Translations under genes and position numbers: made by a program | The notes under the pieces: model-generated | The model's database searches: none | Seen by the model: only the letters and a program-made list of their open reading frames with translations | Told to the model about the DNA's origin: nothing | Shown: positions 1-44,583 of the stretch, in pieces | Position numbering within the stretch: position 1 is the stretch's first letter | Layout of the letters: each line of letters opens with the position of its first letter | Virus record (IMG/VR): IMGVR_UViG_3300046529_000282 | Span: 1-44,583 of that record | Length of the DNA stretch: 44,583 nucleotides | Reading direction: 5' to 3' (one strand) | Source of the DNA: a virus

Positions 1-8
1 CCCCCCCC
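1..8. other. Homopolymer C run at the contig start, probable artefact
   Basis: Eight C residues open the contig and mirror the long G run at the other end. Read on the opposite strand both are G runs, which two-colour sequencers emit when a read runs off the end of a fragment. I treat it as non-biological. Confidence 0.6.
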
Positions 9-284
9 TATGGAACCCAAGGAACCCAATGGGCTCTCAGGGAACCATAGGGATTATCCAGTAGTAGCAAATTACCACCCCTTAGAGAAACCTCTGAGGG
101 ACACCATAGGGGACCATAGTGTCCTAATGGTTACCTACGGGGAACAGAAGTTTGTAGCTAGTAGCTAGCAACTGCAATCTTCTGTCCCTCAGAGCCGCCT
201 AGCGGCGACCTCACCCCCCCCTCATTCCACTGTCCACTTTAGGCCCCCCAATGGGCCCCATGTTACATAGGCCCTTCCTATTCT
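9..284. other. Non-coding left end with hairpins, ahead of the structural operon
   Basis: I see no convincing gene. The stretch holds a 9-bp hairpin around 79-101 (arms CCCTTAGAG and CTCTGAGGG with one G-T pair). A second stem runs from GGACAC (109-114) to GTGTCC (119-124 region), enclosing two CCATAG-like copies. GCCGC-CTA-GCGGC lies near 194-206. Two TAGCTA palindromes (155-160 and 162-167) are only 7 bp apart, and short GGAACC repeats crowd the first 60 bases. Its place before the plus-strand operon suggests a leader, promoter or packaging region. The role is inferred. Confidence 0.5.
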
Positions 285-1145
285 ATGCCTTTAGAGACTG
301 CCTCCCACATTTCTGAGCTTGTTGCCTCCAACCCTGCCTCTTCGGACGGCCTCAACCAAGCTGACGACCATCTGCGGCTGATTAAGCAGGTGCTGCTGAC
401 TGATATTGGCGATGCCTTTCATGGACAATCGCTGTCTGTCATTGACGGTACCGCCTCTGTCCCCTCAATCGGCTTCCAATCTGACAACACTGCTGGCTTC
501 TACCGAAAGAACACTGGCGAGACTGCTGTAGTCGGAAGCCTGACAGGCCAAGGCCCTGTTCCTATCGGCACTGTCATCATGCACGCTGCCGCTGCTGCCC
601 CCGCAGGCTACCTGTCGTGTGATGGCCAAGCTGTGTCCCGTGCGACTTACCCGGGGCTGTTCACGGCCATCGGTACCCTATGGGGCCCAGGCGACGGCAG
701 CACGACGTTCAACGTCCCTGATTTGCGTGACCGCTTCCCCCGGCACGCTGGCACCGCTGCGGGCACTGTAGGCACCAAGCAGGCCGACCAGAACAAGACG
801 CACACGCATACTGGCTCCGGTACCACCGGAAACGAGAGCGCGAACCACACGCACCCCTTCAGTGGCACGACCGGCAACGACAGCCCTGACCACACCCACA
901 GCTCCTTGAGCTACATGGGCGGTGCGGGTAACGCAGGCGGTGCTCCGGGCGGCTTCCCCGGTGGTCTGACCGATGTAACTACTGGCGCATCGACGCGACA
1001 TCAGCACCCCTTCAGCGGTACCACGGGCATCGAGAGCGCCGTGCACACACACCCCTTCTCGTTCACAACCTCTAACGGCTCCGCAGATGGCGCCGAGACC
1101 CGCCCGCTGGCCGCAACGCTGCTCTTCTGCATCCGCGCGTTATAA
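285..1145 (+). CDS. Tail fibre / tail-tip protein with phage collar domain
   Basis: Virion protein of 286 residues, likely at the tail tip. The N-terminus (QADDHLRLIKQVL near residues 25-37) resembles the start of many phage fibres. Residues about 92-150 match the phage tail collar fold, from PIGTVIMHAAAAAPAGYLSC to the FNVPDLRDRF ending. The C-terminal half carries five His-x-His motifs (THTH, HTHPFSGTTG, HTHSS, HQHPFSGTTG, HTHPFS). In T4 gp12 and gp37, HxH pairs bind metal along a trimeric needle, so a metal-bound tip is a fair inference. The usual C-terminal RPLAATLLFCIRA end is present, so the gene is complete. It is the first gene of the rightward arm. Confidence 0.85.
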   Translation: MPLETASHISELVASNPASSDGLNQADDHLRLIKQVLLTDIGDAFHGQSLSVIDGTASVPSIGFQSDNTAGFYRKNTGETAVVGSLTGQGPVPIGTVIMHAAAAAPAGYLSCDGQAVSRATYPGLFTAIGTLWGPGDGSTTFNVPDLRDRFPRHAGTAAGTVGTKQADQNKTHTHTGSGTTGNESANHTHPFSGTTGNDSPDHTHSSLSYMGGAGNAGGAPGGFPGGLTDVTTGASTRHQHPFSGTTGIESAVHTHPFSFTTSNGSADGAETRPLAATLLFCIRAL

Positions 1146-1162
1146 ATCCCCAAGGACTACCA

Positions 1163-2812
1163 ATGCCCATTGTGAAGCTCCGAAACCTCGGAGCCCAAGG
1201 GGTCATTACTGACCAAGACCCCTACGCTCTTCCGGTGGGCACATGGTCGAGCGGTGTCAATGTTCGTTTCCGCAACAACAAGATCACCCCGGCCCCTGTC
1301 TTCCGCACTGTCAAATCTCCACTAGCTGAGCCTGATCCTCGGTACTCGTTCACAGCGGGTATCGGGGAGAGCAACAACGATATGTTCATCGGCTACCTGT
1401 CTGGCAACGTCTACTTCTACGCCAACGGCACCGAGACGCTATTCAGCCCGCCCGGCTATTTGAACACCTTTGCTGAGACCAACTGGACCAGCTGGACCAT
1501 CGGCAACGTTGTGTACGTCAACCGTGCAGACAGGCCCCCGTGGTACCTACTGCCGACCGCATCTAACTTCGCGGACTTGAGTGCAGCTACCTACGCGACC
1601 CCGGCAGATGCTTGGGACCCGACTTGGCACACGCGGATTATCTCGCAGTGCTCCGGTTTCATCGTCGCCCTGAATGTAACCAAGGGGGCCTCCTCGTTCC
1701 CCACGATGGTCAAAACATCCTCCCCTGTCCTTGCTGATCAAATCCCTGCCTCTTGGGACATCACCAATCCGGCGACACTGGCTACCGAGAACATCCTTCA
1801 GTCGATGGACGGGCCGATCACAGACGCCTGCTCCCTTGGACAAGACCTGATCATCTATGGTCAGCGGGAAGCTTGGCGTATGCACGCCGATGGATCTGTC
1901 TTTGTGTTTAGCTACACCAAGCTAAGCTACGCAAAGGGCGTGCTAAATACCAACTGCTCAATCGAGCTAGACGGCAAGAATTACTGCTTCGGTATTGACG
2001 ACATTTGGGTTCATGATGGCATCTCCGAGCAGAGCCTCGTGGACAACTCTGTCCGCGATTTCATCTACGGCTCCCTGAATATCTCGGAGGCCGGACGCTG
2101 CTTCGTACAGTACAACCCGCGCCTGAATGAACTCTACTTCGCCTACGTGTCCGGCGATGCACTGACGAACTTCAAGAACGTCAAGGGCTGTAACCGCGCG
2201 GCGGTCTACAACATGTCTACCCAGACGTGGACGTTTGACGACTACCCGTCAATCTTCAACACAGACAACGGCCCTGTCTCCAACATTCTGACCTACGCTA
2301 CCGTGACTGACAGCTATGCCTCTATGGGAGGTTCGTATCAGGATCAGGAAGACGGCGGAAAGCGCATCACCGTAGCTGTTGGTGACGCCAATCCAGATTT
2401 CGGACTCACTCCGTCCCTGTACGCAGTGGACGTAGCTGGCCCCGGTTCTGTAGCGCCGTATCCAGTAGACCCTAACGCCACTGCTCCGGTTCAGCTGGAG
2501 CGCGTGGGTATCGACCTGGACGAGCTGGACGCCAGCCTGAGAGACTACAAGCTAATCAGCACCGTGTACCCCCAAGCTCGGGTGGATACAACGGGAGGCA
2601 ATATGCTTCAGGTCTCCATTGGCGCATCCGACAACCCCAACGACCTCGCGCCAACCTACGCCCCCTTCCAGCCCTATGACGGCGTTGCGAAGCAAAAGCT
2701 AGACTTCAACATAGCTGGGCGGTGGGTAGCTATCCGACTCCGTTGGACTGACTTCCGAACCTTCACGCTGACGGGCATCGACCTGGATGTCAAAACGCAA
2801 GGACGCCGGTAA
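1163..2812 (+). CDS. Tail protein resembling the P22 gp10 stabilization family
   Basis: A 549-residue structural protein with a beta-rich, repetitive sequence. Segments such as DLIIYGQREAWRMHADGS and the C-terminal WVAIRLRWTDFRTFTLTGI align by eye with the gp10 packaged-DNA stabilization family, which plugs the portal-tail channel in P22-like phages. The length is close to the family size of about 470-550 residues. It lies 17 bp after the collar fibre gene and its stop overlaps the next start (TAATG), indicating one operon. The general tail or connector role is likely. The exact gp10 position in the virion is inferred. Confidence 0.7.
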   Translation: MPIVKLRNLGAQGVITDQDPYALPVGTWSSGVNVRFRNNKITPAPVFRTVKSPLAEPDPRYSFTAGIGESNNDMFIGYLSGNVYFYANGTETLFSPPGYLNTFAETNWTSWTIGNVVYVNRADRPPWYLLPTASNFADLSAATYATPADAWDPTWHTRIISQCSGFIVALNVTKGASSFPTMVKTSSPVLADQIPASWDITNPATLATENILQSMDGPITDACSLGQDLIIYGQREAWRMHADGSVFVFSYTKLSYAKGVLNTNCSIELDGKNYCFGIDDIWVHDGISEQSLVDNSVRDFIYGSLNISEAGRCFVQYNPRLNELYFAYVSGDALTNFKNVKGCNRAAVYNMSTQTWTFDDYPSIFNTDNGPVSNILTYATVTDSYASMGGSYQDQEDGGKRITVAVGDANPDFGLTPSLYAVDVAGPGSVAPYPVDPNATAPVQLERVGIDLDELDASLRDYKLISTVYPQARVDTTGGNMLQVSIGASDNPNDLAPTYAPFQPYDGVAKQKLDFNIAGRWVAIRLRWTDFRTFTLTGIDLDVKTQGRR

Positions 2813-2985
2813 TGGCCGACACGACGCCAGCTAAACTTGTAACCTTTGTCCCTCCCCCGCAGCCTACGCTCGGCGGGGACCAACTGTACCTTCAGCAGCA
2901 GCTGGCGGCCATCTCAAGCGCGCTATCAACGCTCAATGCAGCGATCCGCAAGTTAGAGGCGCGTCTTGCAGCCGGAGGGCTTTAG
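2812..2985 (+). CDS. Small coiled-coil protein (57 aa)
   Basis: The ATG overlaps the stop of the gp10-like gene (TAATG), a sign of translational coupling. A proline-rich stretch (FVPPPQPTLGG) is followed by a helical, probably coiled-coil, half (LYLQQQLAAISSALSTLNAA). No family is recognised. It is probably a small virion or connector component because it sits inside the structural operon. Confidence 0.65.
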   Translation: MADTTPAKLVTFVPPPQPTLGGDQLYLQQQLAAISSALSTLNAAIRKLEARLAAGGL

Positions 2986-3337
2986 CCACGTAGCTTACCA
3001 CAAGGTATTCGAGAACGAGTACGCAGTGTGTGAGCTAGAAGAGATGCGGAGACCCTGCGACGGGGCGTCCATGCTCATCATCCACGCCAATCTGGCGCGG
3101 TGGTCTCCGCGCATCCTCCGAGAGTGCCAGAAACAATGGGCACTGTTTCGGCCAACGATTCCTCAACACATATTCGCTTACCCGCTCGTGCCTGATGCTC
3201 GATGGGAAAAATTCATTAGCTACTTCGGCTTCGTTCCGCTCATTCCAGCGGCCCCGTGTAACGACGGGACGGTGAGGCCCATTTGGATCAACTATGCCCG
3301 GCCCCAGCAGCACCACGAACCAATCCCAGAACAGTAA
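2966..3337 (+). CDS. GNAT-like protein, possible internal virion protein
   Basis: A 123-residue product. The reading frame begins at a TTG (2966), overlapping the previous gene, since no ATG lies near the start. The region WSPRILRECQKQW...HIFAYPLVP followed by WEKFISYFGF has the helix-strand order of the acetyltransferase (GNAT) fold, with a final GF strand. T7-like and HMO-2011-like phages carry GNAT-fold proteins beside ejection genes, some virion-associated. No clear acetyl-CoA loop (Q/RxxGxG/A) is visible, so it may be structural rather than enzymatic. It overlaps the next gene by 44 bp. Confidence 0.6.
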   Translation: MQPEGFSHVAYHKVFENEYAVCELEEMRRPCDGASMLIIHANLARWSPRILRECQKQWALFRPTIPQHIFAYPLVPDARWEKFISYFGFVPLIPAAPCNDGTVRPIWINYARPQQHHEPIPEQ

Positions 3338-4208
3338 CACCAACTACAGCAACACGGCCACCTCGGGCCCCGGCTTCCAGCCGCAGGCCGATGCGCTTAC
3401 CAATGCCTACAATCAGGCGGGCGGCGCGCTGGCTAACGCACAGTCTGTCAAAGCGCCCACTGGCACCGCTGCCGACCTCACTGGCAACGGCGCGCTGTCG
3501 AGCAACGGCGTCAACCTGTCTAACAGCGGTACCAACGCGGCCTCTTCGGGCCTCGGTGCGCTGACTAATTACAACGCAGGCAGCACGAACAACCCCCAGG
3601 CGATTAGCGCCGCAGCTACGCAGTTCGCCAACGGCCAGAACATCGGGGCCCAGACCGACGCCGCTATGCAGCAGGCGCGGGAGCAGGTACGCGACGTTAC
3701 GCTGCCGGGCATCCAGCAGAACGCGGCAATCGGCAACAACACTAGCAGCTCGCGCAACGGTATCGCGCAGGGCCTCGTGGAGCGCTCGCTCGCTGAGAAC
3801 GCGCAGAACACCTACAACTCTCTGTACGGACAGGCTTACGGCAACGGCCTCAACCTCGCGCAGACGCAGGCGAACAACAACAACGCCGCGAACCTCAGCG
3901 CAGCTAACTCAGCGGCGGGCCAAGGCACCAATGCGGCTAACTCTGGCTCTAATGTGTACGGCGGCGCCCTGAATAACACTGGCACCGCAAACAACATCAA
4001 TCAGGGCAACTACAACAACGGCGTCGGTAACGCTTACTCGGCGCTGCAACAGTACATGAACCTGATCGGCGGCACCAATTGGGGCACGACCACCACGTCT
4101 AGCGGCAACTCGCAGACGCAGGGCACGGGCACGAGCACCACGCAGAACAACCCCGGACTGCTCAGCAACATCAGCAGCGGTATCGGCCTCCTCGGCGCGT
4201 TCCTCTAA
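3294..4208 (+). CDS. Asn/Ala/Gly-rich ejection (internal virion) protein
   Basis: A 304-residue protein of very low complexity, rich in Asn, Ala, Gly, Ser and Thr. The middle holds AREQVRDVTLPGIQQNAA followed by SSSRNGIAQGL, a signature I associate with DNA-transfer or internal proteins of several podovirus groups. The last 17 residues (GLLSNISSGIGLLGAFL) are hydrophobic and could insert in a membrane during genome entry. It lies directly before the glucosaminidase-bearing protein, fitting an ejection cluster. Function is inferred from context. Confidence 0.65.
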   Translation: MPGPSSTTNQSQNSNTNYSNTATSGPGFQPQADALTNAYNQAGGALANAQSVKAPTGTAADLTGNGALSSNGVNLSNSGTNAASSGLGALTNYNAGSTNNPQAISAAATQFANGQNIGAQTDAAMQQAREQVRDVTLPGIQQNAAIGNNTSSSRNGIAQGLVERSLAENAQNTYNSLYGQAYGNGLNLAQTQANNNNAANLSAANSAAGQGTNAANSGSNVYGGALNNTGTANNINQGNYNNGVGNAYSALQQYMNLIGGTNWGTTTTSSGNSQTQGTGTSTTQNNPGLLSNISSGIGLLGAFL

Positions 4209-4217
4209 GGCTAGCTA

Positions 4218-5960
4218 ATGGCATACGACACAGATTTCTATAACACCTACTTGCCGTATGCGCAGCAGGCTTCCCAGCGCACCGGTCTCGACCCGCGCTT
4301 GATCTTGGCGCAGTCGGCTATTGAAAGTGGCTGGGGCAAACACGCTCCCGGCAACAACATGTTCGGCATCAAGTCGCACGGTCAGCCGGGCGGCAACACG
4401 CTCGGTACGACTGAGTACGGCCCCAATGGAGCCTATCGCACCACTGATAGCTTCCGCGCCTACGACCACCCGGGCGATAGCTTCGGTGGCTACGCTGACT
4501 TCCTACTGTCCAACCCCCGCTACAAAGACGTGATGGGCGCGCAGGGCCTTGAAGCCCAAGCGCAAGCCCTCGGTAAATCCGGCTACGCGACCGACCCCAA
4601 CTATGGGTCTAGCGTGCTCTCCCTAGCTAACAGCTTCCCTGCCCCCGACGGCAGCGGTGGAGTAGCGGCGATCAACAGGGCAGCTGGCGGCGGCCAACAG
4701 CAGCAGGCTGCATCCGGCACTCTGGCCTTCTCAGGCGACAGCGACGGCAGCGGCAAGCAAGACAACCGCTTCGGACTCGGTGACCTCTTCGGAGCCAGCG
4801 ACGAAACCAAGGCAAAGATGCACGGCATTGGCGCCCGATTGGTGCGTGCAGCTGCTGCGCTCTCTGCTGGCGTCAACCCCAGCCAAGCCGCGCAGTTCAA
4901 TACGCTCGGCAAGAGCCTCGAAGAGCAGAACAAGACCGACTACCAGTACATGATGGGCCCCAACGGCCAGTTGATCAAAATCAACAAGGATACTGGCGCG
5001 GTCAACTTCGCTACGCTCCCGGGCGGCGGTAAGGGCAGCTTCGGCGTTGTGATGGGCAAGGACGCTAACGGCGCACCTACGCCTATTGGCAAAATCAATC
5101 ACAGCACTGGCGAGTTCACACGCTATGGCTCTGAAGGTGGCAACTCTGCCACGGCGGGCCCGCCCATCGGCGGCGACCCCAACTTGACCGGCCAAGAGCG
5201 CCTCGACAGCATGTCTCCCGAAGACCAGCGTGAAGTCACGGCGCTGTTAGAAGGTCGTGGTCAGCCGCTAACTTCGCTAAGCCTCCGCGATCCGAAATTG
5301 CGCGCGCGTTATGAAGCGGCTCGGGCCGTAGACCCCTCGTTCGACACGGCAAAGTACGCCGCGCGTCAGAAGACGGTTGGCGGGCTGGCGCAGTCCACCC
5401 CGGGCAGCCTGGGTGGCCAGCTGGACAGCAGCGCGGCTATGATTAGCCACGTTACCGATTTGGCTGACGACTATATCAAGCTGCACAACAGAGGAGGCTA
5501 CGGCGCCTCGCTCCTGAACGCAGGCAAGAACCTGACAGCCGCAGCAGGCAGCGAACGCGACCAACTTCTGAAATCTATCGCCACCCACTCCATGAACTTC
5601 TCAGGCGAAGTCACGAAGCAGCTTTCTGGCGCCCCCGGTGGGCAGGAAGAAAGACAGCGGCGTGTTGACTTGATCAACCAGCCCAACGGAGCACCTTCGA
5701 CGCAAGCCGCTGCTCTGGAAGCCGAACTCATGGATGCGATCAACAAGCGTCAAGCGACATTGGACCGCGTGAAAGACACCATGGGCGAGGCTTTCGTTAC
5801 GCAGAATCCCCGCTTTGCGAAGCAAGAGGAAGCTCTGGCTAAGGCGAAGCAGAAGCTGGAAGAGCTCCGGCGCGGCCCCGCTATCAAGGACGCACCCGCA
5901 GCTAAACCTGGCGCTGCCCCCTCTAGCTGGGAAGACGCACAGAAGGCCGGTTGGAAATAA
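4218..5960 (+). CDS. Virion-associated peptidoglycan hydrolase / ejection protein
   Basis: A 580-residue internal virion protein. Residues about 5-145 are a glucosaminidase (FlgJ-type, GH73) domain: the catalytic glutamate is in LAQSAIESGWGK, followed by NNMFGIKSHG and the YADFL...NPRYKDV region. Such domains cut the glycan of peptidoglycan so that the phage can pass its DNA through the cell wall. The remaining 430 residues are helical and Ala/Gln-rich, with a coiled-coil segment near 545 (KQEEALAKAKQKLEELRR), as in T7 gp16-like or P22 ejection proteins. It sits between two other probable ejection proteins. Confidence 0.85.
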   Translation: MAYDTDFYNTYLPYAQQASQRTGLDPRLILAQSAIESGWGKHAPGNNMFGIKSHGQPGGNTLGTTEYGPNGAYRTTDSFRAYDHPGDSFGGYADFLLSNPRYKDVMGAQGLEAQAQALGKSGYATDPNYGSSVLSLANSFPAPDGSGGVAAINRAAGGGQQQQAASGTLAFSGDSDGSGKQDNRFGLGDLFGASDETKAKMHGIGARLVRAAAALSAGVNPSQAAQFNTLGKSLEEQNKTDYQYMMGPNGQLIKINKDTGAVNFATLPGGGKGSFGVVMGKDANGAPTPIGKINHSTGEFTRYGSEGGNSATAGPPIGGDPNLTGQERLDSMSPEDQREVTALLEGRGQPLTSLSLRDPKLRARYEAARAVDPSFDTAKYAARQKTVGGLAQSTPGSLGGQLDSSAAMISHVTDLADDYIKLHNRGGYGASLLNAGKNLTAAAGSERDQLLKSIATHSMNFSGEVTKQLSGAPGGQEERQRRVDLINQPNGAPSTQAAALEAELMDAINKRQATLDRVKDTMGEAFVTQNPRFAKQEEALAKAKQKLEELRRGPAIKDAPAAKPGAAPSSWEDAQKAGWK

Positions 5961-5972
5961 CTAGGACATAGA

Positions 5973-7589
5973 ATGCCTACTTTCGATTTTACTGCACCTG
6001 ACGGAACGAACCACTCTATCGAAGGCCCGGAAGGCGCAACGCGAGAGCAGGCATTCCACATGCTACAGCTCAAACTTGGTGGCGCAGCTCCGGCTGCTCC
6101 CCAAGAGAGCCTCGGCTCCGACGTAGCTAAAAGCGTCGGCTCCGGTCTCGCTAAGGGTACCGCTACGGTCCTCGGTCTCCCCGGTGACGTTGCGTCCCTC
6201 GCGCACGCTGTAGCGCCCCAGAGCGTCATTGACGCAGTTAAGGCCATCCCCGGCGCCAAGGCTGTCTATGACCACCTCCCGGGCTCACAGGCTGTCCTCG
6301 ACAGCGCCTCTGATCCCGTGGTCGATCCGAACTACCAGCCCCAGACGGCGGCCGGTCGCTACTCGCAGGCCATCGCTAAGAACGCGGGTCCCGGGCTCGT
6401 GACGGGCATGGGCGTCCCCGCGACACTCACGGGCGCCGTAGCGGGCCAAGCGGCCTACGATGCCACCGGAAGCCACCTCGCGGAAGCGGGCGGCAACCTC
6501 GCGGGCGCTATCGCTGCTCCGCTGGCCCTCGCTCGTGTCAGCCGACAGGCAATGATGCCTCTGCATGACGCAGCGCAGGTCAAGGCGGCCTCTAACGCTG
6601 CCTACGCTGATCCGCTGCTCCGAGATACCACTATTACCCCACAGGCCGCGCAGAACGTGGCTGGCGACATGAGCGCGGCATTAGCTAACGCCCGCTCCCG
6701 CTTCGCTCCGGCACAGGCGCCGGAAGTCCATGCTGCAATTGACAGCTTGGCGCAGCGCGGCCCCACCATAGGCCCTCCTGCTCCCGTCAGCATCGAAGAC
6801 CTCCACAGCTTCCGCAAGACGCTGGGGACCATCGGCAAGCAGACGCAGGACTTCAAGCCCACGGAGCAGGCTGTTGCCGCAGGCACGGCTAAGCGCGTGC
6901 TTGATCGGTACTTGGACAACATCCCGTCTCGCGACGTTGCGCAAGGCAACCCTATTGATGCCGTGCAGTCCCTCCGGACAGCCAACGCCAATTGGGCCGC
7001 ACAGTCGGGCGCTAAGAAGGTTGGAGACTTGATCGGCAACGCCATTGAGTCCAACGCCTCCTCGCACTCTGCAATGAACCTTGGCAACAAACTACGCCAG
7101 ACGTTCGTACCGCTGCTCAAGAACGACGCAGCTAAGCTGAGAGGCATGGGCCACGGCGATGACGTGATCGACGCTGTTCGACAGGTTACCCAAGGCGACT
7201 TCACGACTAACGCACTCCGCAAGGCCAGCAACATGCTCGGCGGCGGCGGCGGTATCGCATCAACCGTTATCGGCCACGGCATCGCCAGTGGCGCGGGTGG
7301 TGCGGCTGGCTACCAAGAAGGTGGTCTCCCCGGCATGGTCGCAGGCACTGTCCTTGGTGCGGCCCCAGGTCAGCTACTCCGCATTGCAGCTAATCGGCGC
7401 ACACTCGACGCCGCGAGGCGCGTACAGGAGAACCTGCTTTCGCGGGCACCTGTCAACGCAGGCATCGTAGCGCGCAACAACGCAGCTAGGCTGGCTAACA
7501 CACACAGGTACTCGCAGGCGGTCGGCAGTAACGGTATACCCAACGTGCTGCTACAGGCGCTGATGTTGAACCAGAATGGCCGAAACTAA
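5973..7589 (+). CDS. Ejection / internal virion protein
   Basis: A 538-residue protein. The first 35 residues (FDFTAPDGTNHSIEGPEGAT, then REQAF) are a short module frequent at the N-terminus of large phage internal or tail proteins. The rest is rich in Ala and Gly, with helical segments and Gly-rich hydrophobic stretches at about 420-470 (GGGGGIASTVIGHGIASGAG) that could cross a membrane. It is the last of three ejection-type genes and overlaps the small terminase gene by 14 bp. No enzymatic motif is visible. The role is inferred from position and composition. Confidence 0.65.
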   Translation: MPTFDFTAPDGTNHSIEGPEGATREQAFHMLQLKLGGAAPAAPQESLGSDVAKSVGSGLAKGTATVLGLPGDVASLAHAVAPQSVIDAVKAIPGAKAVYDHLPGSQAVLDSASDPVVDPNYQPQTAAGRYSQAIAKNAGPGLVTGMGVPATLTGAVAGQAAYDATGSHLAEAGGNLAGAIAAPLALARVSRQAMMPLHDAAQVKAASNAAYADPLLRDTTITPQAAQNVAGDMSAALANARSRFAPAQAPEVHAAIDSLAQRGPTIGPPAPVSIEDLHSFRKTLGTIGKQTQDFKPTEQAVAAGTAKRVLDRYLDNIPSRDVAQGNPIDAVQSLRTANANWAAQSGAKKVGDLIGNAIESNASSHSAMNLGNKLRQTFVPLLKNDAAKLRGMGHGDDVIDAVRQVTQGDFTTNALRKASNMLGGGGGIASTVIGHGIASGAGGAAGYQEGGLPGMVAGTVLGAAPGQLLRIAANRRTLDAARRVQENLLSRAPVNAGIVARNNAARLANTHRYSQAVGSNGIPNVLLQALMLNQNGRN

Positions 7590-8130
7590 ATTCACTAAAG
7601 AGCAGTGGGCTGACCCAGAGTACCGCGCTCGAATGAAAGAGCGGGACGCCAAGACCAAGCAGATGCGCAAGGATGATCCTTGGGCCATTAAGTCTTGGGG
7701 CGTCCCGCAGAACAAAAAAGGCAAGAAGACACCCGCAGAGCGCAAGGCCGCAAAGGCCAAGGCCATCAAGCAATGGCGCGCTGCCCACAAACTTGCCGAC
7801 AAATATTTGGATTACATGAAACGCACAGACCAAGCACCATCCGATATGGACGTGACAGTCGTGGATAAGCCGGGAGTTATCCCCCACACCGAAATGGTTG
7901 TACCGGATAGCGACGAAGAGAAGGCCGTATTGGCCCTCCGAGAGCTGTTCCTATTAGCTATCGGCCCGACTGCAATCCCAGAGAAGATCAAAGCAGCTAA
8001 CGCTGTACTTGCTTACACCAAACCCAAACCGGAGAGCAGCACTAAGGTGCGCGTTGAGAAGGCTGAAGACTTCCTCGACCTAATCGCGGAAGTACGAGCC
8101 CCTAATGACGATGACGCCGAAGCAGATTGA
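7576..8130 (+). CDS. Probable terminase small subunit
   Basis: A 184-residue, very basic then acidic protein immediately before the large terminase, overlapping it by 26 bp. The N-terminal half is Lys/Arg-rich and helical (QNKKGKKTPAERKAAKAKAI), suited to DNA binding. The C-terminal half (PEKIKAANAVLAYTKPKPES) is like the region where many small terminases have a helix ending in KPKPE. Small terminases recognise the packaging site and regulate the motor. The assignment rests mainly on position and this weak similarity. Confidence 0.6.
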   Translation: MAETKFTKEQWADPEYRARMKERDAKTKQMRKDDPWAIKSWGVPQNKKGKKTPAERKAAKAKAIKQWRAAHKLADKYLDYMKRTDQAPSDMDVTVVDKPGVIPHTEMVVPDSDEEKAVLALRELFLLAIGPTAIPEKIKAANAVLAYTKPKPESSTKVRVEKAEDFLDLIAEVRAPNDDDAEAD

Positions 8131-9757
8131 GACGCGAAAGCGCCTCCGCGATGACTTCGCCTTTTACTGCCAAAACTGCGTAAAGATCAGAACCAAAGAC
8201 GGCACCATTGCCCCGCTGATCCTCAATCGAGTGCAGAAGCGTTTTGCCGAGCGGATCATCGATCAACAGGAGGCCACAGGCAAGGTCCGCTTCGTTGTCG
8301 TCAAGGCACGACAGCAGGGACTGAGCACCGTTATCTCCGCATGGCAGTATTGGTGGCTTAGCCAGCGCAAGGCCCAGAAGGGTCTCGTTATGGCCCACGT
8401 TGCCGAGAGCACCACGACGCTCTTCGACATGTACCACCGTATTCACCAGAACGTCCCGAAGATTGTCCAGCCGTCTACTAAATACTCGTCCCGTACTGAG
8501 TTGGTGTTCTCTGCGCTAGACAGCGGTTTGCGAGTGGCTACGGCGGGCGGCAAAGGCGTTGCTCGCGGCGAAACGTTTACCACTGTCCATCTGTCCGAGG
8601 TGGCCTTCTGGCCCGACACGTTCGCACAGAACAACTTCAACGGTCTCATTCAAGCCGTGCCCGACAAGCCAGGTACAGCTGCGTTCCTTGAGAGCACAGC
8701 TAACGGTATGACCGGCGTGTTCTACGAGCAGTACAAAGTCGCCAAGAGTGGCGAGAGCGGCTACGAGCTGTTCTTCAGCGCGTGGGTAGAGAGCGACGAT
8801 TACCGCGACTCCACTGTCCCCGCCAACTTCGTGCGGGTACCTGAAGAGGAAGCCATAGTCGAGCTAGCTAAGCGGCTCTACGACATCGACGTGGACAACG
8901 AGCAGCTGTGGTGGCGCAGGCGAAAGATTGCCCTCAACGGCGCGGACATGTTCAAGCAGGAATATCCGCTGACCCCCGAGGAAGCATTCATCTCGACCGG
9001 CCGCCCTATCTTCAATCCCGACTACATCGTTGAGCGACTGAAGACCCCTAAGACGCCGATCAAGACGATGGCTGTCGAGGAGGTCTACGACCACGATACT
9101 GGAAAGCGATTACCGCTACGCAAGCTACGGGAACATCCCCGAGGCGAGCTTAAGGTCTACCGCGAACGCGACCCGAAGGAAACTTACACCATCGGCGCCG
9201 ACGTGGGCATGGGACTACGAGCGGGCGTCAAAGGGCGCCCCAGCGATCCCAGTGTTGCGCAGATTCTCGATAGCCAGCTACGGCAAGTCGCGGTGTGGCG
9301 CGGCACTGTTCACCCTGACGTGTTCGCTGACATCCTTATAGCGCTCGGTTACCACTACAACGAAGCCCTGCTCGTTCCTGAGCGAAACAACCATGGCCTT
9401 GTAACTTGCGTAGAGCTAAGGGACCAGCAGTACCCTAACATCTATTTGGATGTGACTGAGGGTACCGTTGAAGTCGATAAAGAGACATTGAACCTCGGCG
9501 TTTTTACGTCCGAGAAGACGAAGCCGCTGATGATCGACAAGCTTCGCGCCTTCGACCGTAACAAAGAAATTGAAATTAACGACACGACTACCCTCGAAGA
9601 GATGCTTCAATTCGTCGTAACCGAAAGCGGTAAGATGGAGGCGGAAGGAGGCGCGAACGACGATACAGTCATGGCGCTAGCATTGGCGGCATATGCCAGC
9701 GAGGGGAAATGGACCCCCGTTGAAAACATCGAAGAACTCTACGTCAGAGCCGTCTGA
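8105..9757 (+). CDS. Terminase large subunit
   Basis: The 550-residue DNA-packaging motor. The ATPase half has a Walker A-like KARQQGLST (about 68-76) and the acidic strand TTVHLSEVAFW in the Walker B position, with coupling motif FLESTANG. The nuclease half carries IGADVGMG (about residue 360), PERNNHG and a late aspartate pair in GANDDTVMALALA, which fits the RNase H-like metal site of terminase nucleases. The length is typical. It overlaps both the small subunit gene and the HNH gene that follows. The sequence type suggests a different terminase lineage from T7 gp19. Confidence 0.92.
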   Translation: MTMTPKQIETRKRLRDDFAFYCQNCVKIRTKDGTIAPLILNRVQKRFAERIIDQQEATGKVRFVVVKARQQGLSTVISAWQYWWLSQRKAQKGLVMAHVAESTTTLFDMYHRIHQNVPKIVQPSTKYSSRTELVFSALDSGLRVATAGGKGVARGETFTTVHLSEVAFWPDTFAQNNFNGLIQAVPDKPGTAAFLESTANGMTGVFYEQYKVAKSGESGYELFFSAWVESDDYRDSTVPANFVRVPEEEAIVELAKRLYDIDVDNEQLWWRRRKIALNGADMFKQEYPLTPEEAFISTGRPIFNPDYIVERLKTPKTPIKTMAVEEVYDHDTGKRLPLRKLREHPRGELKVYRERDPKETYTIGADVGMGLRAGVKGRPSDPSVAQILDSQLRQVAVWRGTVHPDVFADILIALGYHYNEALLVPERNNHGLVTCVELRDQQYPNIYLDVTEGTVEVDKETLNLGVFTSEKTKPLMIDKLRAFDRNKEIEINDTTTLEEMLQFVVTESGKMEAEGGANDDTVMALALAAYASEGKWTPVENIEELYVRAV

Positions 9758-10151
9758 TTCCAAGAAGAAATACTACGAGGCGAATAAAGAAGCCATCCTA
9801 GCTAAGAAGCGCACGCCTGAATACAAGGCGTATAAGCGTGCCTACGACAAGAAGTACCACGCTGGCAGGAAAAAAGACCCGGAGAAACAGCGCGCTGCGG
9901 GGCTGATGCGGCGGTACAGCTTATCAGTGTCGGAATGGGACTCCATGTTCTACCGGCAAGGGTTTTGTTGTGACATCTGCGGCCTGCATGACATCGACTA
10001 CTCAGGCCGATGGCACACCGACCATGATCACGCCACCGGCGAGGTTCGCGGCATTCTATGCCAGCACTGCAACTCCATGCTCGGCTACGCGCGAGATAAT
10101 AGTCACACATTGGCACAAGCTATACATTACTTAGAGAAACATAATGGCTAA
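9693..10151 (+). CDS. HNH endonuclease (endonuclease VII type), copy 1
   Basis: A 152-residue frame starting inside the end of the terminase gene; a TTG at 9720 is another possible start. The C-terminal half is the zinc-bound beta-beta-alpha nuclease of the T4 endonuclease VII family: CDICG, then TDHDHATGEVRG, ILCQHCNSMLG. The N-terminal half is basic with KYYEANKEAILAKK, typical of free-standing phage HNH enzymes. Such genes are usually homing endonucleases that cut phages lacking them. The end overlaps the portal start (ATGGCTAA), so the portal ribosome site lies inside this gene. Confidence 0.85.
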   Translation: MPARGNGPPLKTSKNSTSEPSDSKKKYYEANKEAILAKKRTPEYKAYKRAYDKKYHAGRKKDPEKQRAAGLMRRYSLSVSEWDSMFYRQGFCCDICGLHDIDYSGRWHTDHDHATGEVRGILCQHCNSMLGYARDNSHTLAQAIHYLEKHNG

Positions 10152-12216
10152 AGGCCAACTGACTGACGAGGACATCCTCGCTCGCGTCCTGATGAAATCA
10201 AAAGACGCCGTAGGTTGGGCTTCTGAGAAGCTGAGCATCGAGCGCGAGAGGGTGGCCAAGTATCTTAATGGCGAATGGCCGAAGCGAAACTCTGAAGGCT
10301 CTTCTAGCTTCACTTCGCAGGACTGCTACGACAGTGTGAAAATGCAGCAAGCGCAGCTGTTGGAGGTGTTCGCGACTGGTGATCACATCGCCAAGTTCGA
10401 TCCTGACAGTCAGATGAATGTTCAGTCTTGTCTCGTAGCTACTGAATATGCGTCCTATTGTATTTTTCGTAAAAATAACGGCTACCAACTCTTCTCTGAC
10501 ATCATCTACAACGGCCTCACGGCCCGCGCAGGCGTAACCAAGGTCTATTGGGAAGAGAAGTACGAGTACAGCGAAGAGAACTTCGGCCCCGTTGACGAAG
10601 CTACGGCTTACGGCATCGCCGCACAGGACGATGTTGATGAGTTCGAGGCTACGCAGGACCCCATGACGGGGACCTACAGCGGCACTCTGATCCGCAAGGT
10701 GGATTGCAGCAAGGTCTGCATTGACGTGTTGATGCCGGAAGAGTTCCTGATCGAACCTCTGGCCCGCTGCATCGAGAACGCTAGCTATTGCGCTCACCGC
10801 ACGCCCAAGACGCGCGCGGACCTGATCGACATGGGCTACGACAAGAAGCTCGTGATGGAGCTGCCCGCCGACGACGCCAAGGAGCTTCTATTCTCCCCGG
10901 AAGTCTTAGCTAGGACCGGCCCCACCAAGGCAGCAGAGACCTACGACAGCCCCATTCAGTCTGAAATGGACTACCTCGTGTACTACGAGAGCTACGTCCG
11001 TATGAAGATTGACAAGGCTAAGGGCGTCCGTCTCTACAAGGTCTGCCACGCTGGTAACAAGCTGCTCGATAAGCCGCAGGAGGTCGATAAGGCCCCCTTC
11101 ATTGCTTACATCCCGCTGCCCGTTCCCGGCGTCTTCTACGGTGATAACTTCGCTGCCCGCGTAGTGCCCGTGCAGAACGCTAAGACCGTGCTTATGCGCG
11201 GCGTGCTCGACCACACAGCCATCACCACCAACCCGCGTTACGCTGTGGTCAATGGTGGCTTGATGAACCCGCGTGAGCTTCTTGATAACCGCCTCGGCGG
11301 CATCGTGAACGTTCGGCGCCCCGACAGCGTTACGCCTCTCCCGCAAGCCAACCTTAACCCGTACATCTATCAGACGCTACAGCTGCTCGATACTTCTAAC
11401 GAGAAGTCTACCGGCATCTCTGCGCTGTCTCAGGGTCTCAACAAGGACGCCATCAGCACCCAGAACTCTCAGGGTCTGGTGGACAACATGATGAAGGCGA
11501 GTGGTCAGCGAGCTAAGATTATGGCCCGCAACTTCGCCAACAACTTCCTTGTACCCCTGATGATCGAAGTCATCCGGCTGGCCATCCTGCACGTCAAGCA
11601 GCCCGAGTTCATCGAGGTTGCTGGTGCTCCGCTTCAGTGCAACGTCCATCAGTGGACCGACCGCAAGACCTGCACCGTTAGCCAGCACTTGGGCTACGGC
11701 GAGAAGGACATGGCGGCGGCTGAGCTTTCGCAGGGTTACCAGATGCTGGCTAAGGACCCGGCTATTGGGCACATGTTCGGCCCGCAGCAGCGTTATCAGT
11801 TGCTGTCGGACATCGCGAAGCTGAAGAGCTTCACGCGCTGGCCCGCATATCTCAATCCGAATGCACCGCCTCCGCAGCCGCAGCCTGACCCGATCAAGGT
11901 TGAGGAAGTGAAGGCCAAGCAGACGGTCGCACAGGCAGCTGTCATGACCGCGCAGAGCGCGCAGGCCAAGGAACAGCGGCTGGTTATCGAAGGTCAGCAG
12001 AAGAATGATCTGAAGCGTCACGACCTGACGATGAAGATTCTCGACCACGACCGGACCAACAACCGGCAGGACGCTGACACGGCACACCGCATCATCCATG
12101 ACGAGGCTGAGCTTCAGCTTCAGAAGGCACAAACCGCCCTCCAACAGCACAACGCTGAAGAGGACAGGGTAATTAATGCAAGAAAGTCAAACCAACGCAC
12201 TGCGAGCGGCTCTTGA
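10144..12216 (+). CDS. Portal protein
   Basis: A 690-residue protein, the size of P22-type portals (T7-type are about 530). It forms the dodecameric ring through which DNA is packaged and ejected. Visible features are an N-terminal helical segment, a long mixed core containing TKVYWEEKYEYSEENFGPV and DVLMPEEFLIEP, and a C-terminal helical, Gln-rich tail from about 575 (QPDPIKVEEVKAKQTVAQAA), a likely barrel or coiled coil. It follows the terminase (with the HNH insert between) and precedes scaffold and capsid, the usual order. It overlaps the next gene by 41 bp. Confidence 0.85.
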   Translation: MAKGQLTDEDILARVLMKSKDAVGWASEKLSIERERVAKYLNGEWPKRNSEGSSSFTSQDCYDSVKMQQAQLLEVFATGDHIAKFDPDSQMNVQSCLVATEYASYCIFRKNNGYQLFSDIIYNGLTARAGVTKVYWEEKYEYSEENFGPVDEATAYGIAAQDDVDEFEATQDPMTGTYSGTLIRKVDCSKVCIDVLMPEEFLIEPLARCIENASYCAHRTPKTRADLIDMGYDKKLVMELPADDAKELLFSPEVLARTGPTKAAETYDSPIQSEMDYLVYYESYVRMKIDKAKGVRLYKVCHAGNKLLDKPQEVDKAPFIAYIPLPVPGVFYGDNFAARVVPVQNAKTVLMRGVLDHTAITTNPRYAVVNGGLMNPRELLDNRLGGIVNVRRPDSVTPLPQANLNPYIYQTLQLLDTSNEKSTGISALSQGLNKDAISTQNSQGLVDNMMKASGQRAKIMARNFANNFLVPLMIEVIRLAILHVKQPEFIEVAGAPLQCNVHQWTDRKTCTVSQHLGYGEKDMAAAELSQGYQMLAKDPAIGHMFGPQQRYQLLSDIAKLKSFTRWPAYLNPNAPPPQPQPDPIKVEEVKAKQTVAQAAVMTAQSAQAKEQRLVIEGQQKNDLKRHDLTMKILDHDRTNNRQDADTAHRIIHDEAELQLQKAQTALQQHNAEEDRVINARKSNQRTASGS

Positions 12217-12874
12217 GCGGGCCGCCGCTACCATGCGTAACTCGGGCTCGAACGTAGGTTCGGGCTCGGGGCTCTTTCCTCCTATGGCCTTCGGCGGGCC
12301 CGGGATGTTCGACCCTACATTCATGGCTAACCAACGACAGCCAGGTATGCAGCCGACACCCAGCGAGCAGGTAGCTAACCGCTTCGGCGGGATGCAGCCT
12401 CCGTCCGCGATGCCTTCGCCAGCAGAGCAGATAGCATCACGCTTCCCGCAGACCATGGCGCAGGCTCCGGCCCCAGCTGCCCCAGCAGCCCCGGTGCCCA
12501 TGCCCATGGCGCGGCCCGCAGCTGCACCGCAGGCACAGGCTCAGGCTCCTATGGGCTTCTTCCAGCGCAACGCTGCGATGATGCGCGACCCGGCAACGGG
12601 CGAGCTAATCGACCCCTCGGGAGCAGCTAGGGCGCAAGCCGCTATGCCATCCCACGGGACCGGTACTTGGGGCTCCAAGGGCATCTTGCCAAGCATGATG
12701 AACCTCTTGGGCGCAGGCACTGGCGCCCCCGGCGTCAACGCCAACGGCTCCATCCAAGGCGCCTATGGCCCAACGTCGGTAGGAGGCGCTCCGCTACAGC
12801 AGGCGCCGCAGCAGCAAGACCAAGGCGGCCTGATCCAGCGGATGCTTGGCTACCTCGGAAGCAAGCAAGGCTAA
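12176..12874 (+). CDS. Pro/Ala/Met/Gln-rich structural-region protein
   Basis: A 232-residue low-complexity product beginning inside the end of the portal gene. It has two related segments, PTPSEQVANRFGG and PSPAEQIASRFPQ, about 25 residues apart, then a Pro-Ala-Met-rich linker. The end is GGLIQRMLGYLGSKQG. I do not recognise a family. The location between portal and scaffold suggests a head assembly or internal component. Confidence 0.6.
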   Translation: MQESQTNALRAALERAAATMRNSGSNVGSGSGLFPPMAFGGPGMFDPTFMANQRQPGMQPTPSEQVANRFGGMQPPSAMPSPAEQIASRFPQTMAQAPAPAAPAAPVPMPMARPAAAPQAQAQAPMGFFQRNAAMMRDPATGELIDPSGAARAQAAMPSHGTGTWGSKGILPSMMNLLGAGTGAPGVNANGSIQGAYGPTSVGGAPLQQAPQQQDQGGLIQRMLGYLGSKQG

Positions 12875-12876
12875 CA

Positions 12877-13308
12877 ATGGCTGACGGCATTCTCTTCCGC
12901 CGCCCCGAACTGGACCCTACCGACATCTACGCGCGCAACGCCCCCTTCATCAAAGGCACGCCGTCTAGCTACAGCACAACGCTAGGCCCGATGGAGGAGC
13001 AGATGTTCAAGGCGTGGGTGGGTAAGAACAACGTGCCGTTCAACCCAAACTCGGTGGACCCCCAGTCAGACTACGACATGCGCGGGTTCTATCGGGGCCT
13101 AGTGGGTGGCGACCCCAAGGCCATGTCTGCCATCGACCCCAACGACACGCAAATGCACTACCCGGACTACTGGAAGACGCCTTATCACGAGACGTTCTCC
13201 AATCAGAGCCAATGGGCGTTGCCTCACGCGCCAGCTTGGGACGAGCAGGATAAGCTTATCGGCACCAACGGGCGCATCATCTTTGATGATCGACGCGCCA
13301 AGAACTGA
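12877..13308 (+). CDS. Conserved phage head-region protein (143 aa)
   Basis: The start at 12877 is preferred because it comes 2 bp after the previous stop; the frame stays open upstream to 12667 only as an overlap with the previous gene. The sequence contains EEQMFKAWVGKNNVPFNP, then YDMRGFYRGLV and the block MHYPDYWKTPYHETFSNQSQ. I recall this pattern from unnamed proteins near portal genes in other podoviruses. It has no known function. It is probably a virion component. Confidence 0.7.
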   Translation: MADGILFRRPELDPTDIYARNAPFIKGTPSSYSTTLGPMEEQMFKAWVGKNNVPFNPNSVDPQSDYDMRGFYRGLVGGDPKAMSAIDPNDTQMHYPDYWKTPYHETFSNQSQWALPHAPAWDEQDKLIGTNGRIIFDDRRAKN

Positions 13309-13312
13309 TCGA

Positions 13313-13579
13313 ATGAACGACGACACCGTAATGACCCTCGGGGAGTTCTGCAAAGGACTCCTCGGGGACGAGCGCTTCCAAGCGCTTATCGCGCTATTCG
13401 GACAGCAGATGGCTGCCGACATGCTCGCGACCCTGCCCCACGAAGCAAAGAAACGTGAGGGCATCCACGCAGCCTACTCGGGCTTTACCGAGTTCACGAG
13501 CCTCATGAGCAAATTTGCTGAGGCTGCCGAGACCCTAGCTAAACAGCAGGCTCTCGCACACGACCCACTTACTGACTGA
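13313..13579 (+). CDS. Small helical protein between head genes (88 aa)
   Basis: Starts at ATG 13313, four bases after the previous stop. It is predicted mostly helical, with acidic and Ala-rich segments (LMSKFAEAAETLAKQQALAH near the end). I do not recognise a family. The compact spacing between the portal-side gene and the scaffold gene supports a real gene, possibly a head assembly factor. Confidence 0.65.
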   Translation: MNDDTVMTLGEFCKGLLGDERFQALIALFGQQMAADMLATLPHEAKKREGIHAAYSGFTEFTSLMSKFAEAAETLAKQQALAHDPLTD

Positions 13580-13596
13580 CAGAGCTAACTATCCTT

Positions 13597-14622
13597 ATGG
13601 ACGTTACTGAAGATTTTGACGACAACGGAATGAATGCCTTTCTGAAGCTCATGGACGCTGAAAAGCCATCCGACGAAGAGCGCAAAGAGGGCGAGACCGA
13701 AGCCGATAAGGCAGAGGACACGGAAGCAGAGACCGAAGCTAACGAGAACGACGGTGAAACTGAGGACGGCGAAAGCTCATCCGACGACACCGAAGAGACC
13801 GAAGGCGAAACCGAAGAGACCAAGGCGACTGAGAAGAAGTACGCCGACGATGAGGGAACATACGTCAAGGTCAAAGTAGGTGAGGAAGAGCACGAGGTTG
13901 CCGTAAAAGACCTCAAGCGTCTGTTTGGCCAAGAGGCCAGCCTGACGAAGAAATCCCAAGAAGTCGCTGAGCGCACCAAAGCCGCCGAGCAGGCACAGGC
14001 CAAGAGCCTCGCTGCACTCGACGTAATGGTGAAGCGCGCGCAGGAAGCAGCTAACCCCTATCGGAATGTGAATTGGGCAGCCTTGATGAAGGACCCCACC
14101 ATTTCCGCTGAGGACGTTGGCGCCCTGCAAGAAGCAGCACGGTCCGCGTTTGAGAACGAATCGTTCCTCACGGGCCAGCTGGACAACTTCATGCGCGAGG
14201 TACAGTCGCAGCAGCAGGCCGCACAGGCTGAAGCAGCTAAGGCATGTATCCAAGCGCTCACTGACGACAAGTCGCCAACCTACATCAAGGGTTGGGATCA
14301 GAAGCTCTACAACGACATGCGTTCGTTCGCTGTGTCGATGGGAGCTAACCAGCAGATGGTGGACGGTCTGACCGACCCCTCCGCGTTCAAGCTGATCCAC
14401 ATGGCCATGCAGTTCCACAAGGGGACGCAGAAGGTTGTGACGCAGAAGGTCAACAAGGCTCCCAAGAAGATTGTGAAGTCCTCGACCACCGCGACACAGC
14501 CCAGCCAGGACACCAACAGAGCAGTCGGCCGACAGAAGGCCGTAGCTAAGCTCAAGAAGTCCGATGGCTCCATGGCTGCAACGCAGGACGCCTTCATGTC
14601 GCTGTTTGGCGACGACAAGTAA
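13597..14622 (+). CDS. Capsid scaffolding protein
   Basis: A 341-residue protein just before the capsid gene. Residues 1-80 are extremely acidic (Glu/Asp/Thr repeats such as TEAETEANENDGETEDGESS). They are followed by YVKVKVGEEEHEVAVKDLKR and long helices up to about 240. The C-terminus is basic (KKIVKSS, KAVAKLKKSDG). Acidic N-terminus, helical middle and basic C-terminal end are the usual architecture of scaffolds, which guide procapsid assembly and leave before packaging. Position between portal and capsid agrees. Confidence 0.82.
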   Translation: MDVTEDFDDNGMNAFLKLMDAEKPSDEERKEGETEADKAEDTEAETEANENDGETEDGESSSDDTEETEGETEETKATEKKYADDEGTYVKVKVGEEEHEVAVKDLKRLFGQEASLTKKSQEVAERTKAAEQAQAKSLAALDVMVKRAQEAANPYRNVNWAALMKDPTISAEDVGALQEAARSAFENESFLTGQLDNFMREVQSQQQAAQAEAAKACIQALTDDKSPTYIKGWDQKLYNDMRSFAVSMGANQQMVDGLTDPSAFKLIHMAMQFHKGTQKVVTQKVNKAPKKIVKSSTTATQPSQDTNRAVGRQKAVAKLKKSDGSMAATQDAFMSLFGDDK

Positions 14623-14664
14623 TCTCGCACTACCTAATTAGTTTCAGAAAGACACTTACTTACT

Positions 14665-15567
14665 ATGGCTACTTTTCAGACCTACACTGAAGTCGGTATC
14701 AAGGAAAACATTTCCGACATCATCGAAAATATTTCACCCCGTAAGACTCCTTTTATGTCGAGCATCGGCAGCGAGAAGATCCATCAGCCGCTGTTCCAGT
14801 GGCAGGAGGACTCTCTCCGCGCAGTGAACGGCACTGCGGCTGCGGCCAACGAAGGCGCCGATCCGGCTGACATCACTGTGGTCCCCACGGTCATGCGCAG
14901 CAACCAGAGCCAAATCTTCGTTGAGGCGGTCAAGGTTGCCGGTACCGTTCAGGCGACGCTCGCCTATGGCCGCGCCAAAGAGCTTGCTTACCAGATGAGC
15001 AAGACCTCGGCGGCCCTCAAGCGCGACCTTGAGAACGCCTACGTCGGCACTGGTCAGGCCGGTAACGTCGGTTCGGCTTCGTCCTCGACCGCCCGCCTCA
15101 TGGTTGGCGCGCAGGCGCAGATTGCTGCGGCTAACACGATTAACCTCGGCGCGGCTGTGGCCCTCAATGAGTCGGCGCTGCTCACTCAGCTGGGTGTTGC
15201 GTACAACGCTGGTGCGGACCCGACCCGCATTATGATCACCCCGTCGAACTCGATTATCATTGCGGCGTTCGCTGCGGCCTCCGGTCGCTTCCGTACGTTC
15301 TCCGGTGGCAAGTCGAATGACATCGTCAACACGGTGAACCTGTACGTCTCGCCGTTCGGTGAGCAGAAGGTCGAGCTGAACCGCTTCCTCAAGGCGAAGA
15401 ATACGCTGATCTATGAACCGGAGATGTGGTCGCAGGCCACCTTCCGTCCGTGGACCCGCGAGACGCTGGCTAAGACCGGCGACGCTGAGAAGCAGATGAT
15501 CATCGGTGAGTTCTCGCTGAAGCATAAGAACTTCGCGGCTTCGGCGCAGATCAACGACAACACCTAA
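14665..15567 (+). CDS. Major capsid protein (SU10/DUF5309-like)
   Basis: A 300-residue capsid subunit that by eye fits the SU10 / DUF5309 branch of the HK97 fold. The N-terminal TEVGIKENISDIIENISP and TPFMSSIG, then the QWQEDSLR segment and the central YQMSKTSAALKRDLENAYVG helix are characteristic, as is the late TLIYEPEMWSQATFRPW. It is preceded by a GAAAG-like Shine-Dalgarno region (CAGAAAG) and followed at once by a hairpin that may limit downstream transcription, as expected for the most abundant virion protein. Confidence 0.88.
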   Translation: MATFQTYTEVGIKENISDIIENISPRKTPFMSSIGSEKIHQPLFQWQEDSLRAVNGTAAAANEGADPADITVVPTVMRSNQSQIFVEAVKVAGTVQATLAYGRAKELAYQMSKTSAALKRDLENAYVGTGQAGNVGSASSSTARLMVGAQAQIAAANTINLGAAVALNESALLTQLGVAYNAGADPTRIMITPSNSIIIAAFAAASGRFRTFSGGKSNDIVNTVNLYVSPFGEQKVELNRFLKAKNTLIYEPEMWSQATFRPWTRETLAKTGDAEKQMIIGEFSLKHKNFAASAQINDNT

Positions 15568-15593
15568 TAACTAAATTCCTAACCCTAGGGATA

Positions 15594-15634
15594 CGGGAGG
15601 GTGTCCGCGACGGCGGCCCCTCCCACCTTATTTA
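15594..15634 (+). terminator. Probable terminator after the capsid gene
   Basis: GGGAGGG (15595-15601) can pair with CCCTCCC (15618-15624), with an inner CCGC/GCGG pair, followed by ACC and TTATTTA. The T tract is broken, so read-through is likely. That would let the abundant capsid message stop while downstream genes get less. Confidence 0.6.
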
Positions 15635-16038
15635 TGCCTTACGCATCAAAAGAAGCGGCTAAGGCGTGGCGCGATAACAATAAAGAACAGCGCGCAGCCT
15701 ACCGCAAAGAATACTACGCTAAAAACAAAGCCAAAGAGAATGCGCGCTATAAGCCGGATGCTATGCGCGCCCGTCATCTACAACAGACCTATGGGATTAC
15801 CATAGAAGATTGGGATGCACTGTTTCTCTCTCAAGGTTCTGCCTGCGCTATATGCCGGGCCACTGACCCCGGCACTAAGTTGGGTTGGCATGTAGACCAT
15901 TGCCACAACACACAGGCAGTTCGCGGTATCCTCTGCGGAGGGTGCAATACCGGGCTTGGCCATTTTAGAGACAACAAAGACGCGCTTAGAAGCGCTGTTG
16001 AATACTTAGAGAAACATGAGCGCCGAGACGTTCTTTGA
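15634..16038 (+). CDS. HNH endonuclease (endonuclease VII type), copy 2
   Basis: I prefer ATG 15634 (134 residues) to the GTG at 15601, which lies inside the capsid terminator hairpin. The N-terminal half is basic with YRKEYYAKNKAKENARY. The nuclease half has CAICR, HVDHCHNTQAVRG and ILCGGCNTGLG, giving the four zinc cysteines and the DH..H catalytic set of the endonuclease VII family. It ends in YLEKHE like copy 1 and overlaps the next gene start at 16016. It is probably a homing endonuclease inserted between capsid and adaptor genes. Confidence 0.85.
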   Translation: MPYASKEAAKAWRDNNKEQRAAYRKEYYAKNKAKENARYKPDAMRARHLQQTYGITIEDWDALFLSQGSACAICRATDPGTKLGWHVDHCHNTQAVRGILCGGCNTGLGHFRDNKDALRSAVEYLEKHERRDVL

Positions 16039-16342
16039 AGAACCACAGCTAATCAACTCTCTCATTAGCTTCGACCAAGATGCAGACGGACACAACCTCT
16101 ACATCAACAACACGCAGGAAATCCCTGACGAGTTTCTCCGCGCACAAGCGGACAAACGGCTAGCTAGCACCAACGAGCGGGCAAGCGACTTCTACGAGGT
16201 TGCGCAAATACCCATCGCTGTCGTGGATCACCTCCTCGCCCATTACGGCTTTGATGTCATGAAGGCGCCCATCCGCGAAACGCTCGCGATGCTGAAGCGC
16301 TACGAGCTTGACGTCTTCCTCTCCACTTTGAAAACCATCTAA
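16016..16342 (+). CDS. Unknown structural-region protein (108 aa)
   Basis: Starts inside the end of HNH copy 2 (AAACATGAG), so its ribosome site belongs to the HNH gene. It is acidic and helical, with VAQIPIAVVDHLLAHYGFDV in the middle. No family is recognised. It lies between capsid and head-tail adaptor, which suggests a head completion or tail component. Confidence 0.65.
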   Translation: MSAETFFEEPQLINSLISFDQDADGHNLYINNTQEIPDEFLRAQADKRLASTNERASDFYEVAQIPIAVVDHLLAHYGFDVMKAPIRETLAMLKRYELDVFLSTLKTI

Positions 16343-16358
16343 TTAGGACGTAAGCGCT

Positions 16359-17030
16359 GTGAACCTCAGCGAACTGACGGGCCAGTTCTTGGCCCTTATG
16401 AACCGCAGCGACCTGAATGCAACTCCGGCGCTTGCGACCACCTTCATTACCCAGTCAATCATGAGGTTGCAGCGCGAGCTTCGCGTTCCCTTCATGGAGA
16501 AGATTGTCCGCTACACGATCCCCAGCACCTTCGATCCCAGCTTGGGCCTTGTGATCCCTTCGGACCTTCTTGAACTCATCGACCTCAACGTAGACACCGA
16601 CAAAGACAACATCCCCGACTACCCGCTACAGCGCGTCCAGCTAAAGGAAGCGATGGTCCGCTCTCAGCTAACAGGCGCCATCCCCCAGGTATTCGCTCGG
16701 CGCGGTGGTTACTTTGTCCTCGGGCCCCAGCCCGCTGTGGGCTCTGTTATCGAACTCGTCTACTACGCGGAATTCGCGCCCCTCCTGAACCCCACGGACT
16801 CCAACACCATCTCAAGGATCGGTTGGGACGCTGTGGTCTACGGGGCCCTCGCCGCTGCGGCTGACTATTACAACGACGACCGCAGCCAAGTGTTCGAGGC
16901 GCGCTACAGCCAGATCACCCAGAACCTTCAGGCCATGGCCGATGGTGACGAGCTGACCGCAGACGCCGCTGTGCGCCCTGCGCTCCTCTTCAACAACGAT
17001 TGGTCTCAATCTGACGGGATGTGCTGGTGA
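16359..17030 (+). CDS. Head-tail adaptor protein
   Basis: A 223-residue protein with a GTG start, preceded by TTAGGACG at a workable spacing. The pattern of an N-terminal helix pair (TFITQSIMRLQRELRVPFME), a beta core with PSDLLELIDL and the late helix YEARYSQITQNL-like segment (FEARYSQITQNLQAM) matches the podovirus/SU10 adaptor group that sits under the portal. Size and position (after capsid, before small virion and lysis genes) fit. It overlaps the next gene by 10 bp. Confidence 0.75.
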   Translation: MNLSELTGQFLALMNRSDLNATPALATTFITQSIMRLQRELRVPFMEKIVRYTIPSTFDPSLGLVIPSDLLELIDLNVDTDKDNIPDYPLQRVQLKEAMVRSQLTGAIPQVFARRGGYFVLGPQPAVGSVIELVYYAEFAPLLNPTDSNTISRIGWDAVVYGALAAAADYYNDDRSQVFEARYSQITQNLQAMADGDELTADAAVRPALLFNNDWSQSDGMCW

Positions 17031-17209
17031 CCCAGAGTTCGTTCTACACGGACCCGCCCAATGTATCGAACGAGCTTACTCCCGGAGGCCGGGGATTCAT
17101 CCCTGCTCCTAGCTCGTTCTATAAGCCGGGTACCAACACGCAGCCTACAGACGGCAACACGCAGGCCCCTAGCTCATTTTATCCCGGGGACCACGAAGCG
17201 GAAATCTAA
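17021..17209 (+). CDS. Small SSFY-repeat protein (62 aa)
   Basis: GTG start overlapping the adaptor end (a second GTG at 17027 is possible). The protein repeats a short motif three times: QSSFYTDPP, APSSFYKPG and APSSFYPGD. The rest is Pro/Gly/Thr-rich and probably unstructured. Its stop overlaps the endolysin start (TAATG). It could be a minor virion decoration or a linker. Function unknown. Confidence 0.65.
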   Translation: MLVTQSSFYTDPPNVSNELTPGGRGFIPAPSSFYKPGTNTQPTDGNTQAPSSFYPGDHEAEI

Positions 17210-17832
17210 TGAACATCTCTACCAAAGGGCTCATTGAAATCATGAGCCACGAAGGCGTTTGCCTGTCCCCCTATCTCGATAGCGTCGGTGTCTGGACGAT
17301 TGGCGTAGGCATCACCGCACATGACGGTGTTGTCCCGCAGACCATGGGTACTATCACCATCGACCAAGCTATAGCTATGTTCAAGGCGCGCATCGCTGCC
17401 TACGTGGCCCCGGTGCAGAAGCTCGGGCTCGCGCTCAATCAGGCGCAGTTCGATGCTCTCGTTTCCTTCTGCTACAACGTGGGCCCGCAGAACCTAGCTA
17501 ACCTTTGCCGTGGGCGCTCCATCGCCCAGATTGGCGAGGCGTTCGACCTCTACCACAAGCCTGTCGAAATCACTGAGCGGCGCAACAAAGAGAAGCGGCT
17601 GTTTCAGTCTGGCGCCTATTCGTCCAGCGGCAAGGTGCTCGTGTTCCCCGTGAGCGCTGCGCACAAACCGGTTTACAGCAAAGGCTATCAGCTAGACGTG
17701 TCCAAGTATTTCGTAATGGGCACCCCGCCCGCTCCGGCGCCTGCCCCTGTGCCCCCGGCTCCTGTGAAGCCCTCGCTGGCCAATTTGCTCAGCATCATCC
17801 TCAAGGCCATCCTTGGTCTATTCAAGCGATAA
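17209..17832 (+). CDS. Endolysin, T4-lysozyme-like muramidase (GH24)
   Basis: A 207-residue cell-wall hydrolase that cuts the MurNAc-GlcNAc bond at the end of infection. The catalytic set E15 (SHEG), D24 (YLDSVG) and T30 (WTIGVG) has the T4-lysozyme E-8-D-5-T spacing. FDALVSFCYNVGP follows as usual for the family. No signal peptide is seen, so a holin is needed. After the enzyme come a Pro/Ala linker (about 170-190) and a C-terminal amphipathic tail, SLANLLSIILKAILGLFKR, which looks membrane-active. It heads the lysis cassette. Confidence 0.9.
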   Translation: MNISTKGLIEIMSHEGVCLSPYLDSVGVWTIGVGITAHDGVVPQTMGTITIDQAIAMFKARIAAYVAPVQKLGLALNQAQFDALVSFCYNVGPQNLANLCRGRSIAQIGEAFDLYHKPVEITERRNKEKRLFQSGAYSSSGKVLVFPVSAAHKPVYSKGYQLDVSKYFVMGTPPAPAPAPVPPAPVKPSLANLLSIILKAILGLFKR

Positions 17833-17834
17833 CA

Positions 17835-18080
17835 ATGCACCTCTCTGTCGTCTGGGGCGCGCTGAAGGGCTCAAAGCTCTTTCAGGCTGGCGCCCTGCTT
17901 ATTCTATTCAGCGGACTGGCTGAGGCTTGCGACCAACTCGGGGCCGTGGATTTGTCCTCGGTCCCCTACGTCGGCAACTACAGCCCCGCCATCCTAGCTA
18001 CCGTTGGTGTAGCTAAGGTGGTCTTCCGGCTGATCGCGTACTTCCTCGCGGCCCGCAAAGCAACGGAGGCGTCGGCATGA
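17835..18080 (+). CDS. Holin-like membrane protein (81 aa)
   Basis: Begins 2 bp after the endolysin. Two hydrophobic segments are visible (about 18-32, AGALLILFSGLAEAC, and 52-72, ILATVGVAKVVFRLIAYFLA) and a charged C-terminus. Size, topology and position directly after a lysozyme suggest a holin that opens the inner membrane. The sequence itself is not a family I know. The end overlaps the next start (ATGA). Confidence 0.65.
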   Translation: MHLSVVWGALKGSKLFQAGALLILFSGLAEACDQLGAVDLSSVPYVGNYSPAILATVGVAKVVFRLIAYFLAARKATEASA

Positions 18081-18490
18081 GCTGGATATTCAGTCTGCTC
18101 ACGAGCCTCCCGGGCTTCCTCAACGGCCTGCTCACCTATCTCAACAAGCGACAAGACACAGCTGTAGCTCAGAGCGGAAACGCTAAGGACGTTGGTATCG
18201 CAGTTGTCCAGGCGGAAGTGTCCCGGCTCCAAGCTGCGGCCTCCGTGCTGCAAGTAGCTATGGGCCATCCTGTCTTCTGGATTGCTTGGGCCCTCGGGGT
18301 GCTCCCGGTGATGCTCTACTACGGCAGCATCTTCTGGGTCAGCACGTTCCCATGGCTGGGCTGGGAAGTCCAAAGGGCTCCCGCTGATGCTCTCGAATTC
18401 GCGCACCAAATCACAAACTGGATGTTTGGAATAGCTGGTGCTTCCTCACTCGTAGCTGGTGTCGCGCAGGCATGGGCAAAGAGAATCTAA
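18077..18490 (+). CDS. Second holin-type membrane protein (137 aa)
   Basis: An N-terminal hydrophobic segment (MSWIFSLLTSLPGFLNGLLT) is followed by a helical stretch and two further transmembrane segments (about 70-92 and 112-132). This is the layout of the three-segment holin group found in gene transfer agents and phages. It starts in the stop of the preceding gene (ATGA) and ends in the start of the next (TAATG). A holin or lysis regulator is the best guess. Confidence 0.6.
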   Translation: MSWIFSLLTSLPGFLNGLLTYLNKRQDTAVAQSGNAKDVGIAVVQAEVSRLQAAASVLQVAMGHPVFWIAWALGVLPVMLYYGSIFWVSTFPWLGWEVQRAPADALEFAHQITNWMFGIAGASSLVAGVAQAWAKRI

Positions 18491-18651
18491 TGGACCACGC
18501 AACCAACGCCACGGCAGGCGTCGGCCTCGCGCAGTATTTCCTCGCGCTGCCGCTCGTTAACCCATTCCTACAGACCCTCTTCTTGCTCGTTTCTATCGTG
18601 TGGGTGGGGACGCAAATCTATTTCAAATGGTTCAAGAGAGACCCCAAGTAA
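18490..18651 (+). CDS. Small membrane protein (53 aa), third lysis-cassette member
   Basis: A TAATG overlap links it to the previous gene. One hydrophobic helix (FLQTLFLLVSIVWVGTQIYF) is followed by a basic tail KWFKRDPK. It could be an antiholin, a pinholin-like factor or a spanin part. Nothing in the sequence decides between these. The tail spike gene begins directly after its stop. Confidence 0.6.
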   Translation: MDHATNATAGVGLAQYFLALPLVNPFLQTLFLLVSIVWVGTQIYFKWFKRDPK

Positions 18652-20343
18652 GTGACTAATAGCCTAAACTCCACTTTCTCCACTTCTCAGACGACGGTGG
18701 GCACCGCCCCTGCCCTGATTGTCCCGCAGGCGGCCGGGCGGGAATCGGTAACCATTCAGAACACCGGTACCACTGCCGTGTACCTCGGTAACTCCTCAGT
18801 GACCGCCAACACCGGCATCCTTCTTCCGGGTGTTGTCGGCGCCAGCGTGACCCTTAATACCACGGATGCCATCTTCGGCATCGCAGCTACGGGTACGCAG
18901 ACTGTCGGTGTTGTAGAGATTGGTGGGCCCGGCACCCCGCAGGTTACCCCCATCACGCTGCCTGTGGCCCCTGCTGCCTTCTGGTCAAGCATCCGGCTGT
19001 CTACATGGTCAGGCAACGCCTTCCAAGCGCAGCGCATCTCGGACAACGTCACGCAAGACTTCGGTTTTCGCGGGAATGCTTGGGACATCGCGGGCGCCGA
19101 TGCCTTCGCTCCGGGTGGTTGGCAGTTCAGCAAGGTCTACGACCAAAGCGGCAACGCCAATGACCTTACGCAAGCGACCGCAGCGTCACAGCCCAGCTCT
19201 AACGTCGCGGCGGCAATCGGTGGCGCGCGGCCTGTTATCTATGATGGCATCCCCGGCACTAACGCCAAGAGCATGATCATCCCGGCGGGCCTCGTGCTTG
19301 CACGCAACGGCTACTCGATGTTTATGTTCCACAACCCGACTGTCAGCTGGGACAGTGATACGTTTTGGGAGTTTACGCTTTCAACTACGGTCCTCTCCTC
19401 GCTCTTCACCGATACGGTGCAGCCGGGGCTAGCTATCAACAATGGCGGCTCAGTTCGCACGGCAGGACTTTTCCCGCGCACACTGCCGAGTGCAGTAGGG
19501 TACACTTCGGGGGTCGCCGCTCAGACGTTCTATATGAACGGAACGAGTTCGACTGCTTCCGGCGCGGTCCCGCTAACCATGAACTCAGGAGGTCGCGTAG
19601 GCGCAGGTGTGCCGGGTCTTAACTTCGTTCTGCGTGGTGACATCTTCTGCCTCTCCTTCTTTACGTCTGAGGTCAGCGCGGCCAATTCGGCAGCCATCAT
19701 TTCTGCGCTCAATTCCTCCTACAACGCGCGGACATCGTGGCCTAACCGTCTCGTCTACGGCGGCTCCAGCCTCAACGCTGGCAAACGCACCTCCTTCAAT
19801 CAGGTGCCGCATCGTCTAGCTAATTGGTCTGACTACGAGATTTATAACTTCGGAACGGTCAACGGCCAGACGCTGGCGACGCAATTCGCCAATGCTGCGG
19901 CACGAGAATTTACGCTCTTCAACCCGGCGCAGTTCTGCGTACACACTCTGGATGCACCATCTAACGACATTCAGGGGCAGACTTTCACTAGTCAGGCTGA
20001 CGCTGAGCGGTGGGCAGATGATTTCTTCGGCATCACTAATACGGGGCGAGCGGCCAACACTACGCTCCCGTTCTTGGCTGCTGGTAAGGCTGTGGGCTTC
20101 AACAAGGTTATCGTACCTACCTGTATCGCTCGCGGTACGTTCGACGCCAACCAAGAGTTCGCGCGGCGACGCTATAACGCGAATTGCCGCAAATTCGTGG
20201 CCGCAAACGGAGGTGCGTTGTCGGATAGGGCGCGCGATCCGCGCCTCTCTACGTTCAGTGACCTGACCTACTTCAACGTGGATCAGATTCACCTGACGGC
20301 CTTGGGGTATGCGGTCCTCGCTGCGATTGACAGGGCAGCCTAA
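18652..20343 (+). CDS. Tail spike with SGNH/GDSL-type hydrolase domain
   Basis: A 563-residue protein with a GTG start directly after the preceding stop. Residues 1-90 are a beta-rich head, probably for trimer formation or attachment. Residues about 100-350 resemble the arabinofuranosidase-B / lectin-like fold seen in phage and secreted proteins, around WQFSKVYDQSGNANDLTQA. Residues 366-563 look like an SGNH hydrolase: the nucleophile loop reads GGSSLNAG rather than GDS, and the catalytic pair is in DQIHLTALGY. It probably binds and trims or deacylates surface polysaccharide. The exact substrate is unknown. Confidence 0.72.
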   Translation: MTNSLNSTFSTSQTTVGTAPALIVPQAAGRESVTIQNTGTTAVYLGNSSVTANTGILLPGVVGASVTLNTTDAIFGIAATGTQTVGVVEIGGPGTPQVTPITLPVAPAAFWSSIRLSTWSGNAFQAQRISDNVTQDFGFRGNAWDIAGADAFAPGGWQFSKVYDQSGNANDLTQATAASQPSSNVAAAIGGARPVIYDGIPGTNAKSMIIPAGLVLARNGYSMFMFHNPTVSWDSDTFWEFTLSTTVLSSLFTDTVQPGLAINNGGSVRTAGLFPRTLPSAVGYTSGVAAQTFYMNGTSSTASGAVPLTMNSGGRVGAGVPGLNFVLRGDIFCLSFFTSEVSAANSAAIISALNSSYNARTSWPNRLVYGGSSLNAGKRTSFNQVPHRLANWSDYEIYNFGTVNGQTLATQFANAAAREFTLFNPAQFCVHTLDAPSNDIQGQTFTSQADAERWADDFFGITNTGRAANTTLPFLAAGKAVGFNKVIVPTCIARGTFDANQEFARRRYNANCRKFVAANGGALSDRARDPRLSTFSDLTYFNVDQIHLTALGYAVLAAIDRAA

Positions 20344-20402
20344 GCGCGGCCCAAGGCCCACTCACTTGCCTGCCGAACTACTGATCTAACTAAAGGAATC
20401 AA

Positions 20403-20744
20403 ATGGTCCTCGACCTCTCTAAGCTCTCTGACGCTGTCACTAAGGTGGCCTCCGTTGCCACTGAGGCAGCTGCGGCCCGCGCGTCTGTCGAACAGGCACA
20501 GGCCGAAATCGACACGCTCACCGCCTCGCTGCTCGCAGCTGTAGGCACCCCGGCTGAGGCCGTTGGCATCTCTGCTGTTGCAGCTGCCCTCGCGCCTGCC
20601 CCTGTTGCTACCGCCGTAATTGACACTTCCGTCTCTCCTACCCAGCCCGCAGTCTCCGTCTCGGCTAGCCCGGTTCCTCCGGTGGCTGTGGGTGTAGCTG
20701 ACACGATGGCCAAGGTTGCCGCCGCTATGGCAGCTAAAGGCTAA
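20403..20744 (+). CDS. Ala/Val-rich small protein (113 aa), last gene of the plus arm
   Basis: Preceded by AAAGGAATCAAATG, a good ribosome site. The first half is helical and probably coiled-coil (SVATEAAAARASVEQAQAEI). The second half is Pro/Val/Ala-rich. The gene ends 10 bp before the strong terminator. It could be a decoration or spike-associated protein. No family is recognised. Confidence 0.6.
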   Translation: MVLDLSKLSDAVTKVASVATEAAAARASVEQAQAEIDTLTASLLAAVGTPAEAVGISAVAAALAPAPVATAVIDTSVSPTQPAVSVSASPVPPVAVGVADTMAKVAAAMAAKG

Positions 20745-20754
20745 CTAAAAAATT

Positions 20755-20794
20755 CCCCCAAGGGTCCTTCACAGGATTTCCTTGGGGGTTTTTT
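20755..20794. terminator. Bidirectional terminator between the two arms
   Basis: CCCCCAAGG (20755-20763) pairs exactly with CCTTGGGGG (20780-20788), and TCCT/AGGA form an inner stem. Six T residues follow on the plus strand, and a run of A residues (20746-20752) gives a T tract for minus-strand transcripts. It stops both the structural and the replication arms where they meet. Confidence 0.9.
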
Positions 20795-20892
20795 CGTGCG
20801 GCACCGTTTGTAGCGCCCGCATAGCGGGGCCTTACGCGGAGTTGGCCTTCCGGCCTTTGGACAGCCTCAGCTACTAGCCTAGCCGCACGTAG

Positions 20893-21291
20893 TTAAGCGG
20901 CCAGCCGCTTCTCTTCGGTCTTCAGCTTGTCGAAGCTGACGCTGACGCTGTAGTAGTCAGAGATACCGTTCCAACGAATGGTCACAGAACCCTTGATGGT
21001 GCGGAGTTCATAGAACGTCCACATGGCAGCCTCGTATTCGCCCTCGTTATCCTCAGTGCGCTCTTCAGCAACAAGGATCGGGGTGTCGATCAGGTCTTCC
21101 AGATCACCGCAGATATCCTCGATGTAGACGTATTCGCAGCAGTCCTGATGGTGCTGCATGACGAACAAATCGCCATTGTCCATCGCAAACCGCAGTATGT
21201 CGTCGCCGCGCTCGATAGCCTTGATGGTGCGGCCCACGAGGACGCCGAAGTCACCGCTGAACCTGTAGTCATAGTCGCTGTAGTAGCTCAT
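20893..21291 (-). CDS. DUF7448-like phage protein
   Basis: A 132-residue protein. The sequence LVGRTIKAIERGDDILRF, then HHQDCCEYVYIEDICGDLED and PILVAEE follows a pattern I recall for DUF7448, common in phages and of unknown function. The Cys pair and His pair in HHQDCCE could bind metal. It is the last gene of the minus-strand arm, next to the shared terminator. Confidence 0.7.
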   Translation of the reverse strand: MSYYSDYDYRFSGDFGVLVGRTIKAIERGDDILRFAMDNGDLFVMQHHQDCCEYVYIEDICGDLEDLIDTPILVAEERTEDNEGEYEAAMWTFYELRTIKGSVTIRWNGISDYYSVSVSFDKLKTEEKRLAA

Positions 21292-21297
21292 GTTACC

Positions 21298-21483
21298 TCA
21301 GTTCAATTTGTTTGCTGGTGGTGCGTCTTTAGCTAGACGGAAGATGCACCCATGCACGTAGCTGACAGTCGCTGCGACTTCGTCAGGCGTTACGTCTGGG
21401 TGCGTCTCCATGTACTCTTCGATTAGCTCGGCCATCGACTCGATCAGACCGGGGCACTCGAAGGTTTGAAGCTTCACTCCCAC
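21298..21483 (-). CDS. Hypothetical small protein (61 aa)
   Basis: GTG start inside the end of the upstream 57-residue gene. It is acidic and mostly helical (LIESMAELIEEYMETHPDVT). No family is recognised. It belongs to the string of tightly packed small genes on the minus strand. Confidence 0.55.
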   Translation of the reverse strand: MGVKLQTFECPGLIESMAELIEEYMETHPDVTPDEVAATVSYVHGCIFRLAKDAPPANKLN

Positions 21484-21647
21484 ACCCGCGTTGCTCGGTT
21501 GGCGTTGATTTTGCGCAGGATCACGTAGGAGTAGGGTGAGCCCGCGCCGTACTCATTCACCCAATCCCTTGCGTCCGCCTCACTGTGGCAGCGTGCGACA
21601 ACCGCATCCGTTTCGTCACAGATGACCCAGAATGTGTGAGTGCTCAT
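21474..21647 (-). CDS. Hypothetical small protein (57 aa)
   Basis: ATG at 21647, with its stop overlapping the next gene. The sequence runs FWVICDETDAVVARCHSEAD, then a WVNEYG segment, giving alternating strand and helix. It overlaps the 68-residue gene upstream by 4 bp (ATGA). Function unknown. Confidence 0.6.
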   Translation of the reverse strand: MSTHTFWVICDETDAVVARCHSEADARDWVNEYGAGSPYSYVILRKINANRATRVWE

Positions 21648-21850
21648 TTGCGCTTGCCCTTGGTGCGCTTCTGGGCCTCCGCAGTGATCTCCGCAGAGGT
21701 CATCATGGAGGCGCTGCGCTCCTCCTCCTCGACCGGGAGCAGCACAAGGAAAGCCTTGAGAAGCTCCTCAATGCGCAGGAGCGCATCCAGCATCTGCTGA
21801 TCAGTCCGCCGCTCGTGATAGGGCGCGTGGTCTCGTTCGCGTTCGTTCAT
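21644..21850 (-). CDS. Hypothetical charged protein (68 aa)
   Basis: A highly charged helical protein with DQQMLDALLRIEELLKAFL in the centre and a basic KRTKGKRK tail. It may be a coiled coil or bind nucleic acid. It overlaps neighbours by 4 bp at both ends, indicating translational coupling. No family is recognised. Confidence 0.55.
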   Translation of the reverse strand: MNERERDHAPYHERRTDQQMLDALLRIEELLKAFLVLLPVEEEERSASMMTSAEITAEAQKRTKGKRK

Positions 21851-22047
21851 TTCCGTAGCATCCTTGTCTCGAATTCCATGTTGAGGGCCTTAGCTAGCGC
21901 AATGGCCTCTCCGTTCTTGAGTTCGTCTGTGACCACATGGGCCTCACAAACGACAACGGACCCACGAGGGGTCCGCTGAGTGTTGTAAGGGCCGGTAGTG
22001 GTGCGCTCTGGCGTTGGATCGTTCCAGTCAACCGTTAGCTCTAGCAT
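21847..22047 (-). CDS. Hypothetical small protein (66 aa)
   Basis: A beta-rich N-terminal half (LTVDWNDPTPERTTTG) and a helical C-terminal half (NGEAIALAKALNMEFE). The second half resembles the end of the 61-residue gene at 33754-33939 (ALANALVDAGF-type helix), so the two could be distant relatives. Function unknown. Confidence 0.55.
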   Translation of the reverse strand: MLELTVDWNDPTPERTTTGPYNTQRTPRGSVVVCEAHVVTDELKNGEAIALAKALNMEFETRMLRK

Positions 22048-22229
22048 CAGCTCTCCACTCGCTTCATTTCGGACATGACCTTTACCTCAGCTATGAGGTA
22101 GGTGTTGTTGAAGTGATCGTTGTTCCGCTGAGCCTTCTTCATCTGCTCGCGGCACTCATCTTCCGAACCAACGCCGACCACGTTTCCGCGTGACCAGTCG
22201 ATCAGAATGAACTCAGGTTTCATCGTCAT
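22047..22229 (-). CDS. Hypothetical small protein (60 aa)
   Basis: Starts MTMKPEFILIDWSRGNVVGV and continues with a charged helix (EDECREQMKKAQRNND). An alternating strand-helix pattern suggests a small folded domain. It overlaps both neighbours in the operon. Function unknown. Confidence 0.55.
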   Translation of the reverse strand: MTMKPEFILIDWSRGNVVGVGSEDECREQMKKAQRNNDHFNNTYLIAEVKVMSEMKRVES

Positions 22230-22557
22230 CTCCGAATGTATTCAAGCTATCGAGGTCAATATCGACCACAGGGCCGTCTCCAAGCTGGTACTCGCCCCAC
22301 ACGCCTTCGTAGCTACTGAGGGACAACTGGATGCCAGCGGCGCGCAGGGCTTCCTTAAGAGGGCGGATGGCTTCCGCCTGTCTGTGCATCTCAGCCTCGT
22401 ACTGTGCCCGCTGGATCGCCCGGAGCCTCTCGGCCTCAGCCGCAGCTGCTTCCATCACAGCCCGCGTCTCAGCCTGCTCCTTGGCCTTCCGCGCGATGTA
22501 CTCGGGCGTGTTCATGAAGATCAGCAGCTCTCGCTGTTCAGGCGTTAGCTCGCGCAT
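22213..22557 (-). CDS. Hypothetical helical protein (114 aa)
   Basis: The start at 22557 overlaps the last 20 bp of the terC-like gene; an upstream in-frame ATG (22614) would overlap more. Most of the protein is one long Ala/Glu/Arg-rich helix (residues about 20-75, EQAETRAVMEAAAAEAERLR), probably coiled coil, followed by a short beta segment. No known function. Coupled to the TerC gene by overlap. Confidence 0.55.
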   Translation of the reverse strand: MRELTPEQRELLIFMNTPEYIARKAKEQAETRAVMEAAAAEAERLRAIQRAQYEAEMHRQAEAIRPLKEALRAAGIQLSLSSYEGVWGEYQLGDGPVVDIDLDSLNTFGDDDET

Positions 22558-23203
22558 CGTCCCTATCCAGTTTGCAGAACCAGCCCACACCCAGCACCGC
22601 GCCCACGCAGGCACACGCGGTCATGTAGTGATCGAGGTAAGGCGCAGCCCACGGGTCAGCCGCAATGATGCCGCCAGCCACCCAAGCCAACAGGCCCGCA
22701 CCGGCCCACACGAGGATCGGGAAGCGACCAATGACCTTGGAGATGATAGCGGCGCCAGCGATAACCAGCGGGATCGACAGGAGCACCCCGGTAGCCATGA
22801 GCAACATGGAGCCATGGGCCAGAGCGGCCACAGCAAGCACGTTATCGAGGCTCATGGAGGCGTCAGCCATAGCAATGGTGCCGATGGCTGCCGAGAGCGT
22901 AATGCGGCCCACAGCGTCCCCGTCTTCATCGTTGGCCTCTTCCACGAGGAGCCCATAGGCCACCTTGAGCAGAAAGAGGCCGCCAAGGAGCGACAGGCCA
23001 GGTACGCCAAGAAGGAACGCGGCGAAGAATGACATGACGACACGGAGCAGAACGGCCACCGCAGTGCCGCCGATGATGCCCCATTTCTGCTGATCAGCCG
23101 GGAGTCGGTTGGAGACGAGTGCGATAACGACCGCGTTGTCACCGGAGAGCAGAAGGTCGATCCACACGATACTGAGTAGCGCGGTCCAGAACATAGTATC
23201 CAT
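22538..23203 (-). CDS. TerC / YjbE-family integral membrane metal transporter
   Basis: A 221-residue membrane protein of the TerC superfamily, closest by eye to the YjbE branch. Members are linked to Mn2+ export or metal loading of exported enzymes, and TerC to tellurite resistance. About seven hydrophobic segments are seen. The family acidic motifs are intact: D16, G21-D22-N23 (LSGDNAVVIAL) and D114, D120-N121 (SLDNVLAVAALA). ATG 23203 is preceded by CAAAGGAATC, a good ribosome site; the frame is open further but would run into the folded leader. A TerB-like gene lies just upstream. Rare cargo for a phage of this type. Confidence 0.87.
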   Translation of the reverse strand: MDTMFWTALLSIVWIDLLLSGDNAVVIALVSNRLPADQQKWGIIGGTAVAVLLRVVMSFFAAFLLGVPGLSLLGGLFLLKVAYGLLVEEANDEDGDAVGRITLSAAIGTIAMADASMSLDNVLAVAALAHGSMLLMATGVLLSIPLVIAGAAIISKVIGRFPILVWAGAGLLAWVAGGIIAADPWAAPYLDHYMTACACVGAVLGVGWFCKLDRDDARANA

Positions 23204-23415
23204 GATGATTCCTTTGAATGAGATGTAAGCCGCCCCCATCCCCCTCCCGACTTCTACGGGCCGTGGGAAGGTCAACAACCTTTGGGGATGGGAGCGGTGC
23301 GGGGCTTTCACCCGCTGCGGCTCCATACAGGCAGAGCCTAGAGCCTCAGTTGGATCAGAGTGTTTCGCCGTCCAACCGGCGCCCGGTGCCCAGCGCTAGG
23401 CAGTCGGGGAATAAG
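23204..23415 (-). promoter_or_regulatory. Highly structured 5' leader of the terC-like gene (candidate riboregulator)
   Basis: This stretch of over 200 bases without a gene folds strongly on the minus strand. A 14-bp stem joins 23284-23297 with 23230-23243 (one G-T pair). Its 40-nt interior holds AAGGT/ACCTT and TCCC/GGGA hairpins. Upstream are GCGGG/CCCGC (23299-23315), a nested GGCTC/GAGCC stem with AGGC/GCCT inside (23319-23345), TTGGA/TCCAA (23350-23375), ACCGG/CCGGT (23375-23387) and TGCC/GGCA (23387-23402). TerC-family genes are known to follow the Mn2+-sensing yybP-ykoY riboswitch or the terC RNA motif. I do not see the yybP-ykoY GGGGAGTA and CTACC signatures. The terC motif remains possible. 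Confidence 0.6.
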
Positions 23416-23484
23416 TTAGCTACGCCACACGTAGACGAACAGCACGACCATGAACGGCATGGTCAACGCGGCCACGAGGCTCAT
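23416..23484 (-). CDS. Tiny membrane peptide (22 aa) between terB and the terC leader
   Basis: The ATG overlaps the terB stop (ATGA), suggesting translation by re-initiation. The product is almost one transmembrane helix (MSLVAALTMPFMVVLFVYVW plus a short RS tail). Its stop is directly before the terC leader. Position between a cytosolic TerB and an integral TerC suggests a small subunit of that system. It could also be a leader peptide for the RNA. Confidence 0.5.
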   Translation of the reverse strand: MSLVAALTMPFMVVLFVYVWRS

Positions 23485-23918
23485 CATGCGAGCAGCTTCG
23501 CGCCGTCCACGTTGAGCAGCTTGGCGATGTCGTTCAACACCACCTGCTCCTCAGCACCAATGCCTCCCTGATCTGCCGTGTCAGCCGCAATCAGGAACAC
23601 GTCCTGACGCACGGACACGTCACGGGTCATAAGGGCCTCAATGAAGCGCTTGTTCTCCATGCGGCCCGCGCGGGACTTGGCGCGGCTAAGGGCGCCGTTG
23701 AGCGCCTCTTCAATCTGCGAGGAGTTGTAGGACGCCGAGACGATGGGGTTGGCCTGCATACCCGCAATGGCAGCTTCGATTTCGCTGTCATCAATGGAGC
23801 CGTCGGCAGCGGTCACGTTGGCCGCAGCGCTAGCTACGCCCTTCAGGAACGCAGCGTCGCCAGCGTAGCTGTTGATGGTCTTTTTGGCGGTCGAGAGAAT
23901 GTTGGAGAGAAAGCTCAT
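23484..23918 (-). CDS. TerB-family protein
   Basis: A 144-residue helical cytosolic protein. Residues 24-50 (FLKGVASAAANVTAADGSID and following acidic EIE) and 105-130 (VFLIAADTADQGGIGAEEQV) are the two pseudo-repeats with acidic metal-binding loops that mark the TerB fold. In bacteria TerB works with membrane TerC and with TerD-type proteins in tellurite and stress response, and ter clusters are also tied to phage and colicin resistance. No TerD, TerA or TerZ is visible here. The gene is followed by the 22-residue peptide and the terC leader. Confidence 0.85.
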   Translation of the reverse strand: MSFLSNILSTAKKTINSYAGDAAFLKGVASAAANVTAADGSIDDSEIEAAIAGMQANPIVSASYNSSQIEEALNGALSRAKSRAGRMENKRFIEALMTRDVSVRQDVFLIAADTADQGGIGAEEQVVLNDIAKLLNVDGAKLLA

Positions 23919-23930
23919 TGTGTGTTCCTT

Positions 23931-24044
23931 TCAGAAGAACCAGCGAGAGAGGGGATAGCCGCGTGCGATTTTCACAGCGGCGGAAACGATGAAGACCACG
24001 CCCAAGAAGTCGAGGACGTGGTTAGCTACGACGGCAACGATCAT
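23931..24044 (-). CDS. Small membrane protein (37 aa)
   Basis: One hydrophobic helix (VLDFLGVVFIVSAAVKIA) and a basic aromatic tail. The ATG at 24044 overlaps the previous stop (TAATG). It is followed by terB 12 bp later. A role in the Ter module or in the membrane is possible but not shown. Confidence 0.55.
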   Translation of the reverse strand: MIVAVVANHVLDFLGVVFIVSAAVKIARGYPLSRWFF

Positions 24045-24190
24045 TAGATGTCCGCGAGGTGTTTGCCGAACACATAGACCAGCAGCGAAAACGCAGCGGT
24101 AACAAGTGCCGCCGTGATGCCGCCTTCGCTTGCTGCCGCAAGGGTCAACAGCCCGAAGGCCGTGATGGAGAGCTTTTCATTATTGGTCAT
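24044..24190 (-). CDS. Small membrane protein (48 aa)
   Basis: Two short hydrophobic segments (ITAFGLLTLAAASEGGITAA and LVTAAFSLLVYVFG). The start codon and ribosome site lie in the 24-bp direct repeat described at 24187-24210. It is overlapped with the next membrane gene, so a pair is likely. Function unknown. Confidence 0.55.
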   Translation of the reverse strand: MTNNEKLSITAFGLLTLAAASEGGITAALVTAAFSLLVYVFGKHLADI

Positions 24191-24430
24191 GGTGATTTCT
24201 TCAGTCCTCGCTGCTGATAGTGACGGAGCCGTGGTAGTCCTTCAGCCCAATCCAATTGTGGTAGTGGTAGCCGATGCTTGTTCCGGACGGGCCGTGGATC
24301 ACGGTCCCGTCGAAGGGGTCTTGCATCAGGACGATTTCACCTGCTGGCGCCACCTGTAGGCGCGGCCACGTTCCCAGCTTTGGCTTCTTGCATGTCGCTT
24401 CGGTCTTCATGGTGATTTCTTCAGTCCTCG
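24187..24430. repeat. 24-bp exact direct repeats flanking a 69-residue gene
   Basis: 24187-24210 and 24407-24430 are identical over 24 bases (from TCATGGTGATTTCTTC to the final AGTCCTCG on the plus strand), exactly 220 bp apart. Each covers a gene junction: stop, spacer and start region. In one copy it is intergenic, in the other it encodes the C-terminal GLKKSP of the HELLH protein. Recombination between them would precisely remove the 69-residue gene and keep the reading frames. Confidence 0.9.
24201..24410 (-). CDS. Hypothetical protein (69 aa) bounded by direct repeats
   Basis: Contains beta-rich segments (LQVAPAGEIVLMQDPFDG, SIGYHYHNWIGLKDYHGS) with several His and Tyr residues in YHYHNW. 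No family recognised. The exact 24-bp repeats at its two ends make it look like a single-gene cassette gained by duplication or recombination. It overlaps the metallopeptidase-like gene upstream by 4 bp. Confidence 0.55.
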   Translation of the reverse strand: MKTEATCKKPKLGTWPRLQVAPAGEIVLMQDPFDGTVIHGPSGTSIGYHYHNWIGLKDYHGSVTISSED

Positions 24431-24754
24431 TTTGATCCAGTTGAGTAGCTTGGGATTGTCGCGGAACAGCGAGACAAGGCCGGTCTCAAAGCCCACTACG
24501 ATGGGCTCCTCCAATTCTCGATCCCTGTCATTTAGGCCATCGTAAATGACATGGAGCAGCTCGTGGATAACTGTACCCACGAGCCGCTCGGGAGATTGGT
24601 GGTTAGCTGGCCAAATAGTTATCTCGGCCTTGTCGAAGTTGGTCTCTCCGTAGTCCTCACTCGGACCCGGATCGACCTTGATGCGCCAATCGTAAGCACC
24701 GACCTTGATCCTGCGAGGAAGGGTGCGGAGCACTACTTCCACATCAGGGGTCAT
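24407..24754 (-). CDS. HExxH metallopeptidase-like protein (115 aa)
   Basis: The centre reads LVGTVIHELLHVIYDGL, a zinc-protease HExxH motif in a helix, and a later acidic helix (EEPIVVGFETGLVSLF) could give the third ligand. Small phage proteins of this type resemble SprT or ImmA/IrrE-like folds. No substrate can be deduced. The C-terminal GLKKSP and stop codon are part of the 24-bp repeat. Confidence 0.65.
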   Translation of the reverse strand: MTPDVEVVLRTLPRRIKVGAYDWRIKVDPGPSEDYGETNFDKAEITIWPANHQSPERLVGTVIHELLHVIYDGLNDRDRELEEPIVVGFETGLVSLFRDNPKLLNWIKRGLKKSP

Positions 24755-24757
24755 GGG

Positions 24758-24943
24758 CTACTTCTCGGTGTCCAAGGCGACTTCTTGGAAGTACGCCACG
24801 GAGCCATCAGGGAAGATGGCCGACACGCGGGCGCCGGTGATGAGCATCTTGACGCCAGCGGCTTTCAGGATGCCCTTGAGGCGCTCAGCGACTTCGTTGC
24901 CGCTGATCTTAGGGGCGATATCGAGATTGAATGCGTTGTTCAT
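24758..24943 (-). CDS. Hypothetical protein (61 aa)
   Basis: An N-terminal helix (GNEVAERLKGILKAAGVKM) and two beta strands (ITGARVSAIFPDGSVAYFQE) form a likely small alpha/beta domain. No family recognised. Three bases separate it from the next gene. Confidence 0.55.
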   Translation of the reverse strand: MNNAFNLDIAPKISGNEVAERLKGILKAAGVKMLITGARVSAIFPDGSVAYFQEVALDTEK

Positions 24944-24944
24944 T

Positions 24945-25208
24945 TTAGGTGTTCTCTACTGCCATGTTGAGAGCAGCAATCAGGTCGTAGACTTGGCCAA
25001 GCGTTAGCTCGACCACGTCAGCGCGATCCGATTGGTTCTCTTGTTTGATGATAAGGGTTTCTTCGGCGCGGCTCTTGAAGCGCCTAGCCCACCACACGTC
25101 CAACAGCGGAGACCCCGGAAGCGTTGTTCGCCCCGGGGTCTTGATGGTCTCTGCTGCTGGTATTTGGTAGCTAGTGCCGTGAGCGTCCCGATTAACGAGG
25201 CAGGGCAT
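24945..25208 (-). CDS. Hypothetical protein (87 aa)
   Basis: Basic first half (LPGSPLLDVWWARRFKSRAE) and a helical end (LTLGQVYDLIAALNMAVENT). It overlaps the dNTP-hydrolase-like gene upstream by 17 bp. Function unknown. Confidence 0.5.
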   Translation of the reverse strand: MPCLVNRDAHGTSYQIPAAETIKTPGRTTLPGSPLLDVWWARRFKSRAEETLIIKQENQSDRADVVELTLGQVYDLIAALNMAVENT

Positions 25209-25746
25209 CGCGCTTGATCGTCTCGTGTGCGTAGCCCTGCACGTTGAACATCAGGCCCATCACGTCCTCGCGGGACACTGTGCCCGCCCGGTGGCTCTTC
25301 CAGACCGCGAAGAAGTGGCGGAACATCGACTTCATGTAGGCGTCAGTCGGAATGCCCTTCTGCCAGTTGTCGCTGTCACGCATGGAGCCATCAGGCATCT
25401 TGCGCTTGCCGTGCATGTACTTGGCGAACTCCTCCATAACGAGAGGCGAGAAGAAGCCCTCAAAGTCCAGCTTGTTCTCGTCAAGGTCACGGGTGGCCCC
25501 GGTGGAGAACGTGCGGACCAGCGGATTGCTCTTCTTAAGCATCTCGGCGCTCACCGGCTCAAAGAACTTCTGGCCCCAGCCGTTGGTGGTGGACCCACGG
25601 TCGTCCTCGGTCACGCGAACGGAGGCGTACTCCTCGTAGTGATCGAAGTCCTCACGCAGTTCGTAGACCTTACCGGCAGTGAAGGACCCGCCAACGTAGT
25701 TTTCAACGCAACGTACCTTGTCGCCTTTCTTAGCCTTATAGATCAT
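25192..25746 (-). CDS. dATP/dGTP diphosphohydrolase-like protein (MazZ/DUF5664 type)
   Basis: A 184-residue protein. Residues about 1-65 look like a small SH3-like phage domain (KAKKGDKVRCVENYVGGSFT). Residues about 78-180 carry GATRDLDENKLDFEGFFSPL, then FAKYMHGKRK, RDSDNWQKGIP and YMKSMFRHFFAVW, which fit the dATP/dGTP diphosphohydrolase N-terminal family. Relatives help S-2L-type phages clear dGTP/dATP and make 2-aminoadenine DNA. No PurZ-like gene is visible here, so nucleotide pool control is a safer guess. It is followed by a deoxynucleotidase-like gene. Confidence 0.72.
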   Translation of the reverse strand: MIYKAKKGDKVRCVENYVGGSFTAGKVYELREDFDHYEEYASVRVTEDDRGSTTNGWGQKFFEPVSAEMLKKSNPLVRTFSTGATRDLDENKLDFEGFFSPLVMEEFAKYMHGKRKMPDGSMRDSDNWQKGIPTDAYMKSMFRHFFAVWKSHRAGTVSREDVMGLMFNVQGYAHETIKRDALPR

Positions 25747-26222
25747 CAGTCGATAATTCCCAATGCTTGCAGCGCCCCAATGGAGCGCGCGGCTGACGTG
25801 TGAATGATGTAGAGGCCGCCCTTAGCTAGCCATGCCTCGCGGTTCACCGCTCGGTCATCGATCAGAATGTCACCGGGCTTGCAGAAGTTGGGCTTCTCCT
25901 TGGTCAGACAGGTAATCACCTGATACTCGCCAAGGTAATCCTCAACCCATTCGCGCTTCTGCTTAGCCACCTTCTCCCCGTTGGTGCTCGGGATCGCCGT
26001 GAGGATCACGGGCTTGAGATGGTTTACCGGTTCGAGCAAATCCCACATGTCGGGCATGGGCTCAAGGTTGACGAAGAACCCCGGGTCCTCGTTGATCTTC
26101 TCCCAGAACTTCCCCGTGCCCCAAACGAACTCGTACTTGTAGATATTGTCGGTGCCCATTGAGCGCCCAGCGGACTTGTCGAAGTCAGCTAAGACCCCGT
26201 CTAGGTCTAAATAGAGTGTCAA
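25746..26222 (-). CDS. HAD-family 5'(3')-deoxyribonucleotidase-like protein
   Basis: A 158-residue HAD phosphatase with a TTG start that overlaps the previous stop. Motif I is YLDLDGVLADFD (D6 nucleophile, D8). Motif II is VILTAIPS. Motif IV is DILIDDR. The cap is small, as in 5'(3')-nucleotidases and similar phage enzymes that dephosphorylate deoxynucleotides. It lies next to the dATP/dGTP hydrolase-like gene, so the two may act together on host nucleotides. Confidence 0.8.
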   Translation of the reverse strand: MTLYLDLDGVLADFDKSAGRSMGTDNIYKYEFVWGTGKFWEKINEDPGFFVNLEPMPDMWDLLEPVNHLKPVILTAIPSTNGEKVAKQKREWVEDYLGEYQVITCLTKEKPNFCKPGDILIDDRAVNREAWLAKGGLYIIHTSAARSIGALQALGIID

Positions 26223-26422
26223 TTCTCAATCTCCTCAGCGCGCAGCGTGTCTGCCAGTGCAGGCAAGTTGCACCACGGATCACAGAGCTTCATGTAGCGG
26301 ATGAAGGCTTCAGCCGATGCTTTCGTCGGCCAGCCCAGATGCCCACCGGGGCTCCCGTAGACGTGAATGTTATCGTGGTCATAGGGGTCCCAGTAGGTTA
26401 TGCGCCAGCGTGGGGCGTCCAT
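26219..26422 (-). CDS. Hypothetical small protein (67 aa)
   Basis: I choose ATG 26422; an ATG at 26461 would overlap the exonuclease gene more. The sequence WRITYWDPYDHDNIHVYGSP, then a helical SAEAFIRYMKLCD segment, shows an alpha/beta pattern. No family recognised. The stop overlaps the TTG start of the HAD gene. Confidence 0.55.
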   Translation of the reverse strand: MDAPRWRITYWDPYDHDNIHVYGSPGGHLGWPTKASAEAFIRYMKLCDPWCNLPALADTLRAEEIEN

Positions 26423-27150
26423 AGGATCGGTTCCTTCTTCTTCTTGTCCCAATCGTCCCATCGGAGAATGCGGGCCAAGCGGGCGTTGCGGAGTGCGTCT
26501 GTCTCAGTCAGTAGCTTCTTCTCGAAAGCCTTGACCACGTAGGGCCATATGCCCTCCTCGGTCGCCATGGCTTCACCCAGCAGCTTCTCTGCCCCAACAG
26601 GCCCCATACCCGGACAGCCCTTGAAGCCATCCACGGCATCGCCAGTGAGCGTTTGGAACATGTGCCAGTAGTCGGCTTCTTCCTTGGTGATGGTCAGAAG
26701 CGCGTCCCCCGTCCAAATCTTGGTGGGGATCGTCTTCATGTCCTTGTCCTGGCTGACGATGATGCAGTTAGCTCCCGGCTTGGTAGCTAGGATGCCCATC
26801 ACGTCATCGGCCTCTAGGCCCGGGAATGCTTGGGTGCTGTAGGTCTCGGCCGCTTCCTGTCGGAGCGCCGCGTAACAGAGAGGCTTACGCTTCTCCTGTC
26901 GGCTCGCCTTGTACGAAGGGTCGATAGCTAGCCGGAAGTTCGGCGTCTCGTAGGTGCCGGAGAAGCAGAGCTTGATATCCTGAGTGTGGAAGCGCTGCGC
27001 CAGCTTGTCGATAGAGCCAGCGAAGTCAGACCAACAGGCTTCCTCGTTCGCCTGAAGGACGTGGTTCTGCTCGTCCCATCGGATGTCTAGCTCGTTAGCT
27101 ACGCACGCACGGAAGAGGTACTCGTCTCCGTCGATCAGTAGGGTGGTCAT
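26398..27150 (-). CDS. 5'-3' exonuclease (flap-endonuclease / T7 gp6-like)
   Basis: A 250-residue nuclease. The N-terminal metal site begins at LLIDGDEYLFRA (D7). GLEADDVMGILAT and VSQDKDMKTI supply the acidic residues of the FEN/PIN-like core. GCPGMGPVGAEKLLGE is the helix-hairpin-helix that holds DNA. T7 gp6 removes RNA primers and degrades host DNA, which is the likely role here too. It is close to the DNA polymerase, in the replication block. Confidence 0.88.
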   Translation of the reverse strand: MTTLLIDGDEYLFRACVANELDIRWDEQNHVLQANEEACWSDFAGSIDKLAQRFHTQDIKLCFSGTYETPNFRLAIDPSYKASRQEKRKPLCYAALRQEAAETYSTQAFPGLEADDVMGILATKPGANCIIVSQDKDMKTIPTKIWTGDALLTITKEEADYWHMFQTLTGDAVDGFKGCPGMGPVGAEKLLGEAMATEEGIWPYVVKAFEKKLLTETDALRNARLARILRWDDWDKKKKEPILWTPHAGA

Positions 27151-27317
27151 GAGAGCACCCCCAGCATCTTCTGCGCGATGTTGACGGTAGCTGCCCGGTT
27201 CGTCGTTATCTGAACAAGCAGCTCACCGTCTCGATAGAAGTACAGGACAACTTTATCGTCCACGCGGATGACCTGAACATCGAATTGGCCACCCGCGTAC
27301 TCATGATAACCGTCCAT
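27147..27317 (-). CDS. Hypothetical small protein (56 aa)
   Basis: ATG at 27317 overlaps the upstream stop (TGATG); a longer frame from 27347 is possible. The sequence is beta-rich (FDVQVIRVDDKVVLYFYRDG). Its end overlaps the exonuclease start. Function unknown. Confidence 0.55.
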   Translation of the reverse strand: MDGYHEYAGGQFDVQVIRVDDKVVLYFYRDGELLVQITTNRAATVNIAQKMLGVLS

Positions 27318-27664
27318 CAGTCTGCGAAGCTCGTTCCCTCGCGCCACTCATGGATGCGGGGCGGCTCATCGAATGCTGCGGACTCGGCGGCGCGAAGCTC
27401 AGCCTCTGCGCGGCCATCCTCATAGCCATCATCGTAGCTATCAGCGGCGCCGTCGTTGTATCCCTGATCGTAGCCTTTGGCTTCGCCGTCGTAGTAACCT
27501 TGGTTGTAGCCTTGGTCGAAGGCTTCAATTTCCTTGTCGTCGTTGGTCTCTGCCTTATCGCCGTAGCCGACCTTGACGCCCGCCTGAAAGGCTTCCTCCA
27601 CCATGGCATCAACTTCAACCAGTAGTGCCTTCGCCTGATCCTTCGACAGAATGAGATATTGCAT
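27317..27664 (-). CDS. Gly/Tyr/Asp repeat protein (115 aa)
   Basis: A helical N-terminus (LILSKDQAKALLVEVDAMVE) is followed by repeats of the type GYxxGYxxG (FDQGYNQGYYDG, GYDQGYNDG, SYDDGYEDG) over about residues 48-82, then an acidic tail. Repetitive GYxxG segments can form amphipathic helices or stick to nucleic acid or lipid. No function can be assigned. The gene overlaps the winged-helix-like gene upstream by 50 bp. Confidence 0.55.
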   Translation of the reverse strand: MQYLILSKDQAKALLVEVDAMVEEAFQAGVKVGYGDKAETNDDKEIEAFDQGYNQGYYDGEAKGYDQGYNDGAADSYDDGYEDGRAEAELRAAESAAFDEPPRIHEWREGTSFAD

Positions 27665-27863
27665 TGTTTCCCTCGTTTAGAAGTACCAACCCCTTGCTCG
27701 TCACGCGCCAATCTCGGCCGAACGTGTGAGGGGTAATTTCTGTTGTGATGAGCCCCATAGACGCAGCCATAGCTACAAGGTCCGCGTCACGGCGGGCTGT
27801 GTTGCTCTGGATTGCTAAGGGGCGTTCGTAGATGAATTGCAGCAGGGTATGCAGGCGGTCCAT
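27615..27863 (-). CDS. Possible winged-helix protein (82 aa)
   Basis: The segment HTLLQFIYERPLAIQSNTAR, then helix, then DWRVTSKGLVLLNEG matches the helix, helix, beta-wing order of small winged-helix proteins. It lies directly downstream of the DNA polymerase gene (TAATGG overlap). A DNA-binding role is possible. Confidence 0.5.
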   Translation of the reverse strand: MDRLHTLLQFIYERPLAIQSNTARRDADLVAMAASMGLITTEITPHTFGRDWRVTSKGLVLLNEGNNAISHSVEGSGEGTTG

Positions 27864-29866
27864 TAGTGGGTGTCCGCCCAGCTATCCCCAATGCTGTACT
27901 CGCTGTCCAAACGGATACGGAAGCCGTAGGGGTCACCGGCTTTCTGCGCTGTGGCTACTAGTGTCTCGCCAACAAAGTCAGCGTACTCTTCCCTAGCTGC
28001 CACTTGGTACTCGTCATGAACCCAAGCGCAGAAGAAGAAGTCACGCCCCGGCAGTAGCATCCCTGCCATTTCATCGAAGGCGTCCACGCCCCACTGTTTA
28101 CAGAGGATCGCGCCTGCGTTCTGATTAAGCGTTGAGAACGCCGCGTAGTCCTTGCGCAGCGGGATCAGGCGCCCGTCAAGGCCCTTCACCGCCCCACGCT
28201 CAGCCACACGCTGCCTTAGCTGCGTTTGAAGCGCATCGTATCCTTCGATACCGGACGCGAAGCCGCGTCTAGCCTTGCCTCCAACCCGTCTAAGGGTGGC
28301 TTCGCTCGGTGCCAGCTCGTAGCCAAAGAACTCGCTGTAGACCGCTACCCCTTCAGGCCCCGCGTTGTTGCGGGCATTCAGGAGAGCTTCGTGAATGATA
28401 GTCCCAGCTTGGAGGTCGCCGCCGCCGTAGACTGTGGCATAGACGAACACCTTGGCGCATTCTTCTCTAAGGATGATGTGTAGTTTGTTGTGCTTATCTC
28501 GGGCCGTCCCCGGAGGAAGCAGACCAAGAGCGATAACAGCAGCCCAATGTGGGTCACCTTCAAGAAGCGTGCGACCATAGGCCCCTCCGTCGAAGTATGA
28601 GAGATAATGAGCTAGGCCGCGAAGCTCCAATCCCTGCATATCGGCGCCCACGAGCTTGTAGCCCGGTGGCACGATGAACAGGCGCCGGAAGTCGGTGCCA
28701 TAGAGTTTCTTAGCTGACGGGACTTGCGCGAGATTGGGCGAGAAGTGCGCCCCGCGTCCCGTGATGGTCCCCATGGGATTGATACGCCCATGGATGCGCC
28801 CGTCTTCCCGCACTGCTGCCATGAGGCTCTGTTTCGAGCCGGTCAGCTGCGAGAGGCGCTTAGTGAGCATCAGGTACTCACCAACGCCGTGTAGCTCTGG
28901 AAACTTAGCTACAGCGCCCTCAATGGTCTCCTCGTCCAACAGAGGGCTTCCGCCGTCCGTGAACTTCGTGGGCTTCCACCCGCGCTCCTTGAGAACCTTG
29001 GCTATGTGGGCCCGCGATCCGGGGTTGAACTCGACGGTCTTCATTTTGGTGAAGCCGACGCCCTTTTTATACCCGCGCTTCGCATCGTCCTTCTTGGGGA
29101 CAAACCACGCCTTAGCTGGATCGGGGGAGATAGGTTGCTCCCATGATCCAAACTCAGCCTTCAGCTTCTGCTCCAACTGGTACTGCTTCTCTAACAGCTC
29201 GACGTGGAGCCGCCCTGCGGCGGCGAAGTCAAAAGGGAAGCCAGATTCCTCAATGTGCTCGCAGAGCCCAGCTATGCGGTGCTCAAGCACGACAGCCTTC
29301 TGCGGGTACTTGTCGGGATTGAACTTCTTGTAGAGCAGGAAATTCAAGCGAACGTCCTGCATCATGTAGTCCAGCATCTCCTGCGAGAACACAGACCAGA
29401 TGAACCGCTGGATAGCTACCTCGTCCGTGTAGCCAAGAGCTACCGCTTCCTGGCGCTTCACTTCGGCGTAGTCACCTTTGTGCTCACCGAGCCGATAGCC
29501 CCACGAGCCCAGCGAATGCTTGCCCTTGTATTCGGAGGGCACAGCATCATTGAGGGCATCGTCGGCCTTCAGGGCTGGATACAACAGCCGCGACACAACT
29601 AGCGTATCGGTGACCTTGACCCCAGCTCTAAGCTGCATCTGGTGGAGCTTCTTCAGGGCCGGGATGTCGAAGGCTTTGATGTTGTGTCCAATGAGTTCGT
29701 CTGCGTCGGCTAGCCTAGCTAGTGCGCCCGCAAGCGCCCCCGGCCCGTAGCTGCTCTCAACTCCGGTATCAACGTCAACGATGCCGATGCAGTGGACTTT
29801 GGAAGCTACGTAGAGAAGGCCATCCGTTTCGATGTCGAAGAGGAGGCGGCTCACCACGTACTCCAC
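27863..29866 (-). CDS. DNA polymerase, family A (T7-like)
   Basis: A 667-residue replicative polymerase, slightly shorter than T7 gp5 (704). The 3'-5' exonuclease has motif I DIETDGL (D11, E13), motif II GHNIKAFDIPALK and motif III in EMLDYMMQDVRLN. The polymerase domain has motif A LVGADMQGLELR, motif B around AKVFVYATVYGG and motif C in FFFCAWVHDEY (HDE triad near residue 617). T7 gp5 needs host thioredoxin; whether this one does cannot be judged. It follows the primase-helicase and an HNH gene, and precedes the flap exonuclease. Confidence 0.95.
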   Translation of the reverse strand: MEYVVSRLLFDIETDGLLYVASKVHCIGIVDVDTGVESSYGPGALAGALARLADADELIGHNIKAFDIPALKKLHQMQLRAGVKVTDTLVVSRLLYPALKADDALNDAVPSEYKGKHSLGSWGYRLGEHKGDYAEVKRQEAVALGYTDEVAIQRFIWSVFSQEMLDYMMQDVRLNFLLYKKFNPDKYPQKAVVLEHRIAGLCEHIEESGFPFDFAAAGRLHVELLEKQYQLEQKLKAEFGSWEQPISPDPAKAWFVPKKDDAKRGYKKGVGFTKMKTVEFNPGSRAHIAKVLKERGWKPTKFTDGGSPLLDEETIEGAVAKFPELHGVGEYLMLTKRLSQLTGSKQSLMAAVREDGRIHGRINPMGTITGRGAHFSPNLAQVPSAKKLYGTDFRRLFIVPPGYKLVGADMQGLELRGLAHYLSYFDGGAYGRTLLEGDPHWAAVIALGLLPPGTARDKHNKLHIILREECAKVFVYATVYGGGDLQAGTIIHEALLNARNNAGPEGVAVYSEFFGYELAPSEATLRRVGGKARRGFASGIEGYDALQTQLRQRVAERGAVKGLDGRLIPLRKDYAAFSTLNQNAGAILCKQWGVDAFDEMAGMLLPGRDFFFCAWVHDEYQVAAREEYADFVGETLVATAQKAGDPYGFRIRLDSEYSIGDSWADTH

Positions 29867-30027
29867 AGATGGTCCGCAATCTGGATATGTCGCACATAAG
29901 CAACCAAATCCTTACGTCGATACGCCTTCACGGCCTGCTCCCCGTGCCAATAAGCGGCGTTAGCTCGACGGCAAAGCACCTGTTTCACTTCCGGGCTGAT
30001 CGCCGCGCTTAGTTCCTGCAATTTCAT
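29851..30027 (-). CDS. Hypothetical small protein (58 aa)
   Basis: I place the start at ATG 30027; the frame is open upstream to 30066. The sequence is basic and helical (LCRRANAAYWHGEQAVKAYR). It overlaps both the HNH gene end and the polymerase start. It could be the original neighbour of the polymerase, partly overlapped by the HNH insertion. Function unknown. Confidence 0.45.
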   Translation of the reverse strand: MKLQELSAAISPEVKQVLCRRANAAYWHGEQAVKAYRRKDLVAYVRHIQIADHLWSTW

Positions 30028-30439
30028 CTGTCTTCTCCAAATATGCAGCGGCAGCGCGTAGGACACCGGGGGTATCCTTCGCGTTACCTAGCATTAGGTT
30101 ACAGTGGTGACAGAGGACGCCACGTACCTTGCCGGTGCTGTGGTTGTGGTCCAAATGCCATTTTGTTTTGGTCTCAGGGGTAGTCGTTAGGCACACGGCG
30201 CACGCGAACCCTTGTGAGGCAAACAGCGCGTCGTATTCCTCCGGTGTGATTCCGTACTTGCTTTTTAGGTTCTGTTGTCGATTTACCCCGGGCCTCTGTC
30301 GGTACTTCTTGTTCGTCTCCCGGTGCCTGTCCTTATTGGCCGCGTACCAAGCTCTAGAGCGGGCCGACGCGCGCGCCTTACGTTCTTCTTCCGTTAGAAT
30401 GGGGCGCTGTCCTCTTCTGTTGTATGAGGATCGAAGCAC
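29960..30439 (-). CDS. HNH endonuclease (endonuclease VII type), copy 3
   Basis: A 159-residue protein related to the two plus-strand copies, with a basic N-terminal half (ARSRAWYAANKDRHRETN) and the nuclease signature CAVCL, HLDHNHSTGKVRG and VLCHHCNLMLG. It sits between primase-helicase and DNA polymerase, overlapping both neighbours (the primase end by 46 bp). It is a probable free-standing homing endonuclease. Its C-terminus continues past the YLEK seen in the other copies and ends in GALPSS. Confidence 0.85.
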   Translation of the reverse strand: MLRSSYNRRGQRPILTEEERKARASARSRAWYAANKDRHRETNKKYRQRPGVNRQQNLKSKYGITPEEYDALFASQGFACAVCLTTTPETKTKWHLDHNHSTGKVRGVLCHHCNLMLGNAKDTPGVLRAAAAYLEKTDEIAGTKRGDQPGSETGALPSS

Positions 30440-32001
30440 TCCGGGCCCGCCACCTCATACTGTCCTCTCTTTACATTCCATTTGAGCCTATCCGCTTCAC
30501 CAGTCTCGCCAGTAATGCGGCACTTGAGGCTACGCATCTGAGCAAAAAGCTTCTGATCGCTGTCCTGTTGGTCTCTTTCGAGTCCGAGGACGTTGAAGCT
30601 GAGCTGTTCAATAGAAGCGGACCCTCGCATATCAGTAAGACTGATTGCGTCTCCTTCATTGTAGTTCTTACCTCGCTTCAGATGGACAACAGCAATCACG
30701 CCAACGCCTGTCTCCTTGGCGAAGCTAGCTAGCTTGGTCATGAGAACGTCCACGTCTTTGCGTTCATCGCCGCTACCGCCGTTGCCCGCAGTAATCGCAC
30801 TGTGAACTATGCTGATGTGATCAAGCACAATGAACCGGCAGCCACTCGCGGCCATGAAGCGCATCATGGTCAGAAGTCGGTCGCTCTCTAGCGAACCGAA
30901 GTGGTCGTAGAATAGCATCCCGTCCCAGACCACAGCGGCTAGCGCTGCGTCCCAATCGGCATCGCTGATGCTCTCGGGGTTAGCTAAGACGTTCTTTAGG
31001 GGAACACCCTGATGCAGTGCGACGTAAGCGGACACACTGGTATCGTTGTCTTCCTCAAGATAGATGTTTCCGATTTTGAGCTTGTGCTCTGTTCGGAGGT
31101 GGTAGGCGATGTGCCTTGCGATAGTTGATTTGCCGATACCGCTGCCTGCGGCAATAGTCGTGACTTCTCCATCTCGGAGCCCCATCCACATTTCGTCTAG
31201 CTTGGGCCAAGGCAGCTTGAATCCAGCGCGCCGCTTCTTCTTCAGCCGCTCCTTGGTGAACTCGCGTCCCTCGCGGATACCATCGGGCCTGTATTCCTTC
31301 GCGTCATAGTAGGCGCGCACAAGGGCTTGAGGCCCGTGCTTCATCAGGCACTCGTTAGCGTCCTTGCAATCCTCGGGCAGCCGGATGATCTTGACCTTGC
31401 CTACAGGCAATAGCTGGCAAGCTAGCTCAAGAGCCTTTTGTCCAGGCTCATCATTGTCAAAGCTGAGATAGATATGATCGAAGCTGCACAATTGCTCGTA
31501 GTGCTTCAGTATCGCCTTCCTTACTGATCCAGTACCGTTCGGTAATGATCCGCAGGGATACTTGCAGTCCCAAGCCTGCCAAAAGCTCAAGCAGTCTATC
31601 TCGCCCTCCGTAAGCGTGACGGATCGCCCCTTCGCTGGCCAAAGCCAACTCAGATAAAGCGGTGGGTCCTTCGCTTCCCCTATCCATGATCCCTTGCTTT
31701 CTGGTGTTCTGAATTTCTGCGCTATCAGCTTGCCGCCGCTGTCACGCACATTCATGATGTGGGTTTTGGTGTCGCGGTCGTACTGGTAGCCAGCTTTTCG
31801 GAGCGTCTCTTCCTTGAGGCCCCGCGAGTTCATCGCGAGAAACTCTCCCCGCCTCCACTCGCCGCTAACTACCTCTGTCGTGTCGCCGTCTGCCTTGAAA
31901 TAAGTCTCACAAGCAAAACAATACCCGGACCCATCATCATAATGAGCCCGGGCATCGCTTGAGTTACACTTGTCGCAAGGCCCAGAATTGAGCCATGCCA
32001 T
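30394..32001 (-). CDS. Primase-helicase (T7 gp4-like)
   Basis: A 535-residue bifunctional enzyme. The zinc finger has C9, C12, C28 and C31. The TOPRIM primase core shows LTEGEIDCLSFW and LSFDNDEPGQ. The RecA-like DnaB-type helicase has Walker A GSGIGKST and Walker B FIVLDHISIVH, with the HLKRG and DMRGSASIEQ motifs. The C-terminus is acidic and ends in EEDSAPF. In T7 the gp4 acidic tail with its last phenylalanine docks on the polymerase, so the same contact is probable. A primer site cannot be predicted. Confidence 0.95.
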   Translation of the reverse strand: MAWLNSGPCDKCNSSDARAHYDDGSGYCFACETYFKADGDTTEVVSGEWRRGEFLAMNSRGLKEETLRKAGYQYDRDTKTHIMNVRDSGGKLIAQKFRTPESKGSWIGEAKDPPLYLSWLWPAKGRSVTLTEGEIDCLSFWQAWDCKYPCGSLPNGTGSVRKAILKHYEQLCSFDHIYLSFDNDEPGQKALELACQLLPVGKVKIIRLPEDCKDANECLMKHGPQALVRAYYDAKEYRPDGIREGREFTKERLKKKRRAGFKLPWPKLDEMWMGLRDGEVTTIAAGSGIGKSTIARHIAYHLRTEHKLKIGNIYLEEDNDTSVSAYVALHQGVPLKNVLANPESISDADWDAALAAVVWDGMLFYDHFGSLESDRLLTMMRFMAASGCRFIVLDHISIVHSAITAGNGGSGDERKDVDVLMTKLASFAKETGVGVIAVVHLKRGKNYNEGDAISLTDMRGSASIEQLSFNVLGLERDQQDSDQKLFAQMRSLKCRITGETGEADRLKWNVKRGQYEVAGPECFDPHTTEEDSAPF

Positions 32002-32234
32002 TAAGCAACCAGAGACTTGATCTTCTCGGCAACAGCGGTTGCCTTCTCAGAAGCAGCAATGGCTTCGTCGCTGAGCTTGCCGAACTTCTGGGCAGTCGCA
32101 AGGTGGGAAACGGCCTCTTCCGTCTTGGCGACGGCAGCGGCTTCCAGCTTAGCTACGGTGCTGGTGAAGTTGGCGATGATCGCCTCAACATCGTGCTCCA
32201 CAGTCGTGAAGAACGCCTTGATCTTGGAGAACAT
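32001..32234 (-). CDS. Small coiled-coil protein (77 aa)
   Basis: ATG 32234 is preferred because GGAG lies nine bases upstream; ATG 32240 and TTG 32249 are too close to the same ribosome site. After a short N-terminus (MFSKIKAFFTTVEHDVEAII) the protein is a long Ala/Glu/Lys-rich helix (SDEAIAASEKATAVAEKI). The stop overlaps the primase start. A tail-like or replication accessory role is unknown. Confidence 0.55.
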   Translation of the reverse strand: MFSKIKAFFTTVEHDVEAIIANFTSTVAKLEAAAVAKTEEAVSHLATAQKFGKLSDEAIAASEKATAVAEKIKSLVA

Positions 32235-32249
32235 AGTCATGCGCTCCAA

Positions 32250-32483
32250 TTAGGCGGCCAGCGAGTAGCGGCTGTACTTGGTGCCGGTGCTGTCCTCGCG
32301 CACATCGGTGACGATGTTGAAGCCCTTGCGGCGCAGCTTCAGGACCACATCAGAGAGACGGCCGATTTTGTAGACGATATTGCTCTCCATGGTGGAGATG
32401 GATCGACCGCTAGCCAGATGGCCAAGGATGGTCCTCTGCTGCGGGCTAAGGCTGACCGCGCGGAAAAACTGCGAGTTCGTCAT
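32250..32483 (-). CDS. Helix-turn-helix DNA-binding protein (77 aa)
   Basis: Contains the sequence LSPQQRTILGHLASGRSIST followed by a recognition-type segment NIVYKIGRLSDVVLKLRRKG and beta wing NIVTDVRED...YSRYSL. This is the short winged helix-turn-helix often seen in phages. The downstream promoter or target is unknown. It overlaps the endonuclease I gene by 4 bp, so regulatory rather than structural function is likely. Confidence 0.7.
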   Translation of the reverse strand: MTNSQFFRAVSLSPQQRTILGHLASGRSISTMESNIVYKIGRLSDVVLKLRRKGFNIVTDVREDSTGTKYSRYSLAA

Positions 32484-32935
32484 GTCTTCTTCCTCTTCTG
32501 TTGGTGTTTGATTTCATCGATCCATTCTTGCGGAATGGTCCCCTTGTCGGCCCACTTGAACCCATGGGTTTCTGCCCACATGGCGTTGGTGGTCGGACTG
32601 CCGGGATAGATTTTGGTGCTGGCGCGTTCGTACACGACGCGAATATCAAGGCCGGGGTGCTGCTCTTTGAGGAGCAACATCTTTTGCCGCTGCTCAGCGG
32701 AGGCTTGCTTGATGCCTCCGAACTTGCCGCCGCCCCAATGGCCCTTAGCTTCTAGATAGATGTTGGTTCCGGTAATCGGAAAGTCGGGCAGATACTTCGC
32801 CTCTCGGGCGGGGACCGTGTACGGAATCTTCTCAGACTCGTACTCGTAGCCAATCCCCGCCGCGTCCAACTGCTCTGCAAGCTTCTCTTCGAGACCTGAC
32901 CGATACCTACGCGCCAGCGCAGGTTTCTTGGCCAT
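32480..32935 (-). CDS. Endonuclease I (T7 gp3-like Holliday junction resolvase)
   Basis: A 151-residue resolvase. The active-site acids appear at E16/E17 (YRSGLEEKLAEQL), D51 (YLPDFPI), E62 and K64 (IYLEAKGHW), spaced as in T7 gp3 (E20, D55, E65, K67). It cuts four-way junctions and branched DNA before packaging and helps break host DNA. It starts in the stop codon of the SSB gene. The C-terminus is very basic (HQQKRKKT). Confidence 0.9.
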   Translation of the reverse strand: MAKKPALARRYRSGLEEKLAEQLDAAGIGYEYESEKIPYTVPAREAKYLPDFPITGTNIYLEAKGHWGGGKFGGIKQASAEQRQKMLLLKEQHPGLDIRVVYERASTKIYPGSPTTNAMWAETHGFKWADKGTIPQEWIDEIKHQQKRKKT

Positions 32936-33501
32936 TAGAACGCCTCGTCATCGTCCTTAGCTGCGGACGGATCGAAGGGCGACTTGTCCTCGGTCTCTGC
33001 CGGGGCCTCATAGCCTTCCGCTTCCTCGAACGGGCTAACGCCATTGGCGCCACCACGCTCAAGCTTAATCACCTGCACCGCATTGAGGTACAGCTTGATA
33101 CCGCCGCCGAGACCTTCGTAAATGAAGGGAGAGACGTTCACCTTGATACGTGAGCCGCCGCCGATAACAGTGCCCTCGGGGAGCTTCTTGTTCTTGGCGT
33201 CGTACAGGCCCGGCTTGTACTCCTCACCGGAGCTAACCATCAGCGTGAGGTCGCCGGTCTTCTTGTCTTTCTTCCACGGCCAGTTGGCCACTGAGGTCAA
33301 GCCAGCGTCCTTAGCCAGCTTCTTCAGCCACGCATCAATTGCGCGGTGGTCTTCGTCCCCATACTTGACACGAGTGTTCCAAGTGCGTTTCTCGGGGCCG
33401 GTTGCCTGACCCTTCGCATTCTTGGGAGTGTAGACATCGACCTTGTCGAGCTTCGGAAACACTGCGGTGCCCTCGGGGAGCGTCTTAGTAATCTTCGCCA
33501 T
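32935..33501 (-). CDS. Single-stranded DNA-binding protein (T7 gp2.5-like, DUF2815)
   Basis: A 188-residue protein. The central LMVSSGEEYKPGLYD, GSRIKVNVSPFIYEG and GIKLYLNAVQVIKLE are typical of the DUF2815 / gp2.5 OB-fold group. The C-terminus is acidic and ends in DDDEAF, the tail that in T7 contacts polymerase and helicase. The gene starts after a leader with hairpins, so it may be made early in the replication phase. The order SSB, endonuclease I, HTH, primase is close to T7. Confidence 0.87.
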   Translation of the reverse strand: MAKITKTLPEGTAVFPKLDKVDVYTPKNAKGQATGPEKRTWNTRVKYGDEDHRAIDAWLKKLAKDAGLTSVANWPWKKDKKTGDLTLMVSSGEEYKPGLYDAKNKKLPEGTVIGGGSRIKVNVSPFIYEGLGGGIKLYLNAVQVIKLERGGANGVSPFEEAEGYEAPAETEDKSPFDPSAAKDDDEAF

Positions 33502-33541
33502 TTAGAAATTTAGTACCGTTAGTAAGCTTTAGTTGCTGAGT

Positions 33542-33620
33542 GCAGCGGAGTCCGCTGCCCCCCGTTAATGGATGCGTGGACCGCATCGGGAAAAGATGGC
33601 GAACCCTCTCCGATGCGGTC
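33542..33620 (-). promoter_or_regulatory. Palindrome and hairpin in the SSB leader
   Basis: Two structures lie in the 127-bp gap before the SSB gene. GCAGCGGAGTCCGCTGC (33542-33558) is a perfect palindrome around its middle base. GACCGCATCGG (33579-33589) and CCGATGCGGTC (33610-33620) form an 11-bp perfect stem with a 20-nt loop. No U tract follows on either strand, so an operator or message-stabilising hairpin is more likely than a terminator. Confidence 0.55.
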
Positions 33621-33628
33621 ATTGTCGG

Positions 33629-33754
33629 TCAGTCTTCCCAAGTCCCCGGGATCATCCAGTAGGAATAGGATGGCCACCACGCGGCCCCTGAAATCACGTA
33701 GTCGCAGCGCGACGCGTAATAGACTTGGATTGTCCCGTTGGCATACTCGTCCAT
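33629..33754 (-). CDS. Hypothetical aromatic small protein (41 aa)
   Basis: ATG overlaps the previous stop (TGATG). Rich in Tyr and Trp (YYASRCDYVISGAAWWPSYS), suggesting a small folded or membrane-bound product. It ends just before the hairpin of the SSB leader. No family recognised. Confidence 0.5.
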   Translation of the reverse strand: MDEYANGTIQVYYASRCDYVISGAAWWPSYSYWMIPGTWED

Positions 33755-33939
33755 CAGAACCCCGCATCAACGAGCGCGTTGGCGAGCGCCTTCGTCTGCT
33801 CAGTGCTGAGTGTGATAGCTGCGGTGGTCTCGTCCCTCACGGTGATAACCACGCCACCCGACCACTCCGGGCGCAGGCTCACGATCAGCGTATCGCCGAA
33901 CTCGTCAGTAGTCTCGAAAACGTCGTCGTAGAAAGTCAT
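33754..33939 (-). CDS. Hypothetical small protein (61 aa)
   Basis: A beta-rich first half (FGDTLIVSLRPEWSGGVVIT) and a C-terminal helix (LSTEQTKALANALVDAGF) suggest a small alpha/beta domain. The start overlaps the preceding stop (ATGA). Function unknown. Confidence 0.55.
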   Translation of the reverse strand: MTFYDDVFETTDEFGDTLIVSLRPEWSGGVVITVRDETTAAITLSTEQTKALANALVDAGF

Positions 33940-34115
33940 CGGATGCTCGATGTTGGAGGTTGATAGTTACGGATTGCTCGCACCTGATAGCGGCGCTGCT
34001 GCTTCAGCCAACGCCACTCATTCAGGTCTGCAAGGGAGACAACTGGTTTCCCAGCTATCTCCTCAAGCAGATGATCGACGCGGATAATCTCCGCGACGTT
34101 GGCCGCGATGCTCAA
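33936..34115 (-). CDS. Hypothetical basic protein (59 aa), TTG start
   Basis: TTG at 34115 overlaps the upstream stop (TTGA). The sequence ADLNEWRWLKQQRRYQVRAI is strongly basic and helical, so nucleic acid binding is possible. It sits just after the RNA polymerase gene in the middle phase of the leftward arm. Confidence 0.5.
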   Translation of the reverse strand: MSIAANVAEIIRVDHLLEEIAGKPVVSLADLNEWRWLKQQRRYQVRAIRNYQPPTSSIR

Positions 34116-34291
34116 CGGGCGCCCAAGGCAATCGCGCGGTCAACGCACTTGCTGGCGCTCTCGGCAATCGCGGTGGCCAGCTTCTGGAAGTCCTCGTCGC
34201 CTGTGATCCGCAGCGTGAGCGCCGCAGCGGTCAGGGCAGCAACGGCATCCTTGGCGATGGCTTCAAAGGTGTCAGTCGAAGAGTTGCGCAT
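34112..34291 (-). CDS. Hypothetical Ala-rich protein (59 aa)
   Basis: First gene downstream of the RNA polymerase. Helical and Ala-rich (EAIAKDAVAALTAAALTLRI), ending CVDRAIALGAR. No family recognised. The preceding 24-bp element inside the end of the polymerase gene could supply its promoter. Confidence 0.55.
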   Translation of the reverse strand: MRNSSTDTFEAIAKDAVAALTAAALTLRITGDEDFQKLATAIAESASKCVDRAIALGAR

Positions 34292-34317
34292 GGTATTGGT
34301 TCCCTATTGGTGACTAA

Positions 34318-36831
34318 TTAGGCAAAGGCATACTTCGCCCGTTTGACTTCGTTAAGGTCCAGCTGACCCTTCGTCGGAAGCTGCGGCAGTCGCGTTTGGT
34401 TTGCTTCTGACAACTGAGCGCTTGCTGTAGAGCGTAGGCCAGATAAAAGGTCATCTCCTTGATACATCTGCACAAACTGCTCCCGAATGATCTGATTGAA
34501 CCGGGAAGCATTTGCCGGAAGGCAACCAAATGAGTCATGAACAGTCACGATGTCCGTAATGCCTTCGTCAGCGCACGCCCCCACTGTCAGGAGCAAATGG
34601 CTGGCGTCCAGCGAATGCACCCAATTGGGAGCGATGGACTGTTGGCACTTGCGTTTCTGTAGTGTCGCCTCGTCTCCCGTGGCCACGTTGACCTTGATGC
34701 GCTCGTTATGCAGCCACAGCCGAAGAACCTTCGTCGTAGCGTCATGGTAGCGGTTGATGCACGGGATGCCTGCCGGTGTGATCCAGCTAACCGGCTTCCC
34801 CTCGTGTGCCATAACGCCCGCCAGAGCCTTCAGGAAGTCCATGGCCTCAGCGGGCTTGCGGACTACCTCGGTGATCGCCGCGTATGCCACACGGCCCATA
34901 TAGCGAGCCGCAGCCGCCTGCTCCTTGACGGTCCCGAAGTGATGGGGCGTCTTGTTGCGCACGGCATCGGCTTGCAGTGGTGCCATCAGGTCCTCAAAGA
35001 ACTGATCGCCCATCCCGTTCGCCTCGGAGCTATAGCAGAACGTCATCGTTGACCTCTTCAACATCTTCCTGTCGATGCCGCCTTTGTAGCTAAGGAACAG
35101 CTGGGCAAAGTGGCGCTTCTTTTCGTCCTGGCCCCGTGCGTCCTCCTCGACCATACGGCGGGCAACCGCCGCCACAATGGCGTAGATGTCCTGCGGGATT
35201 GCGTTGTCCGTGAGGTTCACGAAGCGGCCTTCCTCAGCCAGCATCGCCCCCGCCATGTGCTGAAGGCCCGAACAGCTACCGTCGAAGGAAACAGGCAGAT
35301 GGCACACTCGCGAGGCAGAGTCGTCCAAACACGCAACAAGCTCGCGGGTAGCAGCGAGGAACAGGAACGGGCTGTCTGCATTCGTCCATCCCAGATTGGT
35401 CAGCGGCGCCCTCACGTAGCCCCTCAGCGTCTCGATGTTCTCTCTCACCCATCGCACTCTCTCCTTCAGTGGTTTCTTGTCGAGCCCAATCCCATCGGCG
35501 CCCTTTTGGGCCCAACAGTTAGCTAAGTGTACTGATAACCAATATGTACCCTTTCGGCCAATCGGAGCCCCGTTCCTAAACAGAAACAGGCTCCGCACAT
35601 GATCGCCCCGCTGGAAATTGAAGCGCGGCAACGGATACACGCGGCCCCGAAAGTCCATAGTCATTCCCGTGTAGAACTCGGGCGCCTCGGCCAGCCGGTG
35701 GGCCTCGGCCATGTCCAGAGCCAACAGCGTCAAGTCGCTATGGCGCTGCCGGTTGAGCTTCTGCGCGGAGTAGCGCTCCTCGCTAGCTAGCTTGCGCTCG
35801 TCCTGGCCCAGCGCTTGCCACTGCTCCTCCGTGAGCTTGGGCGGCACCTCGATTTTGTCGGGCACAGTGAACCCGGGGACTACGACACCGTTCGCCCTCA
35901 CCTGATCCATCACGTCCAGCAGCCAAGTGTTGATCTTGAACGGGACGGCTTGCAGCGTGTTGATGCCCTTGAGCGCGGGCGCCATTGTGCCGTCAGCTAT
36001 CGCCTTCTTGACCTCGGCAATCTGATCGTTGTTGTGGGCCTTCAGGAGCGAGGCTGTCTTGAACACGCTCGCATCCTCGGAGGGGCGCTGCTTGTAGCTA
36101 ACCCACGGCTGCGGCGCGGTCATTCGCGGGAGCCAAACCGGGCGCCGCAAAATCATGTCCTTGATCGAGTCCGCCATGAGCCCGTGCGCCTCCTCGGACA
36201 CAGTGAGCACGCGGTACTTCTCTGGGAGCCCGAGAGACTTGTTCCATTCGGTGAACTCCTCCCAGCGGAACACATCGGGCAGCCCCTGCGTGAGCAGGTC
36301 AGAGCACCACACGCCAGCAATCACGCACTCCTCTTTGCTCCACTCGTCACTGGTGAACCCGGCTTTCTTGGCCACAGCGCGGGCCGCCGCGTGGCGCATC
36401 TTCTGGTTAGAGTGCCTCTTCTCCGCGTATTGGCTAGCGCGCTCCGCGAGCTTCTTATTGGTTTTCAGGAGGTTTGCATGGAAGCATTCGGCCTCAAGGT
36501 TTTCAGCAAACATCTTGAACGCCTTCACCTGCTTCTTTGGCTGGCTGGCAACTACATGCAGGCCGGTCTGCAAGCAGACGAGAGCTACAATCTCAGGCTC
36601 TAGCTGCCTCAGCATCCGCTCAAGGTTATATTCTTGGGAGCTAGCGTGGCATTTGGTTTTCCACTTCTCCGTAAGGTACTCAGTGAGGCGGGGTAGCAGC
36701 TGTCCGCTAAGGGCCATTGCCCCGGTGGTCGATCCCTTGCCGAAGCTGGCAGCTTGTCGCTTGTCCTTCTTCTTCAGGGAAGCTGCGGCTAGCTGGTATT
36801 CCCGAGCCTCAGCTATCTGCATCTGTTCCAA
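34318..36831 (-). CDS. Single-subunit phage RNA polymerase (T7-like)
   Basis: Transcribes phage genes from phage-specific promoters. I choose TTG 36831 (837 residues) because AAGGGG lies six bases upstream; a TTG at 36906 would give 862. Numbered from 36906, the active site is D542 (SFDGSCSGLQHM), K617 (KMLKRSTMTFCYSS, with Y625) and D791 (TVHDSFG). The specificity-loop region precedes SIAPNWVHSLDASH, and the C-terminus is YAFA, as in T7 (FAFA). It is close to T7 RNA polymerase in size (883). Nearby is the integrase gene, an order seen in integrase-bearing T7-like phages. Confidence 0.95.
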   Translation of the reverse strand: MEQMQIAEAREYQLAAASLKKKDKRQAASFGKGSTTGAMALSGQLLPRLTEYLTEKWKTKCHASSQEYNLERMLRQLEPEIVALVCLQTGLHVVASQPKKQVKAFKMFAENLEAECFHANLLKTNKKLAERASQYAEKRHSNQKMRHAAARAVAKKAGFTSDEWSKEECVIAGVWCSDLLTQGLPDVFRWEEFTEWNKSLGLPEKYRVLTVSEEAHGLMADSIKDMILRRPVWLPRMTAPQPWVSYKQRPSEDASVFKTASLLKAHNNDQIAEVKKAIADGTMAPALKGINTLQAVPFKINTWLLDVMDQVRANGVVVPGFTVPDKIEVPPKLTEEQWQALGQDERKLASEERYSAQKLNRQRHSDLTLLALDMAEAHRLAEAPEFYTGMTMDFRGRVYPLPRFNFQRGDHVRSLFLFRNGAPIGRKGTYWLSVHLANCWAQKGADGIGLDKKPLKERVRWVRENIETLRGYVRAPLTNLGWTNADSPFLFLAATRELVACLDDSASRVCHLPVSFDGSCSGLQHMAGAMLAEEGRFVNLTDNAIPQDIYAIVAAVARRMVEEDARGQDEKKRHFAQLFLSYKGGIDRKMLKRSTMTFCYSSEANGMGDQFFEDLMAPLQADAVRNKTPHHFGTVKEQAAAARYMGRVAYAAITEVVRKPAEAMDFLKALAGVMAHEGKPVSWITPAGIPCINRYHDATTKVLRLWLHNERIKVNVATGDEATLQKRKCQQSIAPNWVHSLDASHLLLTVGACADEGITDIVTVHDSFGCLPANASRFNQIIREQFVQMYQGDDLLSGLRSTASAQLSEANQTRLPQLPTKGQLDLNEVKRAKYAFA
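34422..34445 (-). promoter_or_regulatory. Candidate phage promoter element, copy 1
   Basis: Read on the minus strand, the 24 bases begin TATCTGGCCTAC and end GCTCTACAGCAA. They are identical to copy 2 and lie in the 3' end of the RNA polymerase gene, pointing at the replication genes. Proposed phage RNA polymerase promoter. Confidence 0.5.
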
Positions 36832-36845
36832 TCTATTCCCCTTCG

Positions 36846-36869
36846 TTGCTGTAGAGCGTAGGCCAGATA
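36846..36869 (-). promoter_or_regulatory. Candidate phage promoter element, copy 2
   Basis: Identical 24 bases, 2424 bp from copy 1, ending 15 bp before the preferred RNA polymerase start. If the longer 36906 start is used it lies inside the coding region, in the same frame as copy 1 (both would read GLRSTA). Confidence 0.5.
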
Positions 36870-36946
36870 TCGGCCAAGTGGTTGGTTTTGTTGGATAGTT
36901 GCCCAAAACAGTCCGTCTGCTATGGGCGCCCTCGACGTTCCGGGCT

Positions 36947-36974
36947 TATATAGTGAGGGTTAATTAGATTGCAA
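36947..36974 (-). promoter_or_regulatory. Promoter upstream of RNA polymerase with a T3-like core
   Basis: The minus strand reads AATTAACCCTCACTATATA (36965-36947). Its first 15 bases equal the start of the classical T3 promoter, and CACTATA is the T7-family core. It also fits a host promoter, TTGCAA (36974-36969), 16 bp, TATATA. The sequence ATTGC-N5-GCAAT over the -35 could be an operator. Confidence 0.6.
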
Positions 36975-37018
36975 TGGGCAATAGTCTCCCATTCGGTTCC
37001 GTCCTCCGTAGGAGCGTT

Positions 37019-38170
37019 TTATTCATCAGCGTCCCTAGCAAAATCAATGACTTGCGCGGAGCGTTTAGCCAACTTTTTGGCCCTGTCCCCCGCGTACTTT
37101 TCAACTTTTTTCTCAACCTGAAGATGATCCTCAAGGTCTAGCTCGTCATACTCATCATGCACATCATCGTCCATATGCCCCAGTAATTGCTTGCGAATTC
37201 CCTTTTCGACACCCGACTTCCTAAGACGCCTTACACGTGCATGGCGCAGAGAGTGAATGACGATGTTGCCCGAGACCCCCGCGCGTTTCACGGCTCGCTT
37301 GAAACAAGATAGCAATCGGTTACCATTCGGCACCTGCCCGGTAGCTATCAAAGCGCGGATGTTCTTAGCCAAATCGGCCGGAAGGGTTACAATGCGTCCC
37401 TTTCCGTTCTTAGTCTGTCCCTTATGCAGCTGGATGACCCCACGGAGAACAAGCGTTCCGTCTTCGTCCTCTACCTGTACTATGGTGATCTGTTCGGGCC
37501 TCAGCTTCTCGCAGAGTTCCCCACGGCGCAGACCAGTGTGCATCATGACCTCGACGCACAGGGCCTCTAGCTCCTCCCCGGCCTCGCGCATTAGCCGCAG
37601 GATCAGGGCATCCTGTTCGGGCAGGAGGACATCGCGGTCCCGCTTGGTTTCTTCCTCGTCCAGATAGGGCGCAGCTGGGGGCCGCTCGGCCATAATCTCT
37701 TCCTGATGGGCAAAGGCCAGAACCGCGCTCGCGGCCGACAGGTACCGGTTGATGGTGGCATTGCTAAGGGGCTCCCCGTACCTTGCGGCGCTCTTGGAGC
37801 GACCCTGTAGGCTCTCGGTGATCTTCCCCAGCGCGGCCCTAGAGACCCGCTGTACCTCATAGGAACCGATCACGGCAACGCAGTATTCCAGGCGCTGCAT
37901 CAGGGAGCGGTCCTTGCCCTTCTTCCACTTCCCCCGGGGCCCGCCCTTAGCCTTGGCTAGCTCAGTGACCTCAGCGAACGTGGGGGCCCCGGTGCTGGGG
38001 GCGCCGTCAATGATCGTCGGGGGCTCCTCGCCCGTTAGCTTCACGTATAGCTCATAGCCTTCGGCATCCTTCTTGCGGTCGAACGTGCGGCGGAACCGCT
38101 TGCCCTTGACGACAACTTCGCCAAGGAACTTACCGGTCGGCTTGCCCTGCTTCTTCTCAGCGTAGGCCAT
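37019..38170 (-). CDS. Tyrosine recombinase (integrase)
   Basis: A 383-residue site-specific recombinase. Residues 14-45 look like an arm-binding domain (KGKRFRRTFDRKKDAEGYEL). A SAM-like core-binding domain spans about 80-165. The catalytic domain has R215 (HTGLRRGE), lysine near 250-257 (LHKGQTKNGKGR), H306 and R309 (HSLRHARV), H332 (LLGHMDDD) and the nucleophile Y341 (HDEYDEL). All catalytic residues are present, so the enzyme may be active. I cannot identify the attachment site; no tRNA-like sequence is next to it. It precedes RNA polymerase. Confidence 0.92.
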   Translation of the reverse strand: MAYAEKKQGKPTGKFLGEVVVKGKRFRRTFDRKKDAEGYELYVKLTGEEPPTIIDGAPSTGAPTFAEVTELAKAKGGPRGKWKKGKDRSLMQRLEYCVAVIGSYEVQRVSRAALGKITESLQGRSKSAARYGEPLSNATINRYLSAASAVLAFAHQEEIMAERPPAAPYLDEEETKRDRDVLLPEQDALILRLMREAGEELEALCVEVMMHTGLRRGELCEKLRPEQITIVQVEDEDGTLVLRGVIQLHKGQTKNGKGRIVTLPADLAKNIRALIATGQVPNGNRLLSCFKRAVKRAGVSGNIVIHSLRHARVRRLRKSGVEKGIRKQLLGHMDDDVHDEYDELDLEDHLQVEKKVEKYAGDRAKKLAKRSAQVIDFARDADE

Positions 38171-38324
38171 GGATGAACCCCTCGATAACGATTAGCCAAA
38201 TGGCGATTGAGTAGGCGATGCCTGCCAGCAGGCCCCAGTTTGTTCGACGCCGTATCCCGCCAGTGGCCTCATAGAGTGCCCACAAGGCGGCAATAACAAG
38301 CGTGGCGCGATAGTAGTAGTCCAT
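38157..38324 (-). CDS. Small membrane protein (55 aa)
   Basis: ATG 38324 is preferred; an ATG at 38366 is possible. Two hydrophobic helices (ATLVIAALWALYEATGG, LLAGIAYSIAIWLIVIEGF). The end overlaps the integrase start by 14 bp. No known function. It could act in membrane exclusion or lysogeny but nothing shows this. Confidence 0.55.
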   Translation of the reverse strand: MDYYYRATLVIAALWALYEATGGIRRRTNWGLLAGIAYSIAIWLIVIEGFIHGLR

Positions 38325-38396
38325 CCGCTTCACCCGATACTCACGCGTAAGTGTAGCTAGTGTCATTAGCTAACCTTTCAGCTAAAACGAGGAGGC

Positions 38397-38636
38397 TCAA
38401 CTCTCCCGTAATTTCATCGAGCGCTCCCAATAGACCCCGAAGTATTCCCTCCGGCGCCGCCGCGCGTATGCCCATGCATCCCTGCGCGCCGCTGTGTGGT
38501 GGGTGTAGTTCATGGGCACTAGGGAGAACTCGCCCATGTAGATGTTCCACACGCCCGGGGCATCTTCGCGCACGCTAATCATCGAAGGGACTAGCTGCCA
38601 GCGCGAGGGGCCCTCTTGTTTCCATATGAAGTCCAT
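38397..38636 (-). CDS. Hypothetical basic protein (79 aa)
   Basis: The middle is beta-rich (GVWNIYMGEFSLVPMNYTHH) and the end is strongly basic and helical (DAWAYARRRRREYFGVYWE). A nucleic-acid contact is possible. No family recognised. Confidence 0.55.
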   Translation of the reverse strand: MDFIWKQEGPSRWQLVPSMISVREDAPGVWNIYMGEFSLVPMNYTHHTAARRDAWAYARRRRREYFGVYWERSMKLRES

Positions 38637-38646
38637 TAGGCACCTG

Positions 38647-39087
38647 CTACGCTTTGCGGCTCAGTTCCCAAGCGCGCCTAACCTTGGAAAGCAAAGCGGC
38701 GCCCTTCTCACTAATAAAGGATCGATTAATTCTAAGGTCTTTCTTGTCGCGAACCTGTTCAATCACGTTCATGCCTTCCTCGCCGCGTCGGTCGCGTTCG
38801 CCAAGGTCCAGCAGGTGGCGCGTCATGACAGCCTTATAGATGCCGAGTTCGGTAGCGTACTCGTTGACAGGCCGCCCTTCCTTCTCCGCGACCGCCAGAA
38901 AGCTAATAATGTAGCTAGCTGGTATTGTCGGGTTTAGTGCGACGAAGGGCTCCAAGGCCAAGCGTAGCGCTTTGGCAGCCTGTCTCACTTCGTCAGTCAA
39001 ATGCGATTTGTACCCCATCGGTACTGCTGCGGCCATGTTGCCTCCTAAATGCGGTGCGTTGAGATAGTCTCCGTTAGTATGTGCCAT
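38647..39087 (-). CDS. MarR-like winged-helix regulator
   Basis: A 146-residue protein. Residues about 60-135 have the order helix, helix-turn-helix, wing: SYIISFLAVAEKEGRPVNEY, ATELGIYKAVMTRHLLDLGE, then basic wing DKKDLRINRSFISEKG. Such phage MarR-like proteins act as transcription regulators or, near an integrase, as lysogeny switches. The upstream gap of 41 bp includes a TTGGAG ribosome site and a weak TTGAGT -35. Its operators could be the palindromes in the right-end region, untested. Confidence 0.7.
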   Translation of the reverse strand: MAHTNGDYLNAPHLGGNMAAAVPMGYKSHLTDEVRQAAKALRLALEPFVALNPTIPASYIISFLAVAEKEGRPVNEYATELGIYKAVMTRHLLDLGERDRRGEEGMNVIEQVRDKKDLRINRSFISEKGAALLSKVRRAWELSRKA

Positions 39088-39128
39088 GGGAATACTCCAA
39101 TTACAACTTGTTTAAGATGGTACTCAAC

Positions 39129-39497
39129 TTAGGGTGTGAAGATACGACGCAGTATAAAGTCGCGAGTGAAGCCAAGCATAAATAGGCCCACAAGGGTAAC
39201 CAACCATCCACCCTGCGCCCAATGCAGCACGCCAGCCGCAACAGGTACGGTGACCAACATGGAGGCGAGACTATTACAGTTCTTGGGAGCAGGGCCGCAC
39301 GGCTTAGCTACAGGTGTAATAGCTGCCCACACTTCTTCGTCAGTGTCCGCAATGTCGAACACGAGATCAGCGTGGTGATCGAAGGCGAGCGCGACATGAT
39401 AGCTATCCAGCCGCGTCAGCTGCCCGGTTGCCCCAGCCGGAACGTTGTCTAGAGGGGCGGAAAGCACGAATAGGGTATCGGCCGGAATTGTAGTCAT
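39129..39497 (-). CDS. Hypothetical protein with C-terminal membrane segments (122 aa)
   Basis: ATG 39497 is chosen because the frame upstream is rich in short runs with no gene-like pattern. The first 85 residues are soluble and acidic (DHHADLVFDIADTDEEVWAA). The last 45 contain two hydrophobic segments (MLVTVPVAAGVLHWAQ, GGWLVTLVGLFMLGF) and a basic end. No family recognised. Confidence 0.55.
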   Translation of the reverse strand: MTTIPADTLFVLSAPLDNVPAGATGQLTRLDSYHVALAFDHHADLVFDIADTDEEVWAAITPVAKPCGPAPKNCNSLASMLVTVPVAAGVLHWAQGGWLVTLVGLFMLGFTRDFILRRIFTP

Positions 39498-39655
39498 GTG
39501 ATGCTCGCGCGTTTGTCGTTGTGTGCAAAAGGATACGCTTGGAAAGCTAGTCTCACACCGGGAAAAAGAGGTCAACGTTGTGCCCACGTTTTGCCGTAGT
39601 TTTACCGACAGCCTTACTGGTGGATAAACGGATTGCATGGATGGAACCCCTACAA

Positions 39656-39751
39656 TCACGCCATAAATTGCGCGATGAACCCAATCCCCCAGGCAGCGCC
39701 GCCTAGCCACATCGCGATGCGGGCAGCTGCGGCCCATGTGTCCCGCGTCAT
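39656..39751 (-). CDS. Tiny membrane peptide (31 aa)
   Basis: ATGA overlap with the preceding gene. One hydrophobic helix (IAMWLGGAAWGIGFIAQFMA) makes up most of it. The overlap supports translation. Function unknown. Confidence 0.45.
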   Translation of the reverse strand: MTRDTWAAAARIAMWLGGAAWGIGFIAQFMA

Positions 39752-39930
39752 TTGCGCTTACCCTCTAGTTTCTTGAACCATGCCGCCATAGCCTTGCGCG
39801 CCTTCTCTACCTCGCGCTCGGCGTGACGCTGATCCTCTACGTTGTAGCCGCAGGCGATTTCGTCGGTTAGGCGAGTTTCGGCAGCTACCAGCTGGCGGAC
39901 TAGCTCTCGCCCTTCGTCTGCAAAACTCAT
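39748..39930 (-). CDS. Hypothetical charged helical protein (60 aa)
   Basis: Mostly one charged helix (QLVAAETRLTDEIACGYNVE, then EREVEKARKAMAAWFKK). Its tail EGKRK overlaps the next start (ATGA). It also overlaps the upstream gene by 4 bp. Early-gene host interference proteins are often of this size. Function unknown. Confidence 0.55.
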   Translation of the reverse strand: MSFADEGRELVRQLVAAETRLTDEIACGYNVEDQRHAEREVEKARKAMAAWFKKLEGKRK

Positions 39931-40097
39931 TTGCGTTTCCCCTTGGCCACATCAGGGACCGGCGTTTTGTGAGCTGGCGCCCAAATGTCCGCGTTGCTCG
40001 GTAGCTTGTCCTTGGTAGCCAGCGGCGCTTTGGTCCGCTGCCCTTGGCGCTGCAACTGCATCCCCTTGGGCATTCTTGTGGACAATCTTTTAGCCAT
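39927..40097 (-). CDS. Hypothetical basic protein (56 aa)
   Basis: ATG 40097 sits inside the end of the upstream 53-residue gene, after a GAGGAAAGGAAAG region. The protein is basic and Pro/Lys-rich (KGMQLQRQGQRTKAPLATKD) and probably unfolded in part. Function unknown. Confidence 0.5.
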   Translation of the reverse strand: MAKRLSTRMPKGMQLQRQGQRTKAPLATKDKLPSNADIWAPAHKTPVPDVAKGKRK

Positions 40098-40251
40098 GGG
40101 CCGCTTTCCTTTCCTCGCGCGTTTGAGCCTTGCGGGCCGGTTGAGTGCTGTAGCCGTAGCGGTACATGGCGTACTCGGCCTTACGCGCGGCCATGGTAGC
40201 CTTGAGGTTACGGGTGGCATTCTTGATCACGTAGGCTTTGCTTTGCTGCAT
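40090..40251 (-). CDS. Hypothetical basic protein (53 aa)
   Basis: Arg/Lys/Ala-rich and helical (VIKNATRNLKATMAARKAEY, then RYGYSTQPARKAQ). Its codons for QTREER form one copy of the CCTCGCGCGTT element (40113-40123). A nucleic-acid contact is possible. No family recognised. Confidence 0.5.
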   Translation of the reverse strand: MQQSKAYVIKNATRNLKATMAARKAEYAMYRYGYSTQPARKAQTREERKAAHG

Positions 40252-40399
40252 TGTCGTTACTCGGTTCAGGCGCGGCTAGCGCCGCTGGATTTGGTCTGAT
40301 GAGAGTACTTAGGTTGCGATGGGTAATCAACATCTTTGTGTAGCTATTTGTAGCTAATTATCCCTCGCGCGTTATAGCGCCGCTGGCGCGGCTGGGGCC
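40252..40399. other. Intergenic region with hairpins and TAGCTA doublet
   Basis: No gene is seen. It holds GCGCGGCTAGCGCCGCTGG near 40270-40288, a TAGCTA pair (40341-40346 and 40351-40356, one helical turn apart), one CCTCGCGCGTT element (40363-40373) and AGCGCCGCTGGCGCGGCT (40376-40393). A regulatory node for early genes is likely. Confidence 0.5.
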
Positions 40400-40639
40400 T
40401 CAGCGATCCCCGGCCTCAGTGGCCAGGTATGTAGCCATAGCTATCATTACCTCGCGCTCGTGCCCCTCGGCAGCGTAGCGCACCTCTTCCGAGATGGCAG
40501 CTGACACAGCCCGCAATGCTGCCTCGGGGAAGAGAGACCCCAACGATACAAATTGCATCGCCGTGTTATAGAGCCGGTGAGCGTCGCGCATATCAGCGTT
40601 ACGCAGTGAGGCTAGTAGTTCAACGTCCCGTGTAGCCAT
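40400..40639 (-). CDS. Hypothetical helical protein (79 aa)
   Basis: Helical throughout (LLASLRNADMRDAHRLYNTA, SAAISEEVRYAAEGHEREVM). The start is preceded by AACGCGCGAGGATTAACCC, which supplies GAGG. No family recognised. Likely an early gene. Confidence 0.55.
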   Translation of the reverse strand: MATRDVELLASLRNADMRDAHRLYNTAMQFVSLGSLFPEAALRAVSAAISEEVRYAAEGHEREVMIAMATYLATEAGDR

Positions 40640-40663
40640 GGGTTAATCCTCGCGCGTTGGGGG

Positions 40664-40906
40664 TTAGTTGACGGTGCCGTGCGTCGGGTGGGTGGCGCCT
40701 CGCGCGTTAGGCGCTTCGCTGGGCTCCAAGTCGGCCAGCTCCTCGCACATACCGCCCTCCACTTCCCGGCAATGGGGCAGCGCCTTGACGCCTTCCGTGG
40801 CAGCGTCGATAGCCTCGATTGCGTTGGGGGCGCCAACCACGGCCATGGCCTCAACGGTGCGACCATCGTTATGGGTATAGAGAACGGTGACTGCAAACAG
40901 CTTCAT
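40664..40906 (-). CDS. Hypothetical protein (80 aa)
   Basis: ATG 40906 chosen over 40924. A beta-rich start (MKLFAVTVLYTHNDGRTVEA), a helix and an acidic end. DAATEGVKALPHCREVEGGM includes Cys and His residues. The alternation resembles a small ferredoxin-like fold. Function unknown. Confidence 0.55.
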   Translation of the reverse strand: MKLFAVTVLYTHNDGRTVEAMAVVGAPNAIEAIDAATEGVKALPHCREVEGGMCEELADLEPSEAPNARGATHPTHGTVN

Positions 40907-40910
40907 TGGA

Positions 40911-41099
40911 TTAAGCCTCCTCAATTGTAATGGTTATGGTAACAGGCTCGCCGCGCTCGATGCGCGCGACGGTATCGCCCGGTAAACTTTCCCACGCCTT
41001 CAACCCGATTGCCGTGATAGCCGAAACACACAAACGGGTTTCGCGTGGCATTAGTCGGTATCCAGCGTAGTAGACCCATTTCGCTATTAGACCGCGCAT
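40911..41099 (-). CDS. Hypothetical protein (62 aa)
   Basis: Basic aromatic N-terminus (MRGLIAKWVYYAGYRLMPRE) and a beta-rich C-terminus (GEPVTITITIEEA). It overlaps the next gene slightly only if that one starts at 40924. Function unknown. Confidence 0.5.
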   Translation of the reverse strand: MRGLIAKWVYYAGYRLMPRETRLCVSAITAIGLKAWESLPGDTVARIERGEPVTITITIEEA

Positions 41100-41210
41100 A
41101 GCTCTAGTTCCTCTTTAGAAGCCCGTGGGCTCGTTTTGCTTGGTTAGGCTGGTAGGGTAGCGGCCACCCGCTGGAAAGGCACCAACGGGCAGCTAATGGC
41201 GATTGGCAGC

Positions 41211-41432
41211 CTATTGGGCCTGCCATGTCTGACTGCATCCGGGAAACAGCCCATCCTCATTGGGCACGAGGAACAAATCGGCCTGCATGGGCCCGGGGTT
41301 AGTCAGGCCACGCGCTAGCTTTGTCGGTACCGTCCCCTGCCCGTCGATTGAGTACAGGGGGCCCGATTGCGTGAGTGTGAGCATCAGGGGCGCCCCTTTG
41401 CGCAAGAGGCTTGTGGCTTTGCTGTTGGTCAT
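41211..41432 (-). CDS. Hypothetical protein (73 aa)
   Basis: ATG 41432 is preferred; a start at 41441 is in frame. Beta-rich (LMLTLTQSGPLYSIDGQGTV) with a Pro-rich C-terminal half (ADLFLVPNEDGLFPGC). Directly follows the MoxR-partner gene. Function unknown. Confidence 0.5.
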   Translation of the reverse strand: MTNSKATSLLRKGAPLMLTLTQSGPLYSIDGQGTVPTKLARGLTNPGPMQADLFLVPNEDGLFPGCSQTWQAQ

Positions 41433-41442
41433 GGTTGCCACC

Positions 41443-42297
41443 TTAAGCCGCCAGCTGCGCGCCGCCGTATTGGGCGAGCGTTTCCTTCAGCCATTTGACG
41501 GGCTCATTGACCATTGGATCTTTGGCGTGCGCGGCGCCAACGTAGAGAACCTCTCCGGTAATGCCCAAGGCGTTTGTGTACAATTCGCGCGCGGTCCGCT
41601 GGTAATGGTCAAAATCACCATGGGGCCAACCGCCCATGTAACCGCCCTTAGCAATGTGGTTGCATGAGGCATAGCCAAGCCCGCGCGTCACACACGGGTC
41701 TGTCAGCATGTGAGCAGCGCGCGCAAGATCAAGCGGCGCCGTGTCCAGCTTAGTGAGAACGTGCGAGCCACGGCCATAATCACCAAGACAAATCGCGGTC
41801 CAAATCTCAACCGGGCGATTAGCTGACAGCAAGCGGACCAAGGCGAGCAAGCTAGCGCCGCGCTTGCGCATAGTCTCAACGCTAATCATCGCTGACAGCG
41901 TCATTGACACGATGATGGTTAGAGGCCCCTGCTCTGTCGCAACGCGTTCGCGCCGCCGCATGGCCATTGGGTGGCCAGCGAGGAACGCGGGGACACAGGG
42001 GGAGCCGCCAACAACGTCAAGGCGATTGCGCCACACTGGCGAGACGAATTGGTCCGCCTCAAGTTTGTCTAGCAGCAACTCGGAGGCAGCAACTCCGGAC
42101 AAATCACCGTTGCGCACCTGCTCTAGAGCAACATCGTATCGCTTGCTTCCATACCAGCGGTCCCCACTAGACGCGCCCTTGCGCTCCGATTGCTCCGCAG
42201 GGACAGAGGCAGCCAATTCGGCAAAACCTTGCATGTCGCACACTGCGAAATAGTCCGTTCCGCCCTTAAGGCCGCGACGCTCAGATTTGGTAATCAT
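41443..42297 (-). CDS. MoxR-associated phage protein (DUF7192-like)
   Basis: A 284-residue protein with LSANRPVEIWTAICLGDYGR and HMLTDPCVTRGLGYASCNHI, and AAHAKDPMVNEPVKWLKETL near the end. I recall similar proteins under DUF7192, often paired with MoxR-like AAA ATPases in phages. The middle (LTIIVSMTLSAMISVETMRK) has the strand pattern of a von Willebrand A-like domain, which would fit a MoxR partner. This is my inference. It follows the ATPase gene and has its own strong promoter (42354-42381) with an inverted repeat. Confidence 0.6.
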   Translation of the reverse strand: MITKSERRGLKGGTDYFAVCDMQGFAELAASVPAEQSERKGASSGDRWYGSKRYDVALEQVRNGDLSGVAASELLLDKLEADQFVSPVWRNRLDVVGGSPCVPAFLAGHPMAMRRRERVATEQGPLTIIVSMTLSAMISVETMRKRGASLLALVRLLSANRPVEIWTAICLGDYGRGSHVLTKLDTAPLDLARAAHMLTDPCVTRGLGYASCNHIAKGGYMGGWPHGDFDHYQRTARELYTNALGITGEVLYVGAAHAKDPMVNEPVKWLKETLAQYGGAQLAA

Positions 42298-42324
42298 GTC
42301 CGTTAGTCCCTTCGCTATCTGCTC

Positions 42325-42342
42325 AGCCGCGCCAGCGGCGCT
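42325..42342. repeat. 18-bp hairpin sequence repeated in inverted orientation
   Basis: AGCCGCGCCAGCGGCGCT is the exact reverse complement of 40376-40393. GCCGC and GCGGC inside it can form a stem. It is in the leader of the DUF7192-like gene, between its promoter and ribosome site. Confidence 0.65.
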
Positions 42343-42353
42343 GAACTGCCCGA

Positions 42354-42398
42354 ATTCTATAGGTTGCCATTAGCCTGTCAATACCAATGGCAACCTAT
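42354..42398 (-). promoter_or_regulatory. Near-consensus promoter inside a 13-bp perfect inverted repeat
   Basis: On the minus strand TTGACA (42381-42376), 16 bp, TAGAAT (42359-42354). ATAGGTTGCCATT (42359-42371) pairs exactly with AATGGCAACCTAT (42386-42398) across 14 nt, so the repeat encloses the -35 and spacer. A repressor bound here would block the promoter. As an RNA stem it could instead end the MoxR message, but no T tract follows. Confidence 0.75.
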
Positions 42399-42410
42399 TT
42401 GCAGATTATT

Positions 42411-43679
42411 TTAGGCAGCATCCACCATGCGGCGCTGTTCGGGTGTCAACTCTGCCAGATAGGTCAACTCGGCCGCTTCATCTGCCGTCATGCCAGCGGC
42501 GATGATAGCCGCACCGGCTTGCGTCATGCGCGGATCGATTTGCACCTTAACGCCCGCCTTCTGAGCATTAGCGCGTGCCTTCTGGACACGCTTGGCCCAT
42601 GCCTCATTGCCGGAGATATCGCGCTCCAAAGCTTCATCGTAACCCCAGCTAATGCGGACCGGGAAGCGAGACTTGATTGCGCCGTCAAGGCGATTGCGGC
42701 CGACGAATTCAGCGGTAGCGCCGTTTCCGAACGTGTTGCCAGCGGCGATGATGATGCTATCCGGGTGGCGATCAACCAAGGCATCAGGGAATTCGGTTGA
42801 ACCATTGGCCATTGCGCCAGCCAGCGCCAACAGGGGCGAGTTGTCCGAGCTATCAATCTCGTCAAACAGATAGACCGCAGGACGCCCAAATGCCTTGCGG
42901 AAAGGCGTTTCGTGATAGTTGCCAGCTGCATCCTTGAAGCCAAGCAATTGGTGATCCATCGAGATAGCGCCGTTAGTGTAGAATTCGAGGCCAAGCGCCT
43001 TTGCCAGCTGCTCAACAGCGTGCGTCTTGCCGCTACCGGTCGGGCCCACAAGCATAATGTTTGGGTGCCGACCATTGGCCTGACGTGAGCTAGCAACCTT
43101 CAGCAGCTGCTCAAACTTGGGATGAGCGCGGCCTTCAACCTTGAACGTGCTGCCATCGTATTTCTTAATCTCAATGGTGCGCACCGGGGAATGCTTGGCG
43201 ATAAGGTCGGGCAGGCTATCAGCGAAGATATGCAGATGTTCGCGGACAACCTTGGACACGGCGCTCTCATCCATCGGAGCGCTACCCTGAGACTTGGCGA
43301 GCGCTTCAGCCAGCAATGCAGCTGCCGTGGCCACGTCTGACGCGGCGTTTTCATTGGTATTCATGGTGAAGGTCTCTTCCTTAGTGAAAGCCGATTGGCC
43401 GTTGTTGCTGTTGGAGTTGTTGGACTGCGCTGCGCTAGCAGTGCCTTGGGAGAGGCGAAGGATATTGAGCGAAGCGTCGCTGGTATCGTTCCAAGCGCCC
43501 TCAAGCTCAGCGAATGAGAGGCGAGCGGCATAGGTGGATAGCACGCCATTAGCGGACAGCCACTTGCGGAGCGCCAGCTTAGCGGGATGCTTTACGTCCT
43601 GTGCCATCAGGGAGAATGACAGCCCGCCCCGAACAGCATTGATTGCGAGGGATGTGGGCATTTCGTTGTTGGTGGTCAT
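42411..43679 (-). CDS. MoxR-like AAA+ ATPase
   Basis: A 422-residue ATPase; the start at 43679 has CCGGAGC in ribosome-site position. The first 130 residues are unusual, with an Asn/Ser linker (QSNNSNSNNG). The AAA core has Walker A LVGPTGSGKTHAVEQLAK, Walker B AVYLFDEIDSSD and sensor IIIAAGNTFGNG, with an arginine-finger type RNRLDGAIKSRF. MoxR-group proteins act as chaperones that insert cofactors or remodel partners, usually with a von Willebrand A protein. It is the first gene of the leftward arm, so expressed early. The partner is probably the next gene. Confidence 0.85.
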   Translation of the reverse strand: MTTNNEMPTSLAINAVRGGLSFSLMAQDVKHPAKLALRKWLSANGVLSTYAARLSFAELEGAWNDTSDASLNILRLSQGTASAAQSNNSNSNNGQSAFTKEETFTMNTNENAASDVATAAALLAEALAKSQGSAPMDESAVSKVVREHLHIFADSLPDLIAKHSPVRTIEIKKYDGSTFKVEGRAHPKFEQLLKVASSRQANGRHPNIMLVGPTGSGKTHAVEQLAKALGLEFYTNGAISMDHQLLGFKDAAGNYHETPFRKAFGRPAVYLFDEIDSSDNSPLLALAGAMANGSTEFPDALVDRHPDSIIIAAGNTFGNGATAEFVGRNRLDGAIKSRFPVRISWGYDEALERDISGNEAWAKRVQKARANAQKAGVKVQIDPRMTQAGAAIIAAGMTADEAAELTYLAELTPEQRRMVDAA

Positions 43680-43824
43680 GTCGTGCTCCGGTGTGTTCAT
43701 GTGGTTCGCCGTTGCCCCCATGAACACCATCTGGCACAGAGTTGCAATAGCTAATCGTTGCCCAAAGCTAACTTTAGGCCGAATGCATAACAGGGATTCC
43801 AAGGGCGCATAGCTCTGCCCTATT

Positions 43825-43928
43825 GGTCATAAGTGGCCAGTTAGGCGCCCAAACCGGTCATATGTGACCACTAGCCATGGGTTAGCTGGTAGGGCAGCCA
43901 ATAGGCCCATATCGGTCCTATCGTAACC
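43825..43928. promoter_or_regulatory. Operator-like palindromes before the leftward operon
   Basis: GGTCATAAGTGGCC (43825-43838) and GGTCATATGTGACC (43856-43869) are near-perfect inverted repeats with centres 31 bp apart, three helical turns. GGTCCTATCGTAACC (43914-43928) is a looser relative. The spacing suggests cooperative binding by a dimeric repressor on the early promoter. Confidence 0.6.
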
Positions 43929-44112
43929 AGGCAACGCATATCGTCCTGGGGGAGCATGGTCCGGCAAGGGGCTGGCACGGCTTAGCGCCGCTCAGCCAAG
44001 GGCCATGGGTTGGCATGCCATGGGACGCCGCGCGCTCCACGGGCTTCCTAGGGGCTTGTGGGGGCAGTCTACGCTCTGCCAAACGAGGCAGCCCAATGAC
44101 GTGCATAGACAT

Positions 44113-44129
44113 GGTAACTATTAGTAACC
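44113..44129. promoter_or_regulatory. 17-bp near-palindrome
   Basis: GGTAACTATTAGTAACC is a palindrome around its middle base with one mismatched pair. It shares GGT and ACC ends with the operator-like sites at 43825-43928 and may be a further site for the same protein. Confidence 0.5.
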
Positions 44130-44189
44130 GCTTGGAACCCGCAGCTATGCCTAGCTATCCCCTTAGCGGTTATGCATTCCGTATGTAGC

Positions 44190-44213
44190 CCAATGATATC
44201 AATGGGTTAGCTA
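44190..44213 (+). promoter_or_regulatory. IHF-like site 1 in a duplicated block
   Basis: CCAATGATATCAATG (44190-44204) recurs exactly at 44433-44447. TATCAATGGGTTA (44197-44209) fits the IHF consensus WATCAANNNNTTR without mismatch. TAGCTA overlaps its end (44208-44213). Confidence 0.5.
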
Positions 44214-44432
44214 TGGCGCGGGGGAATCAAACGGGGGACAGCGCGGACCAAAGGGACTCCGTGGCGGCATGGGGCCCCCGGGCCAACGTTTGGGGCCCCC
44301 CGTCTTCCAAAAATCGGGGCTAAAGCCCTTGGCCTCTGCTCGGCTGAACAGGCCGGTGTGGGTCCCTGAGAAGTACCGTAGGGTCCCAACGGAACCCCAG
44401 GCCCCAAAACACCCCTTTTTCACCCCTGTTAT

Positions 44433-44452
44433 CCAATGATATCAATGACTTA
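44433..44452 (+). promoter_or_regulatory. IHF-like site 2, next to the promoter element
   Basis: TATCAATGACTTA (44440-44452) also fits WATCAANNNNTTR exactly and lies 6 bp before the promoter-like element at 44459. IHF bending could assist transcription, packaging or recombination here. Confidence 0.5.
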
Positions 44453-44458
44453 CAGATT

Positions 44459-44482
44459 TATCTGGCCTACTCTGTAGAGAAA
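44459..44482 (+). promoter_or_regulatory. Candidate phage promoter element, copy 3 (imperfect)
   Basis: TATCTGGCCTAC is exact and 20 of 24 bases agree with copies 1 and 2; the second half is TCTGTAGAGAAA. It points right, off the contig, which in a joined molecule leads to the structural operon at 285. CTCTGTAGA also resembles the T7-family CACTATAGR core. Confidence 0.5.
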
Positions 44483-44520
44483 GAGGACCACGATGCCCTC
44501 TCAAAGACCCCAGTACTGCT

Positions 44521-44583
<63 letters not shown>

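Follow-up and report, generated by a model that had tools for sequence, protein, structure and literature searches.

A phage gene set joining terB, a small membrane peptide and a manganese-exporter-like terC

Anatomy of the locus

In a soil-type phage and its uncultured relatives, terB, a membrane peptide and a manganese-exporter-like terC form a tight gene set. The sequence studied is an IMG/VR virus record of 44,583 bases, the whole of which we call the window; other records are referred to by L numbers. A previous, sequence-only reading had described TerB, a peptide, a leader and TerC as one gene set at 22538-23918, and the anatomy of the locus confirmed a set that goes beyond chance; its interpretation found partial support. 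On sequence grounds, the best reading of the locus is a module resembling the tci genes of phage P1 joined to a YjbE-type TerC of the Mn2+-exporter kind, in carriers that mostly bear an integrase, with a biochemical function that we infer. Transcription runs on the minus strand in the order 48-aa ORF, 37-aa ORF, terB, 23-aa ORF, leader, terC. The features are as follows.

22538..23203, minus strand: terC of the YjbE subfamily (TIGR03717), 221 aa, an integral membrane protein, ATG at 23203 and stop at 22538 (profiles, motif conservation)
Just upstream of the terC ATG at 23203, minus strand: AAAGGA Shine-Dalgarno sequence
23204..23415, minus strand: leader of 212 nt between terB/peptide and terC (fold against shuffles; Rfam without match)
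23231..23298, minus strand: long hairpin of very high stability, separating the conserved RNA domain from the terC ribosome site (predicted fold, alignment)
23297..23409, minus strand: conserved four-hairpin RNA domain of the leader (alignment, pair counts, covariance-model matches)
23416..23487, minus strand: single-TM microprotein MMSLVAALTMPFMVVLFVYVWRS, TciB-like by layout, 23 aa, or 22 aa from the second ATG (shuffles, enrichment after phage terBs)
23484..23918, minus strand: terB-like gene (TciA/TerB, PHROG_632), 144 aa (profiles, conserved residues)
23931..24044, minus strand: 37-aa single-TM microprotein M37 MIVAVVANHVLDFLGVVFIVSAAVKIARGYPLSRWFF, 12 nt upstream of terB, conserved
24044..24190, minus strand: 48-aa hydrophobic ORF overlapping the M37 start (relatives 42-52%)

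The TerC and TerB-like proteins

The TerC call held at curated thresholds, the protein scoring 184 bits against the TIGR03717 YjbE profile (cut-off 134.8) and 138.3 bits against the Pfam TerC family PF03741 (cut-off 27.8); the Alx profile TIGR03718 did not match it. TerC residues D16, D22-N23, D114 and D120-N121 are invariant across 19 sequences, and D39, G40, E46, D113 and E124 of TerB are invariant across 25, in agreement with the earlier statement that both proteins keep their acidic metal motifs. Extending TerC in frame at its N-terminus, to 262 aa, was rejected, as this would span the non-conserved leader. TerC proteins export Mn2+ and metalate exported enzymes (PMC10550928, PMC12096827), and the window protein is probably a divalent-cation exporter of the LysE superfamily, with Mn2+ as putative substrate.

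The window TerB scored 17.3 bits against Pfam PF05099, under the cut-off of 24.4, and because of this score we name it TerB-like. It matched PHROG_632 "tellurite resistance" with E 1.3e-18. PF05099 was matched at E<=0.1 by all 13 aligned relatives (best 2.5e-6) and at E<=0.01 by 21 of the 25 proteins in a wider phage TerB set, and a profile from 25 phage TerB proteins matched the solved Klebsiella KP-TerB structure 2JXU with E 1.9e-12. By these profile comparisons the window TerB family is homologous to known TerB, so that the original call stood for the family, through PHROG_632, the 13 relatives and 2JXU, but not for the protein's own Pfam score. The AlphaFold model is all-helical (mean pLDDT 81), and the best PDB match in a fold search with it, the tellurite resistance protein 2ou3, was not significant (E 0.51). 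The net charge of TerB ranges from -4 to -9 across the aligned set. A search of genome contigs with the patterns used returned no bacterial relatives of the window TerB.

Pairing of terB and terC across phages

To survey the pairing, IMG/VR was scanned with TerB and TerC alignments and the surrounding DNA was then searched with HMMs. terB followed by terC, adjacent and on one strand, was found in 30 of 30 close contigs (TerB 66-94% identical), whose IMG ids fall in one narrow range and which may derive from one project. They represent at least two phage kinds, one of ~46 kb that shares the T7-like RNA polymerase and the terminase of the window, and one of 72-119 kb without detectable copies of either. 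The pair is also kept in three distant phages (35-52% identity). In L075 (TerB 35%) it is flanked by a RecA-like gene and an ORF that by eye resembles a single-strand binding protein; L124 keeps the pair with a TerC 52% identical; and in L125 (TerC 48%) the terC start codon lies 12 nt past the terB stop, with a tmRNA alongside. This tmRNA, of alphaproteobacterial type and directly upstream of terB-terC on the 72-kb contig (3033-3304), is possibly an integration site. Sequence comparison thus strongly supports terB-terC as a unit, as had been proposed, in the close contigs, the three distant phages and, independently, Vibrio phage BUCT194 (see below), but the pairing is not universal in phages: for most distant phage terBs, terC was missing from the surrounding 4 kb and, in the records searched throughout, from the entire record, four distant terCs had no terB, and in Rhizobium phage RHph_I1_18 both genes are present ~18 kb apart. 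The sequence-only reading had named relatives with the two genes apart as counter-evidence, and these phages provide it in part.

None of the 80 nearest bacterial YjbE loci has a terB within 3 kb, and inheritance of the pairing from such loci was rejected on this count. TerD (PF02342) was found neither in the window nor in 20 other records (21 in total, some of which may be fragments), in line with the claim that no TerD-type gene is present. A tyrosine recombinase was detected in 14 of the 15 carriers tested, which is consistent with lysogeny.

A membrane peptide follows phage terBs

The ATG of the peptide at 23487 overlaps the terB stop codon TGA (23484-23486), the overlap string being ATGATGA. 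The peptide had been read as 22 residues coupled to terB; it is 23 or 22 aa depending on the ATG used, and both shuffling and enrichment support it as a real gene. Its length and hydrophobicity were reproduced in 8 of 1000 dinucleotide shuffles, and among the 14 peptides tested, similar ORFs arose in 0-1.9% of shuffles per case. Most close relatives carry a hydrophobic ORF of 23-31 aa across the terB stop (ATGA, GTGA, TTGA or TGATG); these peptides fall into at least five dissimilar sequence families, usually with a basic final residue or tail. Distant phage terBs without terC have a like arrangement with longer ORFs, mostly 35-54 aa.

Of 38 phage terBs, 20 are followed by a small TM ORF starting -4 to +10 nt from the stop; for the other ORF ends of these loci the count is 23 of 637 (Fisher p 1.5e-16). 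Within +60 nt of the stop the counts are 27 of 38 and 37 of 637 (p 4e-22). The 38 distinct TerBs are partly non-independent and these p-values are therefore overstated; the pattern still covers ~10 dissimilar peptides. The peptide is absent in nine terB-terC phages (L017, L021, L023, L060, L063, L065, L075, L124 and L125) and is thus not essential for pairing; in the peptide-less phages the first membrane gene behind terB is terC.

Two records, L002 (5828-5979) and L004 (6432-6583), have two mutually overlapping membrane peptides in tandem behind terB. A 77-aa coiled-coil-like ORF (MFSKIKAFF...) is encoded between the peptide and terC in L006 (6532-6765), L007, L016, L020, L026 and L067. The L006 copy matches PHROG_2380 with E 3e-8, and a counterpart is missing from the window and L028.

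Microproteins upstream of terB

M37, which the sequence-only reading had not noted, has the strong motif NH.LD..G......KI.R.YP..RWFF. It was found in practically all close terB-terC contigs and adjoins terB in most of them; in the L017, L021 and L023 groups it lies 2-5 kb from terB. A dedicated scan reported M37 in three isolate-derived contigs (L239, L240 and L246) where TerB and TerC were undetected, and relatives occur in the named phages Bradyrhizobium phage BDU-MI-1 and EBPR siphovirus 2. M37 is found in phages without detected terB or terC, so we rejected it as an obligate member of the module, to which, by these matches, it is not specific. In EBPR siphovirus 2 the gene after M37 is annotated as TRAP-type transport, and a similar-looking gene follows M37 in L017. 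The M37 relatives, together with TerC neighbours in Hyphomicrobiales, hint at a Bradyrhizobium-like host. The 48-aa hydrophobic ORF is probably accessory, its relatives (42-52%) being encoded upstream of terB in L016 and L020 and elsewhere in other phages. Two neighbouring small genes of the window have identical 24-nt repeats (24187-24210 and 24407-24430) over their ribosome sites and start codons.

A structured leader in the window subgroup

Folded with its flank, the leader reached an MFE of -92.6 kcal/mol (z -2.6), and 0 of 200 shuffles were equally stable. A domain of ~113 nt with four hairpins is common to four distinct phages (the window, L007, L026/L027 and L028/L072). When the structure of this domain was given by hand, 98.1% of cells paired and four pairs were changed on both sides, while control structures slid by 1-3 columns yielded no two-sided pair changes; compensatory changes fell in three of the four hairpins. 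The covariance model of the domain retrieved only the same four phages among the loci searched, and the idea that all relatives carry the leader was rejected. The long hairpin at 23231..23298 is kept in L028, replaced in L007 and absent in L026.

Searching Rfam with the leader gave no family at the gathering threshold, and yybP-ykoY and the terC RNA (RF03067) were unmatched even at E<=10; a known Rfam family, these two included, was thus rejected. Occurrence as a dispersed phage element was likewise rejected, as the leader patterns appeared only in terB-terC phages, and the other 13 matches of a looser 17-mer were unrelated sequence without TerB or TerC. Sequestration of the terC ribosome site by the 5′ end of the leader (AUUCC/GGAAU in the window MFE structure) was also discarded, since the alignment shows it not kept in L028 (AUGCC/GGAAA).

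Other lineages have other sequence before terC. A different three-hairpin leader is present in L006, L016 and L020; terminator-like hairpins, with or without a U-run, were read by eye in L003, L015, L065, L071 and the L017 group; and L008 and L125 have nearly no gap. The terminator-like hairpins (for example GGGGUCCUUCGGGGCCCCUUUUU; L003 5880-5990) lie between terB or the peptide and terC and leave scant room for a promoter. Their position suggests that terC is attenuated relative to terB in these relatives. The replacement of the leader in other lineages points to local regulation and not to a core part of the module. Of the folded leader of about 210 nt that had been counted as part of the module, the length (212 nt), the structure and its sharing by four related phages stood, but it is replaced elsewhere. 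The leader RNA probably tunes terC in the window subgroup only, and a riboswitch role would be a guess from four related sequences. At L151 2764-2819, in a Phreatobacter MAG, a terC RNA (RF03067) lies upstream of a YjbE-type gene and is a possible bacterial counterpart of the phage leader.

Comparison with known systems

The wider TerB search reached phages P1, P7, D6 and JLK-2012, and the P1 genes give the strongest parallel, one that the sequence-only reading had not drawn. In P1 and P7, temperate phages like the carriers here appear to be, the TerB-like tciA is followed by tciB with a one-base overlap, and the genes occupy an accessory position; terB and the peptide of the window overlap too. 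The differences lie in the following genes: TciB is a hydrophobic protein of 54 aa belonging to PHROG_1470, and the third gene, tciC, encodes 35 hydrophobic residues with no TerC there, whereas the window carries a YjbE-type TerC. PHROG_1470 is matched by P7 and JLK-2012 TciB but not by the 23-aa window peptide, which is therefore tci-like by layout and not a member by sequence. JLK-2012 shares the tciA-tciB layout, and in Agrobacterium phage JP1 and Paracoccus phage Pyei1 terB is likewise followed by a small membrane ORF. The database label of the PHROG_1470 TciB family reads "TciB-like inhibition of cell division or resistance to colicin", and the P1/P7 tciA-tciB-tciC genes go under "tellurite or colicin resistance or inhibition of cell division".

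The bacterial terZABCDEF operon contains TerB and TerC homologues, for which a TerC-TerB complex was reported (PMC12054061); unlike it, the window has no TerD by PF02342 and a TerC of the short YjbE type. Otagovirus-type Ter modules (TelA-vWA-TerC(YjbE)-TerD in Pseudomonas phages Pyxpy02 and PPSC2) also bear a YjbE-subfamily TerC on a phage, with TelA, vWA and TerD as partners in place of TerB and a microprotein, and Acinetobacter phage vB_AciJM_313 has the order TerD-vWA-TerC. Vibrio phage BUCT194, with TerB-TerC/Alx-TerB, likewise has a phage TerB adjoining TerC, but its TerC belongs to the Alx subfamily (348 bits) and the ORF after its second terB is not membrane-peptide-like. The yybP-ykoY Mn2+ riboswitch and the terC RNA (RF03067) are, like the phage leader, structured leaders upstream of TerC-family genes, but the phage leader matches neither. 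"Minimal Ter system", the frame of the sequence-only reading, is thus not the best one, as TerC is of the YjbE and not the Alx type and the layout fits P1 tciAB.

Possible function

We propose, with a probability of about 0.5, that the locus encodes an accessory, moron-type membrane module of the phage, in which a peptide-anchored TerB acts on a Mn2+-exporter-type TerC to the benefit of the host cell. The peptide has a basic C-terminal tail in the majority of members and would anchor the acidic cytosolic TerB at the inner membrane beside TerC. There TerB may sense or buffer metal, or serve as a scaffold, and would control TerC, which would export a divalent cation, probably Mn2+. The outcome would be altered metal or envelope homeostasis of the infected or lysogenic cell, protecting the cell and the phage's investment from metal, oxidative or envelope attack, and possibly from rival phages and colicins. 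The leader may adjust TerC expression in the window subgroup, and the design would be that of P1 tciAB with an added TerC.

The module reading draws on the adjacency seen in 30 of 30 close relatives and again in three distant phages with other backgrounds, and on the enrichment of peptides after terB with matching layouts in P1/P7/JLK-2012, JP1 and Pyei1; the anchor draws on the charge of TerB (-4 to -9) facing mostly basic peptide tails. The sequences themselves show the gene content and adjacency, the enrichment of peptides and the leader structure; from published Ter work and the anatomy of the locus we infer the membrane-anchored TerB acting on an exporter, that is, the physical complex, the transport and the benefit to the cell. 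A TerC-TerB complex was reported to lie at the centre of the bacterial Ter system, and terC deletion in K. pneumoniae to reduce Zn, Mn and phage resistance (PMC12054061). Against the module reading stand the nine peptide-less terB-terC phages, the many distant terBs without terC and the possible origin of the 30 contigs in one project. Also against it, in a zinc-sensitive strain the ter-operon TerC of K. pneumoniae reportedly did not function as a Zn/Mn effluxer (PMC12054061), YjbE is itself an uncharacterised protein (PMC12096827), and P1 tciA, tciB and tciC were non-essential in a CRISPRi screen (PMC10695390).

A less probable alternative is superinfection exclusion or colicin defence, in which TerB, the peptide and TerC would remodel the inner membrane so that DNA entry or pore formation is blocked; metal transport would be only a side effect. 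Ter genes have been linked with inhibition of phages and with colicin resistance (Whelan 1995, as cited in PMC12054061), action against superinfecting phages has been proposed for the Ter genes of jumbo phages (PMC7824862), the PHROG_1470 label names colicin resistance, and most carriers have an integrase. However, the window genes lie downstream of replication genes on the same strand and not beside an immunity gene, and the invariant metal-type acidic motifs of TerC argue that transport matters.

It seems unlikely that the locus provides Mn2+ control for the phage's own or secreted/membrane metalloenzymes during infection, with TerC as a translocon metallochaperone and no role in competition. 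Bacillus TerC proteins do export Mn2+ and metalate exoenzymes (PMC10550928), and YjbE-type TerC is kept beside very different neighbours, TelA-vWA-TerC-TerD in the Otagovirus-type modules and TerB here, but no phage metalloenzyme client was recognised next to TerC, and its consistent partner is TerB, which such control does not need.

A bolder extension of the module reading, which we regard as improbable, is that a new phage cis-regulatory RNA senses a metal or infection signal and controls TerC, and that TerB works only via a membrane partner, mostly a TciB-like microprotein and otherwise TerC. If true, a sensor RNA together with a TerB needing a membrane partner would make a sensor-anchor-exporter unit not described before. 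Neutral hitch-hiking of terB, peptide and terC as ordinary accessory genes kept together by common descent is very improbable: many of the close relatives also group as one phage clade by other genes, and all fall within a narrow range of metagenome ids, but the genes stay adjacent at 35-52% identity in three phages of different kinds, pairing extends to another TerC subfamily in BUCT194, and none of the 80 nearest bacterial YjbE loci shows it within 3 kb.

To our knowledge, TerB, TerC and the P1 tci genes have long been annotated as "tellurite or colicin resistance", and their natural role is not clear. The compact phage unit, pared down to TerB, one TerC and a short membrane peptide, sets apart what may be their working core. 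The strong association of phage terB with a small membrane ORF behind it offers a testable role, that of membrane partner to TerB, for P1 tciB and many unannotated ORFs, and the window module makes the function of the little-understood P1 tci genes easier to test.

Other features of the window

Other genes of the window encode an integrase, endonuclease I, a DNA primase/helicase and a T7-like RNA polymerase that shares 29.7% identity with the nearest named phages, and by these genes the phage is an integrase-bearing T7-like lineage far from named phages. At 34318-38170 (minus strand) and 8105-9757 (plus strand), the T7-like RNA polymerase adjoins the tyrosine integrase and the terminase is only ~34% identical to that of the nearest named phage. 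At 41443-43802 (minus strand) an AAA ATPase (PHROG_249, labelled porphyrin biosynthesis) adjoins a DUF7192 protein. Three ORFs read by eye like HNH/endonuclease VII-type nucleases (9693-10151 and 15601-16038, plus strand; 29960-30439, minus strand), and these are dispersed among the structural and replication genes.
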